A DNA stretch of 64,000 nt from NCBI GenBank assembly GCA_003712125.1, contig RHLF01000002.1, positions 310,001 through 374,000 of the forward strand. The letters are read 5' to 3'. A program made the position numbers and the translations under genes. Shown here piece after piece: positions 1 through 64,000 of this stretch. The notes under the pieces are model-generated. The model saw only the letters and a program-made list of their open reading frames with translations, was not told the DNA's origin and made no database searches. The DNA is from Allomuricauda sp. (lineage in GTDB: Bacteria; Bacteroidota; Bacteroidia; Flavobacteriales; Flavobacteriaceae). Position 1 is the stretch's first letter; each line of letters starts with the position of its first letter.

Positions 1-702
1 GATGGCTAAATCTGTAAGTTCTTGGTTTGTTTTGTCTTCAAGGCTGTAGGCCTTAATGACAGCCACTCCAGAAAAGGATTCTTGGGCAAAGGTGGAAAGG
101 GTCGATAAAAACTCTTGAACCTTGGTACTTCGCTTATGAATGATTCTGCTAATTTGATAGATCAAAACCGATAACACCGGTAAGGGCACCAAGGTGTAAA
201 ACGCTATCGTTGGTGCCTTGATGAACATTAAGGGAATCAAGCAAACAAACAGTGTCAAGGTCTGAATGCCGTACATAATGGCGGGACCGGCATACAATCG
301 TACCTGCCCAACATCTTCGCTTATTCGATTCATTAAATCACCAATGCGATTTCGCTTGTAAAAATTCAAGCTGAGCAATTGGTAATGGTCGAAAACCTCA
401 TTCTTTAAATCGTATTCTATATAACGCGAAACATTAATAATGGTCTGGCGCATTAAAAATGTAAACAAACCTGATAGCAGTGCCGCACCAATGATGATCA
501 GAATATATTCTTGCAACAAGTCCTTGGCTTGATCTGCGGTCAGTGTTTTGGCGAAGAATCCCTCAACTGCAGTAATCGACTTATTTACATAGGAAGGCAT
601 CACTAAGGAAAAAACCCGAGCTATTATGGTAATTATGATGCCAACGAAAAGTTTGAGCCAGTATTTTTTTAAATACTTATTGAGGTATTTAAGTTCTTTC
701 AT
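1..702 (-). CDS. ABC exporter, transmembrane domain (partial, 3' end outside window)
   Basis: The leftward frame starts at ATG 702 and stays open for 234 codons to the window edge. The visible part is the N-terminal membrane domain of an MsbA/MdlB-type half-transporter. It starts MKELKYLNKYLKKYW, followed by a hydrophobic helix at about residues 14-35, a second near 66-85, and the coupling-helix region with NFYKRNRIGDLMNRISEDV at about 117-135, a sequence typical of ABC exporter family 1. The Walker A, signature and Walker B motifs would lie beyond position 1, so ATPase function is inferred from the family. The substrate cannot be told. The gene is divergent from nusB, the usual flavobacterial arrangement. 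Confidence 0.88.
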   Translation of the reverse strand, partial: MKELKYLNKYLKKYWLKLFVGIIITIIARVFSLVMPSYVNKSITAVEGFFAKTLTADQAKDLLQEYILIIIGAALLSGLFTFLMRQTIINVSRYIEYDLKNEVFDHYQLLSLNFYKRNRIGDLMNRISEDVGQVRLYAGPAIMYGIQTLTLFVCLIPLMFIKAPTIAFYTLVPLPVLSVLIYQISRIIHKRSTKVQEFLSTLSTFAQESFSGVAVIKAYSLEDKTNQELTDLAI

Positions 703-772
703 TTAAAAAGATAGGTGTAGCCTTATACAGATGCAATTCGTCAAAGATATGGGTTTAACAAGAATAGAAATG

Positions 773-787
773 TTATCAAACTGATAA
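773..787. repeat. Small dyad in the ABC exporter/nusB intergenic region
   Basis: TTATCA-AAC-TGATAA is a perfect 6-base inverted repeat between the two divergent genes. It could be a weak operator or chance in AT-rich DNA. No function is claimed. Confidence 0.25.
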
Positions 788-825
788 GATAACTTCATCC
801 CCTAGGCGAAAACCGATTATAGCCT

Positions 826-833
826 TATTTTTG
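826..833 (+). promoter_or_regulatory. Putative -7 promoter box for nusB
   Basis: TATTTTTG fits the Bacteroidetes -7 consensus TAnnTTTG. It lies about 40 bases before the nusB start codon, leaving room for a short leader. No convincing -33 TTG is seen at the usual distance. Confidence 0.45.
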
Positions 834-874
834 CTCCGTGAAGTTTAATCAATCTGCACCAAAAGTTCTTTAAC

Positions 875-1822
875 ATGCTCACCAGAAGGCATATCAGGGT
901 AAAGGTAATGCAGTGCATTTATGCGCTGGTTCAAGCCAAGGATGAATCGCTGCAAAAACAAGAGAAGTTTTTGAGATTTAGCATCGAGAATATGTACACC
1001 CTTTATCTCTTGGTGTTGGGGCTGCTCGCTGAATTGCATCAATTGGCCCAAAAGCATGTCAGCCATGCAGAAAAAAAGTACATTTCTACAGCGGAAGATC
1101 AATACCCCGATAAGGAAAAGTTTGTAAATAACCAGCTATTGCTCCAAATAGCGACCAACCCCATATTAGGCAACGAACTCAAAAAGCGGAAGCTTGATAA
1201 TTGGAATATGCATGCCGATTATGTAAAGATCATCTACAAGGATATTTGTGAGAGTGATCTATACAAGTCCTATATGCTTGATCAAAAAAACAGCTATGAA
1301 AAGGACAGGGATTTTTTGATTGACATCTTCAAGCAAATCGTGGCGCCCAATGAAAAGATTTATGAATATTTCGAGGACGATCAACTGACTTGGGTAGATG
1401 ATATCCCCATTATTAATACCTATTTGGTCAAGCATTTAAAAAAGGCTACTTCGTCCGTAGGGGATCGTTTTTTCTTGCCCAGATTGTTGAAAGATGAGCA
1501 AGACATGGTTTTTGCCAATGATCTGCTTACCAAAACTTTGTTGAATGATGCACAATGGGAGGCTGAAATCGAACAAAAAACCCCAAATTGGGACAATGAT
1601 CGAATTGCAGAGGTTGATTTCATTTTACTCAAAATGGCGATTTGTGAACTATTGAACTTTCCCTCAATTCCAGAAAAGGTGACCTTAAACGAGTATTTAG
1701 AAATTGCCAAAGAGTATTCAACACCAAAAAGTAGCATTTTTATCAATGGGGTGCTTGATAAATTGGTCAAGGAATATAAGTCAAGTGGTAGGTTGCAAAA
1801 AGTGGGCAGGGGTTTGCTTTAA
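875..1822 (+). CDS. nusB: Transcription antitermination factor NusB
   Basis: The product is 315 residues and starts MLTRRHIRVKVMQCIYA, the NusB N-terminal signature. It is much longer than the roughly 140-residue E. coli protein; a long insertion is usual in Bacteroidetes. The C-terminal half (about residues 195-305) carries the NusB RNA-binding helical core, with DRIAEVDFILLKMAICEL and ending near STPKSSIFINGVLDKLVKE. NusB acts with NusE (ribosomal protein S10) on boxA RNA to prevent early termination of rRNA operons. It heads a probable operon with a DUF1573 lipoprotein and yajC, a conserved order in flavobacteria. The start follows a good -7 box. Confidence 0.93.
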   Translation: MLTRRHIRVKVMQCIYALVQAKDESLQKQEKFLRFSIENMYTLYLLVLGLLAELHQLAQKHVSHAEKKYISTAEDQYPDKEKFVNNQLLLQIATNPILGNELKKRKLDNWNMHADYVKIIYKDICESDLYKSYMLDQKNSYEKDRDFLIDIFKQIVAPNEKIYEYFEDDQLTWVDDIPIINTYLVKHLKKATSSVGDRFFLPRLLKDEQDMVFANDLLTKTLLNDAQWEAEIEQKTPNWDNDRIAEVDFILLKMAICELLNFPSIPEKVTLNEYLEIAKEYSTPKSSIFINGVLDKLVKEYKSSGRLQKVGRGLL

Positions 1823-1863
1823 AGAAGAATTAATTATTTTTGTAGAAATCAAAAAGTGATATA

Positions 1864-2349
1864 ATGAAAAGAATAGTCAGTTTATTTAGTGCTTTGGTAC
1901 TTGTAGGTGTTTTTGCCTCTTGTAAAGACAAGGCAACTGAAAAAATCAAAACAGACAATGTTGAAGTAGCTGCAAATCGTGATGCAGAGCAGAAAAATCT
2001 GCCTGTAATGACTTTTGATAGATCAGAGCATGATTTTGGTGCCATTGAAATGGGGACCCCGCAAGAAACTACGTTTAAGTTCACGAACACGGGTAATGCA
2101 CCCCTTATTATCACCGATGCTAGAAGCAGCTGTGGATGTACAGTGCCAGAGTATCCAAAGAACACGCCAATCGCACCTGGAGAAACCGGTGAACTTTTGG
2201 TAAAATTCAATGGCTCGGGACAAAACCAAGTGACAAAAACGGTTACGGTAACAGCGAATACAGAAAAAGGTTCTGAATTGCTCCGTATCAAAGCTTTTGT
2301 AAACCCTAAAGCAGGTAGCGCAGTAGCCGGTCCTGTTAAAAAAGGCTAA
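1864..2349 (+). CDS. DUF1573 lipoprotein
   Basis: This 161-residue protein has a lipoprotein signal (MKRIVSLFSALVLVGVFASC, lipid-accepting Cys at residue 20). The remainder is one DUF1573 domain, an Ig-like beta sandwich, at about residues 50-150. It shows FDRSEHDFGAIEMGT, then FTNTGNAPLIITDARSSCGC and a closing FNGSGQNQ strand. The SSCGCT segment is the family hallmark. Function is unknown; members are periplasmic or outer-membrane anchored and frequent in Bacteroidetes. The gene starts 41 bases after nusB and ends 6 bases before yajC, so all three are probably cotranscribed. Confidence 0.88.
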   Translation: MKRIVSLFSALVLVGVFASCKDKATEKIKTDNVEVAANRDAEQKNLPVMTFDRSEHDFGAIEMGTPQETTFKFTNTGNAPLIITDARSSCGCTVPEYPKNTPIAPGETGELLVKFNGSGQNQVTKTVTVTANTEKGSELLRIKAFVNPKAGSAVAGPVKKG

Positions 2350-2355
2350 CAGTTT

Positions 2356-2643
2356 ATGGAAGGATTGGGACAGTTTTTGCCCCTAATGTTGATTTTTGTG
2401 GTGGCTTATTTTTTTATGATTCGCCCTCAAATTCAACGGCAAAAGAATGAAAAGAAGTTTGCTGCAGCGCTAAAAAAGGGAGACCGTATTATTACCAAAA
2501 GCGGATTGTATGGCAAAGTGGTTGATCTAAATGACAAGGACAATTCATGTGTTATCGAAACCATGGCAGGTCGCTTGAAGTTTGATCGTTCTGCGATTTC
2601 TATGGAGATGAGCCAAAAAATGAATGCTCCAGCGAAAAAGTAA
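2356..2643 (+). CDS. yajC: Preprotein translocase subunit YajC
   Basis: This 95-residue membrane protein has one N-terminal helix (about residues 6-22, LPLMLIFVVAYFFMIRPQ) followed by the YajC motif MIRPQIQRQKNEKKF and a small soluble domain (KKGDRIITKSGLYGKVV). YajC belongs to the SecDF-YajC accessory complex of the Sec translocon in the inner membrane. Length and motif order are normal for the family. A strong intrinsic terminator follows 22 bases after the stop codon and closes the nusB-DUF1573-yajC unit. Confidence 0.95.
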   Translation: MEGLGQFLPLMLIFVVAYFFMIRPQIQRQKNEKKFAAALKKGDRIITKSGLYGKVVDLNDKDNSCVIETMAGRLKFDRSAISMEMSQKMNAPAKK

Positions 2644-2665
2644 ATTTCTACATCGAATAGTATGG

Positions 2666-2695
2666 AACCCAGCTTCGGCTGGGTTTTGTTTTTTT
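2666..2695 (+). terminator. Intrinsic terminator after yajC
   Basis: AACCCAGC-TTCG-GCTGGGTT forms an 8-bp stem with a stable UUCG tetraloop, followed by a T-rich tract. Confidence 0.9.
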
Positions 2696-2738
2696 ACCCA
2701 TTAATTCTGTATCTTCTTGGTGAAAAACAAACCATACC

Positions 2739-4085
2739 ATGAACACTAGGCGTGACTTTATTAAAAAAGGTTCTTTATCTGCACTATCCTTGGGGGCTTC
2801 CCTGGTATTTCCCGTTGAATTGTTGGCCCAAATGAGAAAACGCACAAGTGCCAACGATCATATTCAAGTAGGGCTCATTGGTTGTCGAGGAATGGGTTTT
2901 ACCGATTTGATTTCCCTATTGAAACTGAGTGAGGTACAAGTTGTGGCCCTTTGCGATGTGGATAAGACGGTTCTTAATGATAAGGTCGAAGAGCTTAAAA
3001 AAGCAAACATCAAACCTCCCAAATTATACAAGGACTACAGGAAACTACTTGACGATAAGGATGTGGATATTGCTATCATTGGTACACCAGATCATTGGCA
3101 TTGTCTTCAATTGATCGATGCCATTTCGGCGGGCAAGGATGTCTATTGCGAAAAACCCATTGCCAACTCTATCCAAGAGTGTGATCTAATGTTGAATGCG
3201 GTCAACTCGAGTGATCGTATGGTTCAAATTGGGCAGTGGCAACGAAGTCAGCCCCATTTTGTAGACGCCATAAATTACCTAAGAAAAGGCGAGCTCGGAA
3301 ATATTCGTTTGGCCAAGGCATGGGCCTATCAAGGTTGGATGAATTCTTTGCCTGTAATGCCAGATGGCAATGCACCCAAGGGTGTTGACTATGATATGTG
3401 GCTGGGGCCAGCACCAAAAAGACCCTTTAATCCGAATAGGTTTCATTTTAGTTTTCGATGGTTCTGGGATTATGCAGGTGGATTAATGACCGATTGGGGA
3501 GTACATTTGATGGACTATGCCTTATACGGGATGGAGGCCTCAATCCCTAAATCGGTAATGGCCATTGGAGGGAAATTTGCGTACCCTGAGGATGCCCAGG
3601 AGACACCTGATACCCTTCAAACCGTTTTCGAATATGATAACTATTCGATACTATGGGAACACGCTACCGGAATTGATGGTGGAAACTATGGCAGAGATCA
3701 CGGTATTGCGTTTATTGGAAACAACGGTACCCTTGTTTTGGATCGGAGCGGCTGGGAAGTTATTCCAGAGGACGAACGTCAAGGATGGGCCAAAAATTTG
3801 GGCCCAAAAATCGAAGCTATTCCCATGCAGTTCAATGAAGGAAACGGTCTTGATAATCACACCAAAAATTTTATAGAAGCCGTAAAAACCAGAAACGCAT
3901 CCGTGTTAAAAGCCCCCATCGAAGTTGGCTATGATGCCGCCTTTGTATGTCATTTGGGCAATGTGGCCTATAAATCACAGGATAAAATATTTTGGGACAG
4001 TGATGCCAAATCCCTTACAGATACTAATTTGAACCCCTTACTCGGAACAACCTATCACAATGGTTGGGAGTTACCCAAAATTTAG
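2739..4085 (+). CDS. Tat-exported Gfo/Idh/MocA family oxidoreductase
   Basis: The product is 448 residues. The N-terminus (NTRRDFIKKGSLSALSLGA) is a twin-arginine signal, so the folded protein with its cofactor is likely exported to the periplasm. A Rossmann domain follows at about 42-170, with the nucleotide-binding turn VGLIGCRGMG and the family motif EKP in DVYCEKPIANS. The C-terminal alpha/beta domain carries WDYAGGLMTDWGVHLMDYA, which matches the GG..D.G.H catalytic region. Relatives act on sugars or sugar derivatives using NAD(P), and some are GH109-type glycosidases; the substrate cannot be told here. The gene stands alone and converges on the YdeI-like gene with only 3 bases between stop codons. 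Confidence 0.88.
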   Translation: MNTRRDFIKKGSLSALSLGASLVFPVELLAQMRKRTSANDHIQVGLIGCRGMGFTDLISLLKLSEVQVVALCDVDKTVLNDKVEELKKANIKPPKLYKDYRKLLDDKDVDIAIIGTPDHWHCLQLIDAISAGKDVYCEKPIANSIQECDLMLNAVNSSDRMVQIGQWQRSQPHFVDAINYLRKGELGNIRLAKAWAYQGWMNSLPVMPDGNAPKGVDYDMWLGPAPKRPFNPNRFHFSFRWFWDYAGGLMTDWGVHLMDYALYGMEASIPKSVMAIGGKFAYPEDAQETPDTLQTVFEYDNYSILWEHATGIDGGNYGRDHGIAFIGNNGTLVLDRSGWEVIPEDERQGWAKNLGPKIEAIPMQFNEGNGLDNHTKNFIEAVKTRNASVLKAPIEVGYDAAFVCHLGNVAYKSQDKIFWDSDAKSLTDTNLNPLLGTTYHNGWELPKI

Positions 4086-4088
4086 GGA

Positions 4089-4682
4089 TTACCGATATTT
4101 ATCATTCAGACCAATACCCTCAAGAATCATGGGTGCTACTTTATCTAATCTCCGCAATTTGGTGGTTTCCTGTTTGGCCTGATCTATATATTCACAAAAC
4201 TCTCTTTGCTTGTAGGGTGAAAAAGATTCGAATGCGGTCTTAAGTTTGGCGTCAGCTTCTATTCTTGCAAGAAGAAGTGCTGGAACAAGCACTTTTTTGC
4301 TAGGTTTGGCCGGAGCCAGAACCCGCCCCGCTTTTTGATTGGCAATGGCTTCCTCGATATAAAACTTCACTCCTTTTTCATCAATTTCTTCCATTGAAGT
4401 AAAATTCCAATGTCGCATGGCCTTGGTCTTACCCTCTTGGGCATTTCGCAAAACTTTTTTTGGGTCACTTAATAAGGCGCCATTGTAAAACCAGATGCCA
4501 AAAAATTCCTTGAACCGGCAAATACCAAATACATTTTTATTGTTGATGGTATATACTGGCATGCCCCATTTGCAGGTCTCTACGGCCTCCGTTTGTAGCG
4601 CGAATTGCCTTAAATGGGCTATTTCACTTTGATACCTGTGTTCCCTGGCGTAGTATTCTTCCGCAGTCTTATTTTTTTCCAT
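4089..4682 (-). CDS. YdeI/OmpD-associated family protein with DUF1801 domain
   Basis: This 197-residue cytoplasmic protein lacks a signal peptide. The first part (about 15-115) resembles the DUF1801/YdhG fold, with ETCKWGMPVYTINNKNVFGI and FFGIWFYNGALLSDP. The C-terminal part (about 130-197) is the YdeI/OmpD-associated motif, with FESFSPYKQREFCEYIDQAK and KLRRLDKVAPMI. The molecular function of the family is unknown. The gene overlaps the end of pepT by 14 bases, so the two are cotranscribed and probably translationally coupled. Confidence 0.8.
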   Translation of the reverse strand: MEKNKTAEEYYAREHRYQSEIAHLRQFALQTEAVETCKWGMPVYTINNKNVFGICRFKEFFGIWFYNGALLSDPKKVLRNAQEGKTKAMRHWNFTSMEEIDEKGVKFYIEEAIANQKAGRVLAPAKPSKKVLVPALLLARIEADAKLKTAFESFSPYKQREFCEYIDQAKQETTKLRRLDKVAPMILEGIGLNDKYR

Positions 4683-5913
4683 GACTTACAAATTTCTCCG
4701 CAGTAAGTTCGCAAATTTTTACAATGGTTTCAACTGCTTTTTGCATGCTTTCAAGCGGAATGTATTCATACTTTCCGTGAAAATTATGCCCACCTGCAAA
4801 TATGTTCGGGCACGGCAAGCCCATAAAGCTCAGTTGTGAACCGTCTGTACCGCCCCGTATGGGTTTTATGATCGGTGTAACACCAACCTCTAGCATTGCC
4901 TCTTCTGCGATTTCGACGATATGAAAATGCGGCTCGATTTTCGCACGCATATTTTGATATTGGTCGGCAATAGCGACTTCAACACTGTTGGGATGCTTGG
5001 CATTGATTTTATGGGCAATATCTAGTAACAAGTCTTTTCGCGCCTGAAAGTGGGTCGCATCATGATCCCGAATGATCAACTCAATTGTTGCCTTTTCAAT
5101 GGAACCCTGAATCGAATGAATATGAAAAAAACCCTCGCGGTCTTGGGTGTGTTCTGGGACCTCTCTTGGGGGTAGTAACGATATGAACTCATTGGAAAGC
5201 AAAATCGCATTCACCATTTTGTCTTTTGCCAAACCTGGGTGCACACTTTTTCCGATAAAGGTTACTGTAGCCTTGGCAGCATTGAAATTTTCGTATTCCA
5301 ACTCACCAATTTGGCTGCCGTCAACGGTATACGCCCATTCTGCCCCAAATTTTTTCACATCAAATTTATGGGCACCCCGGCCAATTTCCTCGTCTGGTGT
5401 AAATCCCACGCGAATGGTACCGTGCTCAATTTCAGGATGGGTTATCAGGTACTCCATTGCGGTTATGATTTCTGCAACCCCGGCCTTATCATCAGCACCA
5501 AGTAAAGTCTTACCGTTTGTGGTGATCAAAGTTTGACCCAAATAAAGCTTTAAACTTTCAAAATAGTCGGGAGAAAGCTCGATGTTGTTTTTTTTGTCCA
5601 ATACTATGGTTGAGCCGTCGTAATTTTCGACAAGCTTTGGTGTTACGTTCTTTCCTGTAAAGTCGGGCGTAGTGTCGTAATGGGCGATAAATCCAATGGT
5701 TGGAACCTTGCGGTCTATGTTACTGGGTAAGGTGGCCATAACATAGGCATTTTCATCTATGGAAACCTCTTTCATCCCTATCTGCTGTAGTTCCATGATT
5801 AATTTTTTGGCCAAATCCCATTGTTTTTCAGTACTGGGAGTCGTTTTTGAGGTGGGTTCGCTTTGGGTATCTATGGCAACATATTCCAAAAAACGGGGCA
5901 GTAACTTCTCCAT
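4669..5913 (-). CDS. pepT: Peptidase T (tripeptide aminopeptidase, M20)
   Basis: A zinc-dependent exopeptidase that removes the N-terminal residue of tripeptides in the cytosol. The M20 metal motifs are in order: GFIAHYDTTPDF (His and Asp), LLGADDKAGVAEI (bridging Asp), PDEEIGRGAHKFD (catalytic Glu pair), and the late GGTDGSQLSFMGLP with FAGGHNFHGKYE. Starting at ATG 5913 (MEKLLPRFLEYVAIDTQSE) matches the family N-terminus and gives 414 residues; in-frame ATG 5919 and 5928 and a TTG at 5931 are possible but less likely. It is first in a two-gene unit with the YdeI-like gene. Confidence 0.93.
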   Translation of the reverse strand: MEKLLPRFLEYVAIDTQSEPTSKTTPSTEKQWDLAKKLIMELQQIGMKEVSIDENAYVMATLPSNIDRKVPTIGFIAHYDTTPDFTGKNVTPKLVENYDGSTIVLDKKNNIELSPDYFESLKLYLGQTLITTNGKTLLGADDKAGVAEIITAMEYLITHPEIEHGTIRVGFTPDEEIGRGAHKFDVKKFGAEWAYTVDGSQIGELEYENFNAAKATVTFIGKSVHPGLAKDKMVNAILLSNEFISLLPPREVPEHTQDREGFFHIHSIQGSIEKATIELIIRDHDATHFQARKDLLLDIAHKINAKHPNSVEVAIADQYQNMRAKIEPHFHIVEIAEEAMLEVGVTPIIKPIRGGTDGSQLSFMGLPCPNIFAGGHNFHGKYEYIPLESMQKAVETIVKICELTAEKFVSHGKK

Positions 5914-6009
5914 AAACATGCTTTTCATCAAAAATAATGCTTATTCATCCGATACTGAGGTCCCCTTGTTACAACTTGTTCTATTTTTCTGGGCTAGAAC
6001 AATATCATT

Positions 6010-6432
6010 TTGATTAGAAAACTACTCTTTTCACTTTTTATATTGATTAATGGGGTGGCTCTTGGCCAAGAGGACTGTTATTTGGGGGTAGGCGGTAAAG
6101 ATGACAAGACCATAATTGAGGTTTTTCAACTTACTGAGGAGCAAACCGAAAATCTAAGGAATTGGAGTGCCGAACTTGACTACCGAAATAGCCTGCTTCA
6201 GGATCAGGCCAAAGCGCTCTTAAAAAAGCATGCGCAAAGTTCGCCAGAAGACCTACTGACCATGTCCTATCAGTTTCAGGACTTATTGGATAGCATGAGG
6301 AGCAATATGCGCATGATTGATAAACGGGTGTTGTCCATGTTCAACAATGAACAATACAATCTCTATGTTCAATTGTGTAATACGGTTACGCTAAGCCCCA
6401 TTTTTACCTCAAGGCCGGTTAACGAAAAATGA
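6010..6432 (+). CDS. Small secreted protein of unknown function, TTG start
   Basis: The product is about 140 residues, with a clear signal peptide (IRKLLFSLFILINGVALGQ) that begins right at the first codon. No ATG exists upstream in frame, so the start must be TTG at 6010 (or the ATT after it). The mature part is helical and charged, with LTEEQTENLRNW, loosely like the LTxxQ motif of periplasmic Spy/CpxP-type proteins, and a heptad-rich stretch from about residue 40 to 115. I do not recognise a named family. It is 56 bases upstream of pyrD in the same direction. Confidence 0.6.
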   Translation: MIRKLLFSLFILINGVALGQEDCYLGVGGKDDKTIIEVFQLTEEQTENLRNWSAELDYRNSLLQDQAKALLKKHAQSSPEDLLTMSYQFQDLLDSMRSNMRMIDKRVLSMFNNEQYNLYVQLCNTVTLSPIFTSRPVNEK

Positions 6433-6488
6433 TCACTTTTGACTGTTTTGGTTTCTAGAGTTCCTATTTTTACATAAAATAATTGTGA

Positions 6489-7529
6489 ATGTACAAGTCC
6501 TTTGTGCGACCCTTGCTGTTTTTGTTGGATGCTGAAACGGCACATCATTTTTCTTTTTCTTCAATACGAATCCTATCGGCCTTTGGCTTTTCTGGCATTT
6601 TTAGGAAACTTTTTTTAATTGAAGACTCCAGACTTGAACGCGAAGTGTTTGGTATTCGGTTTAAAAACCCAGTTGGTTTGGCTGCAGGTTTTGATAAGGA
6701 TGCCAAGCTTTATAATGAGTTTTCAGATTTTGGTTTTGGTTTTATTGAGATTGGGACCTTAACCCCAAAACCACAAAAAGGAAATCCGAAGAAAAGACTG
6801 TTTCGTCTTAAGGCAGATAAAGCCATTATCAATCGGATGGGTTTCAACAATGCCGGCGTATTTGACGCCGTTGAACGGTTGAAAAAAGAACATCGGGTCA
6901 TTGTGGGTGGTAATATTGGAAAAAATAAAGTCACCCCAAATGAAGCGGCAGCAAAGGATTATCTAATTTGTTTTGAAGCGCTTTTCAAGCATGTAGATTA
7001 CTTCGTGGTCAACGTTAGCTCACCTAATACACCAGGGCTTCGCGAACTTCAGGAAAAAGAACCGCTAATGGAGCTTCTGAAGAAAATGAAACGGGAAAAC
7101 AAAAAAAACGCCTCGAAATTTGGCCTTGGTGAAAAACCGATATTGCTAAAAATTGCTCCTGACCTTACCGATGACCAGTTATTGGATATAATTGATATTG
7201 TCAAAGCAACCAAACTAGATGGGGTGATAGCAACAAATACCACCATTGCCCGTAAGAATTTGAAATCACACCTTACCCTCGTGGAAGAAAAAGGGGGGCT
7301 AAGTGGGAAACCCTTGGCAAACCGAAGTACGGAAGTTATTCGGTTTTTGGCTGAGAAAAGTAATAGGGCTTTTCCCATTATCGGGGTGGGAGGTATTCAC
7401 TCCCCTCAAGATGCACTGGACAAACTGGAGGCCGGTGCAGCGTTGATACAGCTGTATACAGGCTTCGTTTATGAGGGTCCAAGTTTGGTCAAAAAAATCA
7501 ATAAAGCTATCTTGGAAAAGGAATCTTAA
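6489..7529 (+). CDS. pyrD: Dihydroorotate dehydrogenase (quinone), class 2
   Basis: This enzyme oxidises dihydroorotate to orotate in pyrimidine synthesis and passes electrons to quinone at the inner membrane. The product is 346 residues, normal for class 2. The N-terminal amphipathic extension ([19 protein letters not shown]) marks the membrane-associated class. FMN and substrate motifs are present: [35 protein letters not shown] (catalytic Ser in the class-2 loop), TNTT and [12 protein letters not shown]. The start is ATG 6489. A DinB-like gene follows 12 bases after the stop. Confidence 0.96.
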
Positions 7530-7541
7530 TCCCTTTTCACC

Positions 7542-8075
7542 ATGAAATATTGCTTATTTGGTGTTGCATTCCTGTTTTTGCTTCTTGGGCATGCGCAATC
7601 AACTCAGGAACCCAAAACAGATTTTACAAAAATGTACTTGCCGGTTTGGCTAGAAGCCAAAGACCACTGCCTGGAAGTGGCGAAGGCGATGCCCGAGGAA
7701 TTGTACAACTATAAGCCTACCGCCGTTAGTAAGACTTTTGGAGCACAAATGGTACATATTGCCAACGCCGGAGTATTATTGACAAAGCGCTATGTGCAGG
7801 GCATGGATGTAACACCAAACCCGATGGATGCTTCGAAAATGACCAAATCGGAAATTCTACAACTCTTGGAAGAAAGCTTCGACTATACTACAGCTGTTAT
7901 TTATACCATCGAACAAGAACAGTTGGATGAAACCTGTAAAATGTACCACAGCGGGAATGTGGTGAGCCGGGCTTTTGCCTTTTTTTATATACAAGATCAT
8001 ATGGCCAACCACAGGTCTAAATCGAACCTTTACGTTCGTATGAACGATATACAACCTCCAGCGTATACCTGGTAA
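7542..8075 (+). CDS. Exported DinB-like protein
   Basis: The product is 177 residues. The N-terminus (MKYCLFGVAFLFLLLGHAQS) is a signal peptide, unlike cytosolic DinB/YfiT proteins. The rest is a four-helix DinB-like bundle with candidate metal-binding histidines in FGAQMVHIANA and in IQDHMANHRSK, the usual H and HxxxH positions. DinB-like proteins are thiol-dependent transferases or metal hydrolases; no specific role can be given. It ends in TAATG, sharing one base with the next gene, which points to coupling. Confidence 0.75.
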   Translation: MKYCLFGVAFLFLLLGHAQSTQEPKTDFTKMYLPVWLEAKDHCLEVAKAMPEELYNYKPTAVSKTFGAQMVHIANAGVLLTKRYVQGMDVTPNPMDASKMTKSEILQLLEESFDYTTAVIYTIEQEQLDETCKMYHSGNVVSRAFAFFYIQDHMANHRSKSNLYVRMNDIQPPAYTW

Positions 8076-8707
8076 TGCCGATGCTTTTGAATGTTGAGAT
8101 TCTTTTTGGATTTGTCGCTGCTACTGCCGCACTCGCCATTTCTCCGGGTCCGGATAACATATTTGTACTTACCCTAAGCCTGGCGAAAGGGGCCAAAAAG
8201 GGTTTAGCAGTTGTTGCCGGACTGATGACAGGTTGTCTTATTCATACCACCTTGGTTGCCTTTGGTGTTTCGACCTTGATCAAGGAGAACGAGAATGTTT
8301 TTTTTATCATCAAATTGTTGGGAGTGGCTTACTTGCTCTATTTGACCTATGTTGTCTTCAAGAGTGAGGGCAAGATCGAATTACAGCATTCAAGTGATGA
8401 AAAAAAAGGCTTGGTTGATTTGTTCAAAAAAGGCTTTTGGATGAACGTGTTAAACCCTAAGGTGACCATATTCTTTTTGGCCTTTTTTCCAGGCTTTCTA
8501 TTTAGCACGAGCGTAGACCCGGTGGTACAGTTTTATATGCTCGGCTTCCTATTCATATTAATTTCGGCCATGGTTTTTGGGTCTATTGCACTCACAGCAG
8601 GAACCATTTCGTCGTATATCACCAACAATCCGAAATCGGGTGTCTTTTTTAAATGGCTTCAGATTGTGGTGTTCTTGGCCATTGCGGTGTACCTTTTATG
8701 GTCTTGA
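8075..8707 (+). CDS. LysE/RhtB family amino-acid exporter
   Basis: This 210-residue inner-membrane protein has about six hydrophobic helices. The family signature is at residues 23-31 (ISPGPDNIF, the SPGP turn of LysE/RhtB), and the conserved NPKVTIFFLAFFP segment lies in the middle. Relatives export lysine, arginine, threonine or homoserine; the substrate here is not determinable. Translation starts inside the stop codon of the DinB-like gene (TAATG). Confidence 0.88.
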   Translation: MPMLLNVEILFGFVAATAALAISPGPDNIFVLTLSLAKGAKKGLAVVAGLMTGCLIHTTLVAFGVSTLIKENENVFFIIKLLGVAYLLYLTYVVFKSEGKIELQHSSDEKKGLVDLFKKGFWMNVLNPKVTIFFLAFFPGFLFSTSVDPVVQFYMLGFLFILISAMVFGSIALTAGTISSYITNNPKSGVFFKWLQIVVFLAIAVYLLWS

Positions 8708-8777
8708 ATGACATACTTCACAACAAAAAAGGAAGTACTGAGTGAGGGGTTTCTTATTTTTACATTGAACAATTACA

Positions 8778-9659
8778 ATGCTTATGGCTGCAAAGCCTGA
8801 AAAAGTCAAACTAATCGAGTGTCCCCGTGATGCCATGCAGGGCATCAAACCCTTTATTCCCACCGATGAAAAGGTAAAATACCTCCAAGCGTTGTTGGGT
8901 TGTGGTTTTGATACCTTAGACTTTGGAAGTTTTGTGTCGCCCAAGGCTATTCCGCAAATGATCGATACCGCTGCGGTGCTGTCAAAATTGGATTTGAGCA
9001 GAACCCAATCCAAACTATTGGCAATTGTCGCCAATGTTCGGGGAGCCAAAGATGTTTCACAATACAGCCAAATTGATTATTTGGGCTATCCCTTTTCGAT
9101 TTCTGAAAATTTTCAGATGCGGAATACCCATAAAACAATTGCGGAGTCTGTAGCTATTTTAAAAGAGATTTTGGCCATTGCCAGCGCTACAAACAAAGCT
9201 GTGGTGACCTATATTTCTATGGGATTTGGCAATCCCTATGGTGACCCATGGAATGTGGAGATAGTAGGGGAGTGGACCGAACGTTTGGCCGATATGGGGG
9301 TAAAAATTCTTTCACTTTCCGATACCATTGGAAGTTCCACCCCAGAGGTCATTGATTATTTGTTTTCAAATCTCATTCCCAAATACCCCAATATCGAATT
9401 TGGCGCCCACTTGCATACCACACCTACGCAATGGCATGAAAAAGTTGCGGCAGCCTATCATGCTGGATGTCGTAGGTTTGATGGAGCAATTCAAGGTTTC
9501 GGAGGCTGTCCCATGGCCAAAGACGAATTGACAGGGAATATGCCCACCGAAAAAATGCTCTCATTTTTTCAAGAGCAGAAAGCCGAGACCAATGTGAATT
9601 GGATGGTTTTCGAAGCAGCCTATAACAAAGCTTCCGAATTATTTTCGGTATACCATTAA
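8778..9659 (+). CDS. Hydroxymethylglutaryl-CoA lyase
   Basis: A DRE-TIM metallolyase that cleaves HMG-CoA to acetyl-CoA and acetoacetate, the last step of leucine breakdown. The product is 293 residues. It shows VKLIECPRDAMQG (cation-binding region with Arg-Asp), FGSFVSPKAIPQM, the barrel strand EFGAHLHTTP (metal-binding His pair) and the Cys loop GFGGCPMAKDELTGN, the active-site cysteine motif of the family. No other leucine-degradation gene lies in the window. A strong hairpin follows the stop codon at once. Confidence 0.9.
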   Translation: MLMAAKPEKVKLIECPRDAMQGIKPFIPTDEKVKYLQALLGCGFDTLDFGSFVSPKAIPQMIDTAAVLSKLDLSRTQSKLLAIVANVRGAKDVSQYSQIDYLGYPFSISENFQMRNTHKTIAESVAILKEILAIASATNKAVVTYISMGFGNPYGDPWNVEIVGEWTERLADMGVKILSLSDTIGSSTPEVIDYLFSNLIPKYPNIEFGAHLHTTPTQWHEKVAAAYHAGCRRFDGAIQGFGGCPMAKDELTGNMPTEKMLSFFQEQKAETNVNWMVFEAAYNKASELFSVYH

Positions 9660-9660
9660 A

Positions 9661-9682
9661 AAAGCCCCAAAAATGGGGCTTT
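9661..9682. terminator. Bidirectional terminator between HMG-CoA lyase and the haem-uptake genes
   Basis: AAAGCCCC-AAAAAT-GGGGCTTT is a perfect 8-bp stem with a flanking T/A bias on both sides. It can serve the rightward lyase gene and the leftward haem operon that ends nearby. Confidence 0.85.
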
Positions 9683-9708
9683 CTAATTTAAACTCGTTCA
9701 AGTTAATA

Positions 9709-9804
9709 TCATTCCTGCAATTTGAACAAATGCGTTGCAACACCACCTTCTGCCACACTGTAAATGTTGGTACTGGTATTGGTAGATGGATCAAATATGA
9801 GTAA
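9709..9804 (-). pseudogene. Short in-frame coding-like remnant after the DUF6686-like gene
   Basis: Directly beyond the TAA of the leftward gene ending at 9805, the same frame stays open for about 31 codons to TGA at 9709-9711. It reads like real protein (for example NIYSVAEGGVATHLFKLQE) and not like random AT-rich DNA. It has no start codon of its own. It may be the tail of a lost gene or an extension removed by a premature stop. The parent family is not recognised. Confidence 0.35.
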
Positions 9805-10149
9805 TTAATTTATGCGATATTGACTAAGCGTATCATCGATATGGAGAATAAACTGGGTGCCAACAATTAAATCTTCCAGTTGTTGCAATCGACCTTCATC
9901 AATTTTTAGACATAAGTCATGCATCGCGCTTGTACACCAAATTTTTGAACATTTACTTCCATTGCATTCATCACAAAAGCAAGGCCTGTCAGAATCGCGC
10001 ACAATTTCCAAAAGGTGTGCCAAGTCAGCTTCGGACATAAAAATTCCAACAGAATCCACAATTAGTTGCAGCGTACAAATAGGATTTGGCGCATTTTCTA
10101 TTTTATAGGATGCACCGTAATCATTTCTATATATTAATTCCATCAACAT
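9805..10149 (-). CDS. Small Cys-rich protein, DUF6686-like, third gene of the haem-uptake operon
   Basis: The product is 114 residues or slightly fewer, since the first codons offer more than one start. There is no signal peptide, so it is probably cytoplasmic. The layout parallels the DUF6686-like gene at 29962: a first segment LQLIVDSVGIFMSEADLAHLLE and a later segment DLCLKIDEGRLQQLEDLI. Between them sits an insert with CFCDEC, SKC and IWC, which looks able to bind metal. It lies downstream of the HmuY and TonB-receptor genes in the same direction, with a hairpin in between, and is probably iron-regulated with them. The DUF6686 link is my own alignment by eye. Confidence 0.55.
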   Translation of the reverse strand: MLMELIYRNDYGASYKIENAPNPICTLQLIVDSVGIFMSEADLAHLLEIVRDSDRPCFCDECNGSKCSKIWCTSAMHDLCLKIDEGRLQQLEDLIVGTQFILHIDDTLSQYRIN

Positions 10150-10163
10150 AGAATTTTGTAAGC

Positions 10164-10187
10164 CGGGGACTTTTCATAAAGCCCCCG
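10164..10187 (-). terminator. RNA hairpin between hmuY-like gene and downstream small gene
   Basis: In the leftward transcript, CGGGGGCTTT pairs with AAAGTCCCCG (one G-U) around a 4-base loop. No long U-tract follows, so it is more likely an attenuator or processing/stability hairpin than a full terminator. Confidence 0.5.
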
Positions 10188-10243
10188 ACATTCCAAATGA
10201 ACTTAAACTAACTCAACTTCGATTGATCTTAATCGTTATTACT

Positions 10244-10882
10244 TTATTGCAAAGAGGTCTCTCCTTCATTGGGATTATAGACATAGTTAAACGTATAGAA
10301 CCTAGGGGTATCAGCAAATCCATCAGGGTTGGCTGGAGCATTTTCATAATAGCTCAAAAACTCAACTTTCGCATATTTACCATCATGGGTTCGTATAACA
10401 AAGACTTTACCGGGGATAGCACTTACTACATTGGTCATAAAGTTATAGTTGTACCATCCGTTGTCACTCCCCGTTGGTATAGCAAATGCCCCATCAGCAT
10501 CTTGTGCAAAGGATAACCCGTCAGCAGAGGTCACGCTAGCGAAAGTTCCATCTACAACTGACGCACCACCGTTTCCAGTACGTCCGGGTTCATCATTCGT
10601 TCCCGTAGCGCTACCACCATTTACAGCCACGGTTGTTCCTCGAAAGGCCAGATCCCATTCGGTTGCGCTTGATGTTACAGCACCTGTGGCAAAACTGAAT
10701 CTTGTGAATTCCCCTGAAATTTCACCTTGTCCTTGACCACCTACCTGTGGAGCTGGTATGTTTGATGCAGTACTACTCTCAACAGGGTCAAGTTGTGGAC
10801 CCTCGTCATCTTCGCTACAGGCAACAAAGGCAAATAGTGCAAATACTAGTGTAAAAAATTTAAATCTTGTTTTCATAATCAT
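10244..10882 (-). CDS. hmuY: HmuY-family haem-binding lipoprotein
   Basis: The product is about 212 residues (start codons MIM; ATG at residue 1 or 3). The signal peptide ends in the lipobox FAFVAC, so the protein is lipid-anchored and probably surface exposed on the outer membrane. The HmuY fold is indicated by EFTRFSFATGAV, ATEWDLAFRGTTVAVNGG near the middle, and GKVFVIRTHDGKYAKVEFLS late in the chain. In Porphyromonas HmuY takes haem from host proteins and passes it to the TonB receptor HmuR. Here it starts 6 bases after its TonB receptor, so the two form one unit. The haem-ligand residues vary in this family and cannot be fixed by eye. Confidence 0.85.
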   Translation of the reverse strand: MIMKTRFKFFTLVFALFAFVACSEDDEGPQLDPVESSTASNIPAPQVGGQGQGEISGEFTRFSFATGAVTSSATEWDLAFRGTTVAVNGGSATGTNDEPGRTGNGGASVVDGTFASVTSADGLSFAQDADGAFAIPTGSDNGWYNYNFMTNVVSAIPGKVFVIRTHDGKYAKVEFLSYYENAPANPDGFADTPRFYTFNYVYNPNEGETSLQ

Positions 10883-10888
10883 AGAAAT

Positions 10889-13009
10889 TTAAAATTGAAT
10901 ATTAAGTTTTGTAAATAGTTGTATACCAGGATTGACGAACCGGTCAATTCTTGTTCCAGAAATGGCGTCTATTGGGCTTAAGGCTTGGGGGAATTGACCT
11001 TTGAAATCAAAAAGGTTGTTCGCACCCACTTGTAGCTGATAGTTTTTGAAAAAAGTTTTTCCAAACGACAAGTTGACCAATGCATAACCGTCTATAAAAG
11101 ATTGGTCAAAATCATCAAGAATGGCATTTCCATCTAAATCGGTCAAGCCAAATCGACTGCGGTAAACAACCCTCAGATTGCCATTGGCATTCCAATTGGG
11201 TATTTCGCAAAAAGCCTTGAAATTTAGTGTATGGCGCGAGCGATTTATGAGCCCAAAATAATCGGAACGTGACAGTTGAAAGGTCTGTAGTGTTTCGGGG
11301 TCCCGTGCAAATACTTCACCGTTGTCAATGGCATCCAATTGGTCTTTGTCAAAAGCATATAGCAATTGGTATCCGGCGGATAGATTTACGTTGTTAAAAA
11401 GACGGTATTTCAAATCGAACTCAAGTCCCTGGGTCAAAATCCGCTCCCTGTTAATGTACCCAAACACATTGGCACCATTATTTTTGGTAGCTATAATTTG
11501 AGTATCGATCAAGTTCTTGATGTCATTTCTGAAGAAGTTGATTTCTGAAGATAGTTTGCCCTTTTTGTAGGTGAGACCCAAATTATAGCCTACTGAGCTT
11601 TCGGCATCTAAGGGTCGCCCCAATTCTGAAGTGGCAACAAATAGATTAGCAAGTTCATCGTTATCCTGCAAGCGCTCTATACCGGCAACTTCGACCTCTT
11701 TGCCAAAAACCGAATAACCACCTCCCAATGCATTGGTGAAATCGAGATAGAGTTGTCTAAAATCGGGAGCCTTAAAACCACTTCCTACAGATCCTTTAAG
11801 GGCAAGGTGTTCGGTGATTTCATAACGGGCGGATAATTTTGGACTAAGCTGCGAATTGTATTCGCTATGGTTGTCAAAACGTGCCCCTGCAATTACATTT
11901 AAGTTTTTTACGGGCTTAAAATCGTACTGGGCAAAAAGGTATTGTGAATCAAAGCTTACTTGTTCTGCAAAGAGGGAGCGGTCCAAACTCTCAAAGTTGT
12001 AGCCGCCCCCTATGGTTAGCATACTGTTGGGGCTAAAGGTCTGATTCAAACGAATTTCTGGGCGAAACAGTTTTTGGTTAAAATCGTTCTCGATGAGTAA
12101 TTCCTCGTTAATAGGGTCGATGGAACGTTCATCGGTTATGTAGTTCGTATAGTAAAATTCATATTGCAGGTTGGTTTTTTCCGCAGGGTCATGGTTCAAA
12201 CGAAGTTGAATGTTTGCATCTTTTTCTTCGCTCGTACTAGGTGCAACATCAAATTCTTGAAAAAAGTAGCGCCCTGAAGCGAACACGTCCAGTTTTTCAG
12301 AAGCTTCAAAAAAAGCACGACCACTAAATGTATAGTTAAAAAAGGCATTGTTGGTCTGACCTTCAGCATCCGGAGCCAAATCAAACCCATCGGTACTCAA
12401 ACGGTCAGCAAATAAAGCATATCCAAACTTTCCTTGGCGTTGATTAATACGAAGATTGGTGTTTTGGTTGTTAAATGAGGCAGAGCGGTGTGAAACTTGT
12501 CCCGAAATTTTTTCAGTTGTAGGACGCTCCGTTATAATATTTATGACGCCCCCTAGCGCTTCAGATCCAAATAGGCTAGAGGAAGGGCCTTTGACTATTT
12601 CAACTTGTTTGATATTGCCGATGGCGAACCTACTTAAGTCCAAGTTGCCAGAGCTTCGGCCTACAACGGGAACACCATCTATCAATACCAGTATATAATC
12701 TGAAGCAATTCCTTGTATCTGCACACCATCACCACCTGTAGTTATATCTGTTGTGACAACAATTCCGGTCTGTTCGGAAAGTATCTCGTTCAACCGTGTT
12801 ACCCCAGTACGTTGTAATTGCGTTTTTGGAATTAGGGTAACAGGTAAGGGAAGCGAAGAAAGTTGTCGGATGGTGCGCGTTGCGGTGACCACAACTTCGT
12901 CTAGATTTTCAGTAAGAATGGAGTCTTTTTCCACCTTTTTTTGGGCAAGACCAAAAAAAGGCACAATTGTAAATAAAATTATCGCCAAATAATTTTTATT
13001 TAGACTCAT
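10889..13009 (-). CDS. TonB-dependent haem/iron receptor (HmuR-like)
   Basis: This 706-residue outer-membrane receptor has a signal peptide (about residues 1-22). A TonB box region around LDEVVVTATR comes next, then the plug domain (about 45-160) with LNEILSEQTGIVV, LVLIDGVPVVGR and EIVKGPSSSLFGSEALGGVINI, then a beta-barrel ending in an aromatic residue (KLNIQF). There is no carboxypeptidase-like N-terminal extension, unlike SusC-type receptors. The HmuY gene directly downstream makes haem or a haem protein the most likely ligand. A dyad operator candidate lies 31 bases before the ATG and is shared with the divergent DUF6607 operon. Confidence 0.9.
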   Translation of the reverse strand: MSLNKNYLAIILFTIVPFFGLAQKKVEKDSILTENLDEVVVTATRTIRQLSSLPLPVTLIPKTQLQRTGVTRLNEILSEQTGIVVTTDITTGGDGVQIQGIASDYILVLIDGVPVVGRSSGNLDLSRFAIGNIKQVEIVKGPSSSLFGSEALGGVINIITERPTTEKISGQVSHRSASFNNQNTNLRINQRQGKFGYALFADRLSTDGFDLAPDAEGQTNNAFFNYTFSGRAFFEASEKLDVFASGRYFFQEFDVAPSTSEEKDANIQLRLNHDPAEKTNLQYEFYYTNYITDERSIDPINEELLIENDFNQKLFRPEIRLNQTFSPNSMLTIGGGYNFESLDRSLFAEQVSFDSQYLFAQYDFKPVKNLNVIAGARFDNHSEYNSQLSPKLSARYEITEHLALKGSVGSGFKAPDFRQLYLDFTNALGGGYSVFGKEVEVAGIERLQDNDELANLFVATSELGRPLDAESSVGYNLGLTYKKGKLSSEINFFRNDIKNLIDTQIIATKNNGANVFGYINRERILTQGLEFDLKYRLFNNVNLSAGYQLLYAFDKDQLDAIDNGEVFARDPETLQTFQLSRSDYFGLINRSRHTLNFKAFCEIPNWNANGNLRVVYRSRFGLTDLDGNAILDDFDQSFIDGYALVNLSFGKTFFKNYQLQVGANNLFDFKGQFPQALSPIDAISGTRIDRFVNPGIQLFTKLNIQF

Positions 13010-13039
13010 TCCACTTAAATTTGAAGCAAATATAGATTC

Positions 13040-13062
13040 TTATTTTAAATCAGTCTAAATAA
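13040..13062. promoter_or_regulatory. Fur-box-like dyad between the HmuR-like and DUF6607 operons
   Basis: TTATTTTAAA-TCA-GTCTAAATAA consists of two 10-base arms with a 3-base spacer; the right arm matches the inferred half-site GTCTAAATAA exactly. The same design occurs before fur, the DUF4856 operon and the DUF6686-like gene at 30312. The position suits repression of both divergent operons. Confidence 0.6.
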
Positions 13063-13107
13063 CAATAAACATTTTTTTTAAAGTGTATTAACTAGAGAAA
13101 CAATACC

Positions 13108-14046
13108 ATGAAAATGAAGAACTTAACACTAGCGATTATTTTTATCGGCTCCGCGATTGCAACTCAGGCCCAAAGCAAAAAGGATTTGGATAAAGAGGCC
13201 ATAAAAGGTATGTGTGGGTGTTTTGAGGTCACCTTCAACTTTGCCGAAACCTTTAACTACAGTCAAGATTCTTTGTATAAACCTTCAAAAACAAAGGTAG
13301 ACAAAGGCCTAGAATGGGCGCAATTGGTCACCGATGACGATAACAAGGTGGTCATACAGCACATTTTACAAGTGGGTAAGCCTTCTGAGCCTTATATTGT
13401 GAAGCATTGGAGACAAGATTGGTTGTTTGAAAACACCAATTTGTATTTGTACAATGGGGACAACAATTGGACCTACATGAAGAAAGATGCCCAAGAAGTT
13501 TCGGGTCAGTGGACACAAAAGGTATTTCAAGTTGATGACAGCCCACGTTATGAGGGTACAGCGACTTGGGTACACGTTGATGGAAAAAGCTATTGGGAGA
13601 ATACGACACCTGCTCCCTTGCCAAGAAGAGAATATACGACCCGTGCTGACTATAACATTACAATGCGGGGCAACCGCCATGAAATTACTCCGGAAGGCTG
13701 GGTACATGACCAAGACAATTCAAAAATACTTCGAAAAGGAGGGGAAGATGACTTTGTATTGGCCAAAGAAAAGGGCTACAATACCTATGTGAAGGTGGCT
13801 GATGAGCGTTGCAAAGCAGCGGCGGATTGGTGGGTGACGCACAATGATAAATGGGCCGATGTGCGCGCGAAGTGGGATGAGGTATTTGGAAGAAATACCA
13901 ATTTAATCCTTAAGGAAAAAGTTGAAAATAAGGTATTGTACAAGCATTTGTTCAATGAGGAAATGACCGCTAAGGAAGATATCGATAAAGTAATCGAAGC
14001 TTTTGTGGTAAAGAATACTACAGAACAAGCTTCAAAAACGAAATAG
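13108..14046 (+). CDS. DUF6607 family secreted protein
   Basis: The product is 312 residues with a signal peptide (KNLTLAIIFIGSAIATQAQ). The mature N-terminus carries AIKGMCGCFEVTFNFAETF, the conserved opening of the family I know as DUF6607, followed by Trp- and Tyr-rich segments (EPYIVKHWRQDWLFEN, YEGTATWVHVDGKSYWEN). It probably forms a beta-rich periplasmic or outer-membrane-associated protein. The biochemical role is unknown. It is the first gene of a four-gene unit with ankyrin, DUF2271 and PepSY-reductase genes, divergent from the haem receptor across the shared dyad, so a part in haem or iron use is inferred. Confidence 0.8.
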   Translation: MKMKNLTLAIIFIGSAIATQAQSKKDLDKEAIKGMCGCFEVTFNFAETFNYSQDSLYKPSKTKVDKGLEWAQLVTDDDNKVVIQHILQVGKPSEPYIVKHWRQDWLFENTNLYLYNGDNNWTYMKKDAQEVSGQWTQKVFQVDDSPRYEGTATWVHVDGKSYWENTTPAPLPRREYTTRADYNITMRGNRHEITPEGWVHDQDNSKILRKGGEDDFVLAKEKGYNTYVKVADERCKAAADWWVTHNDKWADVRAKWDEVFGRNTNLILKEKVENKVLYKHLFNEEMTAKEDIDKVIEAFVVKNTTEQASKTK

Positions 14047-14049
14047 ACC

Positions 14050-15540
14050 ATGAACATCAAGATTTTACCTTTTGTATTTCTTTTTACCCTAAGCCTGGGA
14101 TACGCTCAAGAGAATGTTTTTTTACAACGTTCATTTTGGAAGGAGAATCCCTCGATTGCTGAGATTGAAAAGGCCATTGCAGCAGGAAATGATGCCACTG
14201 AGCTGAACCGCAATCTTTTTGATGGGGTATGTTACGCCTTTTTGGAACAGGTTGATAATACCTCTATCATTCATTTGTTAGGCAAAAAAGGGAATGAGGT
14301 AGATAAAATCACCCATGATGGCCGTACCTATATCTTTTGGGCGGCCTATAAAGGCAATCTTGAAATGGTGAAATGGTTGGTGGCCCATGGTGCCAGAGCT
14401 GATATCGAAGATGCGCATGGCTATTCCGTGTTAAATTTTGCGGCCAACGCCGGTCAATCCAATACGGCATTGTATGATTTTCTTTTAGCGCATAAGGCAG
14501 ATATCAATGCCACAACGCGTAGCGGAGCGAACGCGCTCCTACTGGCTGCCGCATCAGCCAAGAATGAAAAAATTCTCAACTATTTCATGGACAAAGGCCT
14601 TTCGTTTGAAAGTCTTGATGATGCCGATAATGGCATTTTTCAATTGGCAGCAAGAGGCGGCAATATTCAGTTGTTAAAAATGTTGGCTGCTAAAGGAGCT
14701 GATGTCAATCGTGTCAATAAAAATGGGGAGAATGCTTTGTTCATGGCAGCCCAAGGTTCGCGTAGCAAGCAACATGGAAAGTTGCTATTCGACTATCTTG
14801 AAGGGCTGGGCCTTGATGCCAATTTGACGAATAAAAGTGGACGAAATTTGTTGCATGTCTTAGCAGTCCGAAATAACAATATGGAGGTTTACGAGCATTT
14901 CATAAAAAAGGGATTGGACATTAATACCCAAGATGTTGATGGAAATACCCCCTTACATAACGCAGCTCGTGGTAATTCTCTTGAGGTAGTTCAACTCTTT
15001 AGCAATCAAGTTGAGGACGTCAATACCAAAGACAATAAGGGACGCACTGCTTTGGCTATGGCGGTTTCAAGAAATAAACCTGAAATTGTCGAATTGCTTT
15101 TAAAGCAAGGCGCCGGTATTGCTGCCACTGATAATAATGGAAACACCTTGGCCTTTTACCTTAAAGAAAGTTACAATGCCAAGAGTCCCGAAGCCTTTGA
15201 AGCCAAATGGGCACTTTTGAATAAGGCTGGATTGTTGTTGACAGAGGCTCAGCATGAAGGGAATACCTTGTTGCATTTAGCAGCTAAAGACAATAATCTT
15301 GCCTTGTTACAACGATTGGAAGGGTTTGGTTTTGACATCAACCAAAAGAATGATGAAGGGATCACAGCCTTGCATTTGGCAGCCATGTCCACGACGCATA
15401 CAGATATTCTGAAATACTTGATATCAAAAGGTGCCGATGTCAGCTTAAAGACTGATTTTGAGGAGACAGTTTATGATTTGGCCAAAGAGAACGAATTGTT
15501 ACAAGAACAGAACTTGACACTTGATTTCTTGAAATCATAA
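14050..15540 (+). CDS. Exported ankyrin-repeat protein
   Basis: The product is 496 residues with a signal peptide (about residues 1-20, ending LGYAQ). About ten to twelve ankyrin repeats follow, such as DGRTYIFWAAYKGNLEMVKW, DGNTPLHNAARGNSLEVVQL, KGRTALAMAVSRNKPEIVEL and EGITALHLAAM. Ankyrin repeats bind proteins; export places this scaffold in the periplasm. It starts 3 bases after the DUF6607 stop, so the pair is surely cotranscribed and may act together. The partner is unknown. Confidence 0.88.
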   Translation: MNIKILPFVFLFTLSLGYAQENVFLQRSFWKENPSIAEIEKAIAAGNDATELNRNLFDGVCYAFLEQVDNTSIIHLLGKKGNEVDKITHDGRTYIFWAAYKGNLEMVKWLVAHGARADIEDAHGYSVLNFAANAGQSNTALYDFLLAHKADINATTRSGANALLLAAASAKNEKILNYFMDKGLSFESLDDADNGIFQLAARGGNIQLLKMLAAKGADVNRVNKNGENALFMAAQGSRSKQHGKLLFDYLEGLGLDANLTNKSGRNLLHVLAVRNNNMEVYEHFIKKGLDINTQDVDGNTPLHNAARGNSLEVVQLFSNQVEDVNTKDNKGRTALAMAVSRNKPEIVELLLKQGAGIAATDNNGNTLAFYLKESYNAKSPEAFEAKWALLNKAGLLLTEAQHEGNTLLHLAAKDNNLALLQRLEGFGFDINQKNDEGITALHLAAMSTTHTDILKYLISKGADVSLKTDFEETVYDLAKENELLQEQNLTLDFLKS

Positions 15541-15558
15541 GAACAAAGAGATTACTAG

Positions 15559-16047
15559 ATGAAGACTTTTATAAAGCTAAGCTTAGGTGTTTTTTGCATG
15601 GGGTTGGTTGCCTTTTCGCAATCCCCTGTTGAGACTACAAACTATAAATGCCTCATTCAATTGACCAATTATGAAGGAGAGGGTGCCTATGTGGTCGTTT
15701 CTATTTTGGATAGCACTGACACCTATTTGGAAACCTTATATGTTCAAGGCGAAGATGAAGAATGGTACCGCGATATTGAAGAATGGTGGAAAAATTTATA
15801 TGGTATTCGAAGGCCTAATTTAGATGCCATTGTGGGAGAGACCGTGACCGGTGGGCAACGAAAAATGGCCGTATTAAAGATTCCAACGGATAAGATCGAT
15901 GCGGGTTTTAAACTTCGGTTTGAATCGGCCGTTGAAGACCAAGAATACTATAAAGATGATATTGAATTTGAACTGACCAAGGAAAATCTCTCCTCAAAAA
16001 AAGAGGGTAAGGGATTTATTCGGTATGTTCGCATGATTCAACAATAG
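15559..16047 (+). CDS. DUF2271 domain secreted protein
   Basis: The product is 162 residues with a signal peptide (about residues 1-20). The remainder fits DUF2271, a small beta-sandwich often encoded beside PepSY and flavin proteins of iron reduction. It begins YKCLIQLTNYEGEGAYVVVS and carries WYRDIEEWWKN and AIVGETVTGGQRKMAV. It lies 18 bases after the ankyrin gene and 9 before the PepSY reductase, which supports a shared role in extracytoplasmic electron transfer or metal handling. That role is inferred from context. Confidence 0.75.
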   Translation: MKTFIKLSLGVFCMGLVAFSQSPVETTNYKCLIQLTNYEGEGAYVVVSILDSTDTYLETLYVQGEDEEWYRDIEEWWKNLYGIRRPNLDAIVGETVTGGQRKMAVLKIPTDKIDAGFKLRFESAVEDQEYYKDDIEFELTKENLSSKKEGKGFIRYVRMIQQ

Positions 16048-16056
16048 CTTCTATTC

Positions 16057-18258
16057 ATGACCATCTCTATTTGGAGGTACAGTCATCTTATTTTGGCGCT
16101 TGCATCGGGCCTTTTTTTGATTCTGGCATCAGTAACCGGTATCATTCTTGCCTTTGAGCCCATTCAGAGTGCTTCCGAGTCCCATCAAACCGTTGATCTT
16201 TCTAAGGTTTCCGTAGCCGAAACCATCGGCATTTTTCAGGAACGGTATGATGAGGTGTTATCGCTCAAAGTTGATGAAAACGATTTTCTGCTGGCCGAAG
16301 TGGTGACGCACCAAGGGGAGAGCAAAAGAATCTTTGCCAATCCCCAAACCGGTGAGGAGTTGGGTATTCCCAAACCACAATCCAAGCTCTTCCAATTTAC
16401 GACCAACCTACATCGTTCCCTCTTTTTAAAAGGTGTCGGTCGCTTTTTTGTGGGATTGGTTTCCTTCCTACTCTGTCTTATCGCAATTACGGGTTTGATT
16501 CTCATTACAAAACGACAAGGAGGGCTATTCAAATTGTTTTCGAAAGTGCAAAGGGACTATTTCGAAATGCGCTATCACGTCATTTTTGGACGATGGTTCT
16601 TAGTGCCTATTATTATTTTGGCTGCGACCGGGGTCTATCTTTCTGCTGAAAAATTTTCCTTGCTTCCTTCAACAATAGTTATACATGATACCGTTGAACC
16701 AGAAGCTCGCTCGAATTTTGAATTGTCTCCTTCAGAATTACCTGTTTTTAAGGCCATGCAGCTTGATGAGGTTCGCTCAATTACCTTTCCGTTTTCAGAG
16801 TTTCCCGAAGATTACTTTGAAGTTGCCTTAAAGGATAGGGAGTTATATATACATCAATACTCGGGCGACATTTTAAGTGACCGTTCATATCCGTTCACAG
16901 CACTTGCCAGCCGTTGGAGTATGATCTTGCATACAGGCCAGGGCTCTATAATCTGGTCAATAGTTTTGTTGTTTGCAAGTGGCTCGATTTTGTTCTTCAT
17001 GTATTCAGGATTCATAATGTGGAGGAAACGTGTGAAAAGCACAAAAGTTCAAAAGGCCTTAGAGGATAAGGACGAATGTTCCCATATCATTTTGGTGGGT
17101 TCGGAAACGGGCAATACCTTCAAATTTGCCCAGGTTTTGGAAAAGGCCTTGATCGAGGGAGGAAAATCCGTTTTCGTATCGGAGTTGAATGCCTATACAA
17201 CCTATGCGAAAGCCCAACATATCATCGTGCTTACGGCAACTTATGGGGAAGGGGAGGCTCCTACCAACGCCAGAAATTTCAAAGATTTGGTCCATCAAGT
17301 CACTCCTAAAAACCAACTTTCGTTTAGTGTTGTGGCTTTTGGGTCCTTGCTGTACCCTGATTATTGCCGGTTTGGCGTTGAGGTGGATGAACTCTTGGCA
17401 GCGCAAGAACGCTTTGACGCACTTCTGCCCCTTTATAAAATCAATAACCAATCAATCGGGGCATTTATCGATTGGTCGAAGTCTTGGGGAAATGAGACAG
17501 GAGTCGACTTAAAAATTAAACCCTTTGAAAAGGAAAAGAAATACCCGCAGCGAAAACCCTTCGAAGTAGTCCATTGTACAGAGCCAAATGAAGATAAAAC
17601 CTATCTTTTGAGGCTTAAACCACAAAAAAAGACCAAATTCCAATCTGGCGACTTGCTTGCTTATACACCAGAAAAAGAAGGCCTTCCAAGGCAATACTCC
17701 ATAGCGAAGGTCCAAGAAGAGATTTTACTGAGCATTAAAAGGCATGAGTTTGGTGTGGTATCCAAAGCACTTGCTGAACTGGAACAGGGCAGCATTATTC
17801 GAGCTGCCGTTATAAAGAACAAAGAATTTCATTATCCCAAATACGCGCCTGAAATCATATGCATTTCAAATGGAACGGGGATAGCCCCCTTCTTGGGGAT
17901 GATCTCTGAAAATGTGAACAATAAACCTTTACACCTGTATTGGGGTGGGAGGCGAAAGAGTTCTTTTGCCATTTATAAGGAATATGTAGATGAGGCCTTG
18001 AACTCCGGTAAACTTACCCGCGTCAATTATGCGTACTCTCAAGACGCTGAGGCCAAAACCTATGTGCAGGAGTTGCTAAGAAAAGACAAATCGGAAATCG
18101 CAAAGAAATTAAATGCTGGGGCGGTAGTGATGATTTGCGGTTCTATTGCCATGCAACGCGAAGTTTTAGACGTTTTGGAACAGATCAGTAATGTTCTTTT
18201 AAATAAGCCCTTGAGCGAATTTGAACATCAAGAACAATTAAAAATGGATTGTTATTAG
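16057..18258 (+). CDS. PepSY-TM / flavodoxin / FAD-NAD(P) reductase fusion (membrane iron reductase candidate)
   Basis: The product is 733 residues. The first third (about 1-330) is a PepSY-associated membrane domain with four helices, including YSHLILALASGLFLILAS and a helix near 300-325, and the haem-ligand candidate His in FTTNLHRSLFLK and in LHTGQG. Next is a flavodoxin-like domain (about 345-490), with ILVGSETGNTFKFAQ (phosphate loop) and TATYGEGEAPTNA. Last is a sulfite-reductase-type FAD/NAD(P) module (about 505-733), with RQYSIAK (FAD), NGTGIAPFLGMI, and the end CGSIAMQREVLDVL. It probably moves electrons from cytosolic NAD(P)H across the inner membrane, for example to reduce ferric iron or free iron from haem or siderophore. 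The substrate is inferred from the iron-gene context. Confidence 0.85.
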   Translation: MTISIWRYSHLILALASGLFLILASVTGIILAFEPIQSASESHQTVDLSKVSVAETIGIFQERYDEVLSLKVDENDFLLAEVVTHQGESKRIFANPQTGEELGIPKPQSKLFQFTTNLHRSLFLKGVGRFFVGLVSFLLCLIAITGLILITKRQGGLFKLFSKVQRDYFEMRYHVIFGRWFLVPIIILAATGVYLSAEKFSLLPSTIVIHDTVEPEARSNFELSPSELPVFKAMQLDEVRSITFPFSEFPEDYFEVALKDRELYIHQYSGDILSDRSYPFTALASRWSMILHTGQGSIIWSIVLLFASGSILFFMYSGFIMWRKRVKSTKVQKALEDKDECSHIILVGSETGNTFKFAQVLEKALIEGGKSVFVSELNAYTTYAKAQHIIVLTATYGEGEAPTNARNFKDLVHQVTPKNQLSFSVVAFGSLLYPDYCRFGVEVDELLAAQERFDALLPLYKINNQSIGAFIDWSKSWGNETGVDLKIKPFEKEKKYPQRKPFEVVHCTEPNEDKTYLLRLKPQKKTKFQSGDLLAYTPEKEGLPRQYSIAKVQEEILLSIKRHEFGVVSKALAELEQGSIIRAAVIKNKEFHYPKYAPEIICISNGTGIAPFLGMISENVNNKPLHLYWGGRRKSSFAIYKEYVDEALNSGKLTRVNYAYSQDAEAKTYVQELLRKDKSEIAKKLNAGAVVMICGSIAMQREVLDVLEQISNVLLNKPLSEFEHQEQLKMDCY

Positions 18259-18275
18259 GGTGCCATTATAAATGC

Positions 18276-18306
18276 ATCAAGGGGTTAACAATCGTAACCC
18301 CTTGAT
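18276..18306. terminator. Convergent terminator between the PepSY reductase gene and nrdA
   Basis: ATCAAGGGGTTA-N7-TAACCCCTTGAT is a perfect 12-bp inverted repeat between two convergent genes. T-tracts are weak, but strength and position support a bidirectional terminator. Confidence 0.75.
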
Positions 18307-18336
18307 ACTCATAAATACTAATTGTTGTTGTATTAT

Positions 18337-20127
18337 CTAAGCTTCGCAGCTCACACATTCTTTCTTCTGCTTAAATTTTTGAGCAGCGTTCATGCTGTGT
18401 TGATAGTATAATGACTTTAGGCCCAGTTTCCATGCCGTCACATGTATTTTGTTGACTTCTTTGGTCGGCATGTCGGGGTGAATGATAATATTGACCGATT
18501 GTCCCTGATCGATATGGTTTTGACGGTTGGCCGCTTGGTAAACGATATCCATTTGGTCAATCTCAGAATAGGTCTTAAATACAGCCTTTTCCTCCTCGGT
18601 TAAAAACTCCAAATGTTGCACGGAACCATCACGATCACGGATACTTTTCCAAATTTCAGGGGTATTCATTCCTTTTTCATCGAGCAATTCCATCAAATAT
18701 TTGTTTTTGATGGTCACTTTTATTTTGGCAATATCTTTTACATAGATGTTTGACCAAATCGGTTCGATTCCCTGTGATACCTGTCCAAGAATAAAAGCTG
18801 AAGAAGTAGTTGGTGCTACTGCATTCAAGGTGGCGTTTCGACGCCCATACCCTTCCAATACTTTTGGTTCACCAAATCTTTCGGCCAAAGCTTCCGAAGC
18901 TTTATACGATTTCTCTTTTATGGTTCTAAAGATTTCGCTGTTCAAATCATAGGCTTCCTGACTGTTGAACGCAATTCTTTTGGATTGCAATAGGGAATGC
19001 CAACCCAATGCCCCTAGACCAAGGGCACGATTTTCCTTTGCAAAATTGTAGGCACGCTCCATAAAGAGGAAGGTTTGACGGTCATCTCTATTTGCTGAAT
19101 CACGATAGGCTTCCAGTTTTTCTAAAAACTCTGTTATCACAGCATCCAAGAAGTGAACCATGGTTTCTACAGCATCGGTATTCTTCCATTTGTCATAATG
19201 CAAAAGGTTGATGCTCGAAAGCACACATACAAAGGACCAGTTATCATTTGAGGGCAACATGATTTCAGTGCACAGGTTACTGGCGTAAATTTGATGTTGC
19301 TTATCGCGGAACACATCTGCAGCACCATTGTTGGCGTTGTCACTAAAGAAAACATAAGGATAACCCATTTCAGCTCGGCTCTGCAACACCTTTGCCCAAA
19401 CGGTTCGTTTGTCAACATCCCCATCCACCATTTCTTGCATCCATTGGTTGCTGACGGTTACCCCGTGCGTCAACTGCTGAATGGGGTTTCCTTCGGTACC
19501 GATCTCTAAAAACTCCTTGATATCCGGATGATCAATTGGTAAATAGGGAGAAAAACGTCCTCTTCGCACCGAACCTTGGCTGACCACATCGACCATAGAT
19601 TCGAACAATTGCATGATATGAACGGCACCCGAGGCTTCACCATTATTTTTTACTGGGGCCCCTCGATGACGAATTTTCCCAAAATAGCCTGATGTGCCAC
19701 CACCCAACTTCGACATCATGCCTACTTCAGATTGTGTATAGAGAATATTGCCCATGTCGTCATCAATATGAGAACCAAAACAACTGATAGGCAATCCGCG
19801 TTCCTTGCCAAAATTTGACCAAACCGGTGAGGCCAGTGAAAAGAATCCTTCGGACATATAATTGTAGAACTTGTCGGCATAACCGTCAATTTTTAAAATC
19901 TGTTCCGCATGTTCTGCAATTTCACGAATACGTCCTTTGGGTGTTGCCCCTTCGGTCAGGTAACCTGACGCTAGAAACTGTTGACTGTATTCGTTTAACC
20001 ATTCGAACCCCTGTTCGTCCTCAGACTTGAGACTTGTCAACGCAGTTTTTCTTGCATTTACAAGCTGTTGGGTGCTGTTCTCTTCGGTTGTTTGGTTTGT
20101 TTGGTTCTCGATTTTGATTTTTTCCAT
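18337..20127 (-). CDS. nrdA: Class I ribonucleotide reductase, large subunit
   Basis: This enzyme reduces ribonucleoside diphosphates to deoxyribonucleotides. The chain is only 596 residues because the usual N-terminal ATP-cone is missing. Catalytic features are present: PISCFGSHIDD (first redox Cys), ASNLCTEIMLPS (thiyl-radical Cys and Glu), FVCVLSSINL (second redox Cys), the allosteric region GGGTSGYFGKIR, the NATLNAVAPTTSS loop, the YYQHSMNAAQKF tyrosine pair, and the C-terminal shuttle CVSC. It lies 3 bases downstream of nrdB in one operon. Overall activity control must come from the ATP-cone on NrdB. Confidence 0.95.
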   Translation of the reverse strand: MEKIKIENQTNQTTEENSTQQLVNARKTALTSLKSEDEQGFEWLNEYSQQFLASGYLTEGATPKGRIREIAEHAEQILKIDGYADKFYNYMSEGFFSLASPVWSNFGKERGLPISCFGSHIDDDMGNILYTQSEVGMMSKLGGGTSGYFGKIRHRGAPVKNNGEASGAVHIMQLFESMVDVVSQGSVRRGRFSPYLPIDHPDIKEFLEIGTEGNPIQQLTHGVTVSNQWMQEMVDGDVDKRTVWAKVLQSRAEMGYPYVFFSDNANNGAADVFRDKQHQIYASNLCTEIMLPSNDNWSFVCVLSSINLLHYDKWKNTDAVETMVHFLDAVITEFLEKLEAYRDSANRDDRQTFLFMERAYNFAKENRALGLGALGWHSLLQSKRIAFNSQEAYDLNSEIFRTIKEKSYKASEALAERFGEPKVLEGYGRRNATLNAVAPTTSSAFILGQVSQGIEPIWSNIYVKDIAKIKVTIKNKYLMELLDEKGMNTPEIWKSIRDRDGSVQHLEFLTEEEKAVFKTYSEIDQMDIVYQAANRQNHIDQGQSVNIIIHPDMPTKEVNKIHVTAWKLGLKSLYYQHSMNAAQKFKQKKECVSCEA

Positions 20128-20130
20128 GTG

Positions 20131-21405
20131 CTAAAAAAGGTCGTCGCTAGTTATACTTTGTGTTCTCTTACTATAGTTTATAGAGCGCTTTACAAAAAAG
20201 TCCCCGTGTTTTGTTCCTATGATTTCATCATCAAACCATTCGGTCTCTGCCAGCAGTTTTTGATCAACATCAAATATTTTATTGATTCCAATACTCTCAA
20301 GCGAGTTATTGAATCGGTTCTTCAAAAATTCATTGACCACCGCTTTGGGTAGAAAATCCAACTCCCCATTCTCGAAGATCCAGTCTACTACCTTGCTTTC
20401 GGCAGTGAATGCTTCTTCACATAGGTTCTGTATGGCCAACTGGTAATTTTCATCAAACCACTCAGGGTGTTCTTTCTGAATGATCTTGATAAGGTCTATG
20501 CCAAAGTCTCCGTGAATTTGTTCTTCTTTTGAAGTGGCTTCCACAACATTGGAAATGCCTTTCAACATGTTCTTGTGCTTGTTGAACGCCATAATGATCA
20601 AGAACTGGGAGAATAGGGAAACATGTTCAATAAACAATGAAAACAGAAGAATTGACTCCGCATATTCTTTATTGTCTTCGCTTTTGGCATTTTTCAAAGC
20701 AGATTCTAAATATTGAACCCGCTTCATGATGGCCGGCTTCTTTTTGAGTGATTCAAATTCGGTATTCAACCCTAAGACTTCCAAAAGATGTGAATAGGCA
20801 TCGTGGTGGCGCACTTCACTTTCTGCAAAGGTGGCTCCAACCGATCCTATTTCAGGTTTGGGCATTCTTTGATAGATATCACCCCAAAATGTCTTTACCG
20901 CTACCTCAATCTGTGAAATGGCCAACATGGTATTCGTGATGGCACTTCGCTCAACTTCAGTCAACCGTGATTTGAAATCTTGAATATCGCTGGTAAAATT
21001 AAATTCGGTGTGGATCCAATACGAATGACGAATGGCCGGAACATACTCATAAAGTTCTGGGTATTCGTACGGTTTAAGATTGATACGTTTCTCAAAAACA
21101 TTGGATTGTCTGCTTTGGGCCTGTTGATTTCGATAGATGATATAGGCTTTGGCCACATCTTGAAATTCGCTCTGCATCAATTTATGTTCCACGACATCCT
21201 GAATTTCTTCAATGGTTGGGATGTAATTTTCATCCATTCCTTTGCGTTGCAACAACACTTCATATACCTGATCGGCAATTCGTTGTGCATCAGACATTTG
21301 ACCATTATCGACGGCTGTCATGGCCTTTAAAACGGCATTGGTGATCTTATAAAGCGCAAAAGGTTGCTGACTAAAATCCCTTTTAGTGATATAGGTAATT
21401 TCCAT
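20131..21405 (-). CDS. nrdB: Class I ribonucleotide reductase, radical subunit with N-terminal ATP-cone
   Basis: The product is 424 residues. Residues about 1-95 are an ATP-cone, normally found on NrdA: ITKRDFSQQPFALYKITNAV, then PTIEEIQDVVEHKLM and DVAKAYIIYRNQ. The remainder is the ferritin-like NrdB core with metal ligands in FAESEVRHHDAY (E, H and the tyrosine at the radical position), SLFIEHVSLFSQF and SKEEQIHGDF. The tail (TSDDLF) fits the NrdA-docking peptide. Known ATP-cone NrdBs from Leeuwenhoekiella and Flavobacterium change oligomeric state with dATP, and some use a di-manganese cofactor; the same regulation is likely here. Mn use cannot be read from sequence. Confidence 0.95.
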   Translation of the reverse strand: MEITYITKRDFSQQPFALYKITNAVLKAMTAVDNGQMSDAQRIADQVYEVLLQRKGMDENYIPTIEEIQDVVEHKLMQSEFQDVAKAYIIYRNQQAQSRQSNVFEKRINLKPYEYPELYEYVPAIRHSYWIHTEFNFTSDIQDFKSRLTEVERSAITNTMLAISQIEVAVKTFWGDIYQRMPKPEIGSVGATFAESEVRHHDAYSHLLEVLGLNTEFESLKKKPAIMKRVQYLESALKNAKSEDNKEYAESILLFSLFIEHVSLFSQFLIIMAFNKHKNMLKGISNVVEATSKEEQIHGDFGIDLIKIIQKEHPEWFDENYQLAIQNLCEEAFTAESKVVDWIFENGELDFLPKAVVNEFLKNRFNNSLESIGINKIFDVDQKLLAETEWFDDEIIGTKHGDFFVKRSINYSKRTQSITSDDLF

Positions 21406-21408
21406 TAA

Positions 21409-21473
21409 AAATGTGATTTGCTAAAGAATCGTCAACTTAACGACATTGTAAAATTCACATTTTGTTCACATTT
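21409..21473. promoter_or_regulatory. Repeated TCACATTT elements upstream of nrdB
   Basis: Two direct copies of TTCACATTT lie at 21454-21462 and 21465-21473 (11-base period), and an inverted copy (AAATGTGA) at 21409-21416 sits just before the nrdB ATG. The arrangement looks like an operator for the nrdBA operon. The regulator is not known. Confidence 0.35.
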
Positions 21474-21588
21474 ATTTTACGTTGTCGAATTTGGGATTTC
21501 AACAATTTTATCAACAACACCCATTTCTATAAAATTCCAGTGATTTATTGGGAGTTGGACGGCATCACATAGAAAAATTTAGAGCTTT

Positions 21589-22269
21589 TCACAGTTTTTT
21601 TGTCACCCAACCACTGTAAATGCTGGCTTGAAAAAAGCGAGTAGGTGATTCAAAACCTGATTTGACCAAAAGTTTTTCCAACTCTTCTTCAGTGGTACGA
21701 AATAACTTATGCGTAATCCGCTCAATGCGTTCGCTAACTTCTTTTTCAGGAAGGTGATTTGGCAGTATTGCTTTTAGTATATCAAGGTTGCCCTTCAATT
21801 GATCCCTATTGCCCAAAATACCCATAATAACAAAAGTTGCACCAGGCAGTAACCTTTGTCTAATTTGGTGCAATAAGGCAAGTTTTTCATTAGGATATTT
21901 AATAAAATGAAGTACGAGGATCAGCGAAGCCGCTCCAAAGCGTAATTTGGTATTCAGTTGACCAATTTGTCCGTTTATTAATTCAATACCATCGTATGGG
22001 GACAACTTTTTTTTAGCAATTTGTATCATTTCCGGGGAGGGGTCTACTCCCGTTATCGACCATCCTGGATCAAACTCCTTTAGGCTTATTAATTCATTGC
22101 CAGTGCCACAACCCACGGCAAGCATGTTTTTTTTGGAAACATCTGCCAATATTTTCGGAAAAATGGACATAAAGTAATCGTAATTGGGTATCCATTGTTG
22201 CACAAAACCATCGTAACCTTTGGCTCGTTTCCCCTCAAATTTGGCTAAATCCAATTCGTTTTCATTCAT
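21589..22269 (-). CDS. Class I SAM-dependent methyltransferase
   Basis: This 226-residue cytoplasmic enzyme has a Rossmann methyltransferase core: motif I NMLAVGCGTGNELISL at about 48-63, the acidic ribose-binding end of strand 2 in WSITGVDPSPEMI, and motif IV/V ASLILVLHFIKYPNEK. The C-terminal segment (FRTTEEELEKLLVKSGF) is common in small-molecule methyltransferases. The substrate is unknown. It is divergent from the Fur-family gene, and the dyad at 22285-22307 lies 16 bases before its start, so it may be controlled with iron genes. Confidence 0.8.
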   Translation of the reverse strand: MNENELDLAKFEGKRAKGYDGFVQQWIPNYDYFMSIFPKILADVSKKNMLAVGCGTGNELISLKEFDPGWSITGVDPSPEMIQIAKKKLSPYDGIELINGQIGQLNTKLRFGAASLILVLHFIKYPNEKLALLHQIRQRLLPGATFVIMGILGNRDQLKGNLDILKAILPNHLPEKEVSERIERITHKLFRTTEEELEKLLVKSGFESPTRFFQASIYSGWVTKKL

Positions 22270-22284
22270 TCTTCGCAGGGTTTG

Positions 22285-22307
22285 TTATTTAGAATGATTA
22301 AAAATAA
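22285..22307. promoter_or_regulatory. Fur-box-like dyad between methyltransferase and fur-family gene
   Basis: TTATTTAGAA-TGA-TTAAAAATAA: the left arm differs from TTATTTAGAC at one base and the right arm is weaker. Spacing equals the other copies. It lies just upstream of the -7 box TATTTTTG at 22309-22316 of the fur-like gene, which suggests autoregulation. Confidence 0.5.
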
Positions 22308-22331
22308 CTATTTTTGAGGAAAACCTAAACT

Positions 22332-22784
22332 ATGGCTTGTGTAAGTAGCTATAAGATTATTAAGGGAGTGTTTACTGAATTTCTGGAAAGAAACGGGCAT
22401 CGAAAAACGCCTGAGCGCTATGCTATTCTGGAAGAGCTTTACAATAGTGATGATCATTTGGATATTGATTCGCTCTATATTTTGATGAAAGAGAAAAAGT
22501 ATCGTGTTAGCCGAGCCACCTTGTACAATACCATGGAACTTTTATTGGAATGTAATCTAGTGCGTAAACATCGATTTGGAGATAAGGTGTTCAAGTACGA
22601 GAAGTCACTATTTAGTAGCAAGCATGACCATGTCATATTAACAGATACAGGCGAGGTTTTAGAATTTAGTGATCCACGTATTCAAAATATTAAAGAGACT
22701 ATTGAAGAGGTCTTTAATATCAATATTGATGAACACTCCTTGTATTTCTATGGGATACGGAATGAAGTAAAGGTGAGGAAATAA
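22332..22784 (+). CDS. Fur-family transcriptional regulator lacking structural zinc cysteines
   Basis: The product is 150 residues. The winged-helix DNA-binding domain (about 10-85) has [17 protein letters not shown] and the recognition helix [18 protein letters not shown]. The dimerisation domain keeps the metal-sensing [18 protein letters not shown], but the two positions that are Cys in canonical Fur (CxxCG) are Leu and Thr, and the second CxxC near the C-terminus is absent ([11 protein letters not shown]). It is thus a Fur relative with an altered zinc site. It is the obvious candidate to bind the repeated dyads around the neighbouring iron operons. It could sense iron, haem or another metal. 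Confidence 0.88.
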
Positions 22785-22821
22785 GTAAGCTCGCTCCACG
22801 TCGTATTGTTAAATTTCATTT

Positions 22822-22844
22822 TTATTTAGAATTAATTTAGATAA
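22822..22844. promoter_or_regulatory. Fur-box-like dyad upstream of the DUF4856 operon
   Basis: TTATTTAGAA-TTA-ATTTAGATAA has the same 10-3-10 layout as the other copies. It lies 76 bases before the DUF4856 start; a second half-site follows at 22902-22911. Confidence 0.55.
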
Positions 22845-22901
22845 GTCTTTGCCAAAAGATCACGGCATTATATATTCGCAACTCAAAACAATTAATAATT
22901 G

Positions 22902-22911
22902 GTCTAAATAA
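22902..22911 (+). promoter_or_regulatory. Exact dyad half-site directly before the DUF4856 gene
   Basis: GTCTAAATAA is identical to the right arm of the dyads at 13040 and 30342, 8 bases before the ATG at 22920. Its left arm is poor. Together with the dyad at 22822 it may make a double operator. Confidence 0.4.
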
Positions 22912-22919
22912 AAATAATT

Positions 22920-24311
22920 ATGAAAACCTTAAAATATTTTTCAATAGTTCTGATGGCAGGTTTGTTTTTCGTGGCTTGTTCCAATGACGATGACGCCACC
23001 GGGCCTACGTGTACTGATGGCATCCAAAACGGCGATGAAACCGGCGTCGATTGCGGGGGCAGTTGTGCCCCTTGCGAGGTTGCGGCCACTTGTGACGATG
23101 GCATCCAAAACGGTGATGAAGAAGGTGTGGATTGTGGTGGAAGTTCCTGTTCGCCCTGTACCACCGGAATTGAAATTCCGGCGACCTATGTGTTTGAGCG
23201 TAACGGCGAATCTACGGTAAGCTTTAGTGGACAAACAACACGTCTCTTGATGGCGCGTGAAGTGCTTGGGCTGCTTAGGGACAATACCTCTACTGAGGCT
23301 GACATCGATGCCGCATTTGACCACCAAGAAGGTGCTATGGACTTTAGTGATGATGACTTAAATGCTTCTGATAAGCAAGTAAGAAACAAAACTGCAGGAT
23401 CATACGTCTTTAGCCAACTTTTACCGGCCGTTGCCTCAATTGCCGTCAAAGCAGATTTTGATGGTTATATCGCAGAACAGGTCAACGAGGTGTTCCCATT
23501 TTGGAACCAAGTAGCTACAGAAGGGAATGCCGGTCAATTGCCTGATGGTTCTTCAACACGTTATGTGAATGCAAGAGGATTGGAAGTTGATCAAGCTTTT
23601 ATCAAAGGTTTGACAGGAGCCTTTGTGTCTGATCAAATTCTTAATAATTATACCGATCCTGGTCAGCTGGCCCAATTTGAAGACGATAATGATAACGATG
23701 TTATTGTTGATGGTAAGACCTATACCGACATGGAGCACGATTGGGATGAAGCCTATGGTTATTTCTTTGGTGTGGCAGCCGATGGCGAAAATCCAGTAGC
23801 TGCATTGCTTGATGGTGGTGATCCAGGTGATTTCAGTTCTGGGTCTGACGAGTTCCTATACAAGTATGTGGATAATGTAGAAGCCAATTTCGATGGAACC
23901 GCCGCAGCTATTTTTGACGCGTACAAAGCAGGGAGAACTGCTATCGTTAACAAGGATTATGACGAGCGCGATGCCCAGGCCGATATCCTAAGGGAGAAGA
24001 TAGCCATGTTGGTTGCGGTACGAGCAATTCATTACCTAAAAGCAGGTGCGAGTGGTGTTGGTGGAACAAATCAAGGAGGTACTTTTCATGATTTGTCTGA
24101 AGCTTACGGCTTTATTTACAGTTTGCAATTTCTAAGATCGCCAGGTTCTGATTTAGCGTTCTATTTCTCAAGAGATGAAGTTCTTGGATACTTGGATACC
24201 ATTTACAATACACCAACGAATGGATTTTGGAATGTAACCACTGAGAATCTCGATGAGGTTGCAGAGGCAATAGCTGCCAAATTTAGCTTTACAGCTGCGG
24301 AAGTTGACTAA
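22920..24311 (+). CDS. DUF4856 lipoprotein with two Cys-rich repeats
   Basis: The product is 463 residues. The lipobox GLFFVAC puts the lipidated Cys at about residue 20. Two near-identical Cys-rich units follow (about 30-81, each with DGIQNGDE, GVDCGG and CxxC). Then the DUF4856 domain starts at IPATYVFERNGESTVSFSGQ and runs to the end. This domain is helical and imelysin-like; it holds GTFHDLSEAYGF, a His-Glu motif reminiscent of the GxHxxE metal site of imelysin. It is probably an outer-membrane metal-binding lipoprotein. It leads the operon, though a strong terminator stands between it and the imelysin gene. Confidence 0.82.
   Translation: MKTLKYFSIVLMAGLFFVACSNDDDATGPTCTDGIQNGDETGVDCGGSCAPCEVAATCDDGIQNGDEEGVDCGGSSCSPCTTGIEIPATYVFERNGESTVSFSGQTTRLLMAREVLGLLRDNTSTEADIDAAFDHQEGAMDFSDDDLNASDKQVRNKTAGSYVFSQLLPAVASIAVKADFDGYIAEQVNEVFPFWNQVATEGNAGQLPDGSSTRYVNARGLEVDQAFIKGLTGAFVSDQILNNYTDPGQLAQFEDDNDNDVIVDGKTYTDMEHDWDEAYGYFFGVAADGENPVAALLDGGDPGDFSSGSDEFLYKYVDNVEANFDGTAAAIFDAYKAGRTAIVNKDYDERDAQADILREKIAMLVAVRAIHYLKAGASGVGGTNQGGTFHDLSEAYGFIYSLQFLRSPGSDLAFYFSRDEVLGYLDTIYNTPTNGFWNVTTENLDEVAEAIAAKFSFTAAEVD
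23010..23160 (+). repeat. Tandem Cys-rich repeat within the DUF4856 gene
   Basis: Two units with an 81-base period each encode C-x-DGIQNGDE-x-GVDCGG-x-C-x-PC. The DNA is similar between copies, suggesting a fairly recent tandem duplication or strong constraint. Cys spacing suggests disulfides or a metal site. Confidence 0.8.
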
Positions 24312-24358
24312 TTCCATAGCAAATACATGACTATCGTAATCTCGAAATAAGAATAAAT

Positions 24359-24402
24359 AATAAAGGATGCACTACATCATGTTCTGCATCCTTTATTTTT
24401 GT
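24359..24402 (+). terminator. Strong terminator between DUF4856 and imelysin genes
   Basis: TAAAGGATGCA-N13-TGCATCCTTTA is a perfect 11-bp stem (13 with flanking A-T pairs), followed by TTTTTGTT. Expression of the downstream genes would need read-through or another promoter. Confidence 0.85.
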
Positions 24403-24436
24403 TCCAGAAAAATTTTAATTTGAAAAAAAAAGCACA

Positions 24437-25606
24437 ATGAAAAGAAGATTTGTATGGCTTCTTCCGGTATTTCTAGCCCTTTTTATATGGGCTTGTTCTT
24501 CAGATGGTGATGATTCCGAAGATCCAACCGACGACCTTGGCATGACCGATGATGATGGTGGTAATTCAGATGATGATGGATCATCGGTAACCTTTGAGCG
24601 TGGTACCATGTTGGCCAATTGGGCAGATAATATTATCCTTCCTTCCTATGATAATTTTCTAACTGTTTTTGCAACCTTTAAGCTTGAGTTTGATGCCTTT
24701 CAGGCCGATGTCAATGAAGCTAATCTGGTCAACCTAAGAACAGCATGGATTGCCGCTTATAAAAGTTGGCAACATATCTCAATGTTCGAGATTGGCCCCG
24801 CCGAAGACAATGGGCTCCGGTTGAATGTAAATACTTACCCCACTGATTTTGCTTTGATTGAAAATCATATTGCAAGTGGCACCTATAATTTTGATCTCCC
24901 TTCGAACAGGGATTCCAAAGGTTTTCCAGCATTGGATTATTTGCTTAATGGGATGGCCGGAACAGATTTGGAAATTGTTGCTGTTTTTAATGATGGGACA
25001 AATGGAGCTGCCTATATCACCTATTTAAGCGATGTCCTGAACGATATTGAAACAAGGGTTGCCGCAGTTCGGGATGCCTGGCAAGGCGGTTATCGAGACA
25101 CCTTTGTAGCCAATAACGGTTCTTCGGCCACAGCATCAACGGACCGTTTTGTTAATGACTTCATTTTTTATTATGAAAAGTTTCTTAGGGCCGGAAAAAT
25201 GGGAATTCCCCTGGGAGTTTTTACAGGAGTACAAGCCCCAAACACTATTGAGTCTTATTTCTATCCAGAATTGTCAAATGATTTGTTCTTAGAAGGGTTG
25301 AACGCGGTGGAAGACTTTTTCAACGGGAAGCATTTTGGTTCGGAGGCCCTAGGAGAGAGCTTATCATCTTACCTTGTTTCCTTGGGTGAAGAAGCACTTC
25401 GAGATGATATTTTGAACCAGTTTGGACTCGCGAGAACTGCAATAGAGGCTCTTGAGCCTTTTAGAACAGAAATTGAAACGAATAACCCAGCTATTGACAT
25501 GTTGTCGGCCTATGATGAAGTTCAGCGAGCCGTGGCTATGTTAAAGGTAGATATGGTCTCTTCAATGAGCATTGCCATCGATTTCGTGGATGCGGATGGG
25601 GACTAG
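24437..25606 (+). CDS. Imelysin-like lipoprotein (peptidase M75 / IrpA family)
   Basis: The product is 389 residues. The lipobox FIWACSS puts the lipidated Cys at about residue 20, and a long Asp-rich linker (about 23-52) follows. The helical imelysin domain starts near NWADNIILPSYDNF and includes WQHISMFEIGPAEDN, GFPALDYLLNG and DFIFYYEKFLRAGKMGIPLG. The usual metal motif GxHxxE is replaced here by GFPALD. Imelysin-like proteins are iron-regulated outer-membrane or periplasmic proteins; true protease activity is doubtful for the family. The stop codon TAG is followed immediately by the ATG of the HTTM gene, so they are cotranslated. Confidence 0.88.
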   Translation: MKRRFVWLLPVFLALFIWACSSDGDDSEDPTDDLGMTDDDGGNSDDDGSSVTFERGTMLANWADNIILPSYDNFLTVFATFKLEFDAFQADVNEANLVNLRTAWIAAYKSWQHISMFEIGPAEDNGLRLNVNTYPTDFALIENHIASGTYNFDLPSNRDSKGFPALDYLLNGMAGTDLEIVAVFNDGTNGAAYITYLSDVLNDIETRVAAVRDAWQGGYRDTFVANNGSSATASTDRFVNDFIFYYEKFLRAGKMGIPLGVFTGVQAPNTIESYFYPELSNDLFLEGLNAVEDFFNGKHFGSEALGESLSSYLVSLGEEALRDDILNQFGLARTAIEALEPFRTEIETNNPAIDMLSAYDEVQRAVAMLKVDMVSSMSIAIDFVDADGD

Positions 25607-26974
25607 ATGAAAAGCGCTTTGCAAACATATCTTTCTAAAAAAGTAGAGGCCGCCCCGTTGGCGGTCTTTCGCATTTTTTTTGGTTTGATGATGGTTTGGA
25701 GCATCATTCGGTTTTGGTACCATGGTTGGATTGAGAGCCTTTACCTTGAGCCAAAATTTCATTTTTCTTATTATGGTTTCGAATGGGTACAGCCATTAGG
25801 AAATTGGACCTATCTTTTGTTCATAATTTGTGGCATCGCCGCTTTCTGTGTTGCAATCGGTTATAAGTATAAAGTGGCAATTATTACTTTTTTTCTGTCC
25901 TTTACCTATATCGAGTTGATGGATAAGACAACGTACCTGAACCACTATTACTTTATCAGTATCCTCTCGTTCCTTTTAATTTTTATTCCAGCCAATGCCT
26001 ACTTTTCATTGGATGCTGCTCGGCAATTAAAGAATAGGTTTCAGTTTGTTCCCAAATGGAATGTTGATGCCATTAAACTACTGTTGGCGTTGGTCTATGT
26101 TTATGCTGGTTTGGCGAAATTAAATTCCGATTGGTTGGTCGATGCTGCGCCGTTGCGGATTTGGTTGCCTTCAAAGGCTGATTTGCCCCTTATTGGTGGG
26201 TTGATGGGTTACCCATGGATACATTATGTTTTTAGCTGGTTTGGCGCGCTTTATGATTTGACCATTCCCTTTTTATTGTTATACAAACCAAGCCGTTGGG
26301 TGGCTTTCTTTTTTGTCGTGGTGTTTCATGTAATGACTCGGGTGTTATTTAATATAGGCATGTTCCCCTATATCATGATTGTCGTTACTCTAATCTTTTT
26401 TAGTCCCGCGGTGCATCAGAAAATATTGCGTTTTTTTGCCTCAATCTTAAAAATTGATCAAATAAGGTTTGATAACGGTCGCCAATTTGAATTGCTGCCC
26501 AAATTTCGAAAAAAACTGGTCTATGTGGTAGTTGCATTCTTTTTTGTTATTCAATTGATTTTACCATGGCGTTATTTGGCTTATCCTGGTGAACTGTTTT
26601 GGACAGAACAAGGTTACCGGTTCTCATGGCGTGTTATGTTGATGGAAAAAGCTGGTTATTGTCAATTTAAGATTGTTGATGGGAAGACGGGTCAATGGTT
26701 TTATGTAGATAATTCCGATTTTTTGACGCCTTTCCAAGAAAAACAAATGTCATTCCAACCTGATTTTATTTTGGAATATGCGCACTACCTTGAAAACCAT
26801 TTTGCAAAACAAGGGCACAAAAATATTGAGATTTATGTAGAGAGCTATGTTAGCCTGAATGGTCGGCGAAGCACATTTTACATTGATCCCAAAGTTAATT
26901 TAGTGAAGGAACGGGAATCGTTCCGACATAAAAAATGGATTATTCCTTTTACTGATGAAATCAAAGGTATTTAA
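25607..26974 (+). CDS. HTTM-domain membrane protein (vitamin K-dependent gamma-carboxylase-like)
   Basis: This 455-residue integral membrane protein has about eight to nine helices up to residue 325, then a soluble C-terminal part. Family signatures are PLAVFRIFFGLMMVW (first helix), MDKTTYLNHYYFISILSFLL, VYVYAGLAKLNSDWL and FHVMTRVLFNIGMFPYIMI. These are shared with vitamin K-dependent gamma-glutamyl carboxylase and bacterial HTTM proteins. Whether the bacterial form carboxylates, epoxidises quinone or only moves electrons is not known. It starts right after the imelysin stop and overlaps the TonB receptor by 20 bases, which ties it firmly to metal uptake. Confidence 0.85.
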   Translation: MKSALQTYLSKKVEAAPLAVFRIFFGLMMVWSIIRFWYHGWIESLYLEPKFHFSYYGFEWVQPLGNWTYLLFIICGIAAFCVAIGYKYKVAIITFFLSFTYIELMDKTTYLNHYYFISILSFLLIFIPANAYFSLDAARQLKNRFQFVPKWNVDAIKLLLALVYVYAGLAKLNSDWLVDAAPLRIWLPSKADLPLIGGLMGYPWIHYVFSWFGALYDLTIPFLLLYKPSRWVAFFFVVVFHVMTRVLFNIGMFPYIMIVVTLIFFSPAVHQKILRFFASILKIDQIRFDNGRQFELLPKFRKKLVYVVVAFFFVIQLILPWRYLAYPGELFWTEQGYRFSWRVMLMEKAGYCQFKIVDGKTGQWFYVDNSDFLTPFQEKQMSFQPDFILEYAHYLENHFAKQGHKNIEIYVESYVSLNGRRSTFYIDPKVNLVKERESFRHKKWIIPFTDEIKGI

Positions 26975-29426
26975 AGCATTACTTTCTTTTTTAATGGGCT
27001 TTTCGTCTTTTGCCCAGTTCACTATTACCGGTTTCGTAACGGATGAAAATAACCGTCCCTTAAGTAATGCCGAGATCTATTTGAGACAGCCTCAAATCTT
27101 AGCAATCACTTCAGAAGATGGTCGTTTCGTATTGGAGGCTATCGATGAGGGAACCTACGATGTGGTTGTTTTTGCCTTTGAACATCGTGTGTTCGAACAA
27201 CAACTTGAGATTACGGCTGCAACAACTTTGAGTTTTCGATTGGAACCATTGGAGGCACAAGAACTTTCAGAAGTTGTGCTTACTGAAGAACGGGAGAAAG
27301 TATTCGCCTTGCAAAAGTTAAAAACTGTTGAGGGCACCGCTATCTATGCCGGAAAAAAGAGTGAGGTTATTTTAGTTGGTAATGTACCCGGTAATCTGGC
27401 AGCAAATAATCCAAGGCAAATTTATAGTCAGGTAGCAGGCCTAAATATCTTTGATTATGGTGATGCGGGCTTACAATTGAATATTGGAGGTAGAGGCTTG
27501 GATCCGAACCGGACCGCCAATTTTAATGTTCGTCAAAATGGCTATGATATCAGCGCTGATGCGCTGGGATATCCTGAAAGTTATTATACCCCTCCGGCAG
27601 AAGCCTTAGATCAAATTCAGATAGTGCGAGGGGCTGCCTCCCTTCAGTATGGTCCCCAATTTGGCGGACTGGTCAATTTTAAGTTCAAAAAACCCAATCC
27701 AACCAAAAAAATAGATTGGACTTCCCGGCAGACCTTGGGTTCTTTTGATTTGTTTACCAGCTTTAATAGCTTATCGGGTACGGTAGGCGAATTCAGCTAT
27801 TATACTTATTTCAATTATAAGCAAGGGAATGGGTTTCGTCCAAATTCGCGATTTAGTAGCCGAAACTACTTTGGGCACTTTGAATATCAATTGTCAAATA
27901 AAACAAGTTTGGCCCTGGAGACAACATTTTTGAACTATTTGGCCAAACAGCCTGGAGGTCTTACTGATGCGCAGTTCCTCGATAATCCAGAATTCAGTAA
28001 CCGTGAACGAAATTGGTTCAATGTGGATTGGAAATTGTTTTCACTACGCTTAGACCATCAATTTTCCAATAAAACAGATTTCAGTTTAAATCTTTTTGCC
28101 TTAGATGCTTCGAGAAAGGCCTTGGGTTTTCGAACCAATCGCGTTTCCCAGCTTGATGATCCCAATGAACCTCGAGAATTGTTGGTGGATAACTTTAACA
28201 ATTGGGGCGCTGAAGCCCGGATATTACATCGGTATCCCGTAGGCAATCGCAATTCAGTTTTACTTTTGGGTGCCAAGTACTATCAGACTTCCAATGATCA
28301 GCGGCAAGGCCCGGGTAGTGCAACCGCTAATCCTGACTTTACCTTTGCAGCCTCTGAGTTTCCGAATTACGAACGCCAATCCCAGTTTGAGTTTCCCAAT
28401 CTAAATCTGGCTCTTTTCGGTGAACATATTTTCAATTTGTCAGATAACTTCTCATTGACTCCAGGATTTCGATTCGAATACATCAAAACAGAAAGTGAAG
28501 GTAGTTTTCGAAATATCGTTTTGGATTTAGCGGGAAATCCTTTATTAAATGAAGAAGTAACAGATGATCGAAACTTTGAACGCAGCTTTTTGCTTTTAGG
28601 CCTTGGGGCTTCCTATAAGCCTACGAACTCTATCGAACTCTATGGCAATTTCTCACAGAACTACCGCTCGGTTACCTTTAGTGATATTCGCGTAGTAAAT
28701 CCATCTTTCCAAATAGACCCAAATATTTCCGATGAAGACGGATTCACGGCTGATATCGGAATTCGTGGCCGTTTGAAAAATGTTATCACCTATGATGTAA
28801 GCGCCTTTGGACTGCTCTATGATGATCGTTTGGGTGAAATATTAAAAAGTGAAACGCGTACGAATCCAGATGGGGAAGAGGTAGAAACCGGCAGGGTGGT
28901 GCGCTTTCGAGGCAATATTGGAACAGCCTTTATTTATGGTTTGGAATCCTTTGCAGAGATCAACCTTAAATCCATTTTTTTTCCTGGGTATGAAAAATTA
29001 AAGCTGAACTATTTTTTGAATTTGGCATTAACCAATTCGGAGTATACAAAGTCTGATCAAAATAATGTGGAAGGTAATGAAGTGGAGTTTATTCCTGATA
29101 TCAACCTTAAAACGGGGTTGAGCTTTGGATATGGCAATTTTTTGGGAAGCCTGCAGTACACTTATTTATCCGAACAATTTACCGATGCTACCAACGCACC
29201 CCAAGATGTTAATGATAACCAGCGAGGTATTGAGGGCACCATTCCCTCATATGATATTATAGATTTCTCATTATCATACTCGTGGAAACGACTAAAACTG
29301 GAAACGGGCATCAATAATTTGCTTGATAACTCATACTTTACCCGCAGAGCAACCGGATATCCAGGGCCAGGAATTATTCCGGCCGAACCAAGAACATTTT
29401 ATACTACCTTGCAATTGAAACTCTAA
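26955..29426 (+). CDS. TonB-dependent receptor, FecA-like, with carboxypeptidase-like N-domain
   Basis: The product is 823 residues. It has a signal peptide (about 1-20), a carboxypeptidase-regulatory-like beta domain (about 23-95, ITGFVTDENNRPLSNAEIYL), a TonB box region around LSEVVLTEE, and a plug domain (about 130-235) with GGRGLDPNRTANFNVRQNG and IQIVRGAASLQYGPQFGGL. The latter resembles FecA and related ferric-citrate/siderophore receptors. A barrel follows, ending TTLQLKL. It starts inside the HTTM gene. The ligand is probably a ferric chelate, but this is not shown by sequence. Confidence 0.9.
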   Translation: MKSKVFKALLSFLMGFSSFAQFTITGFVTDENNRPLSNAEIYLRQPQILAITSEDGRFVLEAIDEGTYDVVVFAFEHRVFEQQLEITAATTLSFRLEPLEAQELSEVVLTEEREKVFALQKLKTVEGTAIYAGKKSEVILVGNVPGNLAANNPRQIYSQVAGLNIFDYGDAGLQLNIGGRGLDPNRTANFNVRQNGYDISADALGYPESYYTPPAEALDQIQIVRGAASLQYGPQFGGLVNFKFKKPNPTKKIDWTSRQTLGSFDLFTSFNSLSGTVGEFSYYTYFNYKQGNGFRPNSRFSSRNYFGHFEYQLSNKTSLALETTFLNYLAKQPGGLTDAQFLDNPEFSNRERNWFNVDWKLFSLRLDHQFSNKTDFSLNLFALDASRKALGFRTNRVSQLDDPNEPRELLVDNFNNWGAEARILHRYPVGNRNSVLLLGAKYYQTSNDQRQGPGSATANPDFTFAASEFPNYERQSQFEFPNLNLALFGEHIFNLSDNFSLTPGFRFEYIKTESEGSFRNIVLDLAGNPLLNEEVTDDRNFERSFLLLGLGASYKPTNSIELYGNFSQNYRSVTFSDIRVVNPSFQIDPNISDEDGFTADIGIRGRLKNVITYDVSAFGLLYDDRLGEILKSETRTNPDGEEVETGRVVRFRGNIGTAFIYGLESFAEINLKSIFFPGYEKLKLNYFLNLALTNSEYTKSDQNNVEGNEVEFIPDINLKTGLSFGYGNFLGSLQYTYLSEQFTDATNAPQDVNDNQRGIEGTIPSYDIIDFSLSYSWKRLKLETGINNLLDNSYFTRRATGYPGPGIIPAEPRTFYTTLQLKL

Positions 29427-29437
29427 TATTATTCCAA

Positions 29438-29893
29438 TTGAAACTTGTAAAGAGAATTTTGACCGTTCTATTAATTGCCTTGGTACTACTTCAATTTTGG
29501 AGGCCTGAAAAAAATAAATCTTCTGAAAATGTAGTAGCCGCATTTGAGTTGGAGACAAGACCGGGCCCTGAGGTTGTGGCCACATTAGAGAAATATTGCT
29601 ATGATTGCCATAGCAATAACACTGTTTATCCTTGGTATGCTGAAGTTGCACCTGTTTCGCTTTGGATTGATGGTCATGTAGAAGAAGGTAAGGAACACTT
29701 TAATGTTTCCGATTGGGCTTCATGGAAATTAAAAAAGAAAGACCATAAACTGGAGGAGTTGATTGAGGAGGTAGAGGAAGGCCATATGCCTGAAGACTCC
29801 TATACTTGGATTCATGGGAACTTGACCGAAGAAGAAAAGGAATTGCTCATTGAGTGGGCAGAAAAAGCCAGACAGAACTTATCTAAAATTTAA
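29438..29893 (+). CDS. Haem-binding domain protein (CxxCH), TTG start
   Basis: The product is 151 residues. It begins at TTG 29438 with a membrane-anchor or signal helix (KRILTVLLIALVLLQFW). The conserved core is KYCYDCHSNNTVYPWY, with the c-type haem motif CxxCH, followed by APVSLWIDGHVEEGKEHFN and MPEDSYTWIHGNLTEEEKE. This fits the haem-binding domain family (Haem_bd), a small periplasmic cytochrome. It is 11 bases after the TonB receptor and ends the operon before a terminator. It may accept or donate electrons for periplasmic iron chemistry. Confidence 0.85.
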   Translation: MKLVKRILTVLLIALVLLQFWRPEKNKSSENVVAAFELETRPGPEVVATLEKYCYDCHSNNTVYPWYAEVAPVSLWIDGHVEEGKEHFNVSDWASWKLKKKDHKLEELIEEVEEGHMPEDSYTWIHGNLTEEEKELLIEWAEKARQNLSKI

Positions 29894-29918
29894 AAAAGCG
29901 GCCCATCGGACCGCTTTT
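29892..29918 (+). terminator. Terminator after the haem-binding protein gene
   Basis: AAAAGCGG pairs with CCGCTTTT around CCCATCGGA, which has its own CC-GG extension. It can act in both directions and ends the iron operon. Confidence 0.75.
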
Positions 29919-29961
29919 CGCGTGAACCTAATAACTCTCAATACAATATATATCAAGCACA

Positions 29962-30312
29962 TTAGTTTTGTAGATGCCTATACGCAATCTCTTGTGAAGA
30001 AAGAAGATGCGTATGTTTTTTCTTTTCCCGAAGAAGCTGTTTTAATTCTAGAAGTTCTTCACGGTTGACCACAACAATGCAATGTTTGGTGCCTATCGAG
30101 ATAGGAATTCTTTTGTTGTGCATGGTTTCCTTTAATTGTACTTCCCAGTAATCGGGATCAATATCAAAAACATACTCTTTAAATGCGATCAACTCCCAAT
30201 CATACAATTCAAAACAAAGGTTATTATAGACCAACTGAAATAGTTTGCTGTGATCGCAATAGGTCAATATGCCATTCTTGGTTTGGGATACGGTTTGGGC
30301 GCTTGGACACAT
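29962..30312 (-). CDS. DUF6686-like small protein
   Basis: This 116-residue protein has no signal peptide. It starts MCPSAQTVSQTKNGILTYCD and includes KLFQLVYNNLCFELYDWEL, IPISIGTKHCIVVVNREE and a Lys-rich region. I believe this is the flavobacterial DUF6686 family; its function is unknown. The pattern of two hydrophobic strand-helix units (FQLVYNNLCFE.., HCIVVVNREELLELKQLL) repeats that of the 9805-10149 protein in the haem operon. A Fur-box-like dyad with an exact right arm lies 30 bases before its start codon, so it is probably iron-regulated. It converges on the haem-binding gene and is divergent from guaB. Confidence 0.65.
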   Translation of the reverse strand: MCPSAQTVSQTKNGILTYCDHSKLFQLVYNNLCFELYDWELIAFKEYVFDIDPDYWEVQLKETMHNKRIPISIGTKHCIVVVNREELLELKQLLREKKKHTHLLSSQEIAYRHLQN

Positions 30313-30341
30313 AAAAATGAATTACATTCAAATGTACTTAT

Positions 30342-30364
30342 TTATTTATAATAAGTCTAAATAA
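30342..30364. promoter_or_regulatory. Fur-box-like dyad before the DUF6686-like gene
   Basis: TTATTTATAA-TAA-GTCTAAATAA: the right arm is exact and the left arm is close to TTATTTAGAC. It lies 30 bases upstream of the leftward start at 30312 and 52 bases from the guaB -7 box, so the leftward gene is the likely target. Confidence 0.6.
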
Positions 30365-30388
30365 AAATAAAAATTTACCAATAACTCA

Positions 30389-30423
30389 TTGAAATTCTGG
30401 TGATTTTTTTTGTGGTATCTTTG
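30389..30423 (+). promoter_or_regulatory. guaB promoter
   Basis: TATCTTTG at 30416-30423 is an exact TAnnTTTG -7 box. TTG at 30389-30391 may be the -33 element, with a spacer of 24, slightly long. Transcription would start 20 bases or less before the ATG at 30447. Confidence 0.65.
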
Positions 30424-30446
30424 CACGCAATTAATTTGTAATTGCC

Positions 30447-31919
30447 ATGGAAGCCCACCATCAAAAAATTGTCGGCGAAGGTCTCACCTATGATGACGTC
30501 CTGCTCGTACCGGCTTATTCACAAGTACTTCCCAGGGAGGTCAATATTCAAACAAAATTCACGCGCAACATTACCATTAATGTACCTATAGTCTCTGCGG
30601 CAATGGATACCGTAACGGAGTCTAAAATGGCTATCGCAATGGCTCGTGAGGGTGGCATAGGGGTGTTGCATAAAAATATGACCATCGAACAGCAGGCCAT
30701 GAAAGTGCGAAAAGTGAAACGTGCAGAAAGTGGTATGATCATGGATCCTGTTACACTACCCCTTGATTCGGTGGTACAGGATGCCAAAGATGGAATGCGT
30801 GAAAATAGTATTGGGGGAATTCCCATTGTTGATGACAACCAGAAACTTCTTGGCATTGTCACCAATCGCGACCTGCGTTTTGAAAAAGACAATGACCGAC
30901 CCATTTCAGAAGTGATGACCACTGAAAATTTGGTAACTGCTGGAGTTGGAACAACCTTGGCAGAGGCCGAGGATATTCTTCAGGAAAAAAAGATCGAAAA
31001 ATTACCGGTTGTTGACGCTGACAATAAATTGGTCGGGCTGATCACGTTTCGAGATATTACCAAATTGACCCAAAAGCCGATAGCCAACAAAGACCAATAT
31101 GGAAGGTTACGGGTCGCCGCTGCCATCGGTGTAACTTGGGACGCTGTGGATAGGGCAGCTGCCTTGGTTAAGGCCGGGGTTGACGCGATTGTAATTGATA
31201 CCGCCCATGGTCATACAAAAGGGGTGGTCGATACCTTGAAAGCTGTTAAGAAAGCCTTGCCAGACCTTGATGTTATTGTAGGAAATATTGCCACAGGTGA
31301 AGCAGCAAAATATTTAGCTGATGCTGGGGCTGACGCTGTTAAAGTAGGTATAGGACCCGGTTCAATCTGTACCACTCGAGTGGTTGCAGGTGTCGGTTTT
31401 CCCCAATTTTCGGCTGTGCTGGAAGTTTCAGCTGCGTTAAAAGGTACCGGTGTTCCGGTAATAGCAGACGGGGGTATCCGATATACTGGAGATATTCCAA
31501 AAGCCATCGCTGCAGGTGCCGATACGGTTATGTTGGGGTCACTTTTGGCGGGAACAAAAGAATCTCCTGGCGAAACCATAATCTATGAAGGTCGTAAGTT
31601 CAAGAGCTATCGCGGTATGGGGTCGGTTGAAGCCATGAAAGAGGGTAGTAAAGACCGGTATTTTCAGGATGTGGAAGATGATATTAAAAAACTGGTTCCT
31701 GAGGGGATTGTTGGGCGTGTCCCCTATAAAGGTGAGCTTTATGAAAGTATGCATCAGTTTATTGGAGGGCTTCGTGCCGGAATGGGTTATTGTGGTGCCA
31801 AAGATATTGCCACTTTAAAGGAAACAGGAAAGTTCGTCAAAGTCACTTTTAGTGGTATTAAGGAAAGCCATCCACATGATGTGACCATTACAAAGGAAAG
31901 CCCGAACTACAGCCGGTAG
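30447..31919 (+). CDS. guaB: Inosine-5'-monophosphate dehydrogenase
   Basis: This enzyme oxidises IMP to XMP with NAD, the first committed step to GMP. The product is 490 residues, normal length. The barrel begins [13 protein letters not shown], two CBS domains lie at about 95-205 ([24 protein letters not shown]), and the catalytic loop GPGSICTTR holds the active Cys. The flap and phosphate-binding regions follow ([30 protein letters not shown]). It has its own promoter and is convergent with the thioredoxin-fold gene with 6 bases between stop codons. Confidence 0.97.
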
Positions 31920-31925
31920 GACGGT

Positions 31926-32441
31926 TTATTTTCCCACACCCGAATAACTCTTCCAATCTTGGGTCTTGTAGATATCGTCGCCAAAATAACGCGCTATTTG
32001 CAAAAACGGACCTACCTTTTGATACCCGGGTACAGGCGATAACATTTTCATATCCTCATCCAGAAAAACTACGGTGGGATAGCTCAGTCGCCCTTGTAGC
32101 AATGCTGCAGCCAATTCGTGATAGCCTCGCTTCCCCGAAGGGATATATTTGAAGGTTCTTCCGTTAAAATCTAGCGGTTCTTTACCCTCACCATCCATTT
32201 TGACCATAATGAAATTATCATTCATATAGGCGGCGACCTCAGGATTTTGAAAGGTATCCTTATCCATCTTTTTGCACCATCCGCACCAATCGGTGTAAAC
32301 ATCAACAAAAACCTTTTTGGTATTGCCTTCATTTTGGGTTAGTGCGACGGCATCTTCCCAAGTATGCCAATCTACTTGTTGGGCACTCAGGATACAGGTG
32401 AAAAGCGCAAAAAAGGAAAAAGTAATCGTCCGCATCTTCAT
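31926..32441 (-). CDS. Exported thioredoxin-fold protein
   Basis: The product is 171 residues when started at ATG 32441 (MKMRTITFSFFALFTCILSA), which gives a proper signal peptide. A longer frame to 32516 would overlap the upstream gene and bury the signal. The thioredoxin-7-like domain has VFVDVYTDWCGWCKKMDKDT, with active site CGWC, and LSYPTVVFLDEDMK with the cis-Pro loop. It is probably a periplasmic disulfide reductase or oxidase. It lies downstream of lysA and the DUF3995 gene in one leftward unit. Confidence 0.82.
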   Translation of the reverse strand: MKMRTITFSFFALFTCILSAQQVDWHTWEDAVALTQNEGNTKKVFVDVYTDWCGWCKKMDKDTFQNPEVAAYMNDNFIMVKMDGEGKEPLDFNGRTFKYIPSGKRGYHELAAALLQGRLSYPTVVFLDEDMKMLSPVPGYQKVGPFLQIARYFGDDIYKTQDWKSYSGVGK

Positions 32442-32502
32442 AATTTGAGGTTTTAGTCCATAGACTATACCAAAACTAACGAAAATTGTACCAAAAAAGT
32501 AT

Positions 32503-32916
32503 TTAGCCCAACACAATCAGACACCCGATAAGCAGGGCAAGTAAAAGGCAAAGCGGTGAATAATAAAATGTATCCCTCCTAGAAAATTGCGAATCTTTTA
32601 CCATTTTAAAGAAGCCAACGTATTTGAAATCTCCGATGGCACGTATAAGAAAGAGGATACCAATGCCCATCTGAATATAGGTGAGCCAACTTAGGTCTAT
32701 CAGGTGCACAACTTCATTTAAAAAAACCAATGCGAACAACAGCAAGCCAAAACCTACCAATGCCGTTAGGGGTGCAATTGGGAGTTTTGCTTTTTCTTCC
32801 GAAGTTTTTTTTGGCAGCACCAGCGCGGGGTTTTTTAGACCAAAAAGAGCCCAATAAAAGTGAATACAGGCCAAAATAGTAAATATGAAGGCAATGCTTG
32901 CCGCTATGAAAGTCAT
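32503..32916 (-). CDS. DUF3995 four-helix membrane protein
   Basis: This 137-residue inner-membrane protein has four hydrophobic segments (about 3-22, 47-66, 75-93 and 115-136). The first helix has the DUF3995 pattern ACIHFYWALFGLKNP, and a central block RAIGDFKYVGFFK is also typical. Function is unknown. The ATG follows the lysA stop directly (TAAATG), so the two are probably cotranslated. Confidence 0.75.
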   Translation of the reverse strand: MTFIAASIAFIFTILACIHFYWALFGLKNPALVLPKKTSEEKAKLPIAPLTALVGFGLLLFALVFLNEVVHLIDLSWLTYIQMGIGILFLIRAIGDFKYVGFFKMVKDSQFSRRDTFYYSPLCLLLALLIGCLIVLG

Positions 32917-34158
32917 TTATTTTACCCCTACTTGTTCTTTCTTATTGGCAAACAATCCTTTTGGATCTACCTGATTTTTAAGAATATCATCAAAGGTTTC
33001 CCTTTGTCGGATAAGATGTGCCTGCCCATTGTGCCACAACACCTCTGCCGGACGATAGCGTGAATTGTAATTGCTGGCCATGGTAAAACAATATGCCCCT
33101 GCATTTCTAAAACAAAGCACATCGCCTTCAGAGATTTCATTGATTCTTCGATTGCTTCCAAAGGTGTCGGTTTCACAAATGTATCCGACCACGGAATAAT
33201 AGCGTTCCTTGCCTTTCGGATTTGATAGATTGGTTATCTCATGGGCTGCACCATATAACATGGGGCGAATCAAATGGTTGAAACCGGAGTCAATACCGGC
33301 AAAAACGGTTGAGGTGGTTTGTTTGACGACGTTCACCTTGGCCAAAAAATAGCCCGCCTGACTCACCAAAAATTTTCCAGGCTCAAAAGCCAGGGTGAGG
33401 TCTCTACCATATTCTTTGCAAAAATCATTGAAACGAGCGGTGAGCTTTTTTCCGAATTCTTCAATGTTGGTTTCAATATCCCCATTTTTATAAGGGACTT
33501 TGAATCCGCTTCCAAAGTCAATAAATTCCAATTCTTTGAAATTTTTTGCAGTTTCAAAAAGAATTTCAGAAGCATATAGGAATACATCTATATCCAAGAT
33601 ATCGCTTCCTGTGTGCATATGGATGCCATTGATATTCATATTTGTGAGCGCTACAATGCGCAACAAATGAGGGATTTGGTGTATGCTAATGCCGAATTTT
33701 GAATCAATATGCCCTACGGATATGTTGGTGTTTCCTCCAGCCATGACATGCGGATTGATGCGGATGCAAACTGGAATATCCGGATGTTTACTGCCGAATT
33801 GCTCTAGAATGGATAGGTTGTCAATATTAATTTGAACCCCAAGTGCAGCGGCCTCTTCAATCTCCTCCAGGGAAACCCCATTAGGGGTGTAAATAATGGA
33901 CTCAGGTTGAAACCCAGCCATTAAGCCCAATTTCACCTCTTGGATTGAAACGGTATCGAGCCCACTGCCCAGGCTATGCATTAGCCTTAGGATGGATAAA
34001 TTCGATAACGCCTTTGCCGCATAATTCAATCTCAAGTTGGACACCCCTCCAAAAGCTTTTGTCAAGCGCTTGTATTGTGATTGAATGGTGTTCGAATCGT
34101 ATACGTAAACTGGGGCACCATGTTCCCCTGCAATGTTTAATAAATCAGATGCTTTCAT
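32917..34158 (-). CDS. lysA: Diaminopimelate decarboxylase
   Basis: A PLP enzyme that converts meso-diaminopimelate to lysine. The product is 413 residues, normal length. The PLP lysine is in LNYAAKALSNL, substrate-side residues in IRINPHVMAGG and HMHTGSDILD, the PLP phosphate loop in FGSGFKVPYK, the EPGKFLV segment, and the second-subunit Cys-Glu motif GYICETDTFGSNR. The promoter upstream has TATTTTTG on the minus strand (34202-34209) and a palindrome over the -33 region. It heads a unit with DUF3995 and the thioredoxin-fold protein. Confidence 0.94.
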   Translation of the reverse strand: MKASDLLNIAGEHGAPVYVYDSNTIQSQYKRLTKAFGGVSNLRLNYAAKALSNLSILRLMHSLGSGLDTVSIQEVKLGLMAGFQPESIIYTPNGVSLEEIEEAAALGVQINIDNLSILEQFGSKHPDIPVCIRINPHVMAGGNTNISVGHIDSKFGISIHQIPHLLRIVALTNMNINGIHMHTGSDILDIDVFLYASEILFETAKNFKELEFIDFGSGFKVPYKNGDIETNIEEFGKKLTARFNDFCKEYGRDLTLAFEPGKFLVSQAGYFLAKVNVVKQTTSTVFAGIDSGFNHLIRPMLYGAAHEITNLSNPKGKERYYSVVGYICETDTFGSNRRINEISEGDVLCFRNAGAYCFTMASNYNSRYRPAEVLWHNGQAHLIRQRETFDDILKNQVDPKGLFANKKEQVGVK

Positions 34159-34201
34159 GCCTTGGCAATTTATACAAAACTAGTGGTTAGCGTTTCCGCA
34201 A

Positions 34202-34234
34202 CAAAAATAAAACCATAGAACCATAAAATACAAC
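34202..34234 (-). promoter_or_regulatory. lysA promoter
   Basis: On the minus strand, TATTTTTG (34209-34202) matches TAnnTTTG. A TTG lies 21 bases upstream, inside the palindrome at 34226-34248. The spacer fits Bacteroidetes promoters. Confidence 0.55.
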
Positions 34235-34248
34235 AAAATGTTGTATTT
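34226..34248. promoter_or_regulatory. Palindromic operator candidate in the lysA / LON-domain intergenic region
   Basis: AAATACAACA-AAA-TGTTGTATTT is a perfect 10-base inverted repeat. It covers the -33 region of the lysA promoter and could control either divergent gene. It differs in sequence from the Fur-like dyads. Confidence 0.45.
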
Positions 34249-34309
34249 GTAACAAAAATAAAAGTTGCGGGTTGCCCATGAGCTGTGTATTTTTAATGAA
34301 AATCTGAGT

Positions 34310-34951
34310 ATGAAATTGCCCCTTTTTCCCTTGCAATCTGTTTTCTTCCCCGGCGAAACTGTTCCGCTCCACATTTTTGAGGAACGTTACAAGCAATTGG
34401 TTGATGATTGCAGGTCGGAGGCAATTACCTTCGGCATTCCGGTTTACATCAATGACGCCATAGCCTATGGCACCGAAGTGCAATTGGTCGAGGTGGTCAA
34501 TACCTATGAAGGCGGGGAAATGGACATTATATGTGTGGCCCGCCAAGTCTTTAAGGTGCTCACCTTTGACAATCAGATGGATGGAAAACTCTATGCGGGC
34601 GGTATTGTGGAGTTTATGGAATCGGACAATGATGCCGGTGATGATTTGAGAAGTGAGGTTTTGGATAAGATTAAAAAATTATACGATTTAATGCAGGTCC
34701 AATTTCCGCCAACACCCATCGATAAATTCAACAGTTATGCCTTTGCCCACAAAATGGGATTGACTTTTGAGCAGGAATATGAACTCTTGCAACAGACCAA
34801 CGAAACCCACAGGTTACAATTCATCAAATCCCATTTAGATACGACCATTGCGGTATTGGAGCAAATTGACCGTACGAAGGCGGTTATTGAAATGAATGGC
34901 CATTTCAGAAATTTTGACCCGCTTGACTTTAAAGATTTTGATGCAAATTGA
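34310..34951 (+). CDS. LON peptidase substrate-binding domain protein
   Basis: The product is 213 residues from ATG 34310 (MKLPLFPLQSVFFPGETVPL); an upstream in-frame ATG at 34265 would add a non-conserved tail. It is the N-terminal Lon domain alone (LPLFPLQ, HIFEERYKQLVDDC), without AAA or protease parts. Such stand-alone proteins are thought to bind unfolded or specific proteins in the cytosol; no enzyme activity is expected. It is divergent from lysA and upstream of sucC. Confidence 0.85.
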   Translation: MKLPLFPLQSVFFPGETVPLHIFEERYKQLVDDCRSEAITFGIPVYINDAIAYGTEVQLVEVVNTYEGGEMDIICVARQVFKVLTFDNQMDGKLYAGGIVEFMESDNDAGDDLRSEVLDKIKKLYDLMQVQFPPTPIDKFNSYAFAHKMGLTFEQEYELLQQTNETHRLQFIKSHLDTTIAVLEQIDRTKAVIEMNGHFRNFDPLDFKDFDAN

Positions 34952-34987
34952 TATTGAAATGGGTTAGGGTAATTACCTCATGTTTCC

Positions 34988-34995
34988 TATTTTTG
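34988..34995 (+). promoter_or_regulatory. Putative -7 box for sucC
   Basis: TATTTTTG matches TAnnTTTG and lies 25 bases before the sucC ATG. No clear -33 TTG is seen at the expected distance. Confidence 0.45.
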
Positions 34996-35020
34996 TCACC
35001 AATTTTAACATCACCAGTAC

Positions 35021-36214
35021 ATGAATCTTCACGAATATCAGGGTAAGGAAATTTTGGCCAGTTTTGGCGTGCGCATCCAACGCGGAATTGTAGCGCACAA
35101 TGCCAAAGAGGCCGTTGAAGCGGCCAAACAATTGACACAGGAGACCGGAACAGGTTGGCATGTTATCAAAGCACAGGTTCATGCTGGAGGCCGCGGTAAG
35201 GGTGGCGGGGTCAAATTGGCCAAGAACCTGAAGGAAGTGGAGGAACTTGCTGGCGCCATTATTGGAATGAACTTGGTTACTCCGCAAACATCAGCAGAAG
35301 GTAAAAAAGTGCATCAGGTGCTCATTGCAGAGGATGTGTATTACCCAGGAGATAGTGAAACCAGTGAATTCTATATGTCGGTTTTATTGAATAGGGCTAC
35401 TGGACGAAACATGATTATGTATTCTACCGAAGGCGGTATGGATATAGAGGAAGTTGCTGAAAAAACCCCGCATTTGATTTTTACAGAGGAAATAGAACCT
35501 GCTACAGGTTTATTGCCTTTTCAAGCGCGAAAAATTGCTTTCGATCTTGGGCTATCAGGTACGGCCTTCAAGGAGATGGTGAAATTTGTGACAGCACTGT
35601 ATAGAGCTTACGAGCAAAGTGATTCCAGTCTTTTTGAGATTAATCCGGTTTTAAAGACTTCAGACGATAAAATTATGGCGGTAGACGCAAAGGTATCCAT
35701 CGATGACAATGCCTTGTATCGCAGAAAATCCTATGCTGAAATGCGGGATCTACGGGAGGAAAATCCAATTGAGGTCGAAGCAAGGGCAGTTGGTTTGAAT
35801 TACGTGGATTTGGATGGCAATGTAGGCTGTATGGTCAACGGTGCCGGATTGGCCATGGCGACCATGGATTTGATCAAAATGGCAGGCGGAGAACCGGCAA
35901 ACTTTCTTGATGTTGGGGGCACTGCCAATGCCAAAAGAGTAGAGGAGGCCTTTCGCATTATCTTGAAGGATCCGAATGTGAAAGCCATCCTCATCAATAT
36001 TTTTGGAGGAATTGTGCGTTGTGATCGTGTGGCACAAGGTGTTGTTGATGCCTATAAGAATATGGGTGATGCCATCAAGGTGCCGATCATTGTTAGATTG
36101 CAAGGCACCAATGCCGAACTGGCCAAAGAAATTATCGATAATTCAGGTTTGGCCGTCCATTCGGCAGTGCAGTTCCAAGAAGCTGCCGATAAGGTCAAGG
36201 AAGTTTTGGTTTGA
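35021..36214 (+). CDS. sucC: Succinate-CoA ligase (ADP-forming) beta subunit
   Basis: This TCA-cycle enzyme joins succinate and CoA with NTP turnover; the alpha subunit sucD is not in the window. The product is 397 residues. It begins MNLHEYQGKEILASFGV, has the ATP-grasp domain (KAQVHAGGRGKGGGVKLAKN, EINPV), and the CoA-ligase domain with GNVGCMVNGAGLAMATMD and LINIFGGIVRCD. Length and motifs are standard. A strong terminator follows, so it is transcribed alone or with the LON-domain gene. Confidence 0.96.
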   Translation: MNLHEYQGKEILASFGVRIQRGIVAHNAKEAVEAAKQLTQETGTGWHVIKAQVHAGGRGKGGGVKLAKNLKEVEELAGAIIGMNLVTPQTSAEGKKVHQVLIAEDVYYPGDSETSEFYMSVLLNRATGRNMIMYSTEGGMDIEEVAEKTPHLIFTEEIEPATGLLPFQARKIAFDLGLSGTAFKEMVKFVTALYRAYEQSDSSLFEINPVLKTSDDKIMAVDAKVSIDDNALYRRKSYAEMRDLREENPIEVEARAVGLNYVDLDGNVGCMVNGAGLAMATMDLIKMAGGEPANFLDVGGTANAKRVEEAFRIILKDPNVKAILINIFGGIVRCDRVAQGVVDAYKNMGDAIKVPIIVRLQGTNAELAKEIIDNSGLAVHSAVQFQEAADKVKEVLV

Positions 36215-36238
36215 CCTCCTAAGATTTTAAGATATTGA

Positions 36239-36267
36239 AAAAGGCACCATTCGGTGCCTTTTTTTTG
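36239..36267 (+). terminator. Intrinsic terminator after sucC
   Basis: AAGGCACC-ATTC-GGTGCCTT followed by eight T residues. Confidence 0.92.
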
Positions 36268-36395
36268 GTGGTATCAACAGCGAACCCGATGCCAATAATC
36301 TGGGGTTGGTTGCTATCCATACTACCCTGACGAAAGCTGTGGGAAGACCTTATTTTATTGCCGACGCGGAAGGACACCCATTAAAGTTCTGTTAA
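36267..36395 (+). pseudogene. Orphan C-terminal coding fragment (about 42 codons)
   Basis: Right behind the sucC terminator an open frame without a start codon encodes protein-like text (for example NNLGLVAIHTTLTKAVGR, then YFIADAEGHPLKFC) and ends with TAA at 36393. Composition looks like coding DNA. It may be the tail of a gene lost by deletion. The family is not recognised. Confidence 0.35.
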
Positions 36396-36483
36396 AAAAA
36401 TGGTGTTCATGTAACATTCTGAATTTTCGGCCGTCTTCTATATATATTCATCAAATTTATCAATCTCAAAAAACGAAATCATC

Positions 36484-36819
36484 ATGAGAAAAATCAGTTT
36501 AGTTTTATTCGCAGCATTGCTATTTGTTTCTGGAAATGTTTTAGCAAACAATCCTAATCCAGAAGCGCCAACAAAAGCACTTTCTACACAGATTCAAAAA
36601 ATGTTGAACCGTAACTCTTTCGGTGAGGCTTATGAAGGTGCACATGCCCAAGTACGATTTACCTTTAATAAGGAAGGTGAAATCGTGGTATTGTCCGTCG
36701 ATACTGAAAACTCCAACCTGGAAGGGTTTGTGAAAGGCAAGCTGAACTACAAAAAAGTACAAGCAGAAAATATTACCGAGGGTAAAATGTACACGGTTTC
36801 TGTGCGGATTGCCGCATAA
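36484..36819 (+). CDS. Small secreted protein with TonB-C-like region
   Basis: The product is 111 residues with a signal peptide (MRKISLVLFAALLFVSGNVLA). The mature domain has AHAQVRFTFNKEGEIVVLSV followed by LEGFVKGKLNYKKVQ. This recalls the C-terminal domain of TonB/TolA energy transducers (VxFxVNxxGxIxxVxV) but without a membrane anchor or Pro-rich linker. Related small secreted proteins are common in flavobacteria; function is unknown. A terminator follows. Confidence 0.7.
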   Translation: MRKISLVLFAALLFVSGNVLANNPNPEAPTKALSTQIQKMLNRNSFGEAYEGAHAQVRFTFNKEGEIVVLSVDTENSNLEGFVKGKLNYKKVQAENITEGKMYTVSVRIAA

Positions 36820-36850
36820 AAGACAGTGATTATTTGAATTAGTTAGCTGA

Positions 36851-36878
36851 ATCCCGGGGGAACCCGGGATTTTTTTTA
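36851..36878 (+). terminator. Intrinsic terminator after the small secreted protein gene
   Basis: ATCCCGGG-GGAA-CCCGGGAT followed by seven or more T residues. Confidence 0.9.
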
Positions 36879-36929
36879 TACTAAAATGTCATTTTTTGAG
36901 TTGTAATAAGACCAAATCAACCATTAGCC

Positions 36930-37331
36930 ATGAGCACCCACGAAGAAAAATTGAGCATGCTGTCACAAATGATTTCCTTTGCTCAAGAAGATAATGTACT
37001 CAAACTTTCCGAATATTATTTCTTATTAAGCGTAGCTTCGAGTTTGGGGGTTGAAAAAGATGCTTTTGATAGGCTTTTACAAGATCGTCCCGAAAATAAG
37101 ATTCCGCAAACCCAAGCTGAACGCATCGTTCAATTTCATCGCTTAGTGCTCTTGATGAACATCGACGGTGAACAGCATCCCTCTGAAATTGGAAAACTGC
37201 ACAATATGGGCCTATGGATGGGATTGCCACCCTCCGCCATTGGGCAGGTATTAGAGGTTATGCACCAGTATCCAAATAAGGTGGTTCCGCCTGATGTGCT
37301 CTTGAAAATCTTCACTGCACACTACAATTAA
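36930..37331 (+). CDS. TerB-like small helical protein
   Basis: This 133-residue cytoplasmic protein is all helical. Its layout (EKLSMLSQMISFAQEDNVL, then LSEYYFLLSVASSLGV and FHRLVLLMNIDGEQHPSEI) resembles the TerB/DjlA N-domain fold, in which paired acidic helices can bind metal. Homologues near uvrB in flavobacteria are often mislabelled as excinuclease subunit B; there is no UvrB motif. The role is unknown. Confidence 0.6.
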   Translation: MSTHEEKLSMLSQMISFAQEDNVLKLSEYYFLLSVASSLGVEKDAFDRLLQDRPENKIPQTQAERIVQFHRLVLLMNIDGEQHPSEIGKLHNMGLWMGLPPSAIGQVLEVMHQYPNKVVPPDVLLKIFTAHYN

Positions 37332-37381
37332 TGACAAAACGTCACTAAAACACTTCATTGAACTGACATAACGGCATTAAA

Positions 37382-37407
37382 ATAGTCTTGGTACACCCTT
37401 TGACTAT
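37382..37407. promoter_or_regulatory. Inverted repeat upstream of hsp20
   Basis: ATAGTC-N14-GACTAT lies 40 bases before the hsp20 start. It is not a CIRCE element. It may be a heat-shock operator or chance. Confidence 0.25.
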
Positions 37408-37446
37408 ACAATTGTGATTAGAGTTTATAATATAAAATGAATCACC

Positions 37447-37872
37447 ATGAGTATAGTAAAAAGAAACAATCTGTTATTTCCATCACTGATGAATGAGTTT
37501 TTCAAACCGGATTGGTTTGGAGGAATGGAGACGTTGAATACTACGGTACCTGCCGTAAATATCAAAGAAAACGAAAAGGATTTTGAATTGGAATTGGCTA
37601 TTCCTGGTTTTAAAAAGGATGATTTCAATATTGAAGTAGACGAAAACATACTTACAATATCATCTGAGGTTACATCTGAAAACCATACAAATGAAAACAA
37701 GTATACCAGACGCGAGTTTTCATACAACGCCTTTAAAAGAGCATTTACCTTACCTGAGACTATAGACGATGGTAAAATCAATGCCAATTACGAGGCTGGT
37801 GTTTTGCGATTGACCTTACCCAAAAGGGAAGAGGCATTGCCCAAACCCAAGCGCATGATAGCGATTTCATAA
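37447..37872 (+). CDS. Small heat-shock protein (Hsp20/alpha-crystallin)
   Basis: The product is 141 residues. The alpha-crystallin domain spans about 33-130, with VPAVNIKENEKDFELELAIP, FNIEVDENILTISSE and the C-terminal strand YEAGVLRLTLPKRE. The tail has a PKPKRMIAIS segment with an I-x-I-like motif used for oligomer assembly. It is an ATP-independent holdase in the cytosol. It is transcribed alone and ends at a terminator shared with uvrB. Confidence 0.94.
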   Translation: MSIVKRNNLLFPSLMNEFFKPDWFGGMETLNTTVPAVNIKENEKDFELELAIPGFKKDDFNIEVDENILTISSEVTSENHTNENKYTRREFSYNAFKRAFTLPETIDDGKINANYEAGVLRLTLPKREEALPKPKRMIAIS

Positions 37873-37930
37873 CGAATTATGGCACCGACCAGGTGTTCAT
37901 GATGGTTGGTTTGTTTAGTTGGTTAGTTTG

Positions 37931-37960
37931 GAAAAGCCCTGCATAATTGCAGGGCTTTTC
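37931..37960. terminator. Bidirectional terminator between hsp20 and uvrB
   Basis: GAAAAGCCCTGC-ATAATT-GCAGGGCTTTTC is a perfect 12-bp stem with A/T tracts on both sides, between convergent genes. Confidence 0.93.
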
Positions 37961-37962
37961 TT

Positions 37963-39951
37963 TTAGTCTTGCTCCTGTAACATCTTGATTTCGTCACGTA
38001 GTTTTGCCGCTTCCATAAAATTGAGTTCCTTGGCGGCTTTCTCCATGGCCTTACGCTTTTCACGAATCAGTTTGTCCTTTTGGTCGGGTGTCAGGTATTC
38101 CAAATCCGGTTCTGCGGCCCGTAGTTCTTCTTTTTGAAAATGATAGGTGGAAACCGAATTCTTGGCCAAAGCATTATCCAAGCTTTTGTTGAGAGCCCTT
38201 GGAACTATATTGTTTTCAAGATTATAGGTGCCTTGTTTTTCACGACGATAATTGGTCTCATCAATGGTCTTTTGCATACTATCTGTAACGGTATCGGCAT
38301 ACATGATGGCCTTTCCATTGAGGTTTCTTGCCGCACGGCCCACGGTTTGAATCAATGACCGGTTGCTACGTAAAAAGCCTTCCTTGTCGGCATCAAGAAT
38401 GGCAACTAAGGACACCTCCGGTAAGTCAAGACCTTCTCGTAGCAAGTTCACCCCAATAAGTACATCGAAGAGTCCTTTTCTGAGATCCTGCATGATCTCA
38501 ACACGTTCAAGGGTGTCCACGTCACTATGAATGTAGCGACACCGAATATCGATTCGAGCCAAGTATTTTGCCAATTCCTCCGCCATTCTTTTGGTAAGGG
38601 TGGTGACCAAGGTTCGTTCGTCCAATTCAACCCTCTTTTGAATTTCTTCGACCAAATCATCTATTTGGTTCATGCTCGGCCTTACCTCAATTTCAGGGTC
38701 CAAAAGGCCGGTGGGGCGAATTACCTGCTCTACATAAATTCCCTCACTTAACTGAAGTTCATATTCTGCTGGGGTCGCACTAACATATATGACCTGGTTC
38801 TGTAGGGCTTCAAACTCTTCAAATTTCAACGGACGATTGTCCATAGCGGCGGGTAATCGAAATCCATAGTCCACCAAATTTTCTTTCCTTGATCGATCTC
38901 CACCATACATGGCATGAACCTGCGGTATGGTAACATGGCTTTCATCAATAACCATCAAATAATCTTCGGGAAAATAATCGAGCAAACAGAAAGGACGGGT
39001 ACCGGGTTCCCGACCGTCCAAATAGCGGGAATAATTCTCAATTCCTGAGCAATAGCCAAGTTCCCGTATCATTTCCAAATCAAAATTGGTGCGTTCCTCT
39101 AGGCGTTTGGCTTCCAAGGGTCTGCCAATTTCCTTAAAGTAATCCACCTGCTTTACCAGGTCGTCCTGAATTTGGTGAATGGCATTTTGCAAAATATCTG
39201 GTGAGGTGACAAACATATTGGCCGGGTAAATATTGAGATTGTCATAAATTTCAATCACCTTATTATTAAAAGGATCAAGGGCTTCGATTTCTTCAATCTC
39301 GTCGCCAAAAAAATGGATGCGAAAGGCGTGATCGGCATATCCTGGAAAAACATCAACAACATCGCCTTTCACCCGAAAGTTGCCATTTCGGAAATCTGCC
39401 GTAGTCCTAGAGTAAAGGCTTTGAACCAATTGTTTTAGAAATTTGGTTCGCGAAATGACCTGATCTCGATGAATTGAAATGACATTTTTTTGAAACTCGA
39501 CCGGGTTTCCAATACCATACAGGCAAGAGACGGAAGCCACTACCAATACATCCCGACGACCCGAAAGCAAAGAGGAGGTTGCACTAAGGCGCAATTTTTC
39601 AATGTCCCCGTTAATCGACAGGTCTTTTTCAATATAGGTCCCGCTTGTTGGGATGTAGGCTTCGGGCTGGTAATAATCATAGTATGAGACAAAGTATTCT
39701 ATTGCGTTCTCTGGAAAAAACTGTTTGAATTCAGAATACAATTGGGCAGCCAAGGTTTTGTTGTGCGCAAGGACCAAAGTGGGCCGTTGGACATTCTCAA
39801 TCACATTGGCCACGGTAAATGTTTTTCCTGAACCCGTTACCCCAAGTAAGGTTTGATGGGGGTCACCGGAGGCAATACCCTCGGCCAACTGTTTTATGGC
39901 CTGAGGTTGGTCACCGGTAGGTTTAAAATCTGCAACAACCTTAAATTTCAT
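37963..39951 (-). CDS. uvrB: UvrABC excinuclease subunit B
   Basis: The damage-verifying helicase-like subunit of nucleotide excision repair. The product is 662 residues. Walker A is in LLGVTGSGKTFTVANV, the beta-hairpin in YYDYYQPEAYIPTSGTYIEK, Walker B in MVIDESHVTIPQ, and the helicase motif VI region in QTVGRAARN. The C-terminal UvrC-binding UVR domain is KELNFMEAAKLRDEIKML. All standard parts are present. It is transcribed singly. Confidence 0.97.
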   Translation of the reverse strand: MKFKVVADFKPTGDQPQAIKQLAEGIASGDPHQTLLGVTGSGKTFTVANVIENVQRPTLVLAHNKTLAAQLYSEFKQFFPENAIEYFVSYYDYYQPEAYIPTSGTYIEKDLSINGDIEKLRLSATSSLLSGRRDVLVVASVSCLYGIGNPVEFQKNVISIHRDQVISRTKFLKQLVQSLYSRTTADFRNGNFRVKGDVVDVFPGYADHAFRIHFFGDEIEEIEALDPFNNKVIEIYDNLNIYPANMFVTSPDILQNAIHQIQDDLVKQVDYFKEIGRPLEAKRLEERTNFDLEMIRELGYCSGIENYSRYLDGREPGTRPFCLLDYFPEDYLMVIDESHVTIPQVHAMYGGDRSRKENLVDYGFRLPAAMDNRPLKFEEFEALQNQVIYVSATPAEYELQLSEGIYVEQVIRPTGLLDPEIEVRPSMNQIDDLVEEIQKRVELDERTLVTTLTKRMAEELAKYLARIDIRCRYIHSDVDTLERVEIMQDLRKGLFDVLIGVNLLREGLDLPEVSLVAILDADKEGFLRSNRSLIQTVGRAARNLNGKAIMYADTVTDSMQKTIDETNYRREKQGTYNLENNIVPRALNKSLDNALAKNSVSTYHFQKEELRAAEPDLEYLTPDQKDKLIREKRKAMEKAAKELNFMEAAKLRDEIKMLQEQD

Positions 39952-39994
39952 GAATTAAAAATACAAAGGGTAGGGGAATCGAAGGGGACGAATT

Positions 39995-41725
39995 TCACCT
40001 TTTTAAAGAGAAATGACCCCTAAATTCCTTGTTCTCATCGTCAATGGCCAAGAACCAGTAATCCGATGAAGGAAGATTTCGCCCATTGAGGGTGCCATCC
40101 CAACCTATTGAGCTTTGGTCTATCTGCCTGATGAACATGCCATAACGGTCAAAGATTTGGATGCTGGTCAAAACTATGTTTTGACCTTCGGGCTGTATGA
40201 ACTGCCAGAAGTCGTTGATTCCGTCACCGTTGGGTGAAAAGAATTTCGGAAATCCTTCAACGGTTAAATCTTGCTCAAATACCTCTTCTGCAATACCGCA
40301 GCCATTTTTATCCCGCACATAGACCACATGGTTGCCAGGCTGTACGTTGTTGAATACATTACTGTTTTGATAAGGGCCATTACTATCATCAAGGGCATAT
40401 TCATAGTCGCCATTTCCTGAGGCAACGACCTCAATTCTGAGGCCCAAGGCCGTATCTGATATCCTTAAGTTGTCTATGGTAGCAATTTCCGATGAAACAA
40501 CTTCAAAATCCACCAAGGTGGCACATTCGATGACATCACCGGGCTGCGATACCAAATCATAGACCTCCAATTGGTAATCGCCCACCTCTGAAACAGTTAA
40601 TTGTCGGTCTTCGGAGGCCAATGAAGCATTGCCGAATTGGTCAACCCGAAACCACCGATAGCCATCGGCGATCACCGGGGCAGTCAATACCAAAGGGTCG
40701 TCATTTTCACAAAAGGAAAAGAGCGGTGGAAAATCAAACTCCGGATTTAAGCTAACAAACTCCCCAGTATCCAGATCCAAAAAGGGTCCGCATCCCAGCA
40801 AGGTGGAAAAGGATTCTTGGGAACAACCAATGGCATCTCCAGAGGTATTGAAGGGCGTAATTGTTATGAAAAATGTGAGGTTGGGATCAAAATCGATGAC
40901 GAAGGTCGAATTGGTCGTAAATACCGCCTCGTTTAGTACATCAGCGTTATCAGGGGTAGTTCCGATCGTGACCCGGTAACCCGTTGCTCCTGGCACTGCA
41001 ACCCATTCAATTAAGGGAGTCAAGGGCACATTGACTGCGCCGTTCAGTGGGCTGGTAAGTGTGGTGCATCCGGGCAAGGGCGCCACCTCTCCCGTGGTAA
41101 AATCAAATTCTTCGCAGCTTACCGCATTACCATTTTCATTGTAGGGTACAATGGTTACGTAAATGGTCGTATTCGCTGGTAATTCCAAGGGTGGGTTATA
41201 AGACAGCGTGTTGCCCACATCCAAATTATTTTCAATATCCCCCAGGCCTGGTGCTGTTCCAAGAGAAATGCGATATCCCGTTGCGGTTGGGGCATAATTC
41301 CATATGATATTGGTAAAAACACTGACATTTACCGAACCGTCATCTGGGGTTCTCAATTGCGTACAGGCAGGTACGGTGGTCACATCTTCGGTGGTAAAGC
41401 TCTGGCTATCACAAACAATATCCATCCCTCCCTCAAATAGGAAATCAAGGACTATTGTTACATAAATCTGTGTATTGTCGGGCAATCCCAAAGGCGGGGT
41501 GTAGGAGGTGGCACTTCCCACCGAGGCTTGGCCCAAATCACTACTACCGGGTATGGTACCCAACAGTATGCGATATCCTGGAATGCCATCAACTGCTTCC
41601 CATGTAATGGTCGTATTCACAGGAACGTTTGTTGCACCATTTACTGGGCTCAACAAATCAGGACATTCTTGGGCAGCGGCGACCAAAGTCACGAAGAGGC
41701 AAAATGTAAGTAGCAATTTTTTCAT
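39995..41725 (-). CDS. Type IX-secreted surface protein with three FN3-like repeats
   Basis: The product is 576 residues with a signal peptide (about 1-18). Three FN3-like repeats of about 95 residues follow (about 20-310), each starting like CPDLLSPVNGATNVPVNTTI, with GIPGYRILLGTIPG in the middle and YVTIV near the end. A Cys-containing Ig-like segment (RWFRVDQFGNAS) and a short SprB-like repeat (GDYEYALDDSNGPYQNS) come next. The type B type IX sorting domain lies at about 490-576 (KFFSPNGDGINDFW, IFDRYG, GWDGTLNGRNLPSSDYWF). The protein should be exported to the surface or medium. Its ligand is unknown. Confidence 0.88.
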   Translation of the reverse strand: MKKLLLTFCLFVTLVAAAQECPDLLSPVNGATNVPVNTTITWEAVDGIPGYRILLGTIPGSSDLGQASVGSATSYTPPLGLPDNTQIYVTIVLDFLFEGGMDIVCDSQSFTTEDVTTVPACTQLRTPDDGSVNVSVFTNIIWNYAPTATGYRISLGTAPGLGDIENNLDVGNTLSYNPPLELPANTTIYVTIVPYNENGNAVSCEEFDFTTGEVAPLPGCTTLTSPLNGAVNVPLTPLIEWVAVPGATGYRVTIGTTPDNADVLNEAVFTTNSTFVIDFDPNLTFFITITPFNTSGDAIGCSQESFSTLLGCGPFLDLDTGEFVSLNPEFDFPPLFSFCENDDPLVLTAPVIADGYRWFRVDQFGNASLASEDRQLTVSEVGDYQLEVYDLVSQPGDVIECATLVDFEVVSSEIATIDNLRISDTALGLRIEVVASGNGDYEYALDDSNGPYQNSNVFNNVQPGNHVVYVRDKNGCGIAEEVFEQDLTVEGFPKFFSPNGDGINDFWQFIQPEGQNIVLTSIQIFDRYGMFIRQIDQSSIGWDGTLNGRNLPSSDYWFLAIDDENKEFRGHFSLKR

Positions 41726-41754
41726 CGTCCGGCATCCTCAAACACCGTAAGATA

Positions 41755-42588
41755 CTACAAATCACGCTTTTTTAAAAGTGCATAGGACCAATAGATGAAA
41801 ATTGCCGTCCAAGCGAGCACGATCAAAAATTCATACCAATGTACGTGATAGTTCAGTTCAATAGTTTCCCCTACTTGATCGGCGACGGTCTGAACCGCCT
41901 CAAGACGAGTCACAGGCTCCTTGATCAGATTGAACATGGATTGCAGCGGGAAAAAGCTCATCACCGTTTCGGTAGTCTCGCCATCGAACAGTTTCCACCG
42001 GATAAGTCCTCTTGTAATTCCTTCGATAATTTGCCATAAGATCAAAAAACCCAATGCAAAAGCGGATCTTTTAACCAGAATTCCCAGAAAGAGGCAAAAG
42101 GAAAAGAACCCAACCAGTTTTACAAAAAAGGCGAGTAAAAATTCCAGGTCGGAAAAAATAATTGAAAACTCATTATAGTCAGAGTAGACCAATCCTAAAA
42201 TGAGGGATACCACAAATACAAAAACGGTTGAGATTGCTGCAAAAGAAAGTACCGTCAGAAATTTGGACCAGATGAACTCTTTTTTCGAAAGTCCATCAAT
42301 CAAATTTTGCTTTATAGTCTTGTTGCTGTATTCATTGGCCATCATCGAAACAATTACAATGGCGAGGAACAATTTGAAGAAGGCCGTAACAAAGGTGTTG
42401 AAATGCCAGATGTAGGGGAAGTTAAAGATGCCCACTTCTGCCAAATGGAACTTTACCGGTCCAATATCAAATTTGATTGCGGCAACCAGTGCAATGGAAG
42501 TTAGGATGATGAAATAAGATATGATAAGCACCTTGCTTGCCCTATTGTTCCAAAGCTTGATAAACTCTATGTTTAGTAATCGAACCAT
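41755..42588 (-). CDS. ABC-2 type transporter permease
   Basis: The product is 277 residues with about six hydrophobic helices (for example VLIISYFIILTSIALVAAI, FLAIVIVSMMANEYSN and FAAISTVFVFVVSLILGLVY). MMANEYSNKTIKQNLIDGLS is the cytoplasmic segment typical of the ABC-2 permease family seen in copper/NosY-like and antibiotic-resistance systems. It begins 3 bases after the ATPase gene and works with it. The substrate is unknown. Confidence 0.85.
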   Translation of the reverse strand: MVRLLNIEFIKLWNNRASKVLIISYFIILTSIALVAAIKFDIGPVKFHLAEVGIFNFPYIWHFNTFVTAFFKLFLAIVIVSMMANEYSNKTIKQNLIDGLSKKEFIWSKFLTVLSFAAISTVFVFVVSLILGLVYSDYNEFSIIFSDLEFLLAFFVKLVGFFSFCLFLGILVKRSAFALGFLILWQIIEGITRGLIRWKLFDGETTETVMSFFPLQSMFNLIKEPVTRLEAVQTVADQVGETIELNYHVHWYEFLIVLAWTAIFIYWSYALLKKRDL

Positions 42589-42591
42589 AAT

Positions 42592-43488
42592 TTATTTGTT
42601 CTTGGTTAGTGTTAAGAACTGCTCTTCCAGACTTTCCTTTCTTTTGACCAAATGCGACAATACAATCCCTTTATCAAAAAGCAATTGATTCAGTTGTTCG
42701 GCATTCATTTCCTCCTTTAAATAAGCTGTAAGTGTTCCATTTTCTCCCGTAATCTTTCCAAAACTCGCGTGCTTTTCCAGGGCGTCTCTCAGTTTGTCCA
42801 TATCAGCGGTGCGCAGCTCGAAAAATCCAAAGCTCGCCAACATTTCATCAACCGGACCCGAGTATAATTTTTCACCTTTTCGCAAAATGACGACATGGCT
42901 ACAAACTTTTTCTACTTCGTCAAGCAGGTGGGAGGCCAACAAAATGGTTGTTCCCTGGGCAGCAATTTTCTTTATGATTTCGCGTATTTGATGAATCCCT
43001 TCAGGATCGAGTCCATTGGTTGGTTCGTCAAGAATCAGGATTTCGGGGTCATTTAAAAGCGCAGAGGCGATTGCCAGGCGTTGTTTCATCCCTAAGGAAT
43101 AGGTTTTGAATTTACTGTCTTTACGCTCCCAAAGGCCCACCAACTCAAGTTTTTCCTGAATTTTATCCTCAGAAACCTCTTTGATTTTACAGACGAGCCT
43201 CAAATTTTTAACGGCTGACATATAGGGGTAAAAATTCGGCCTTTCAATAATGGCCCCTACCTTTTTTAAGGCATCATGGGTTGATGTGTTCCCTTCGAAC
43301 CAGCTGAATTCACCAGAAGTTCTGTTGACAACGTTTAATATGATGCCCAGCGTTGTGGATTTACCACTTCCATTTGGACCTAAAATACCATAAACGTTCC
43401 CTTTTTCTATCGTAAACGAAAGGTTCTTTACTGCAGTAAGGTAACCGAATTTTTTGGTGAGGTCGTTAACCGTTAGTATTGTGCTCAA
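42592..43488 (-). CDS. ABC transporter ATP-binding protein
   Basis: The product is 298 residues. Walker A is GILGPNGSGKST, the Q-loop region precedes the signature YSLGMKQRLAIASALL, Walker B is EILILDEPTNGLDPEG and the switch His is in LLASHLLDEVEKV. The C-terminal 80 residues form the accessory domain common in ABC-2 drug/bacteriocin-type ATPases. It pairs with the permease at 41755-42588. It starts 64 bases after the truncated surface protein gene in the same direction. Confidence 0.93.
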   Translation of the reverse strand: MSTILTVNDLTKKFGYLTAVKNLSFTIEKGNVYGILGPNGSGKSTTLGIILNVVNRTSGEFSWFEGNTSTHDALKKVGAIIERPNFYPYMSAVKNLRLVCKIKEVSEDKIQEKLELVGLWERKDSKFKTYSLGMKQRLAIASALLNDPEILILDEPTNGLDPEGIHQIREIIKKIAAQGTTILLASHLLDEVEKVCSHVVILRKGEKLYSGPVDEMLASFGFFELRTADMDKLRDALEKHASFGKITGENGTLTAYLKEEMNAEQLNQLLFDKGIVLSHLVKRKESLEEQFLTLTKNK

Positions 43489-43552
43489 GCCAGCTTTATT
43501 TAGTTGGTTTATGCTTACTTGACGATGATTTTAGAATTTTGTTACAGGAAGT

Positions 43553-45619
43553 CTAATTTTTATTGACCCTTACGGTTATCCTGCGATTGGTAATAATTGT
43601 TGTTGGGGCAATCCTATTAACCGTTACGTCCTCGCTAGGGTCATCAGTTGTGAGATTCGTATCGGTTTGGTCTTGTGAATTGGTCACCGTATTGGTATGG
43701 GTCATTGCCGCAAGGTAAATGTTGGTCATTACCGCTTTGGCGGATAAGGTCATGGTTTCAAGTTGTCCGGAGGTCATTGTTCCAATTGTCCAATTAGGAT
43801 ACGAAAAAGATCCGGTGGAAACTGTTGCTGATTCGAATTGAAAACCTGAAGGAAGCACATCGGAGACGACTAAATTAGTTATCGGATCAATGCCAAGACT
43901 TTGCACGGTAATGGTAAAATTGACTATGGTACCATCCTGCACATTGCTTTGGTCGACTGTCTTGTTGAGCACCACATCAGGATCGCAGTAATACACGGGT
44001 AATTCATTGGAATCATAACTACATGAGCCTCGCGTCACCCTAACAAAATAATCGCCAGCATCCGTTGCGTTATAGGTGGAGGTTGTTGCTCCGGGGATCA
44101 AGGTTCCGTCTTGATACCACTGATACGCATCAAAGGTTTCCCCATCTGCAATTTGAAGCGAGGCACCGGGTAAACAGGTATTTCCTGTTATTTCCAAATC
44201 GACATCGGGTAAGGTATCAAAACCGGAATAGTAGCCCGCTAAGCCACGGGCGCCGTTAAAACCAAAGAATCCCACCGCTATCGGACCACTTGATTGCACG
44301 TCTACATTGCCCGTGAGATTTGCTAGGTAAAATGTCTTCCATTCTGTGGTTCCTGCCACCGCAGAGGAGGCGGGAAGGGTAACAGTTCCACCACCATCGG
44401 TCACCACAATATTGCTATCTGGTGTTGCGGTAGAGGCGATAATCGTAACACCGCCCGTAATGGTAATTCCGGCAGCATCGGTGATACTGGGAATGTTATC
44501 CATGGTATCTGGTAGCAAACAATTCACGGGGGCCACAAAGTTCAGACCTTGGGTATAGGGGTTTCCAGAACCCGCCAAACATTGATAGGCATAAGCATCT
44601 TCAGAGGTTCTTATGTACATATTGGCACCAACGGTATTGGACGAGTAGTTGCTACTCGGAACTTCAAAAAATTCGCCGTTGCTCAAGGTAGCGGCTGGTG
44701 TAGCCGAACCGTTAATAAAGACATCCGTATTATCTGCCGTTGCAATTATTAGCGGAAATTCGGTCCATCCGTTGGCATTACCGTTTCCTCGGATAAATAC
44801 GTATTCCCTTCCCAATCGATTTTCTGGTACAGGTTGGTCAATACCGGCATCTCTATTGGATGACCCTGCTTGACGTCCATAATTTAGCGAACCATTGCTG
44901 ATAACTATATCCTTGTCGGCAACAATAGAAGCCCCGATCCAGCCACGTTCATGGGCCGTCGTGGCCGTAGTTCCAATATACGTTTCAAACACAAACGATT
45001 CATTGGCTTGAAGAACAATCTGATAGGTGTCGTCGGTGATTCCTGCGCGATTGCTCCCCACCCTAAATTCACAGTCGGGATCATAGCCAAAAATATCGAT
45101 GGTGGTGCCGTTTTCAGTAGCCATAATACCTAAGGTGTTCGATTTGGAAACATGTGTCCCTAAATTGGGTACGCCTCCCCATTTAAAGCGCTGCCCCATG
45201 GCCACGCGACCCTTAGAAGTTAAGGAAGCGGCCTGCGAATTCGAATTTCCTCGATAATTCACATAAAAGTTCTCACCTCCCGGGGCTTCAAATCGTAATC
45301 CACTATTCGTTAGAACAATCCCGGTATTGGATTCATCGACCAAGGTCACGTTGTTATCTCCATCGGCCAAGGTATAAATCGCAGGTGCGGTATTCGAAAT
45401 GTTGAAGGTTGCTATGGGCGTGGCATTGGTCCCTTGATAAGCATTCACGGTAAATGTGGTGGTTTCCGGGGTGGATAAATAGATTGCCTGGTCTCGAATG
45501 GCTTGGTTATTAGAACCTTGCCTAAGTGGCGGTAGGTAATGCAAGTCACTTAACTGGGCATGGGAAACCAGTCCCATCCCCAGAAAAAGTAATACAAGTA
45601 ACTTTCTTACCAAATTCAT
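43553..45619 (-). CDS. Truncated paralogue of the giant surface protein, no sorting domain
   Basis: The product is 688 residues with a signal peptide (about 1-22). Over about 660 residues it follows the N-terminus of the 4108-residue neighbour almost line by line. An IgGFc-binding-like beta region begins QLSDLHYLPPLRQGSNNQA, an Ig-like segment has FDAYQWYQDGTLIPGATTST, and a DUF11 repeat has DPDVVLNKTVDQSNVQDGT. It then ends with a short unrelated tail (TTIITNRRITVRVNKN). It has no SprB repeats and no type IX sorting domain, so it may stay in the periplasm or need a partner. Its ATG directly follows the giant gene's TAA, which implies translational coupling. Confidence 0.85.
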   Translation of the reverse strand: MNLVRKLLVLLFLGMGLVSHAQLSDLHYLPPLRQGSNNQAIRDQAIYLSTPETTTFTVNAYQGTNATPIATFNISNTAPAIYTLADGDNNVTLVDESNTGIVLTNSGLRFEAPGGENFYVNYRGNSNSQAASLTSKGRVAMGQRFKWGGVPNLGTHVSKSNTLGIMATENGTTIDIFGYDPDCEFRVGSNRAGITDDTYQIVLQANESFVFETYIGTTATTAHERGWIGASIVADKDIVISNGSLNYGRQAGSSNRDAGIDQPVPENRLGREYVFIRGNGNANGWTEFPLIIATADNTDVFINGSATPAATLSNGEFFEVPSSNYSSNTVGANMYIRTSEDAYAYQCLAGSGNPYTQGLNFVAPVNCLLPDTMDNIPSITDAAGITITGGVTIIASTATPDSNIVVTDGGGTVTLPASSAVAGTTEWKTFYLANLTGNVDVQSSGPIAVGFFGFNGARGLAGYYSGFDTLPDVDLEITGNTCLPGASLQIADGETFDAYQWYQDGTLIPGATTSTYNATDAGDYFVRVTRGSCSYDSNELPVYYCDPDVVLNKTVDQSNVQDGTIVNFTITVQSLGIDPITNLVVSDVLPSGFQFESATVSTGSFSYPNWTIGTMTSGQLETMTLSAKAVMTNIYLAAMTHTNTVTNSQDQTDTNLTTDDPSEDVTVNRIAPTTIITNRRITVRVNKN

Positions 45620-48600
45620 TTATCGATATAGGGTAAAGTGCCCCACAAATTCTCGGGTATCATCTTCACCGTTTAATTTGATGATGTACCAGTAATCTCC
45701 TGTAGGTAAATCCTTGGTTTGGTACAAACCGTCCCAACCATCTTCATTATCTTCAAACCGATATACCTCACGGCCATACCTGTCAAAGATGGTAACGAAT
45801 ATATCTGGGAATTGCTCAATGTTGCGCGGCCTCCAAACATCATTTTGCCCGTCCCCATCTGGGGTAAAGAAATTGGGTATTTCCACATCAATGAATTCCA
45901 TAAAGATTTCTTGTGTAATGCTACAACCGTTTTCATCGGTCACCGTTACCGTATGGGTGGCTGTTTCTGTAATGTAATATTCATTATCTGCTGTAGCCGG
46001 TTCACCGTTGAAACTGAACAGGTAGTTACCCGAACCTCCTATGGCCATCGCCCCGATGGTATTGATGTCAACTTCACTCAATTCTAACTGCAAAGGGTCA
46101 AAAAGTGTCACCTCAAAATCAAAGGTGTTTATGCAGCCATTACTATGGGCGACCGTAATAGAGTGGGGCCCACCTGTAAGGTTTTCAAATATGGGTTCCA
46201 ATTGCATTTGGGCGGTATCTGTAGTGTCCAATCCATAAAGTACATTGGCACCGACGCTATCATCTTCGAATACCACTTGTACAGCATTCGTGGTAATGCC
46301 ATCTTCACATTCATAGCTTACTAGGGCCTCACCAGCTAGGTTTACACCCGGATTGATCTCAAACACCTCAGTGGTTTCACAACCGTTGGCATCCCTAATG
46401 AATATAACATGGGTACCACTGCTCAAATCCGAATAGTCGAATACATCCTGTGTAAAATCTGCATCCGCATTGCTATCAAGACTCGTAGCATATGGAGCCG
46501 TTCCTCCATTAACGGAAATCGTCAAGGTACCATCGGCACTTTCAAAGCAGATTTCATCTGTAGTTGTTGTCGTAACCGCTAAAGGGTCCGGAGCAACGAG
46601 ACTAAATTCCACTACTTCAAAACAGCCATTCCCATCTTGTACAATTACGGTATAATTGCCTGGAGCTAACTCACTATAACCCAGTACATCATCAAATTGG
46701 TTGAGATTGGGCGAAATAGCCAATTGATAATCACCACTTCCTCCTTGTAGGTCAAAGGTGATACCACCGTCATCGGAATTGGCACAACTGATCTCAGTAA
46801 TACTGTAATTTACTTGTAATGGGGTTGGTTCATCAACCAGAATTTGTCCGGAAATCACTTCACAATCCCCACTTTGTACCCTAACATAATAGGTTCCTGT
46901 TGGTAGATCGCTAAACGTACCATCTGCCTGATTTGGTCGTACTTGGTCAGTTGCCAATGCATCTCTGAACAGGGCATATTGGTAGTTGCCGAGTCCACCA
47001 TCGGCCACCGCATCAATTAAAGCTGTGCTGTCACCTGTACAATTAATTCGTGCGGCTGAGATGTCTAAGCTTACAGTAAGCGCTTCCACCGCTTCAACGC
47101 CAACGGAATTGGAGACAATCGATACACAATTAAAACTATCCCTGATGTAGTATTGATATTGGCCTGGAACCACATTTTGGAACAAATGGGTATCTGTTGA
47201 AATGGTTTCATTCATAGGGTTAAATGAAATACCATCCGTACTCCAAACATAAGGTGCTGTTCCTCCCGTAGCTATCAAAAGCAATTCTGCATTGTTTTGG
47301 CATGTAATGGCTTGGTTGGTCACCAATAAGGCTTCTACTTCCGAGGGTTCTACTATTTCGGTGATTGTAGTTTCGAAGGTGCAACCCATATCATCTGTTA
47401 CCGATATGCTATAGAAACCGGCCCCAAGATTATCGAAGTTCGGATTCGTCTGTGCGGTAGAACTGCTAAGCAAGGTTGTTCCTGTGATATCACTATAGGT
47501 GTTCAACACATGGCGATAATTGGTTGTAATGTTCCTTGGAGTTAAAGTAAAGGAAACCGAAGCATCGGTATGACCTTGACAAACCAGGTTGGTATTGGCG
47601 ATAGTTCCGGTAATAGGGTCCGGCAACAATAATTCAAAGGCAGTGGCGAATACCTCGGTACAGCCCAAGGCATCGGTCACGGTGATGTCATACTGGCCTG
47701 CAGTCAATCCTGAAAACAGGTGTCCATTAACATTGTTTATACTGGTTGTGACACCGGTTCCGAGATGCGTTAAATCGATGGTGTAGGGTGCCTGTCCTCC
47801 TGCTGGCGTAATGATAGCAGCACCTTGGTCATTTGTACAGCCGACATCGGTCAAATCCAACGGATTTAAAGTAATGGCTGCCGGTGGAGCGGCAATATTA
47901 AACAGTCGTATTTGACTACACTCCGGAAAGGCATCCTGCGTTACTTCAACTAAATAATTGCCTCCAGCTACGCTAATCGGCGCGGTTGGTCCTAGGTTTA
48001 CGGAGCTTCCAGTTAAAATGGCTGGCCCATCATCAGTACGATCGGTAGGTGTGCCATTTGTATTGTAGATGCTCCATGTGAACCCGCCTGTATAGGTCGC
48101 ATCGGTTATCGAGAGGCGAATGGAACCATTAGTACCAAAACAAACAACATCGGATAATTTATCAACAGCAACATCAAAGGTATTTGGTTCTTCTACCACA
48201 TGGGTGATGGTCAGTTCGCAGCCTGTATTTATATTACGCACACCAAAGGTGTATGAACCAGGTACTAAATCGATAAATTGATTTGAGTTTTGATATGTGC
48301 TCGATGGCAACAACCTAAATTCATAGTTGGCCGGATGTGAGCCATAATTGGTGATACTTCCTGTCACATCAATTGAAATATCTTCCCCACTGCTGATGCA
48401 GCTTATGGCATCAATTATATGCACTGAGGTTGAAATCAATTCATCATATGGAGGCACTGTTACCGTCATTTGCGCAGAGCAACCTTCAGTATCATACACG
48501 ATTACCCGAACATCACCTCCACCAAAGTCAGTATAGGAAAGGGTATGGGTTGTCCCATCCTGTAAGGTGGTGCCCGTACCAACATCTACAAACTCATAAC

Positions 48601-51600
48601 GATTATAGGTTCCACTACCGCCGGTAATACTGGTAAGGTCGATACTAATTGTGGCGTTGTTTGTTGTGTTGCCTGATGCACAGCCAAAGTCAGTTACGGT
48701 GGGAAGTGCGAACGATATGATATTCGGTTCACCAACAACAATGGAACTAAGGGTTGTAGTACAACCGTTTTGACCCACCGCTGTAACCTCATAAGTTCCT
48801 CCTGGAAGGTTTTCAAAAGCATTGGTTGTCGCGTTGAATGGCGCTATATTCGGATTCAAGGTGTATGTCAATGGGCTAATACCATTATTTACTTCCGCAA
48901 TGGCAATGCTACCATCGGACGCACCAGAACAGCTAACATCTTCAGGAGTAGGGGTGAAATCAGGCGTTACCGCAGCGGCTACTTCAACGGTAAAACTTCT
49001 GGCACATTCAGGACCCATAACGCCAATGTCATAAATAGTTACCGTATAGGTATCTGCGCTTGTTACAGGAACGGTCAGTGGAGCTGCCAACGCCTGTCTT
49101 GTTACCAAGGTGCTTGCAGTTCCTACTACCTCATATTCATAAGTTCCTGAACCTGCTGAAACTTCAATTTCAATTTGCCCTTCGTTTCCAACACCACAGC
49201 CTAACAAGGTAGCAAGTTGGGCATTGGCCTGTAGGCTTGGGAATACGGTAACCGTATCAGTGTCCGTACAACCATTGCTATCCAAAATGGCAATGGAATA
49301 GGTTCCTGGGGCAATATTATCAAATACCCCTCCATTGTTCAGGTAGGTAGCCCCACCATCGATAGAATATAAAATTTGTGTTGCCACGCTTGTGGCAGTA
49401 ACCGTCACTTGGGTCTGGGTCGCACAGTTATCCACAACAATCGCATCAATGGTTGGATTTGCCGAAAGGTTGAGAACCACATCGCCAAGATTTGTTGAAC
49501 AACCATACTGATCTTGTACAGTAATCGTATAAGTGCCGGATGGGGAGTTGGCAGGAATCTCGATTGGGTTATCGAGTGTTCCCACGATTGGAGTAAACGT
49601 AGCGGGTCCTGTGACATCATAATAATAGGTACCACCACCTCCCGAAATATCAGGGATTTCAATGAGTCCTGGCCTGTCACAGCTTATATGTTGCGTAACA
49701 TTGGGTGTGCCAGATAGGGCATCCAATTCATCCAAAAATTCATTTTCAGAGGCGCTGACACAGCTTGCTGTAACTCCATCCATTTTGGTTACTTCAATAA
49801 AGTAGTCTCCAGTGGCCAAACCTGTGAAGGTTATAGTCTGTGGTGACGTGAAGGGTACATTACCTCCACTGTTGCTTACCAATACGGGCGTTCCTGTTGA
49901 AATGTTGTAGAACGACCATTGCATCTCGGAACCAGGAGACACCGTATTTTCAACAACCGTATAGGTCAAACTTCCATTGGCACTTCCATTACAAGCAGGG
50001 GTGACATCAGCCGTAATGCCTAAAGGTTGTGTAATCAAATTGTTCACATTCACGTTGCTCTGTCGTACACAACCGGCTGCATCACGGACATAAAATATGT
50101 AGGTTCTTCCCGGTACCAATCCGTTGAAAATGTGTGGCGTAGATGCATCGGTCGCGGGGGTGGTCCATGGATTCGCAGGAGTCACGGGATCAAAGTTTGA
50201 AGGGTCCTCTGAATAGGTATATTGGTAATCGGGTGTACCTTCAGCTCCCTGTACTGTCACCTGCAATTCATTACAGTTCACGACTAACGCAGCAATGGTA
50301 ATATCCAAGTCATCCAATGGATGCGGAATAATAAATTCAGGTAAGTCCGTTTGGCAAATGGTATTTCCAAAACCATCCACGGTACGCAATGAAGGATTAA
50401 CGCTTGCTCCTGAAATATAGCCCCTAAATTGGTCGGATGCCTGCCAGGTTGCCCCTCCATCATCACTAAATTCAATCGTTCCCAAGGTGCCCGGGTAACC
50501 GGTCAGATCAAATCCAAAATCTGAACTAACGCCGGTACATGTCGATGGCGTAACACCAATAATGGTGGCCGTCAGCTCATCAGGATTGTTTAAGGTGATA
50601 GGTGTATCGGTAAGGTTACATCCGTAGGCATCCGAAATAATGATCGAATAGTCACCAGGCATTAGATTGAAAAACGAATAGGTGCTGGCCAAAATATTGG
50701 TTACCGTCTGGTCCGAAGCCCCGGCATTGTCCAAATCAATTATTTGAATGGTATAGGGGCTATCACCACTGGTGATATTTAAATCAATAGATCCGGTGCC
50801 ATCATGACATTCGGGGTCCGTTGGAGTTGCCGTAAAGGCTAGGGTAGGTGCAGTTGCCACACTTACCATTTGCATGTGTTGGCAGTAAGGTGCGACACCC
50901 CCATTATCCCTAACATATACATCGTAGTTTCCTGCTGCTGCGGCTGCAATTGAAACATTATTTGGAGCGGCAAAATCGCTATCTAAGACCGTGGATCCAG
51001 AAGTAACAAACGCATATACGTAACTTCCATCACCTCCTGAAGGAGTAACCGTAATGGTACCATCGGCACAACTCGTGACATCCTGTACATCAATTTGAGC
51101 CGTAATAAGGGGTTCGATGACGACGGTTTGAATATTGGGAAGGTTAGGACAACCAAATTGATCGCTAACTTCAATGTCATAACTTCCTTCGGAAAGACCT
51201 GTAAAGGTATATGACGTACCATTGGCGGGTGTGGGTGTCAACCATGCTCCACCATTGATTCTAAAGGTATAGCCACCATTACCAGCGGTTACATCCACCA
51301 AAATTGTGGCGTCGTTACCCCCCGAATAACATGCGGAAGGAGTTACATTAAAAGCAATTGTCGTTGGCGGTGCAACTGTTACCGCATTCACCAAAGGAAG
51401 CAGTTCTTCACAATTATTGTCATCACGCACCCGAACCACATAACTGCCATCCGTCACATTGGTAAATATTGGATTGGTTTGGAAAGCAACAATGATGGTT
51501 CCAGTGGTATCTTCCAATTGATATTCGTAATTCGGTGTTCCCCCTGTTGCATCGGCTTGTAAGGTTGCTCCCGAATTAAAACAGGTATAATCTGCGGTTT

Positions 51601-54600
51601 GAATCAATGCAGGAACCAATGCGCTTGGCTCTGTTAATGTAGCATTGAAGTCTGTTGTACACGTATTGTCGTTTACTCTTCGAACCTGAACAGTGTATGA
51701 GCCGTCAGATAGATTGTTTGGTGTGGTTATCGGTGAGGTTAATGATGTGGTCCAATTTGTTCCGCCATCGGTTGAATATTCAAAGCCGGTTGCTGCATCA
51801 AAGTTGAGCACTTCAAAACGAATTGCACCGTCAGCGTTCCCATTACAACTAGGATCAACAACACTCAACAGGTTTGCTGTAAATTCTTGATTTGCTTCAA
51901 CAATGACAGCTATGTCTTGGGAATTTGGGCAAACTGGAAGAATTTGAAAGGCTGTTATATCGTCCAAAACCAAATCATTGCCATCATTGCTGTTGACGTT
52001 GGTTCTGAAAACGATATCAATTGCTGTGTTCGCTCCCGGATTAAATGTTATTGTACGTTGGTGCCAGTCTGTATCCCCTGTATTTTTTGGAATTTCAGGA
52101 GCGACTTCAGTATGTATTATGGCCCCACTGTTGTCTAAGATTTCAACCAAGACTTCCGGATTGTTTCCTGCGCCAGTAAGATTCATCAGGTTATAGGCCC
52201 AAAAGTCAAGGGTGACTTCTTCATTGGCCAATACTTCAATATCTCTCCTTGACCATAAGATATTATTGAGTTGTGGGTTACCTGTATCCGAAAATGTACT
52301 TACATCTATGGCCAGGAACCTACCATCTGTTAATCCTGTATGGTCTTGTGGACTTGTCCATGAGGGGACAGGGTTGGTTACAAAATTGGTTACAGTATAT
52401 TCTCCATTGACCAATATACCTGCTGGCCCACGATTACACGAGGTTGCAGAACCATCTTGGGGTTCGTAGCAATAATCAGCACCCACTTCAGCGATTTGGG
52501 TTGTTGCTCCTGCTCCGAAATTTTCAAGGAACAAGGTGCTTTGTACCATTTGGTTGCTGGTATAATCAACAGTCACCGTGTGGGTGCCAGCACTCACATT
52601 GGCGAAGATATTGTTATCTGCCGGTGTGTTCACCGTACTGTTTAAACTATAGGTGTAATCAAAGTCTGTACTATTCGATGTTGACACGGTAATGGATCCT
52701 TCACCAATACAATCGTAATCTACCGTATAGGAGAGATTGGGATCTGCAGTTTCAGTTGGAACAGTTAAATCCATGGTAAACGTACAGCCTAGGGCATCTC
52801 TTAACACGAATTGGTAGGTACCCGAGACCAAGTTTCTTTCATTAAGGGCTCCAAAATTGCTGCCACCATCAAAACTATATTCATAAGGTGCTTGTCCCCC
52901 ATTGGCATTTAAGATTCGAACTAGCGCACCACTTGGATTACAAGAAGCATCTTCAATGATTGCTGCCGAAGCTGTCAATCGAAAAGGTTGGTCAATTTCA
53001 TAATCTAGGGTCTCAATACATCGTGAGGTTGGTGTACCGCTCGAATCCATTACGGTTATGGTATAGAAACCAGCAGGTAGATTTACGAATGTATTGGCCG
53101 ATTGATAGTTGGTTCCGCCGTCAAGACTGTATTGGTAGGGAGCCGTTCCTCCAGATGCCAAAATTGTCAAAGTTGATGTCGATGAGTCGGCACAAACAAT
53201 ATCGGTATGGGATGCTGAAATAGTAACTGTTCCTAAGTCCTGTATATTGACAATGTTTGAGAGGGAGTTGCAGCCACTGTCATCAAAAACAATGAATTGA
53301 TAGTCGCCACCTTCTCCAGGAGCGAAAACAAAATTTGTTGCGGTTTGCTTGGCGCTATTAGGCACATCACCGGCTGTGGCATAAAGTGGTACCCCATCCT
53401 TGGACCATATGGCCAGTTCATAATCTGGATTGGGATTCCCACCTGTTGGAGTGAGTGTAATTACACCATCATTACAGGTTATATGATCTGTAGTGACAGC
53501 ATTTAAAGTTAATTGAGGGACTTCCCCAACCGTAATATTTTGTGTGTCGCTACACCCATCGTCGGTAGTGGTAATAACAATATAATCTCCAGGATTTACA
53601 TTGTTAAACGTATGGGTATTGTCGTTCGTGGCCACCTGGCTATCAACAAAGGTACCTGCGCCACCATTGCTGCCATCATCAAGACGTAGCTCATACGAAT
53701 AGTTTGGTAACACATTGAGCGCTTGTATATCGATTGTTCCAAGGATATTACATTCCGCGGCTATGGTTGTAATATCAACTTGAAAGGTTCTTTCGAGAAT
53801 ACCTATGTCTTCAGTTTCAAAGATGCAACTCCCAACAATTGGGTCACCAGTCACTGGATTTAGTTGCGTGACCTGCACCTTGAACGTTCCGCTTGTTGCA
53901 ATATCAAAATTAGGACCATTGTTATCAGCGAAAGGAACAATGATATTATCGTTAAGGGCATCTACCAATTGAAAACCATAACCCGAACCGATATTGGTGA
54001 TTCGAATATTCCCAGGCGTACTGCAGAGTATATCTTCTGAGGTATAATCGATATCCAAGGTGTTTTTAAATACATTGAAATAAAAGCGACTAAAACATCC
54101 GTTTTGGTAATTGATGACCACTCGGTATTCACCACTGTCGGTCACCGTATAATTGTCCTGAGTTGCCAAATCTGTCCAACCACAGGTACTGTTCTTGTTG
54201 GCACAATCATCGCCAGTGTCTGAACAGCTAGCTTCATCCAACTGTTGCCATACAATACTATCAGCATCTGTAATTCCCAATTGAATTGTCGCTTCATCGT
54301 TTTCTCCACACAAAAACAGTTTGGGTAAAAGGTCACCGTCTATAGAACACGTTACAATTTCCCCTTGCAAGTCATTATCCGGATTGCTATCCGAATTTAC
54401 TTGGTTGAAATATTCAATAATGGGATTGGTTTGGGTAGTTCCAAAACGTTCTACGGTAATCAATTCGATCAAATCAGCACAACCTGATGCGCCTGATTTT
54501 TCAACGATATAGTTCCCGATGTCAGTTACCAGCAAGGTGCTTGGGTCACCATCGGGGTCCCCATCATTTATAGGAGGTTCAGTAGCATCTATTTGACCAT

Positions 54601-57600
54601 TGCCATTGGTATCCAAGGCCCAGGTATAGGTGGTAAACCCTGCTCCTGCAGTTAGAATTACATCATCACCGCACAATTGAACGGTGCGTGCTTGGCTACA
54701 GTTCGCCAAATCATCTAAGATGTTGTTGTTAGCCACTTCGGGAACCGTGGTACATGGAAAATTGGATGTGCCAGGTTCATCGGTAAAAACCGTTGTATTT
54801 ACGGTGCCTTGAAAGGTGGAATAGGCCTGGTTTTGTAAAGAGGTAGCGCAGGCATTCACGAAGTCTGAACAATTACCTGATAAGGTTACAATTATTCTTA
54901 TAATATATTGCGGGTCACCTACTTCAACCAGATTGTCAGGAACTTGGAAGGTGATCTCATTGGTATTGAGATCATGTGAATAGGTCACTCCAGGGGCATT
55001 TGAAAAATCAATATTGTCAAGGGTAACATTCTCTGGAAGAAGGTTCCTGATGGTATAATTAACCGCATCATCGTCGCCGGTATTTTGAAAACGGAGCACA
55101 TACTGGAAGGTTTGACCAAGATTCACGCCTAAACCGTTAATATCCGTTCCGCCAAGATCTTCAGAAGTGTTGCCTAAAATTATTTCGGGAGCGAATATTT
55201 GAACGTATGAGGCATCGTTTACCGAACCGTCAGTAGGATCAACAACAGGAACGCCACTTCCGTATTCACCACCATCATTGCCATCGGCATTGTTGTCTTT
55301 GTAGAATTCATTGGCATCGCTACAACCGTCACCATCACTATCCAAATCCAAATGATCGGGTAAACCGTCGCTATCGGTATCGCAGCCTGCAGTTAACAGA
55401 ACCCCTTGCAAGTTGGTTGGGCCTACCACACTTTGACCTATGGAAATGCTATTACTTCCTGCAGGATTCCATGTTATGGTACTGGCCGGTGTATCCAAAA
55501 CCAGGGGTTCAAGAGGGCCATTTGAAGATCTGGCCCCAAACAATTGAAATTGTCCGGATTGATCGATAATTGCCCTAAGCATGGGAGTGTCATTGGATCC
55601 GGTAACGGTCCAAATATCTGGGTTTCCAGCCTCGCCGTAGGTGGTACCATCCGGAAAACGGGCAAAGTTACCCGAAGCGCCCAATTGGAATTGAATTTCC
55701 CCAGCTATGTCATTTCCATTGACACTGAGGTTGAACGAATTATCGATACTAAAAATATCAACGATGAGGTAATTGTCAACACTAATTAAAGGGCTTGAAT
55801 GTGTTGCTCCGTTGGCGATGTTAAAAACTAAAGTTTCACATTCATCCTCATCATATATACCGTCATTGTCGTCATCTAAATCGGTGATATCACGCACACC
55901 GTCATTGTCAAAATCATTGTGTACGGTAATAATTGCTGACGGACTGTCGGGAGTGATATTGGCGTCGGTTTGATCCTGAGAATTCGTTACTGTATTTATA
56001 AGACTCAATAGCGGTAGGGTTCCAATCTCATCTGCTTGAACCTCGAGTTCAAGGGTCGCTGAATCACCACCATCAAGAGTGCCGATGTTCCATATATTGC
56101 CACTAAAGCTCCCTGTAATGGTAAAAGCATTAATCAAAGTAAGTCCGGCGGGAATATTATCAGTTATTTGGAGGTTTGTTAGTGGGCCAACTCCGTTGTT
56201 AGTGACTTCAATCGTAAAGGTTGCGGTTTCCCCCTCCATAATTTCTGGGTTGTCCACTGTTTTTTCCAAAACAACATCTGGATCGCAATACAAAGCTTGT
56301 ATCGGGTTACTGTCATAGGTACAAGGTCCTTTGGTACCCCGAAGGAAATATTCTCCTGCGCCTTGCGGGGCATAGCTGGGCCCGTTGGCCCCTAAAATTG
56401 CTACACCATTTTCATACCATTGAAAGGCGTCAAAATTGTTGCTTGTGGCCTCGTAAAGTTCAGACCCAACGAAACAACCTGTTCCACCCCGAATTTCGAG
56501 CGTGACTTCAGGAAGCGTGTCAAAACCTGAAAAATAACCGGCCACACCCCTGGCTCCATTAAATCCAAAAAACCCGACTGCCATCGGTCCAGTTGATTGA
56601 ACACTTACATTGCCATTCAAATTCGGAACATAAAAGGTCTTCCAGTCTGTTGAGCCGGCCACTGGATTTGAAGGTGGTAAGGTCACCGTTCCGTTGCCGT
56701 CCGTCACAATAATATTGGCATCTGGAGTGTTTACTGCAGCGATAATGGTCATACCTCCGGTCACATCAAGACCTGCCATATCACGGATATCAGGAATATT
56801 ATCCATTACATCCGGCAGCAAGCAGTTTACCGGAGCTACAAAGTTGAGACCTTGGGTGTACGGTGTGGTCGCCCCTGCCATACATTGGTAGGCATAAACG
56901 TCTTTTGACGTCTGTACTAACATATTGGCGCCAACGGTATTGGCAGAGTAGAAAGTACTTGGAATCTCGAAATACTCACCATCGTCAATGGTCGCTATTG
57001 GGGTAGCGTTACCGTTCACAAAAATCTGTGTATCGTCGGAGGTACCAATGATGAGCGGAAACTCTGTCCAGCCATTGCTGTTTCCATTACCTCGAATAAA
57101 TACATATTCTTTTCCCAATCTATTTACGGGTACCGGTTGGTCAATTCCCGCATCGCGATTGCTGGCACCTACCTGTCTTCCAAAGTTGATGGATCCATTA
57201 CTTATAACAATATCTTTATCGGACTCGATGGTGGCACCGATCCATCCATCTTCGTGGGCTTGGGTTGGTGAATTTCCAATATAGGTTTCAAAGACAAAAG
57301 ATTCATTGGCATCCAGCACAATCTGGTAGGTATTGGCAGTTATCCCTGCCACATTATTTCCTACCCTGAACTGACAACCGGGATCGTAACCGTACACATC
57401 AATTGTAGTGTTGTCTTCCGTGGCCATGATTCCCAAGGTGTTGGATTTTGAGGGATGCGCTCCACGATTGGGTACACCTCCCCATTTAAATTCGGTTCCC
57501 ATGGCCTGTCTTCCCTTGGCTGTCAAGGAAGCTGCCTGGGCACTCGAATTACCCCGATAGTTGACATAAAATCGATTGCCACTTGGTGATTCAAACCGCA

Positions 57601-57946
57601 ATCCACTGTTTTGTAGCACAATCCCCGTATTGGCATTGTTGACCAAAGTGATATTATTATCACCATCGGCCAGCGTCCAAATCGCGGGATTAACATTTGA
57701 AATATTGAATGTTGCTATTGGGGTCGGATTGGTACCTTGATAGGCATTGACCGTAAAGGTGGTTGGTTCCGGTGTAGAGAGGTATATGGCTTGGTCTCGG
57801 ATACCGGCATTGTTTTGACCCTGTTTTAAGGGTGGCAGGTAATGTAAATCACTAAGCTGTGATTGGGCTAATTGACCAATGCATAAAACAAATAATAAAA
57901 AAAGATACTTAAGATTACTTTTTTTACCCTTTTTTGTGGTGTCCAT
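45620..57946 (-). CDS. Giant SprB-like type IX-secreted adhesin (4108 residues)
   Basis: The predicted mass exceeds 400 kDa. Order: signal peptide (about 1-30); IgGFc-binding-like region (about 31-480); Ig-like segment (481-552); DUF11 repeat (about 553-660); Ca-binding DxDxDG loops like thrombospondin type 3 (about 675-705 and 857-880); second DUF11-like domain (about 920-1035); further Ig/PKD-like segments; some 28 SprB-like repeats (about 1290-4015), each near 95 residues with a conserved Cys and G-x-PY-x-YSLDGG pattern; a jelly-roll, carbohydrate-binding-like insert (about 1800-2000); and the type B type IX domain at about 4017-4108 (FFTPDGDGQNDVWRP, IFDRYGREVYRF, GWDGLYQTKDLPTGDYWYI). 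In Flavobacterium SprB is moved along the cell surface by the gliding motor. A gliding or adhesion role is inferred. Confidence 0.9.
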   Translation of the reverse strand: MDTTKKGKKSNLKYLFLLFVLCIGQLAQSQLSDLHYLPPLKQGQNNAGIRDQAIYLSTPEPTTFTVNAYQGTNPTPIATFNISNVNPAIWTLADGDNNITLVNNANTGIVLQNSGLRFESPSGNRFYVNYRGNSSAQAASLTAKGRQAMGTEFKWGGVPNRGAHPSKSNTLGIMATEDNTTIDVYGYDPGCQFRVGNNVAGITANTYQIVLDANESFVFETYIGNSPTQAHEDGWIGATIESDKDIVISNGSINFGRQVGASNRDAGIDQPVPVNRLGKEYVFIRGNGNSNGWTEFPLIIGTSDDTQIFVNGNATPIATIDDGEYFEIPSTFYSANTVGANMLVQTSKDVYAYQCMAGATTPYTQGLNFVAPVNCLLPDVMDNIPDIRDMAGLDVTGGMTIIAAVNTPDANIIVTDGNGTVTLPPSNPVAGSTDWKTFYVPNLNGNVSVQSTGPMAVGFFGFNGARGVAGYFSGFDTLPEVTLEIRGGTGCFVGSELYEATSNNFDAFQWYENGVAILGANGPSYAPQGAGEYFLRGTKGPCTYDSNPIQALYCDPDVVLEKTVDNPEIMEGETATFTIEVTNNGVGPLTNLQITDNIPAGLTLINAFTITGSFSGNIWNIGTLDGGDSATLELEVQADEIGTLPLLSLINTVTNSQDQTDANITPDSPSAIITVHNDFDNDGVRDITDLDDDNDGIYDEDECETLVFNIANGATHSSPLISVDNYLIVDIFSIDNSFNLSVNGNDIAGEIQFQLGASGNFARFPDGTTYGEAGNPDIWTVTGSNDTPMLRAIIDQSGQFQLFGARSSNGPLEPLVLDTPASTITWNPAGSNSISIGQSVVGPTNLQGVLLTAGCDTDSDGLPDHLDLDSDGDGCSDANEFYKDNNADGNDGGEYGSGVPVVDPTDGSVNDASYVQIFAPEIILGNTSEDLGGTDINGLGVNLGQTFQYVLRFQNTGDDDAVNYTIRNLLPENVTLDNIDFSNAPGVTYSHDLNTNEITFQVPDNLVEVGDPQYIIRIIVTLSGNCSDFVNACATSLQNQAYSTFQGTVNTTVFTDEPGTSNFPCTTVPEVANNNILDDLANCSQARTVQLCGDDVILTAGAGFTTYTWALDTNGNGQIDATEPPINDGDPDGDPSTLLVTDIGNYIVEKSGASGCADLIELITVERFGTTQTNPIIEYFNQVNSDSNPDNDLQGEIVTCSIDGDLLPKLFLCGENDEATIQLGITDADSIVWQQLDEASCSDTGDDCANKNSTCGWTDLATQDNYTVTDSGEYRVVINYQNGCFSRFYFNVFKNTLDIDYTSEDILCSTPGNIRITNIGSGYGFQLVDALNDNIIVPFADNNGPNFDIATSGTFKVQVTQLNPVTGDPIVGSCIFETEDIGILERTFQVDITTIAAECNILGTIDIQALNVLPNYSYELRLDDGSNGGAGTFVDSQVATNDNTHTFNNVNPGDYIVITTTDDGCSDTQNITVGEVPQLTLNAVTTDHITCNDGVITLTPTGGNPNPDYELAIWSKDGVPLYATAGDVPNSAKQTATNFVFAPGEGGDYQFIVFDDSGCNSLSNIVNIQDLGTVTISASHTDIVCADSSTSTLTILASGGTAPYQYSLDGGTNYQSANTFVNLPAGFYTITVMDSSGTPTSRCIETLDYEIDQPFRLTASAAIIEDASCNPSGALVRILNANGGQAPYEYSFDGGSNFGALNERNLVSGTYQFVLRDALGCTFTMDLTVPTETADPNLSYTVDYDCIGEGSITVSTSNSTDFDYTYSLNSTVNTPADNNIFANVSAGTHTVTVDYTSNQMVQSTLFLENFGAGATTQIAEVGADYCYEPQDGSATSCNRGPAGILVNGEYTVTNFVTNPVPSWTSPQDHTGLTDGRFLAIDVSTFSDTGNPQLNNILWSRRDIEVLANEEVTLDFWAYNLMNLTGAGNNPEVLVEILDNSGAIIHTEVAPEIPKNTGDTDWHQRTITFNPGANTAIDIVFRTNVNSNDGNDLVLDDITAFQILPVCPNSQDIAVIVEANQEFTANLLSVVDPSCNGNADGAIRFEVLNFDAATGFEYSTDGGTNWTTSLTSPITTPNNLSDGSYTVQVRRVNDNTCTTDFNATLTEPSALVPALIQTADYTCFNSGATLQADATGGTPNYEYQLEDTTGTIIVAFQTNPIFTNVTDGSYVVRVRDDNNCEELLPLVNAVTVAPPTTIAFNVTPSACYSGGNDATILVDVTAGNGGYTFRINGGAWLTPTPANGTSYTFTGLSEGSYDIEVSDQFGCPNLPNIQTVVIEPLITAQIDVQDVTSCADGTITVTPSGGDGSYVYAFVTSGSTVLDSDFAAPNNVSIAAAAAGNYDVYVRDNGGVAPYCQHMQMVSVATAPTLAFTATPTDPECHDGTGSIDLNITSGDSPYTIQIIDLDNAGASDQTVTNILASTYSFFNLMPGDYSIIISDAYGCNLTDTPITLNNPDELTATIIGVTPSTCTGVSSDFGFDLTGYPGTLGTIEFSDDGGATWQASDQFRGYISGASVNPSLRTVDGFGNTICQTDLPEFIIPHPLDDLDITIAALVVNCNELQVTVQGAEGTPDYQYTYSEDPSNFDPVTPANPWTTPATDASTPHIFNGLVPGRTYIFYVRDAAGCVRQSNVNVNNLITQPLGITADVTPACNGSANGSLTYTVVENTVSPGSEMQWSFYNISTGTPVLVSNSGGNVPFTSPQTITFTGLATGDYFIEVTKMDGVTASCVSASENEFLDELDALSGTPNVTQHISCDRPGLIEIPDISGGGGTYYYDVTGPATFTPIVGTLDNPIEIPANSPSGTYTITVQDQYGCSTNLGDVVLNLSANPTIDAIVVDNCATQTQVTVTATSVATQILYSIDGGATYLNNGGVFDNIAPGTYSIAILDSNGCTDTDTVTVFPSLQANAQLATLLGCGVGNEGQIEIEVSAGSGTYEYEVVGTASTLVTRQALAAPLTVPVTSADTYTVTIYDIGVMGPECARSFTVEVAAAVTPDFTPTPEDVSCSGASDGSIAIAEVNNGISPLTYTLNPNIAPFNATTNAFENLPGGTYEVTAVGQNGCTTTLSSIVVGEPNIISFALPTVTDFGCASGNTTNNATISIDLTSITGGSGTYNRYEFVDVGTGTTLQDGTTHTLSYTDFGGGDVRVIVYDTEGCSAQMTVTVPPYDELISTSVHIIDAISCISSGEDISIDVTGSITNYGSHPANYEFRLLPSSTYQNSNQFIDLVPGSYTFGVRNINTGCELTITHVVEEPNTFDVAVDKLSDVVCFGTNGSIRLSITDATYTGGFTWSIYNTNGTPTDRTDDGPAILTGSSVNLGPTAPISVAGGNYLVEVTQDAFPECSQIRLFNIAAPPAAITLNPLDLTDVGCTNDQGAAIITPAGGQAPYTIDLTHLGTGVTTSINNVNGHLFSGLTAGQYDITVTDALGCTEVFATAFELLLPDPITGTIANTNLVCQGHTDASVSFTLTPRNITTNYRHVLNTYSDITGTTLLSSSTAQTNPNFDNLGAGFYSISVTDDMGCTFETTITEIVEPSEVEALLVTNQAITCQNNAELLLIATGGTAPYVWSTDGISFNPMNETISTDTHLFQNVVPGQYQYYIRDSFNCVSIVSNSVGVEAVEALTVSLDISAARINCTGDSTALIDAVADGGLGNYQYALFRDALATDQVRPNQADGTFSDLPTGTYYVRVQSGDCEVISGQILVDEPTPLQVNYSITEISCANSDDGGITFDLQGGSGDYQLAISPNLNQFDDVLGYSELAPGNYTVIVQDGNGCFEVVEFSLVAPDPLAVTTTTTDEICFESADGTLTISVNGGTAPYATSLDSNADADFTQDVFDYSDLSSGTHVIFIRDANGCETTEVFEINPGVNLAGEALVSYECEDGITTNAVQVVFEDDSVGANVLYGLDTTDTAQMQLEPIFENLTGGPHSITVAHSNGCINTFDFEVTLFDPLQLELSEVDINTIGAMAIGGSGNYLFSFNGEPATADNEYYITETATHTVTVTDENGCSITQEIFMEFIDVEIPNFFTPDGDGQNDVWRPRNIEQFPDIFVTIFDRYGREVYRFEDNEDGWDGLYQTKDLPTGDYWYIIKLNGEDDTREFVGHFTLYR
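45900..54080 (-). repeat. SprB-like protein repeat tract inside the giant gene
   Basis: Units resemble ITVDVTDVSCNGxxDGSI, GGxxPYxYSLDGGxxYxxxNxF, LxxGxYTVxVxDxxGC. I count about 28 to 29, interrupted once by the jelly-roll insert at about 51900-52550. The DNA is diverged enough that no exact tandem repeat is seen, so the array is old. Confidence 0.8.
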
Positions 57947-57960
57947 AGTTTGGGAAGTAC

Positions 57961-57980
57961 GGTTTTCGCTACGAAAAACG
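57961..57980 (-). repeat. Small hairpin in the leader of the giant gene
   Basis: On the minus strand, GTTTTTCG-TAG-CGAAAAC forms an imperfect stem about 20 bases before the ATG. It could affect translation or be chance. Confidence 0.3.
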
Positions 57981-58077
57981 GGGGTTTTAACAATATTTCC
58001 GCATAAATGTTGTCAATGGCTGAGTTAGGGTGGTAAATCCCTAGTGATATGTGGTTGCATTTTATCGGTAAACCGAA

Positions 58078-58110
58078 TTGGGCAAAAGGATTGCAAACCC
58101 TTTATATTTG
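58078..58110 (+). promoter_or_regulatory. Promoter of the kinase-like gene
   Basis: TTG at 58078-58080 and TATATTTG at 58103-58110 are spaced by 22 bases, a good Bacteroidetes pair. It sets the start of the next gene at 58130, because the first in-frame ATG (58049) lies upstream of the promoter. Confidence 0.6.
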
Positions 58111-58129
58111 TCATTATCAAGCGCAAGTC

Positions 58130-59206
58130 ATGTCCGACGATAAATTGATGTCCAAAAAAAAACCAGCATATCCCGTAAGTAAGAAACTGGACGGGTATCT
58201 TGAGAAGTACAATAGAAAGATTGAAATCCCCATATTTTATGAGGATTTATTGCGGTTTCAGGGCTCGGTTGCTGTTTACGATGAAGACGGGGAAGATACC
58301 CTTTGGGTTCGCGTGTATTATTCCGATTTTGAACGTGAAGAAATTGATATGAGCCTCAAAAAGGTCTATTCGATTTTACATTCAGATGGTAGCGAACGCA
58401 TTTTAGAGTATTTAAACATTGATGCGGTTGATTATTGCACTTTCGGAAACTCCAAGCCTTTTCGCATCAAGGTCCGTAATATTTTAAATGACAATTACAC
58501 TTACTTTTATGTGAAAAAGACAGATGCATCGCGGATCTATGGCCTCGAATTGGAGCATATGCTTTCACCGTACAACCTTAATTTTTTGGTTTATAAAGAC
58601 ACCTTGATCGAGGAGCATATCGCGGGAATTCCGGGCGATGTTTTCATTAAATATTCCCTGCCCGAACTCAATGAACGTGAGAAGGCCCAATTGGCCAAAG
58701 AATTTGTAAAGTTCAATGAACGATGTATGATACGGCTTTTGGGAGATATGCGATCGTACAATTACGTGATCGTTCCCGTACACGATTTTGATCATGTGGT
58801 GTATCGTATCCGTGCCATAGACTTTGACCAACAATGTTTTGAAGGAAAACTGAAGGTTTACCGCCCTCAGTTTTTTAAGGAGAATTTTCAAATGGTCGAA
58901 TTGGTACGCGAAAAGCTCCAAAAAAATTCAGTGGACCAATATAAAATTGAGGAACGATCCATAGTAGCGAAGCGCATTATTAGCTCTGGAACACGTATCA
59001 AACGGTTGGTTGAAATTGCCAAAACCGATGATATATCGTTAAATGAGAACATTGACCAACTAAAGGGTGAAATTTACGACCTGACCTTGGACCTCAATTT
59101 TAAAAAAAGCACAAAGATGGGGCAGGTGCTTTCTTTGGCATTGGACTTTGTAAAGCGCAATTATCAGGATGTGAGTATGAGAGAGCTTATTGAAAAAAAG
59201 TTCTAA
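58130..59206 (+). CDS. Conserved cytosolic protein with protein-kinase-like motifs, unknown function
   Basis: The product is 358 residues from ATG 58130 (MSDDKLMSKKKPAYPVSKKL). There is no signal peptide or membrane helix. The central part has RLLGDMRSYNYVIV followed by YRIRAIDFDQQCFEG. The spacing of Asp-x4-Asn and then IDFD resembles the catalytic loop and DFG-type motif of kinase-like (APH/HipA-like) folds, though no glycine loop is evident. The C-terminus is helical and charged. It converges on the nucleoid-associated protein gene; their stop codons overlap. I do not recognise a named family; the kinase link is a hypothesis. Confidence 0.6.
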   Translation: MSDDKLMSKKKPAYPVSKKLDGYLEKYNRKIEIPIFYEDLLRFQGSVAVYDEDGEDTLWVRVYYSDFEREEIDMSLKKVYSILHSDGSERILEYLNIDAVDYCTFGNSKPFRIKVRNILNDNYTYFYVKKTDASRIYGLELEHMLSPYNLNFLVYKDTLIEEHIAGIPGDVFIKYSLPELNEREKAQLAKEFVKFNERCMIRLLGDMRSYNYVIVPVHDFDHVVYRIRAIDFDQQCFEGKLKVYRPQFFKENFQMVELVREKLQKNSVDQYKIEERSIVAKRIISSGTRIKRLVEIAKTDDISLNENIDQLKGEIYDLTLDLNFKKSTKMGQVLSLALDFVKRNYQDVSMRELIEKKF

Positions 59207-60261
59207 CGTTTTTGCTCCTTGTTGAAATAAACCAGGTAATAGTACATTTGTCGTTCTTCATCCCAACCTTTTTCCACAAATTTTTCAGCAGATTCAGGAT
59301 TTATAAAATCCATTTTAATCTGAATGTTGGTATCTAAATTGATTACATTTTTTATCTTTTTTCGGGCATCAGAAACGGCCTTGTTCGCGATATCGAAGTT
59401 GGACACATCTTCAATACTGTATTTCGGACCCTTTTCAACCTTATAATGCTTGAATTCGGGTATCAATTCAGGATTTTCCATTACTTCATTCAAAAACTGA
59501 CTTTCTTCGAAGGCATCATTTTTTGCAAAGTGGTTTACGGCCCGATTCATGAAAAGAACTTCCTGCTGTTTATCTTCAGCAGGCAACACAACATCTTTGG
59601 CGAAATTTTGACAAAACTTGAGGTAATTTTTAGTGTAAAAATTTTCATCTGTCAGGGGTCGTATGCCCAGAAAATCTTCTAGCCAATATTTGGCGTCGTA
59701 GCGATTGTTGTCAACACTTAAAACCTTGAAACCATCTTCTTTGTTTGCATTGAAAATAAGGCAACCCTTGTCTAGTTTGTTCACATTGATCCCTTGTTTG
59801 ACAATTATCTCTAGAACATCCTCTCCTTTTTTGAATTCCAAGAAATCATGCTGTAACTCACTTTTGAATATGCCAAGAGCCTCAACCTTTTCATTATCGA
59901 GCAAAACATTTGAAAAATGGACGACATAAAGCTCGCCATTTTTGATGTGGGGGTGGTTTGATTGTTCAAAAAGATGCTGGGTGATTTTTTTTGAGACCTC
60001 GTGCAAATTTGCCGGGTTATCAAACACTGTTTTGGCAGCTTGAAAGATTTCGTGAAACTCTAAATCTTGTTCATGAGAAAAATTATAATAATTCTCTTCC
60101 TTGACGCGAAACGGCCTAAAAAAATATTCTTTTAACAAGGAAGCCAATTCGTCGTCCAAAGAATGGGGCTTGGCCGAAATGAACATTTTTTCGGACCGAC
60201 TTTTATTGCCGACCTGGTGCAGCGATAAGGTTTCAATTTGTGCTGGGAATAAGTTTAACAT
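59203..60261 (-). CDS. Nucleoid-associated protein (NdpA/YejK family)
   Basis: The product is 352 residues. The family is indicated by the N-terminus (AQIETLSLHQVGNKSRSEKM), the middle block GELYVVHFSNVLLDNEKVEA, KKGEDVLEIIVKQGINVNKL and the C-terminal KYSIEDVSNFDIANKAVSDA. In Proteobacteria YejK binds the nucleoid and interacts with topoisomerase IV/gyrase; a similar role is inferred. It lies downstream of the pRiA4b ORF-3-like gene in the same direction. Confidence 0.85.
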   Translation of the reverse strand: MLNLFPAQIETLSLHQVGNKSRSEKMFISAKPHSLDDELASLLKEYFFRPFRVKEENYYNFSHEQDLEFHEIFQAAKTVFDNPANLHEVSKKITQHLFEQSNHPHIKNGELYVVHFSNVLLDNEKVEALGIFKSELQHDFLEFKKGEDVLEIIVKQGINVNKLDKGCLIFNANKEDGFKVLSVDNNRYDAKYWLEDFLGIRPLTDENFYTKNYLKFCQNFAKDVVLPAEDKQQEVLFMNRAVNHFAKNDAFEESQFLNEVMENPELIPEFKHYKVEKGPKYSIEDVSNFDIANKAVSDARKKIKNVINLDTNIQIKMDFINPESAEKFVEKGWDEERQMYYYLVYFNKEQKR

Positions 60262-60304
60262 AGTGGGTTTGTGAAACGTAAAAAATTATGGAATTGTAAT
60301 TCGC

Positions 60305-60799
60305 CTAATTCCAATTTTCATCAAAATCAAGGTCTTCGTAATTGCTAATGTCCTCATCAGCATCCATTGATGGCTCTGCCTCAAAGTTTTTTTCAGGTGG
60401 GGTATCGGGAAGTTCACCGTAACTAAATAGCAGATTCGGATACGAACGGCCGTCCTCTTTTTCAACAATATCGGCCAACTCAACAAAAAAGGTCCACATA
60501 CTTAAAAAGTCATAGACATAGATCAGCTTTGGCGATGCTTCGGTCAACACATCCGTTATGAATGTTTCATTCATCAAACGAACATTGGTACCATTCTCAC
60601 TCATGTCAAAAAGGGCGATCTCCTCATCTTGGTTCCAATCCAAATCGCAGGTATAAAAGGAAGCCATTTCGTTACCCATAAAACCGAAGGCTTGGGTAAT
60701 GCTGTTGTGCAACTCTTCAAGGGAGTTGTGTTGCTCGATTTCAACATCCCTGAAAATATCTTCTTCAGCATCAAGAATTATCCTGATTTTGTATATCAT
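60305..60799 (-). CDS. pRiA4b ORF-3-like protein
   Basis: This 164-residue acidic cytoplasmic protein begins MIYKIRIILDAEEDIFRDVE and continues with SLEELHNSITQAFGFMGNEM and a block around YVYDFLSMWTFFVELADI, the fold of pRiA4b ORF-3. Databases also label the family IS1096 TnpR-like. No transposase or inverted repeats are near, so it is not part of a mobile element. The C-terminal 40 residues are strongly acidic. Function is unknown. Confidence 0.8.
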   Translation of the reverse strand: MIYKIRIILDAEEDIFRDVEIEQHNSLEELHNSITQAFGFMGNEMASFYTCDLDWNQDEEIALFDMSENGTNVRLMNETFITDVLTEASPKLIYVYDFLSMWTFFVELADIVEKEDGRSYPNLLFSYGELPDTPPEKNFEAEPSMDADEDISNYEDLDFDENWN

Positions 60800-60824
60800 C
60801 CTTAAATTTTGGGTGGAGACAAAG

Positions 60825-61859
60825 TTACAAAGTTTTGCTTCCTTTTGACGTATTTAGGGTTTCTAAAACAATGTAAAACTGGACACCAAACAATAGGGCC
60901 GCAAGAACCAAATGTATTGGCTGTGTTGCAAATGGAAAGTCTAGATATGACATTGCAACACCTGATAGCACCGAAAGCCCAATAAATAGAAGGGCCCATT
61001 TTATTTTGGTGTACTTGGGGTTGATTTTGAGCAATCTCAATGCCAAGACAACGTTGAGCAATACAATCACAATTGAAAAAGACCGATGCACATAAAACTT
61101 TAGTGTCGGCTTTTGCAACCATAGGTGTTTTGAATTTTCACCCAATAGATCAATTTGTTGATCGATAAATTCCCGTACTTGCGTACCCAACACCACCTGC
61201 GCCATGGTAATCAGTGTGGTTAGCAGCAACAAGTTTCTTGTGGTCTTATCCAAAATTTTTAATGCGGTTTTTTCACCTCCAGATTTAAAAATCAATAGCA
61301 AGAGCAAGGCTATCAAAACAAAGGCGATAACCATATGAATCGTTATCATTCCGGCTTTTAGATTGGTATCAACAACAATCTTTCCCAAAATCGCTTGAAT
61401 ACCTAAGACCACAATGGTCAATAGGGTGACGTATGTTATACTTCTGTCTTTGGAATACAGAAAAAAGGACAGCACCAAAAGAAGAAGCATGGGTATACCC
61501 AATACTACGGTAACCAGACGGTTGATATATTCGATCCAAGTATGCCATACATTGAATTCGGCGTAATCGTGTTTGTCGTATTCCTGCCAATTTGAATCTT
61601 GGTAAGATGTTGCAGTGGTAAAATCAGCGGTAGCGATCCAAAGCCTCTCATCCTTTATGATAACCTGACCTTTTTTAAAGGCTCGATCGGGCTGCCATTG
61701 TAGTGCTTCAATAGATGTTGGGGGTATGTAGTAGCCAAAACATTTTGGCCAATCAGGGCATCCCATTCCACTGCCTGTCATTCGTACCACAGCTCCGGCA
61801 ACGATGACCAAATACACAAGAACGAGCGTAACTTTGGCTACTTTTTGAAATCGTTTCAT
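60825..61859 (-). CDS. ctaA: Haem A synthase (CtaA/COX15)
   Basis: An inner-membrane enzyme that oxidises the methyl group of haem O to make haem A for cytochrome aa3 oxidase. The product is 344 residues with eight helices. Conserved features are [19 protein letters not shown] (first helix and Cys loop), [15 protein letters not shown] (haem-binding His and catalytic Glu region), [20 protein letters not shown] and [14 protein letters not shown]. The start overlaps the CCA-transferase stop (ATGA). Confidence 0.95.
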
Positions 61860-63277
61860 GAGGCAATTGCTTTTAATCCCAGTTTTTTACCTTCACTCAG
61901 CATTAATTGATAGGCCGCTTCATGTTCATTGGGTATGACACCATCCAAAATAGCTTCTTTAATCGCTTCTTTGATAATTCCGATTTCTTTGGAAGGTCGA
62001 AGGTCGAAGGTTTTCATAATTTCTTCACCTGAAATGGGAGGCTGAAAATTTCGTATGCGGTCGCGTTCCTCTACTTCTACAATTTTTTGACGAACCATTT
62101 TGAAGTTGTTCTTGTACTTCCGCTGCTTCTTCAGATTTTTTGTGGTAATATCTGCCTCACAGAGTGTCATGAGATCGTCAACGTGGTCTCCTGCATCAAA
62201 AACCAGCCGTCGGACCGCAGAATCAGTGACATGTTCTTCAGATAAGATGACGGGTCTTGAACTCATCAACACCAATTTTTGCACATATTTCATCTTGTCG
62301 TTTAGGGGCATGTGCAATCGTCTAAATAGCTTATAAACCATTTTGCTGCCGACGAATTCGTGAGCATGGAATGTCCACCCAATTTTTTTATCAAATCGTT
62401 TGGTTCTCGCCTTGCCAATGTCATGTAATAGAGCAGCCCATCGCAACCAAAGGTTATCGGTCATTTGGGCAATGTTATCAACCACTTCCAAGGTATGCCA
62501 GAAATTGTCTTTATGCCTTTGGCCTTCAACTTCATCTATACCTTGAAGATTGGTCAGTTCAGGTAAGATCAATTGTAGCAAGCCCGTCTTGTGCAACAAA
62601 CCAAGCCCATTCGATGGTTTTTCGGTCAATAGAATTTTATGGAGTTCTTCAACAATACGCTCTTTTGAAACTATCGCGATGCGTTCTTTGTTTTGGGTAA
62701 TGGACTGAAGTGATTTGAGTTCAATGGTAAAGTCCAATTGCGCTGCAAATCGAACCCCGCGCATCATCCGCAAAGGATCATCTGAAAAGGTTATATCAGG
62801 GTCTAAGGGGGTTCGTAAGATTTTTTTGTCCAAATCTATCCGGCCATCAAAGGGATCTAAAAGTTCGCCAAAACTCTTTGCATTAAGGGACAGTGCCAGT
62901 GCATTGATGGTAAAATCCCTTCGATTTTGGTCATCTTCCAGTGTGCCATCTTCAACCACGGGTTTACGGCTATCTTTTTGATAGCTTTCCTTACGTGCCC
63001 CAACAAATTCAAGCTCGAGTTGCCCATGCCTGATCATAGCGGTTCCAAAATTTTTGAAAACGGTTACTTCAGGCCTGCCTTTAAGCTTACGAGCAACTTT
63101 TTCAGCGAGTTGTATACCGCTTCCAACGGCAACAATATCAATATCTTTCTTCGAATCACGCTTCAAGAAATAATCGCGTACAAACCCACCGATCACATAG
63201 GCTTCAACACCCATTTCATCGGCCGTTGAGCCAATCACTTGGAAAATATTATGCGCTAGCGCCTTGTCGTAATTCAT
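61856..63277 (-). CDS. CCA tRNA nucleotidyltransferase / HD-domain protein
   Basis: This enzyme builds or repairs the 3' CCA of tRNAs. The product is 473 residues from ATG 63277; a TTG one codon earlier is less likely. Motifs: the head [11 protein letters not shown] and [11 protein letters not shown] (catalytic Asp pair), [11 protein letters not shown] and [14 protein letters not shown], then an HD phosphohydrolase domain ([26 protein letters not shown]). Some relatives in bacteria with split CCA enzymes add only A or only CC; this cannot be told here. It overlaps ctaA by four bases. Confidence 0.92.
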
Positions 63278-63300
63278 CAAATATTCTAGAAGAGAAAAAT

Positions 63301-63870
63301 TTAAGACCTTATTACCTGCACCGTGCCGTCGTTCCCCAGCTTAATTATAGACGAGGGTGTCGTCATCTTTTTTGTGCGTTGCAAATTTACGGCATAGTCT
63401 ACTCCTTTTAAAATCTTGGGGTCAATGCTTTCAAAACCATCTGGTGTTGGAAAACCAGAGATATTGGCCGAGGTAGATACAATGGGTTTTCCAAAATTGG
63501 TGATCAGGTATTTGCAAAATTTATCTGACGCTACCCGAATTGCCAAGGAGTTGTCTTCAGCCACAAGGTTTTTGGCGACACCCATAGGCTTGTCGTAAAT
63601 TAGAGTTGTGGGTTTGGTGGCAAAATCCATAATATCATAAGCGACTTCTGGAACCTGTTTGACGTGGCGTTCAAGCATGGCTTGACTTGAAACAAGGCAA
63701 ATGAGGGCTTTGGAATCTTCACGTTGTTTAAGTGCATAAATATTTTTTACCGCATTTTCATTGGTGGCATCACAACCGAGGCCCCATACCGTATCGGTAG
63801 GGTAGAGTATCAGTCCACCTTTAGCCAGGGTGGTTACACAGTTTTTTATTTCGTCTTGAAAAGTGCTCAT
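63301..63870 (-). CDS. L-threonylcarbamoyladenylate synthase (Sua5/YciO/YrdC)
   Basis: It makes threonylcarbamoyl-AMP from threonine, bicarbonate and ATP for the t6A modification at tRNA position 37. The product is 189 residues from ATG 63870 ([20 protein letters not shown]). Motifs: [41 protein letters not shown] and [15 protein letters not shown], with [11 protein letters not shown]. The upstream gene's TGA overlaps this ATG (ATGA), so the genes are coupled. It works alongside the CCA enzyme in tRNA maturation. Confidence 0.93.
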
Positions 63871-64000
63871 CCGTTCCAATTTGTAATATGGGTTTCACCT
63901 TCGGGAATTGTTGGAAGTTTCAAAAAATCTCCCACATACTTGTTGTACTCATCAGGCCTAAAATCACGTCGGCCGTCTCCGGGATAAAAGGTCATTTCGC
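63867..64000 (-). CDS. C-terminal part of an unrecognised protein (5' end outside window)
   Basis: Forty-three codons are visible, ending TNWNG and TGA at 63867. Features include YPGDGRRDFRPDEYNKYVGD and LPTIPEGETH. No family is recognised. The stop overlaps the start of the Sua5-like gene (ATGA), so it belongs to the same operon. Confidence 0.5.
   Translation of the reverse strand, partial: EMTFYPGDGRRDFRPDEYNKYVGDFLKLPTIPEGETHITNWNG

Follow-up and report, generated by a model that had tools for sequence, protein, structure and literature searches.

Five genes read rightward on the forward strand of the window (the whole 64,000-nucleotide stretch of DNA analysed here), as the first-pass annotation had described, and the ORF list and Pfam matches bear out all five. 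The first, a DUF4856 lipoprotein gene (22920..24311; 390 bits), opens the core unit; its product has a lipobox with Cys20 and a Cys-rich N-terminal linker. An imelysin-family lipoprotein gene of the IPPA/PA4372-like kind follows (24437..25606), identified from its reading frame, its Pfam match (Peptidase_M75, 113.9 bits against a cut-off of 23.5) and its predicted fold. The third gene (25607..26974) encodes a homologue of the vitamin K-dependent gamma-carboxylases (VKGC), with a transmembrane HTTM domain (PF05090, 278 bits) and a lumenal, that is, periplasmic domain (PF22777, VKGC_lumenal_dom, 211.5 bits), both above the cut-offs of 27.7. Next comes a TonB-dependent receptor gene (26955..29426), with an N-terminal carboxypeptidase-regulatory-like domain and a TonB barrel that passes its cut-off (PF00593, 109 bits); the score against TIGR01783, the profile for TonB siderophore receptors, is 132.1 bits and falls under the cut-off of 223.5. 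The last gene, starting with TTG, encodes a small CxxCH protein of the Haem_bd family (29438..29893; 147 bits) and is accessory.

The imelysin stop and the HTTM start are contiguous at 25606/25607, and the HTTM and TonB genes share the 20 bases 26955-26974, both as originally reported. Elsewhere the HTTM-TonB spacing has a median of -20 nt and is at most 20 nt in 125 of 130 pairs; in this and our other pooled counts (Haem_bd, the 154 loci for Fur-box-like sites, and 141 HTTM+ and 23 HTTM- loci, where HTTM- denotes a DUF4856 locus without HTTM) the loci partly overlap, for example L125 and L167 with G049 and G063, so that the effective n is smaller. The proposed terminator after the last gene was not confirmed: the scan listed the hairpin at 29893..29919, which lies between Haem_bd and the opposing gene, DUF6686, as terminator-like for the minus strand alone, and it may act for the DUF6686 gene. 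A Fur-family regulator gene, identified by profile match (22332..22784, forward strand), adjoins the unit but is probably not part of it. Its adjacency is not conserved: among 80 named loci, one has a fur gene within a flank of up to 10 kb.

Both lipoproteins had been described as imelysins, which is right for the second gene and is not supported for the first. The predicted model of the imelysin matches 3pf0 (Z 29.5) and 7xrx (Z 31.7), and its matches to 3pf0, 4ecg and 7xrx span 299-323 residues. At the GxxxxE motif it reads GFPALD; Asp likewise replaces the motif Glu in 139 of the 141 HTTM+ and 17 of the 23 HTTM- loci. DUF4856, aligned to the imelysin profile with hhalign, resembles it over the signal peptide only. 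Its predicted model (pLDDT 85) gave a best Foldseek E of 1.8, and with a second aligner 3n8u appeared at rank 9 (Z 4.7), below unrelated helical bundles. We set aside the idea that DUF4856 is a hidden imelysin, which has no sequence support; the fold search gave middling helical-bundle rows and no clear match. Both proteins would be lipoproteins of the outer membrane.

Conservation of the operon and its probable link to iron

The operon is carried by many marine Bacteroidota. The order DUF4856-imelysin-HTTM-TonB is kept in all 34 close loci, in 73 of 80 loci from named genomes and in all 20 distant loci, so the neighbourhood is conserved outside this strain. The figure of 73 is slightly low, as the ORF caller missed L186, where the four genes are complete, and L181, where a contig end cuts the receptor. 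Across the class, a VKGC gene lies 1.9-2.5 kb downstream of DUF4856 in 50 of 76 matches (of 77, one of three G182 fragment rows being left out). The profile scan of relatives' contigs took in 80 of 587 relatives, the family-level sample covered stretches around 80 of about 140 VKGC matches, and the class-wide sample covered 20 of the 50 coupled loci. Exceptions are two Roseivirga loci, where HTTM and DUF4856 have neither imelysin nor receptor beside them, and a single Winogradskyella locus with imelysin-HTTM-TonB and no DUF4856.

The five-gene unit originally proposed must be narrowed. A Haem_bd gene, upstream or downstream of the core, is present in the stretch at 37 of 130 HTTM+ loci and 1 of 16 HTTM- loci, and is thus not core. 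The functional unit is DUF4856-imelysin-(HTTM)-TonB, with HTTM a separable module and the haem protein optional. The individual kinds of gene are known, and the operon is a variant built from them. In a literature search with most subscription papers outside its scope, we found no paper that contains any two of imelysin, HTTM and DUF4856; no paper among the matches listed names DUF4856, which does not amount to its absence from print. Within the literature searched, the carboxylase name, iron and TonB-dependent occur together only in a study of Riemerella (PMC5609570).

The Fur consensus of Riemerella has five matches in the window, at three places, where 0.08 would be expected. One lies 5' of DUF4856 (22824..22842, forward strand; 16/19) and another 5' of the Fur-family gene (22287..22305). 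A Fur-box-like site precedes DUF4856 at 121 of the 154 pooled, partly overlapping loci, against 0.6 expected; such sites occur before none of the 43 HTTM genes that lie outside this context and before 26 of 1709 unlabelled ORFs. On this motif evidence the operon is probably under Fur control.

The study of Riemerella anatipestifer contains a matching cluster, RAYM_09779-09794, comprising a TonB receptor, a 'vitamin K-dependent gamma-carboxylase', an imelysin lipoprotein and a hypothetical protein. There it is confined to rows in an RNA-seq table, with the receptor also mentioned, and the match made here is one of gene descriptions. Lack of iron raised these genes 2.1-3.1 fold, and mutation of fur in the presence of iron raised them 1.4-1.9 fold. 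In the fur mutant the iron response persisted (2.7-3.1 fold), and the promoters listed there as tested by EMSA did not include this cluster (PMC5609570). An iron response is thus seen in another genus. Together with the conserved neighbourhood and the Fur-box-like site, it supports the earlier suggestion of metal uptake and makes it more specific: the role of the operon is likely to be iron uptake.

The HTTM protein as a carboxylase homologue

The window HTTM protein aligns with human GGCX over residues 5-449 (E ~1e-47), the alignment ending at human residue 506 of 758. With residue roles taken from PMC12589487, window K171 corresponds to the catalytic base K218, and H113 and N112 correspond to H160 and N159 of the Glu pocket. 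The vitamin K ring pocket is also kept, F286, F294, F299, W223 and V210 being represented by F240, F248, F253, W176 and V163. All 188 homologues keep the equivalents of K218, N159, H160, W223, F286, F299 and G259 unchanged, and 185 retain that of F294. In all 141 core-operon copies, Tyr or Phe stands at the position of Y395, and Val at that of the ring-pocket residue M401. The first-pass view of HTTM as a membrane enzyme is supported in detail by these VKGC catalytic residues. As for the electron or modification chemistry suggested in that annotation, the residues would favour reactions of the vitamin K type.

The two proteins share the HTTM and lumenal domains, the catalytic Lys, the Glu-pocket Asn and His, most quinone-ring residues and some tunnel residues. 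Unlike human GGCX, the window protein, a putative enzyme of what is likely a bacterial iron operon, has Ala for K217, Phe/Tyr for the C99-C450 disulfide, and Leu and Gln for the GLA-backbone residues N158 and R436; the C-terminal third of the human protein lies outside the alignment. The changes N158L, N290T and M401V occur in all 141 core-operon copies and in 5 of 5 copies from imelysin/di-haem-oxidoreductase contexts, whereas paralogues in ribF contexts have N/N/M at positions 158/290/401 in 37 of 37 cases. An imelysin directly upstream is the gene common to the core-operon and di-haem-oxidoreductase contexts. By this residue signature, the HTTM genes beside imelysins are a class of their own.

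In animals, VKOR recycles the epoxide. VKOR was found in 4 of 21 HTTM+ genomes (absent from 17) and in 1 of 17 HTTM- genomes, with none in the window genome, and we rejected a vitamin K cycle running through VKOR on these grounds.

Our preferred reading, a tentative one, is an iron-acquisition operon of Bacteroidota that includes menaquinol-driven carboxylation of an exported lipoprotein by a membrane enzyme. DUF4856 and the IPPA-type imelysin would present iron or an iron complex at the outer membrane to the TonB-dependent receptor, which would import it. The VKGC-type enzyme, whose gene lies between the imelysin and receptor genes in most sampled loci, would most likely use menaquinol (the hydroquinone of vitamin K2), O2 and CO2 to place a carboxylate on acidic side chains of a co-exported protein, the imelysin being the most probable one and DUF4856 the alternative, and this carboxylate would tune metal binding. 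Gene order, class-wide coupling, the Fur-box-like sites, the Riemerella response, the GGCX alignment with its invariant residues, and the imelysin-linked HTTM class speak for this reading. Against it stand the lack of a substrate residue (see below), the loss of the GLA-backbone residues, K217, the disulfide and the C-terminus, the general absence of VKOR, the 23 of 164 loci that do without HTTM, the Roseivirga and Winogradskyella exceptions, and, in Riemerella, the persistence of the iron response in the fur mutant and the EMSA coverage. We hold a little less firmly the further claim of a bacterial vitamin K-type carboxylation, induced by iron starvation and driven by menaquinone, that would put gamma-carboxyglutamate or beta-carboxyaspartate onto surface iron-binding lipoproteins; beta-carboxyaspartate is considered because the conserved acidic sites of the imelysin are Asp.

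Retention of the quinone pocket alongside loss of the GLA-backbone contacts would also fit an HTTM protein that performs quinone chemistry only, oxidising or epoxidising menaquinol and delivering redox power to lipoprotein-bound iron, with no protein modified. The sister context, an imelysin/di-haem-oxidoreductase/imelysin/HTTM operon, favours this alternative, as do the failure to find an HTTM-dependent Glu and the window genome itself, which has no match to PF06537 (di-haem oxidoreductase), in the operon or elsewhere. We nevertheless consider it unlikely: the invariant N159 and H160 and the constant Tyr/Phe at Y395 are not obviously needed for such chemistry, although H160 also lines the quinone pocket. 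Nor does HTTM clearly replace the di-haem peroxidase, a candidate explanation that we rejected, since a di-haem oxidoreductase is present in 12 of 35 HTTM+ genomes (one weakly, G188) and 9 of 17 HTTM- genomes, no clear difference. A redox task of this kind has been proposed for Efe operons, where the peroxidase would perform it.

Candidate substrates and the gain and loss of HTTM

If the preferred carboxylation reading is correct, a modified residue might be expected to track HTTM. No clear HTTM-dependent Glu was found in DUF4856, the imelysin or the TonB receptor, and conserved Glu are mostly kept where HTTM is absent. In the imelysin, position 372 is Asp in 137 of 141 HTTM+ loci against 10 of 23 HTTM- loci in raw counts; with tree-controlled pairs (7 independent pairs, median p 0.625) the association is not significant. 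Position D167 was rejected as a residue tracking HTTM, with Glu beside HTTM in five di-haem-oxidoreductase-context loci. The linkers were compared without tree control: beside HTTM, imelysin linkers have less Glu (0.058 vs 0.088, p 0.003) and more Asp (p 0.0008), while DUF4856 linkers have 0.082 vs 0.067 Glu (p 0.09) and slightly more Glu plus Asp (p 0.007). Glu-rich linkers were rejected as a substrate signal, imelysin Glu being lower with HTTM and none of the differences being tree-controlled.

With DUF4856 and the imelysin giving no substrate signal, HTTM might instead act on the TonB receptor, on some other protein that is exported, or on a small molecule, for example an iron chelator. The TonB gene is the most tightly coupled neighbour, through the 20-nt overlap, and the receptor residues E40 and E106 have lower frequencies where HTTM is absent (0.12 and 0.38) than in HTTM+ loci (0.45 and 0.70 in distant loci, 0.80 and 0.95 in close ones). 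However, when families were matched, each of the TonB Glu listed differed in at most two of the five families, and none of the unit's genes looks biosynthetic. A labelled TonB gene is missing from the stretch at five di-haem-oxidoreductase-context operons, and neither of the two Roseivirga pairs has one adjacent. We judge such a target improbable.

On the receptor tree, which has 72 rows, HTTM switches between presence and absence about 10 times, whereas the remaining three genes are retained, so that HTTM is a separable cassette of the operon. Dependence on O2 was rejected as the cause of loss, because COX1 occurs in 43 of 43 HTTM+ and 19 of 20 HTTM- genomes and does not discriminate. That HTTM is a mere passenger, a modular gene in a convenient iron-regulated operon with no direct role in uptake, would agree with this mobility and with the lack of a significant HTTM remnant in the four HTTM- gaps examined, but it is very unlikely given a position and overlap near-constant over the class, a subfamily signature common to the other imelysin context, and full conservation of the catalytic residues.

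Relation to known systems

To our knowledge, gamma-carboxylation of proteins is not known to occur in bacteria. The VKGC homologue of Leptospira has altered activity. The operon would allow a direct test: its VKGC homologue retains the catalytic residues, its gene order is near-fixed, likely substrates are few, iron limitation is a probable inducer, and its HTTM-lacking relatives are natural controls. The sampled loci include some from non-pathogenic flavobacteria, namely Zobellia uliginosa (L119), Robiginitalea marina (L116) and Polaribacter porphyrae (L142). If the enzyme is active, the carboxylase would have a role in metal uptake and a tractable bacterial model; bacterial carboxylation, if true, would serve metal capture and would be either older than the animal clotting enzyme or a parallel to it. 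If it is not active, the operon, with DUF4856 and imelysin at its base, would still stand as an iron-uptake system that is widespread in Bacteroidota and has been little characterised.

Two other imelysin loci offer comparisons. The Fur-regulated P. aeruginosa cluster PA4370-PA4373 encodes ICMP, a di-haem peroxidase (DUF1111) and an IPPA-type imelysin, and iron uptake has been proposed for it (Xu et al. 2011, PMC3143127). The window operon resembles it in its IPPA-type imelysin, in the proposed iron uptake and in a Fur-box-like site that suggests similar regulation. It differs in having DUF4856, HTTM and a TonB receptor, in lacking a di-haem peroxidase in operon and genome, and in the Asp that replaces the motif Glu. 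The LruB locus of Leptospira has the order imelysin/cytochrome-c-like protein/imelysin, with both imelysins reported to be raised under iron limitation, in a genus that also has a VKGC homologue (PMC7567364, PMC4555120).

Gene content and order

All five rightward ORFs claimed by the first-pass annotation were placed by ORF calling in the window. In order, their Pfam names are DUF4856, Peptidase_M75 (imelysin), HTTM with VKGC_lumenal_dom, TonB barrel and Haem_bd; the TonB-barrel product also contains a plug and a carboxypeptidase-regulatory-like domain. As annotated, the imelysin stop directly abuts the HTTM start and HTTM overlaps the TonB receptor gene by 20 bases. The terminator said to close the unit after Haem_bd was not confirmed: our hairpin scan found the hairpin there to be terminator-like on the minus strand only. 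The window genome has one DUF4856 match, one imelysin match, two VKGC homologues and no di-haem oxidoreductase match. Its DUF4856 protein (22920-24311) carries two Cys-rich repeats, CxDGIQNGDExGVDCGG, in the N-terminal linker, found in none of the eight relatives compared.

The first-pass annotation had looked to a conserved neighbourhood as support for an undescribed metal-uptake unit, and such a neighbourhood was found. Among 120 genomes of the same family, a VKGC homologue occurs in 96 and DUF4856 in 37 (38 loci). The order DUF4856-imelysin-HTTM-TonB is present at 34 of the 38 loci, the window's included; these are the 33 best VKGC matches of the sample and one more (in genome G011). HTTM is absent from the remaining four (L112-L115). 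From a profile search of relatives' contigs we kept the best 80 of at least 587 confirmed relatives, and ORF calling gave the full four-gene order in 73 of these 80. Of the seven exceptions, L186 has all four genes on recheck, as does L181, where the contig end cuts the receptor; the contig of L156 ends after HTTM, and L178 begins 1 kb 5' of HTTM, with an unlabelled ORF in that 1 kb. A Winogradskyella locus (L172) has imelysin-HTTM-TonB without a DUF4856 match, and two Roseivirga loci (L174, L195) pair DUF4856 directly with HTTM, neither gene having an imelysin or receptor next to it. Class-wide, 296 genomes gave 76 DUF4856 matches. For 50 of these a VKGC gene follows in the same orientation at a distance of 1,924-2,453 bases, and the 20 coupled distant loci fetched out of the 50 all had the full order; the other 26, several of them weak partial matches, lack such a VKGC gene.

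Probable regulation by iron

We scanned for Fur-box-like sites using a consensus from Riemerella anatipestifer, a different genus from the window's (PMC5609570). With three or fewer mismatches it matches the window five times, against 0.08 expected. The matches fall at three places: in front of DUF4856, in front of the fur-family gene, and in the DUF6686-IMPDH interval. A site agreeing at 16 or more of 19 positions lies upstream of DUF4856 in 121 of 154 loci (98 of 116 close, 23 of 38 class-wide), compared with 0.6 in shuffles, and 12 of the 16 HTTM-less loci listed reach 16. As controls, such a site precedes 26 of 1709 unlabelled ORFs, 0 of 43 HTTM genes in other contexts and 0 of the 41 genes preceding those. 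The match at 30344-30362 is a palindrome with two to three mismatches, on both strands, between DUF6686 (minus) and IMPDH (plus); by its position it may control DUF6686.

The R. anatipestifer study (PMC5609570) describes RAYM_09779-09794 as TonB receptor, 'vitamin K-dependent gamma-carboxylase', imelysin and hypothetical protein, a cluster that we equate with the present operon by its annotation and gene order. In wild type these genes rise 2.1- to 3.1-fold without iron, in a fur mutant with iron they are 1.4- to 1.9-fold higher, and the authors count them as Fur-regulated. We nevertheless count against a simple Fur switch, because in the fur mutant the genes still rise 2.7- to 3.1-fold when iron is removed, and because the cluster is not among the four promoters tested there by EMSA. 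That the operon serves iron-linked uptake is well supported.

A VKGC-type enzyme as a separable cassette

Judged from sequence, a VKGC-type enzyme is certainly encoded within the operon: human GGCX aligns to residues 5-449 of the window HTTM protein (E about 1e-47). Taking residue roles from cryo-EM structures of GGCX (PMC12589487), we compared 188 bacterial sequences (141 core-operon, 37 ribF-context, 5 di-haem-oxidoreductase context, 5 other). The catalytic base K218, along with N159, H160, W223, F286, F299 and G259, is invariant in 188/188, and F294 is kept in 185. Not kept are K217 (Ala instead), the C99-C450 disulfide, the C-terminal part of the human enzyme, and N158 and R436, at which the window protein has Leu and Gln. 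Imelysin-adjacent copies have N158L, N290T and M401V in 146/146 cases, whereas ribF-context paralogues have N, N and M in 37/37, which marks an HTTM subfamily tied to imelysins.

HTTM is a cassette. Pooled over all locus sets, 141 loci have it and 23 do not. Of 20 stretches fetched around uncoupled DUF4856 genes, 13 are DUF4856-imelysin-TonB minus HTTM; the other seven are fragments, have no imelysin or no receptor labelled, or, in the case of L235, come from another contig of a genome already represented, where imelysin-HTTM-TonB is present. On a receptor tree of 72 loci, approximate because built with FastTree, HTTM status requires 10 changes. Four HTTM-less gaps examined held no significant HTTM remnant, and three hold an unrelated ORF. 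Because the transport core persists without HTTM in some lineages, HTTM looks more like an accessory enzyme than a part of the transporter.

Most likely, the putative enzyme carboxylates a co-exported lipoprotein; the main rival is that HTTM performs quinone-only chemistry. Were Glu in an operon protein its target, certain Glu positions would be expected to track the presence of HTTM; DUF4856, imelysin and TonB offer no clear case. Asp occupies imelysin position 372 (D372) in 137 of 141 loci with HTTM versus 10 of 23 without, but with seven independent pairs on the tree the association is not significant. Linker Glu in imelysin showed no enrichment. For the carboxylation step these tests came out negative. 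None of COX1, VKOR and DHOR (di-haem oxidoreductase) clearly separates genomes with HTTM from those without.

The window imelysin model (pLDDT 87.5) best matches ICMP (Z 31.7), 4ecg (30.4) and the IPPA structure 3pf0 (29.5), followed by EfeO, EfeM and Algp7 at Z about 20. Its motif GFPALD is IPPA-like but has Pro for His (PMC3143127) and Asp in place of Glu. The DUF4856 model is confident and helical (pLDDT 85), with no clear relative in the fold comparison.

HTTM genes in other contexts

The second VKGC/HTTM paralogue of the window genome (438 aa; L032:7099-8415, on G000:C1) has similar loci in many sampled Flavobacteriaceae. Its neighbours are, we presume from their protein starts, ribF-like and serS-like genes. 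It retains N158 and the catalytic residues, and no Fur-box-like site precedes it.

The loci L047, L056, L058, L063, L064 and L309 carry an operon of imelysin, di-haem oxidoreductase, IPPA-type imelysin and HTTM, in which HTTM occupies the place that DUF1513 has in Pseudomonas. In a Persicobacter psychrovividus record the genes likewise run imelysin/DHOR/imelysin/HTTM, and the HTTM protein has the N158L and N290T residues. Fur-box-like scores before the first gene were 15-18 in five such loci, reaching at least 16 in three of the five. L172, L180 and L192 each have imelysin/di-haem-oxidoreductase genes on the minus strand immediately downstream of imelysin-HTTM-TonB, an adjacency that suggests linked function. 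Divergent HTTM proteins occur at L049:4606-9341, L050 and L051; the L049 neighbour is a very large FG-GAP/ASPIC-UnbV repeat protein, possibly a further partner class for VKGC-like enzymes.
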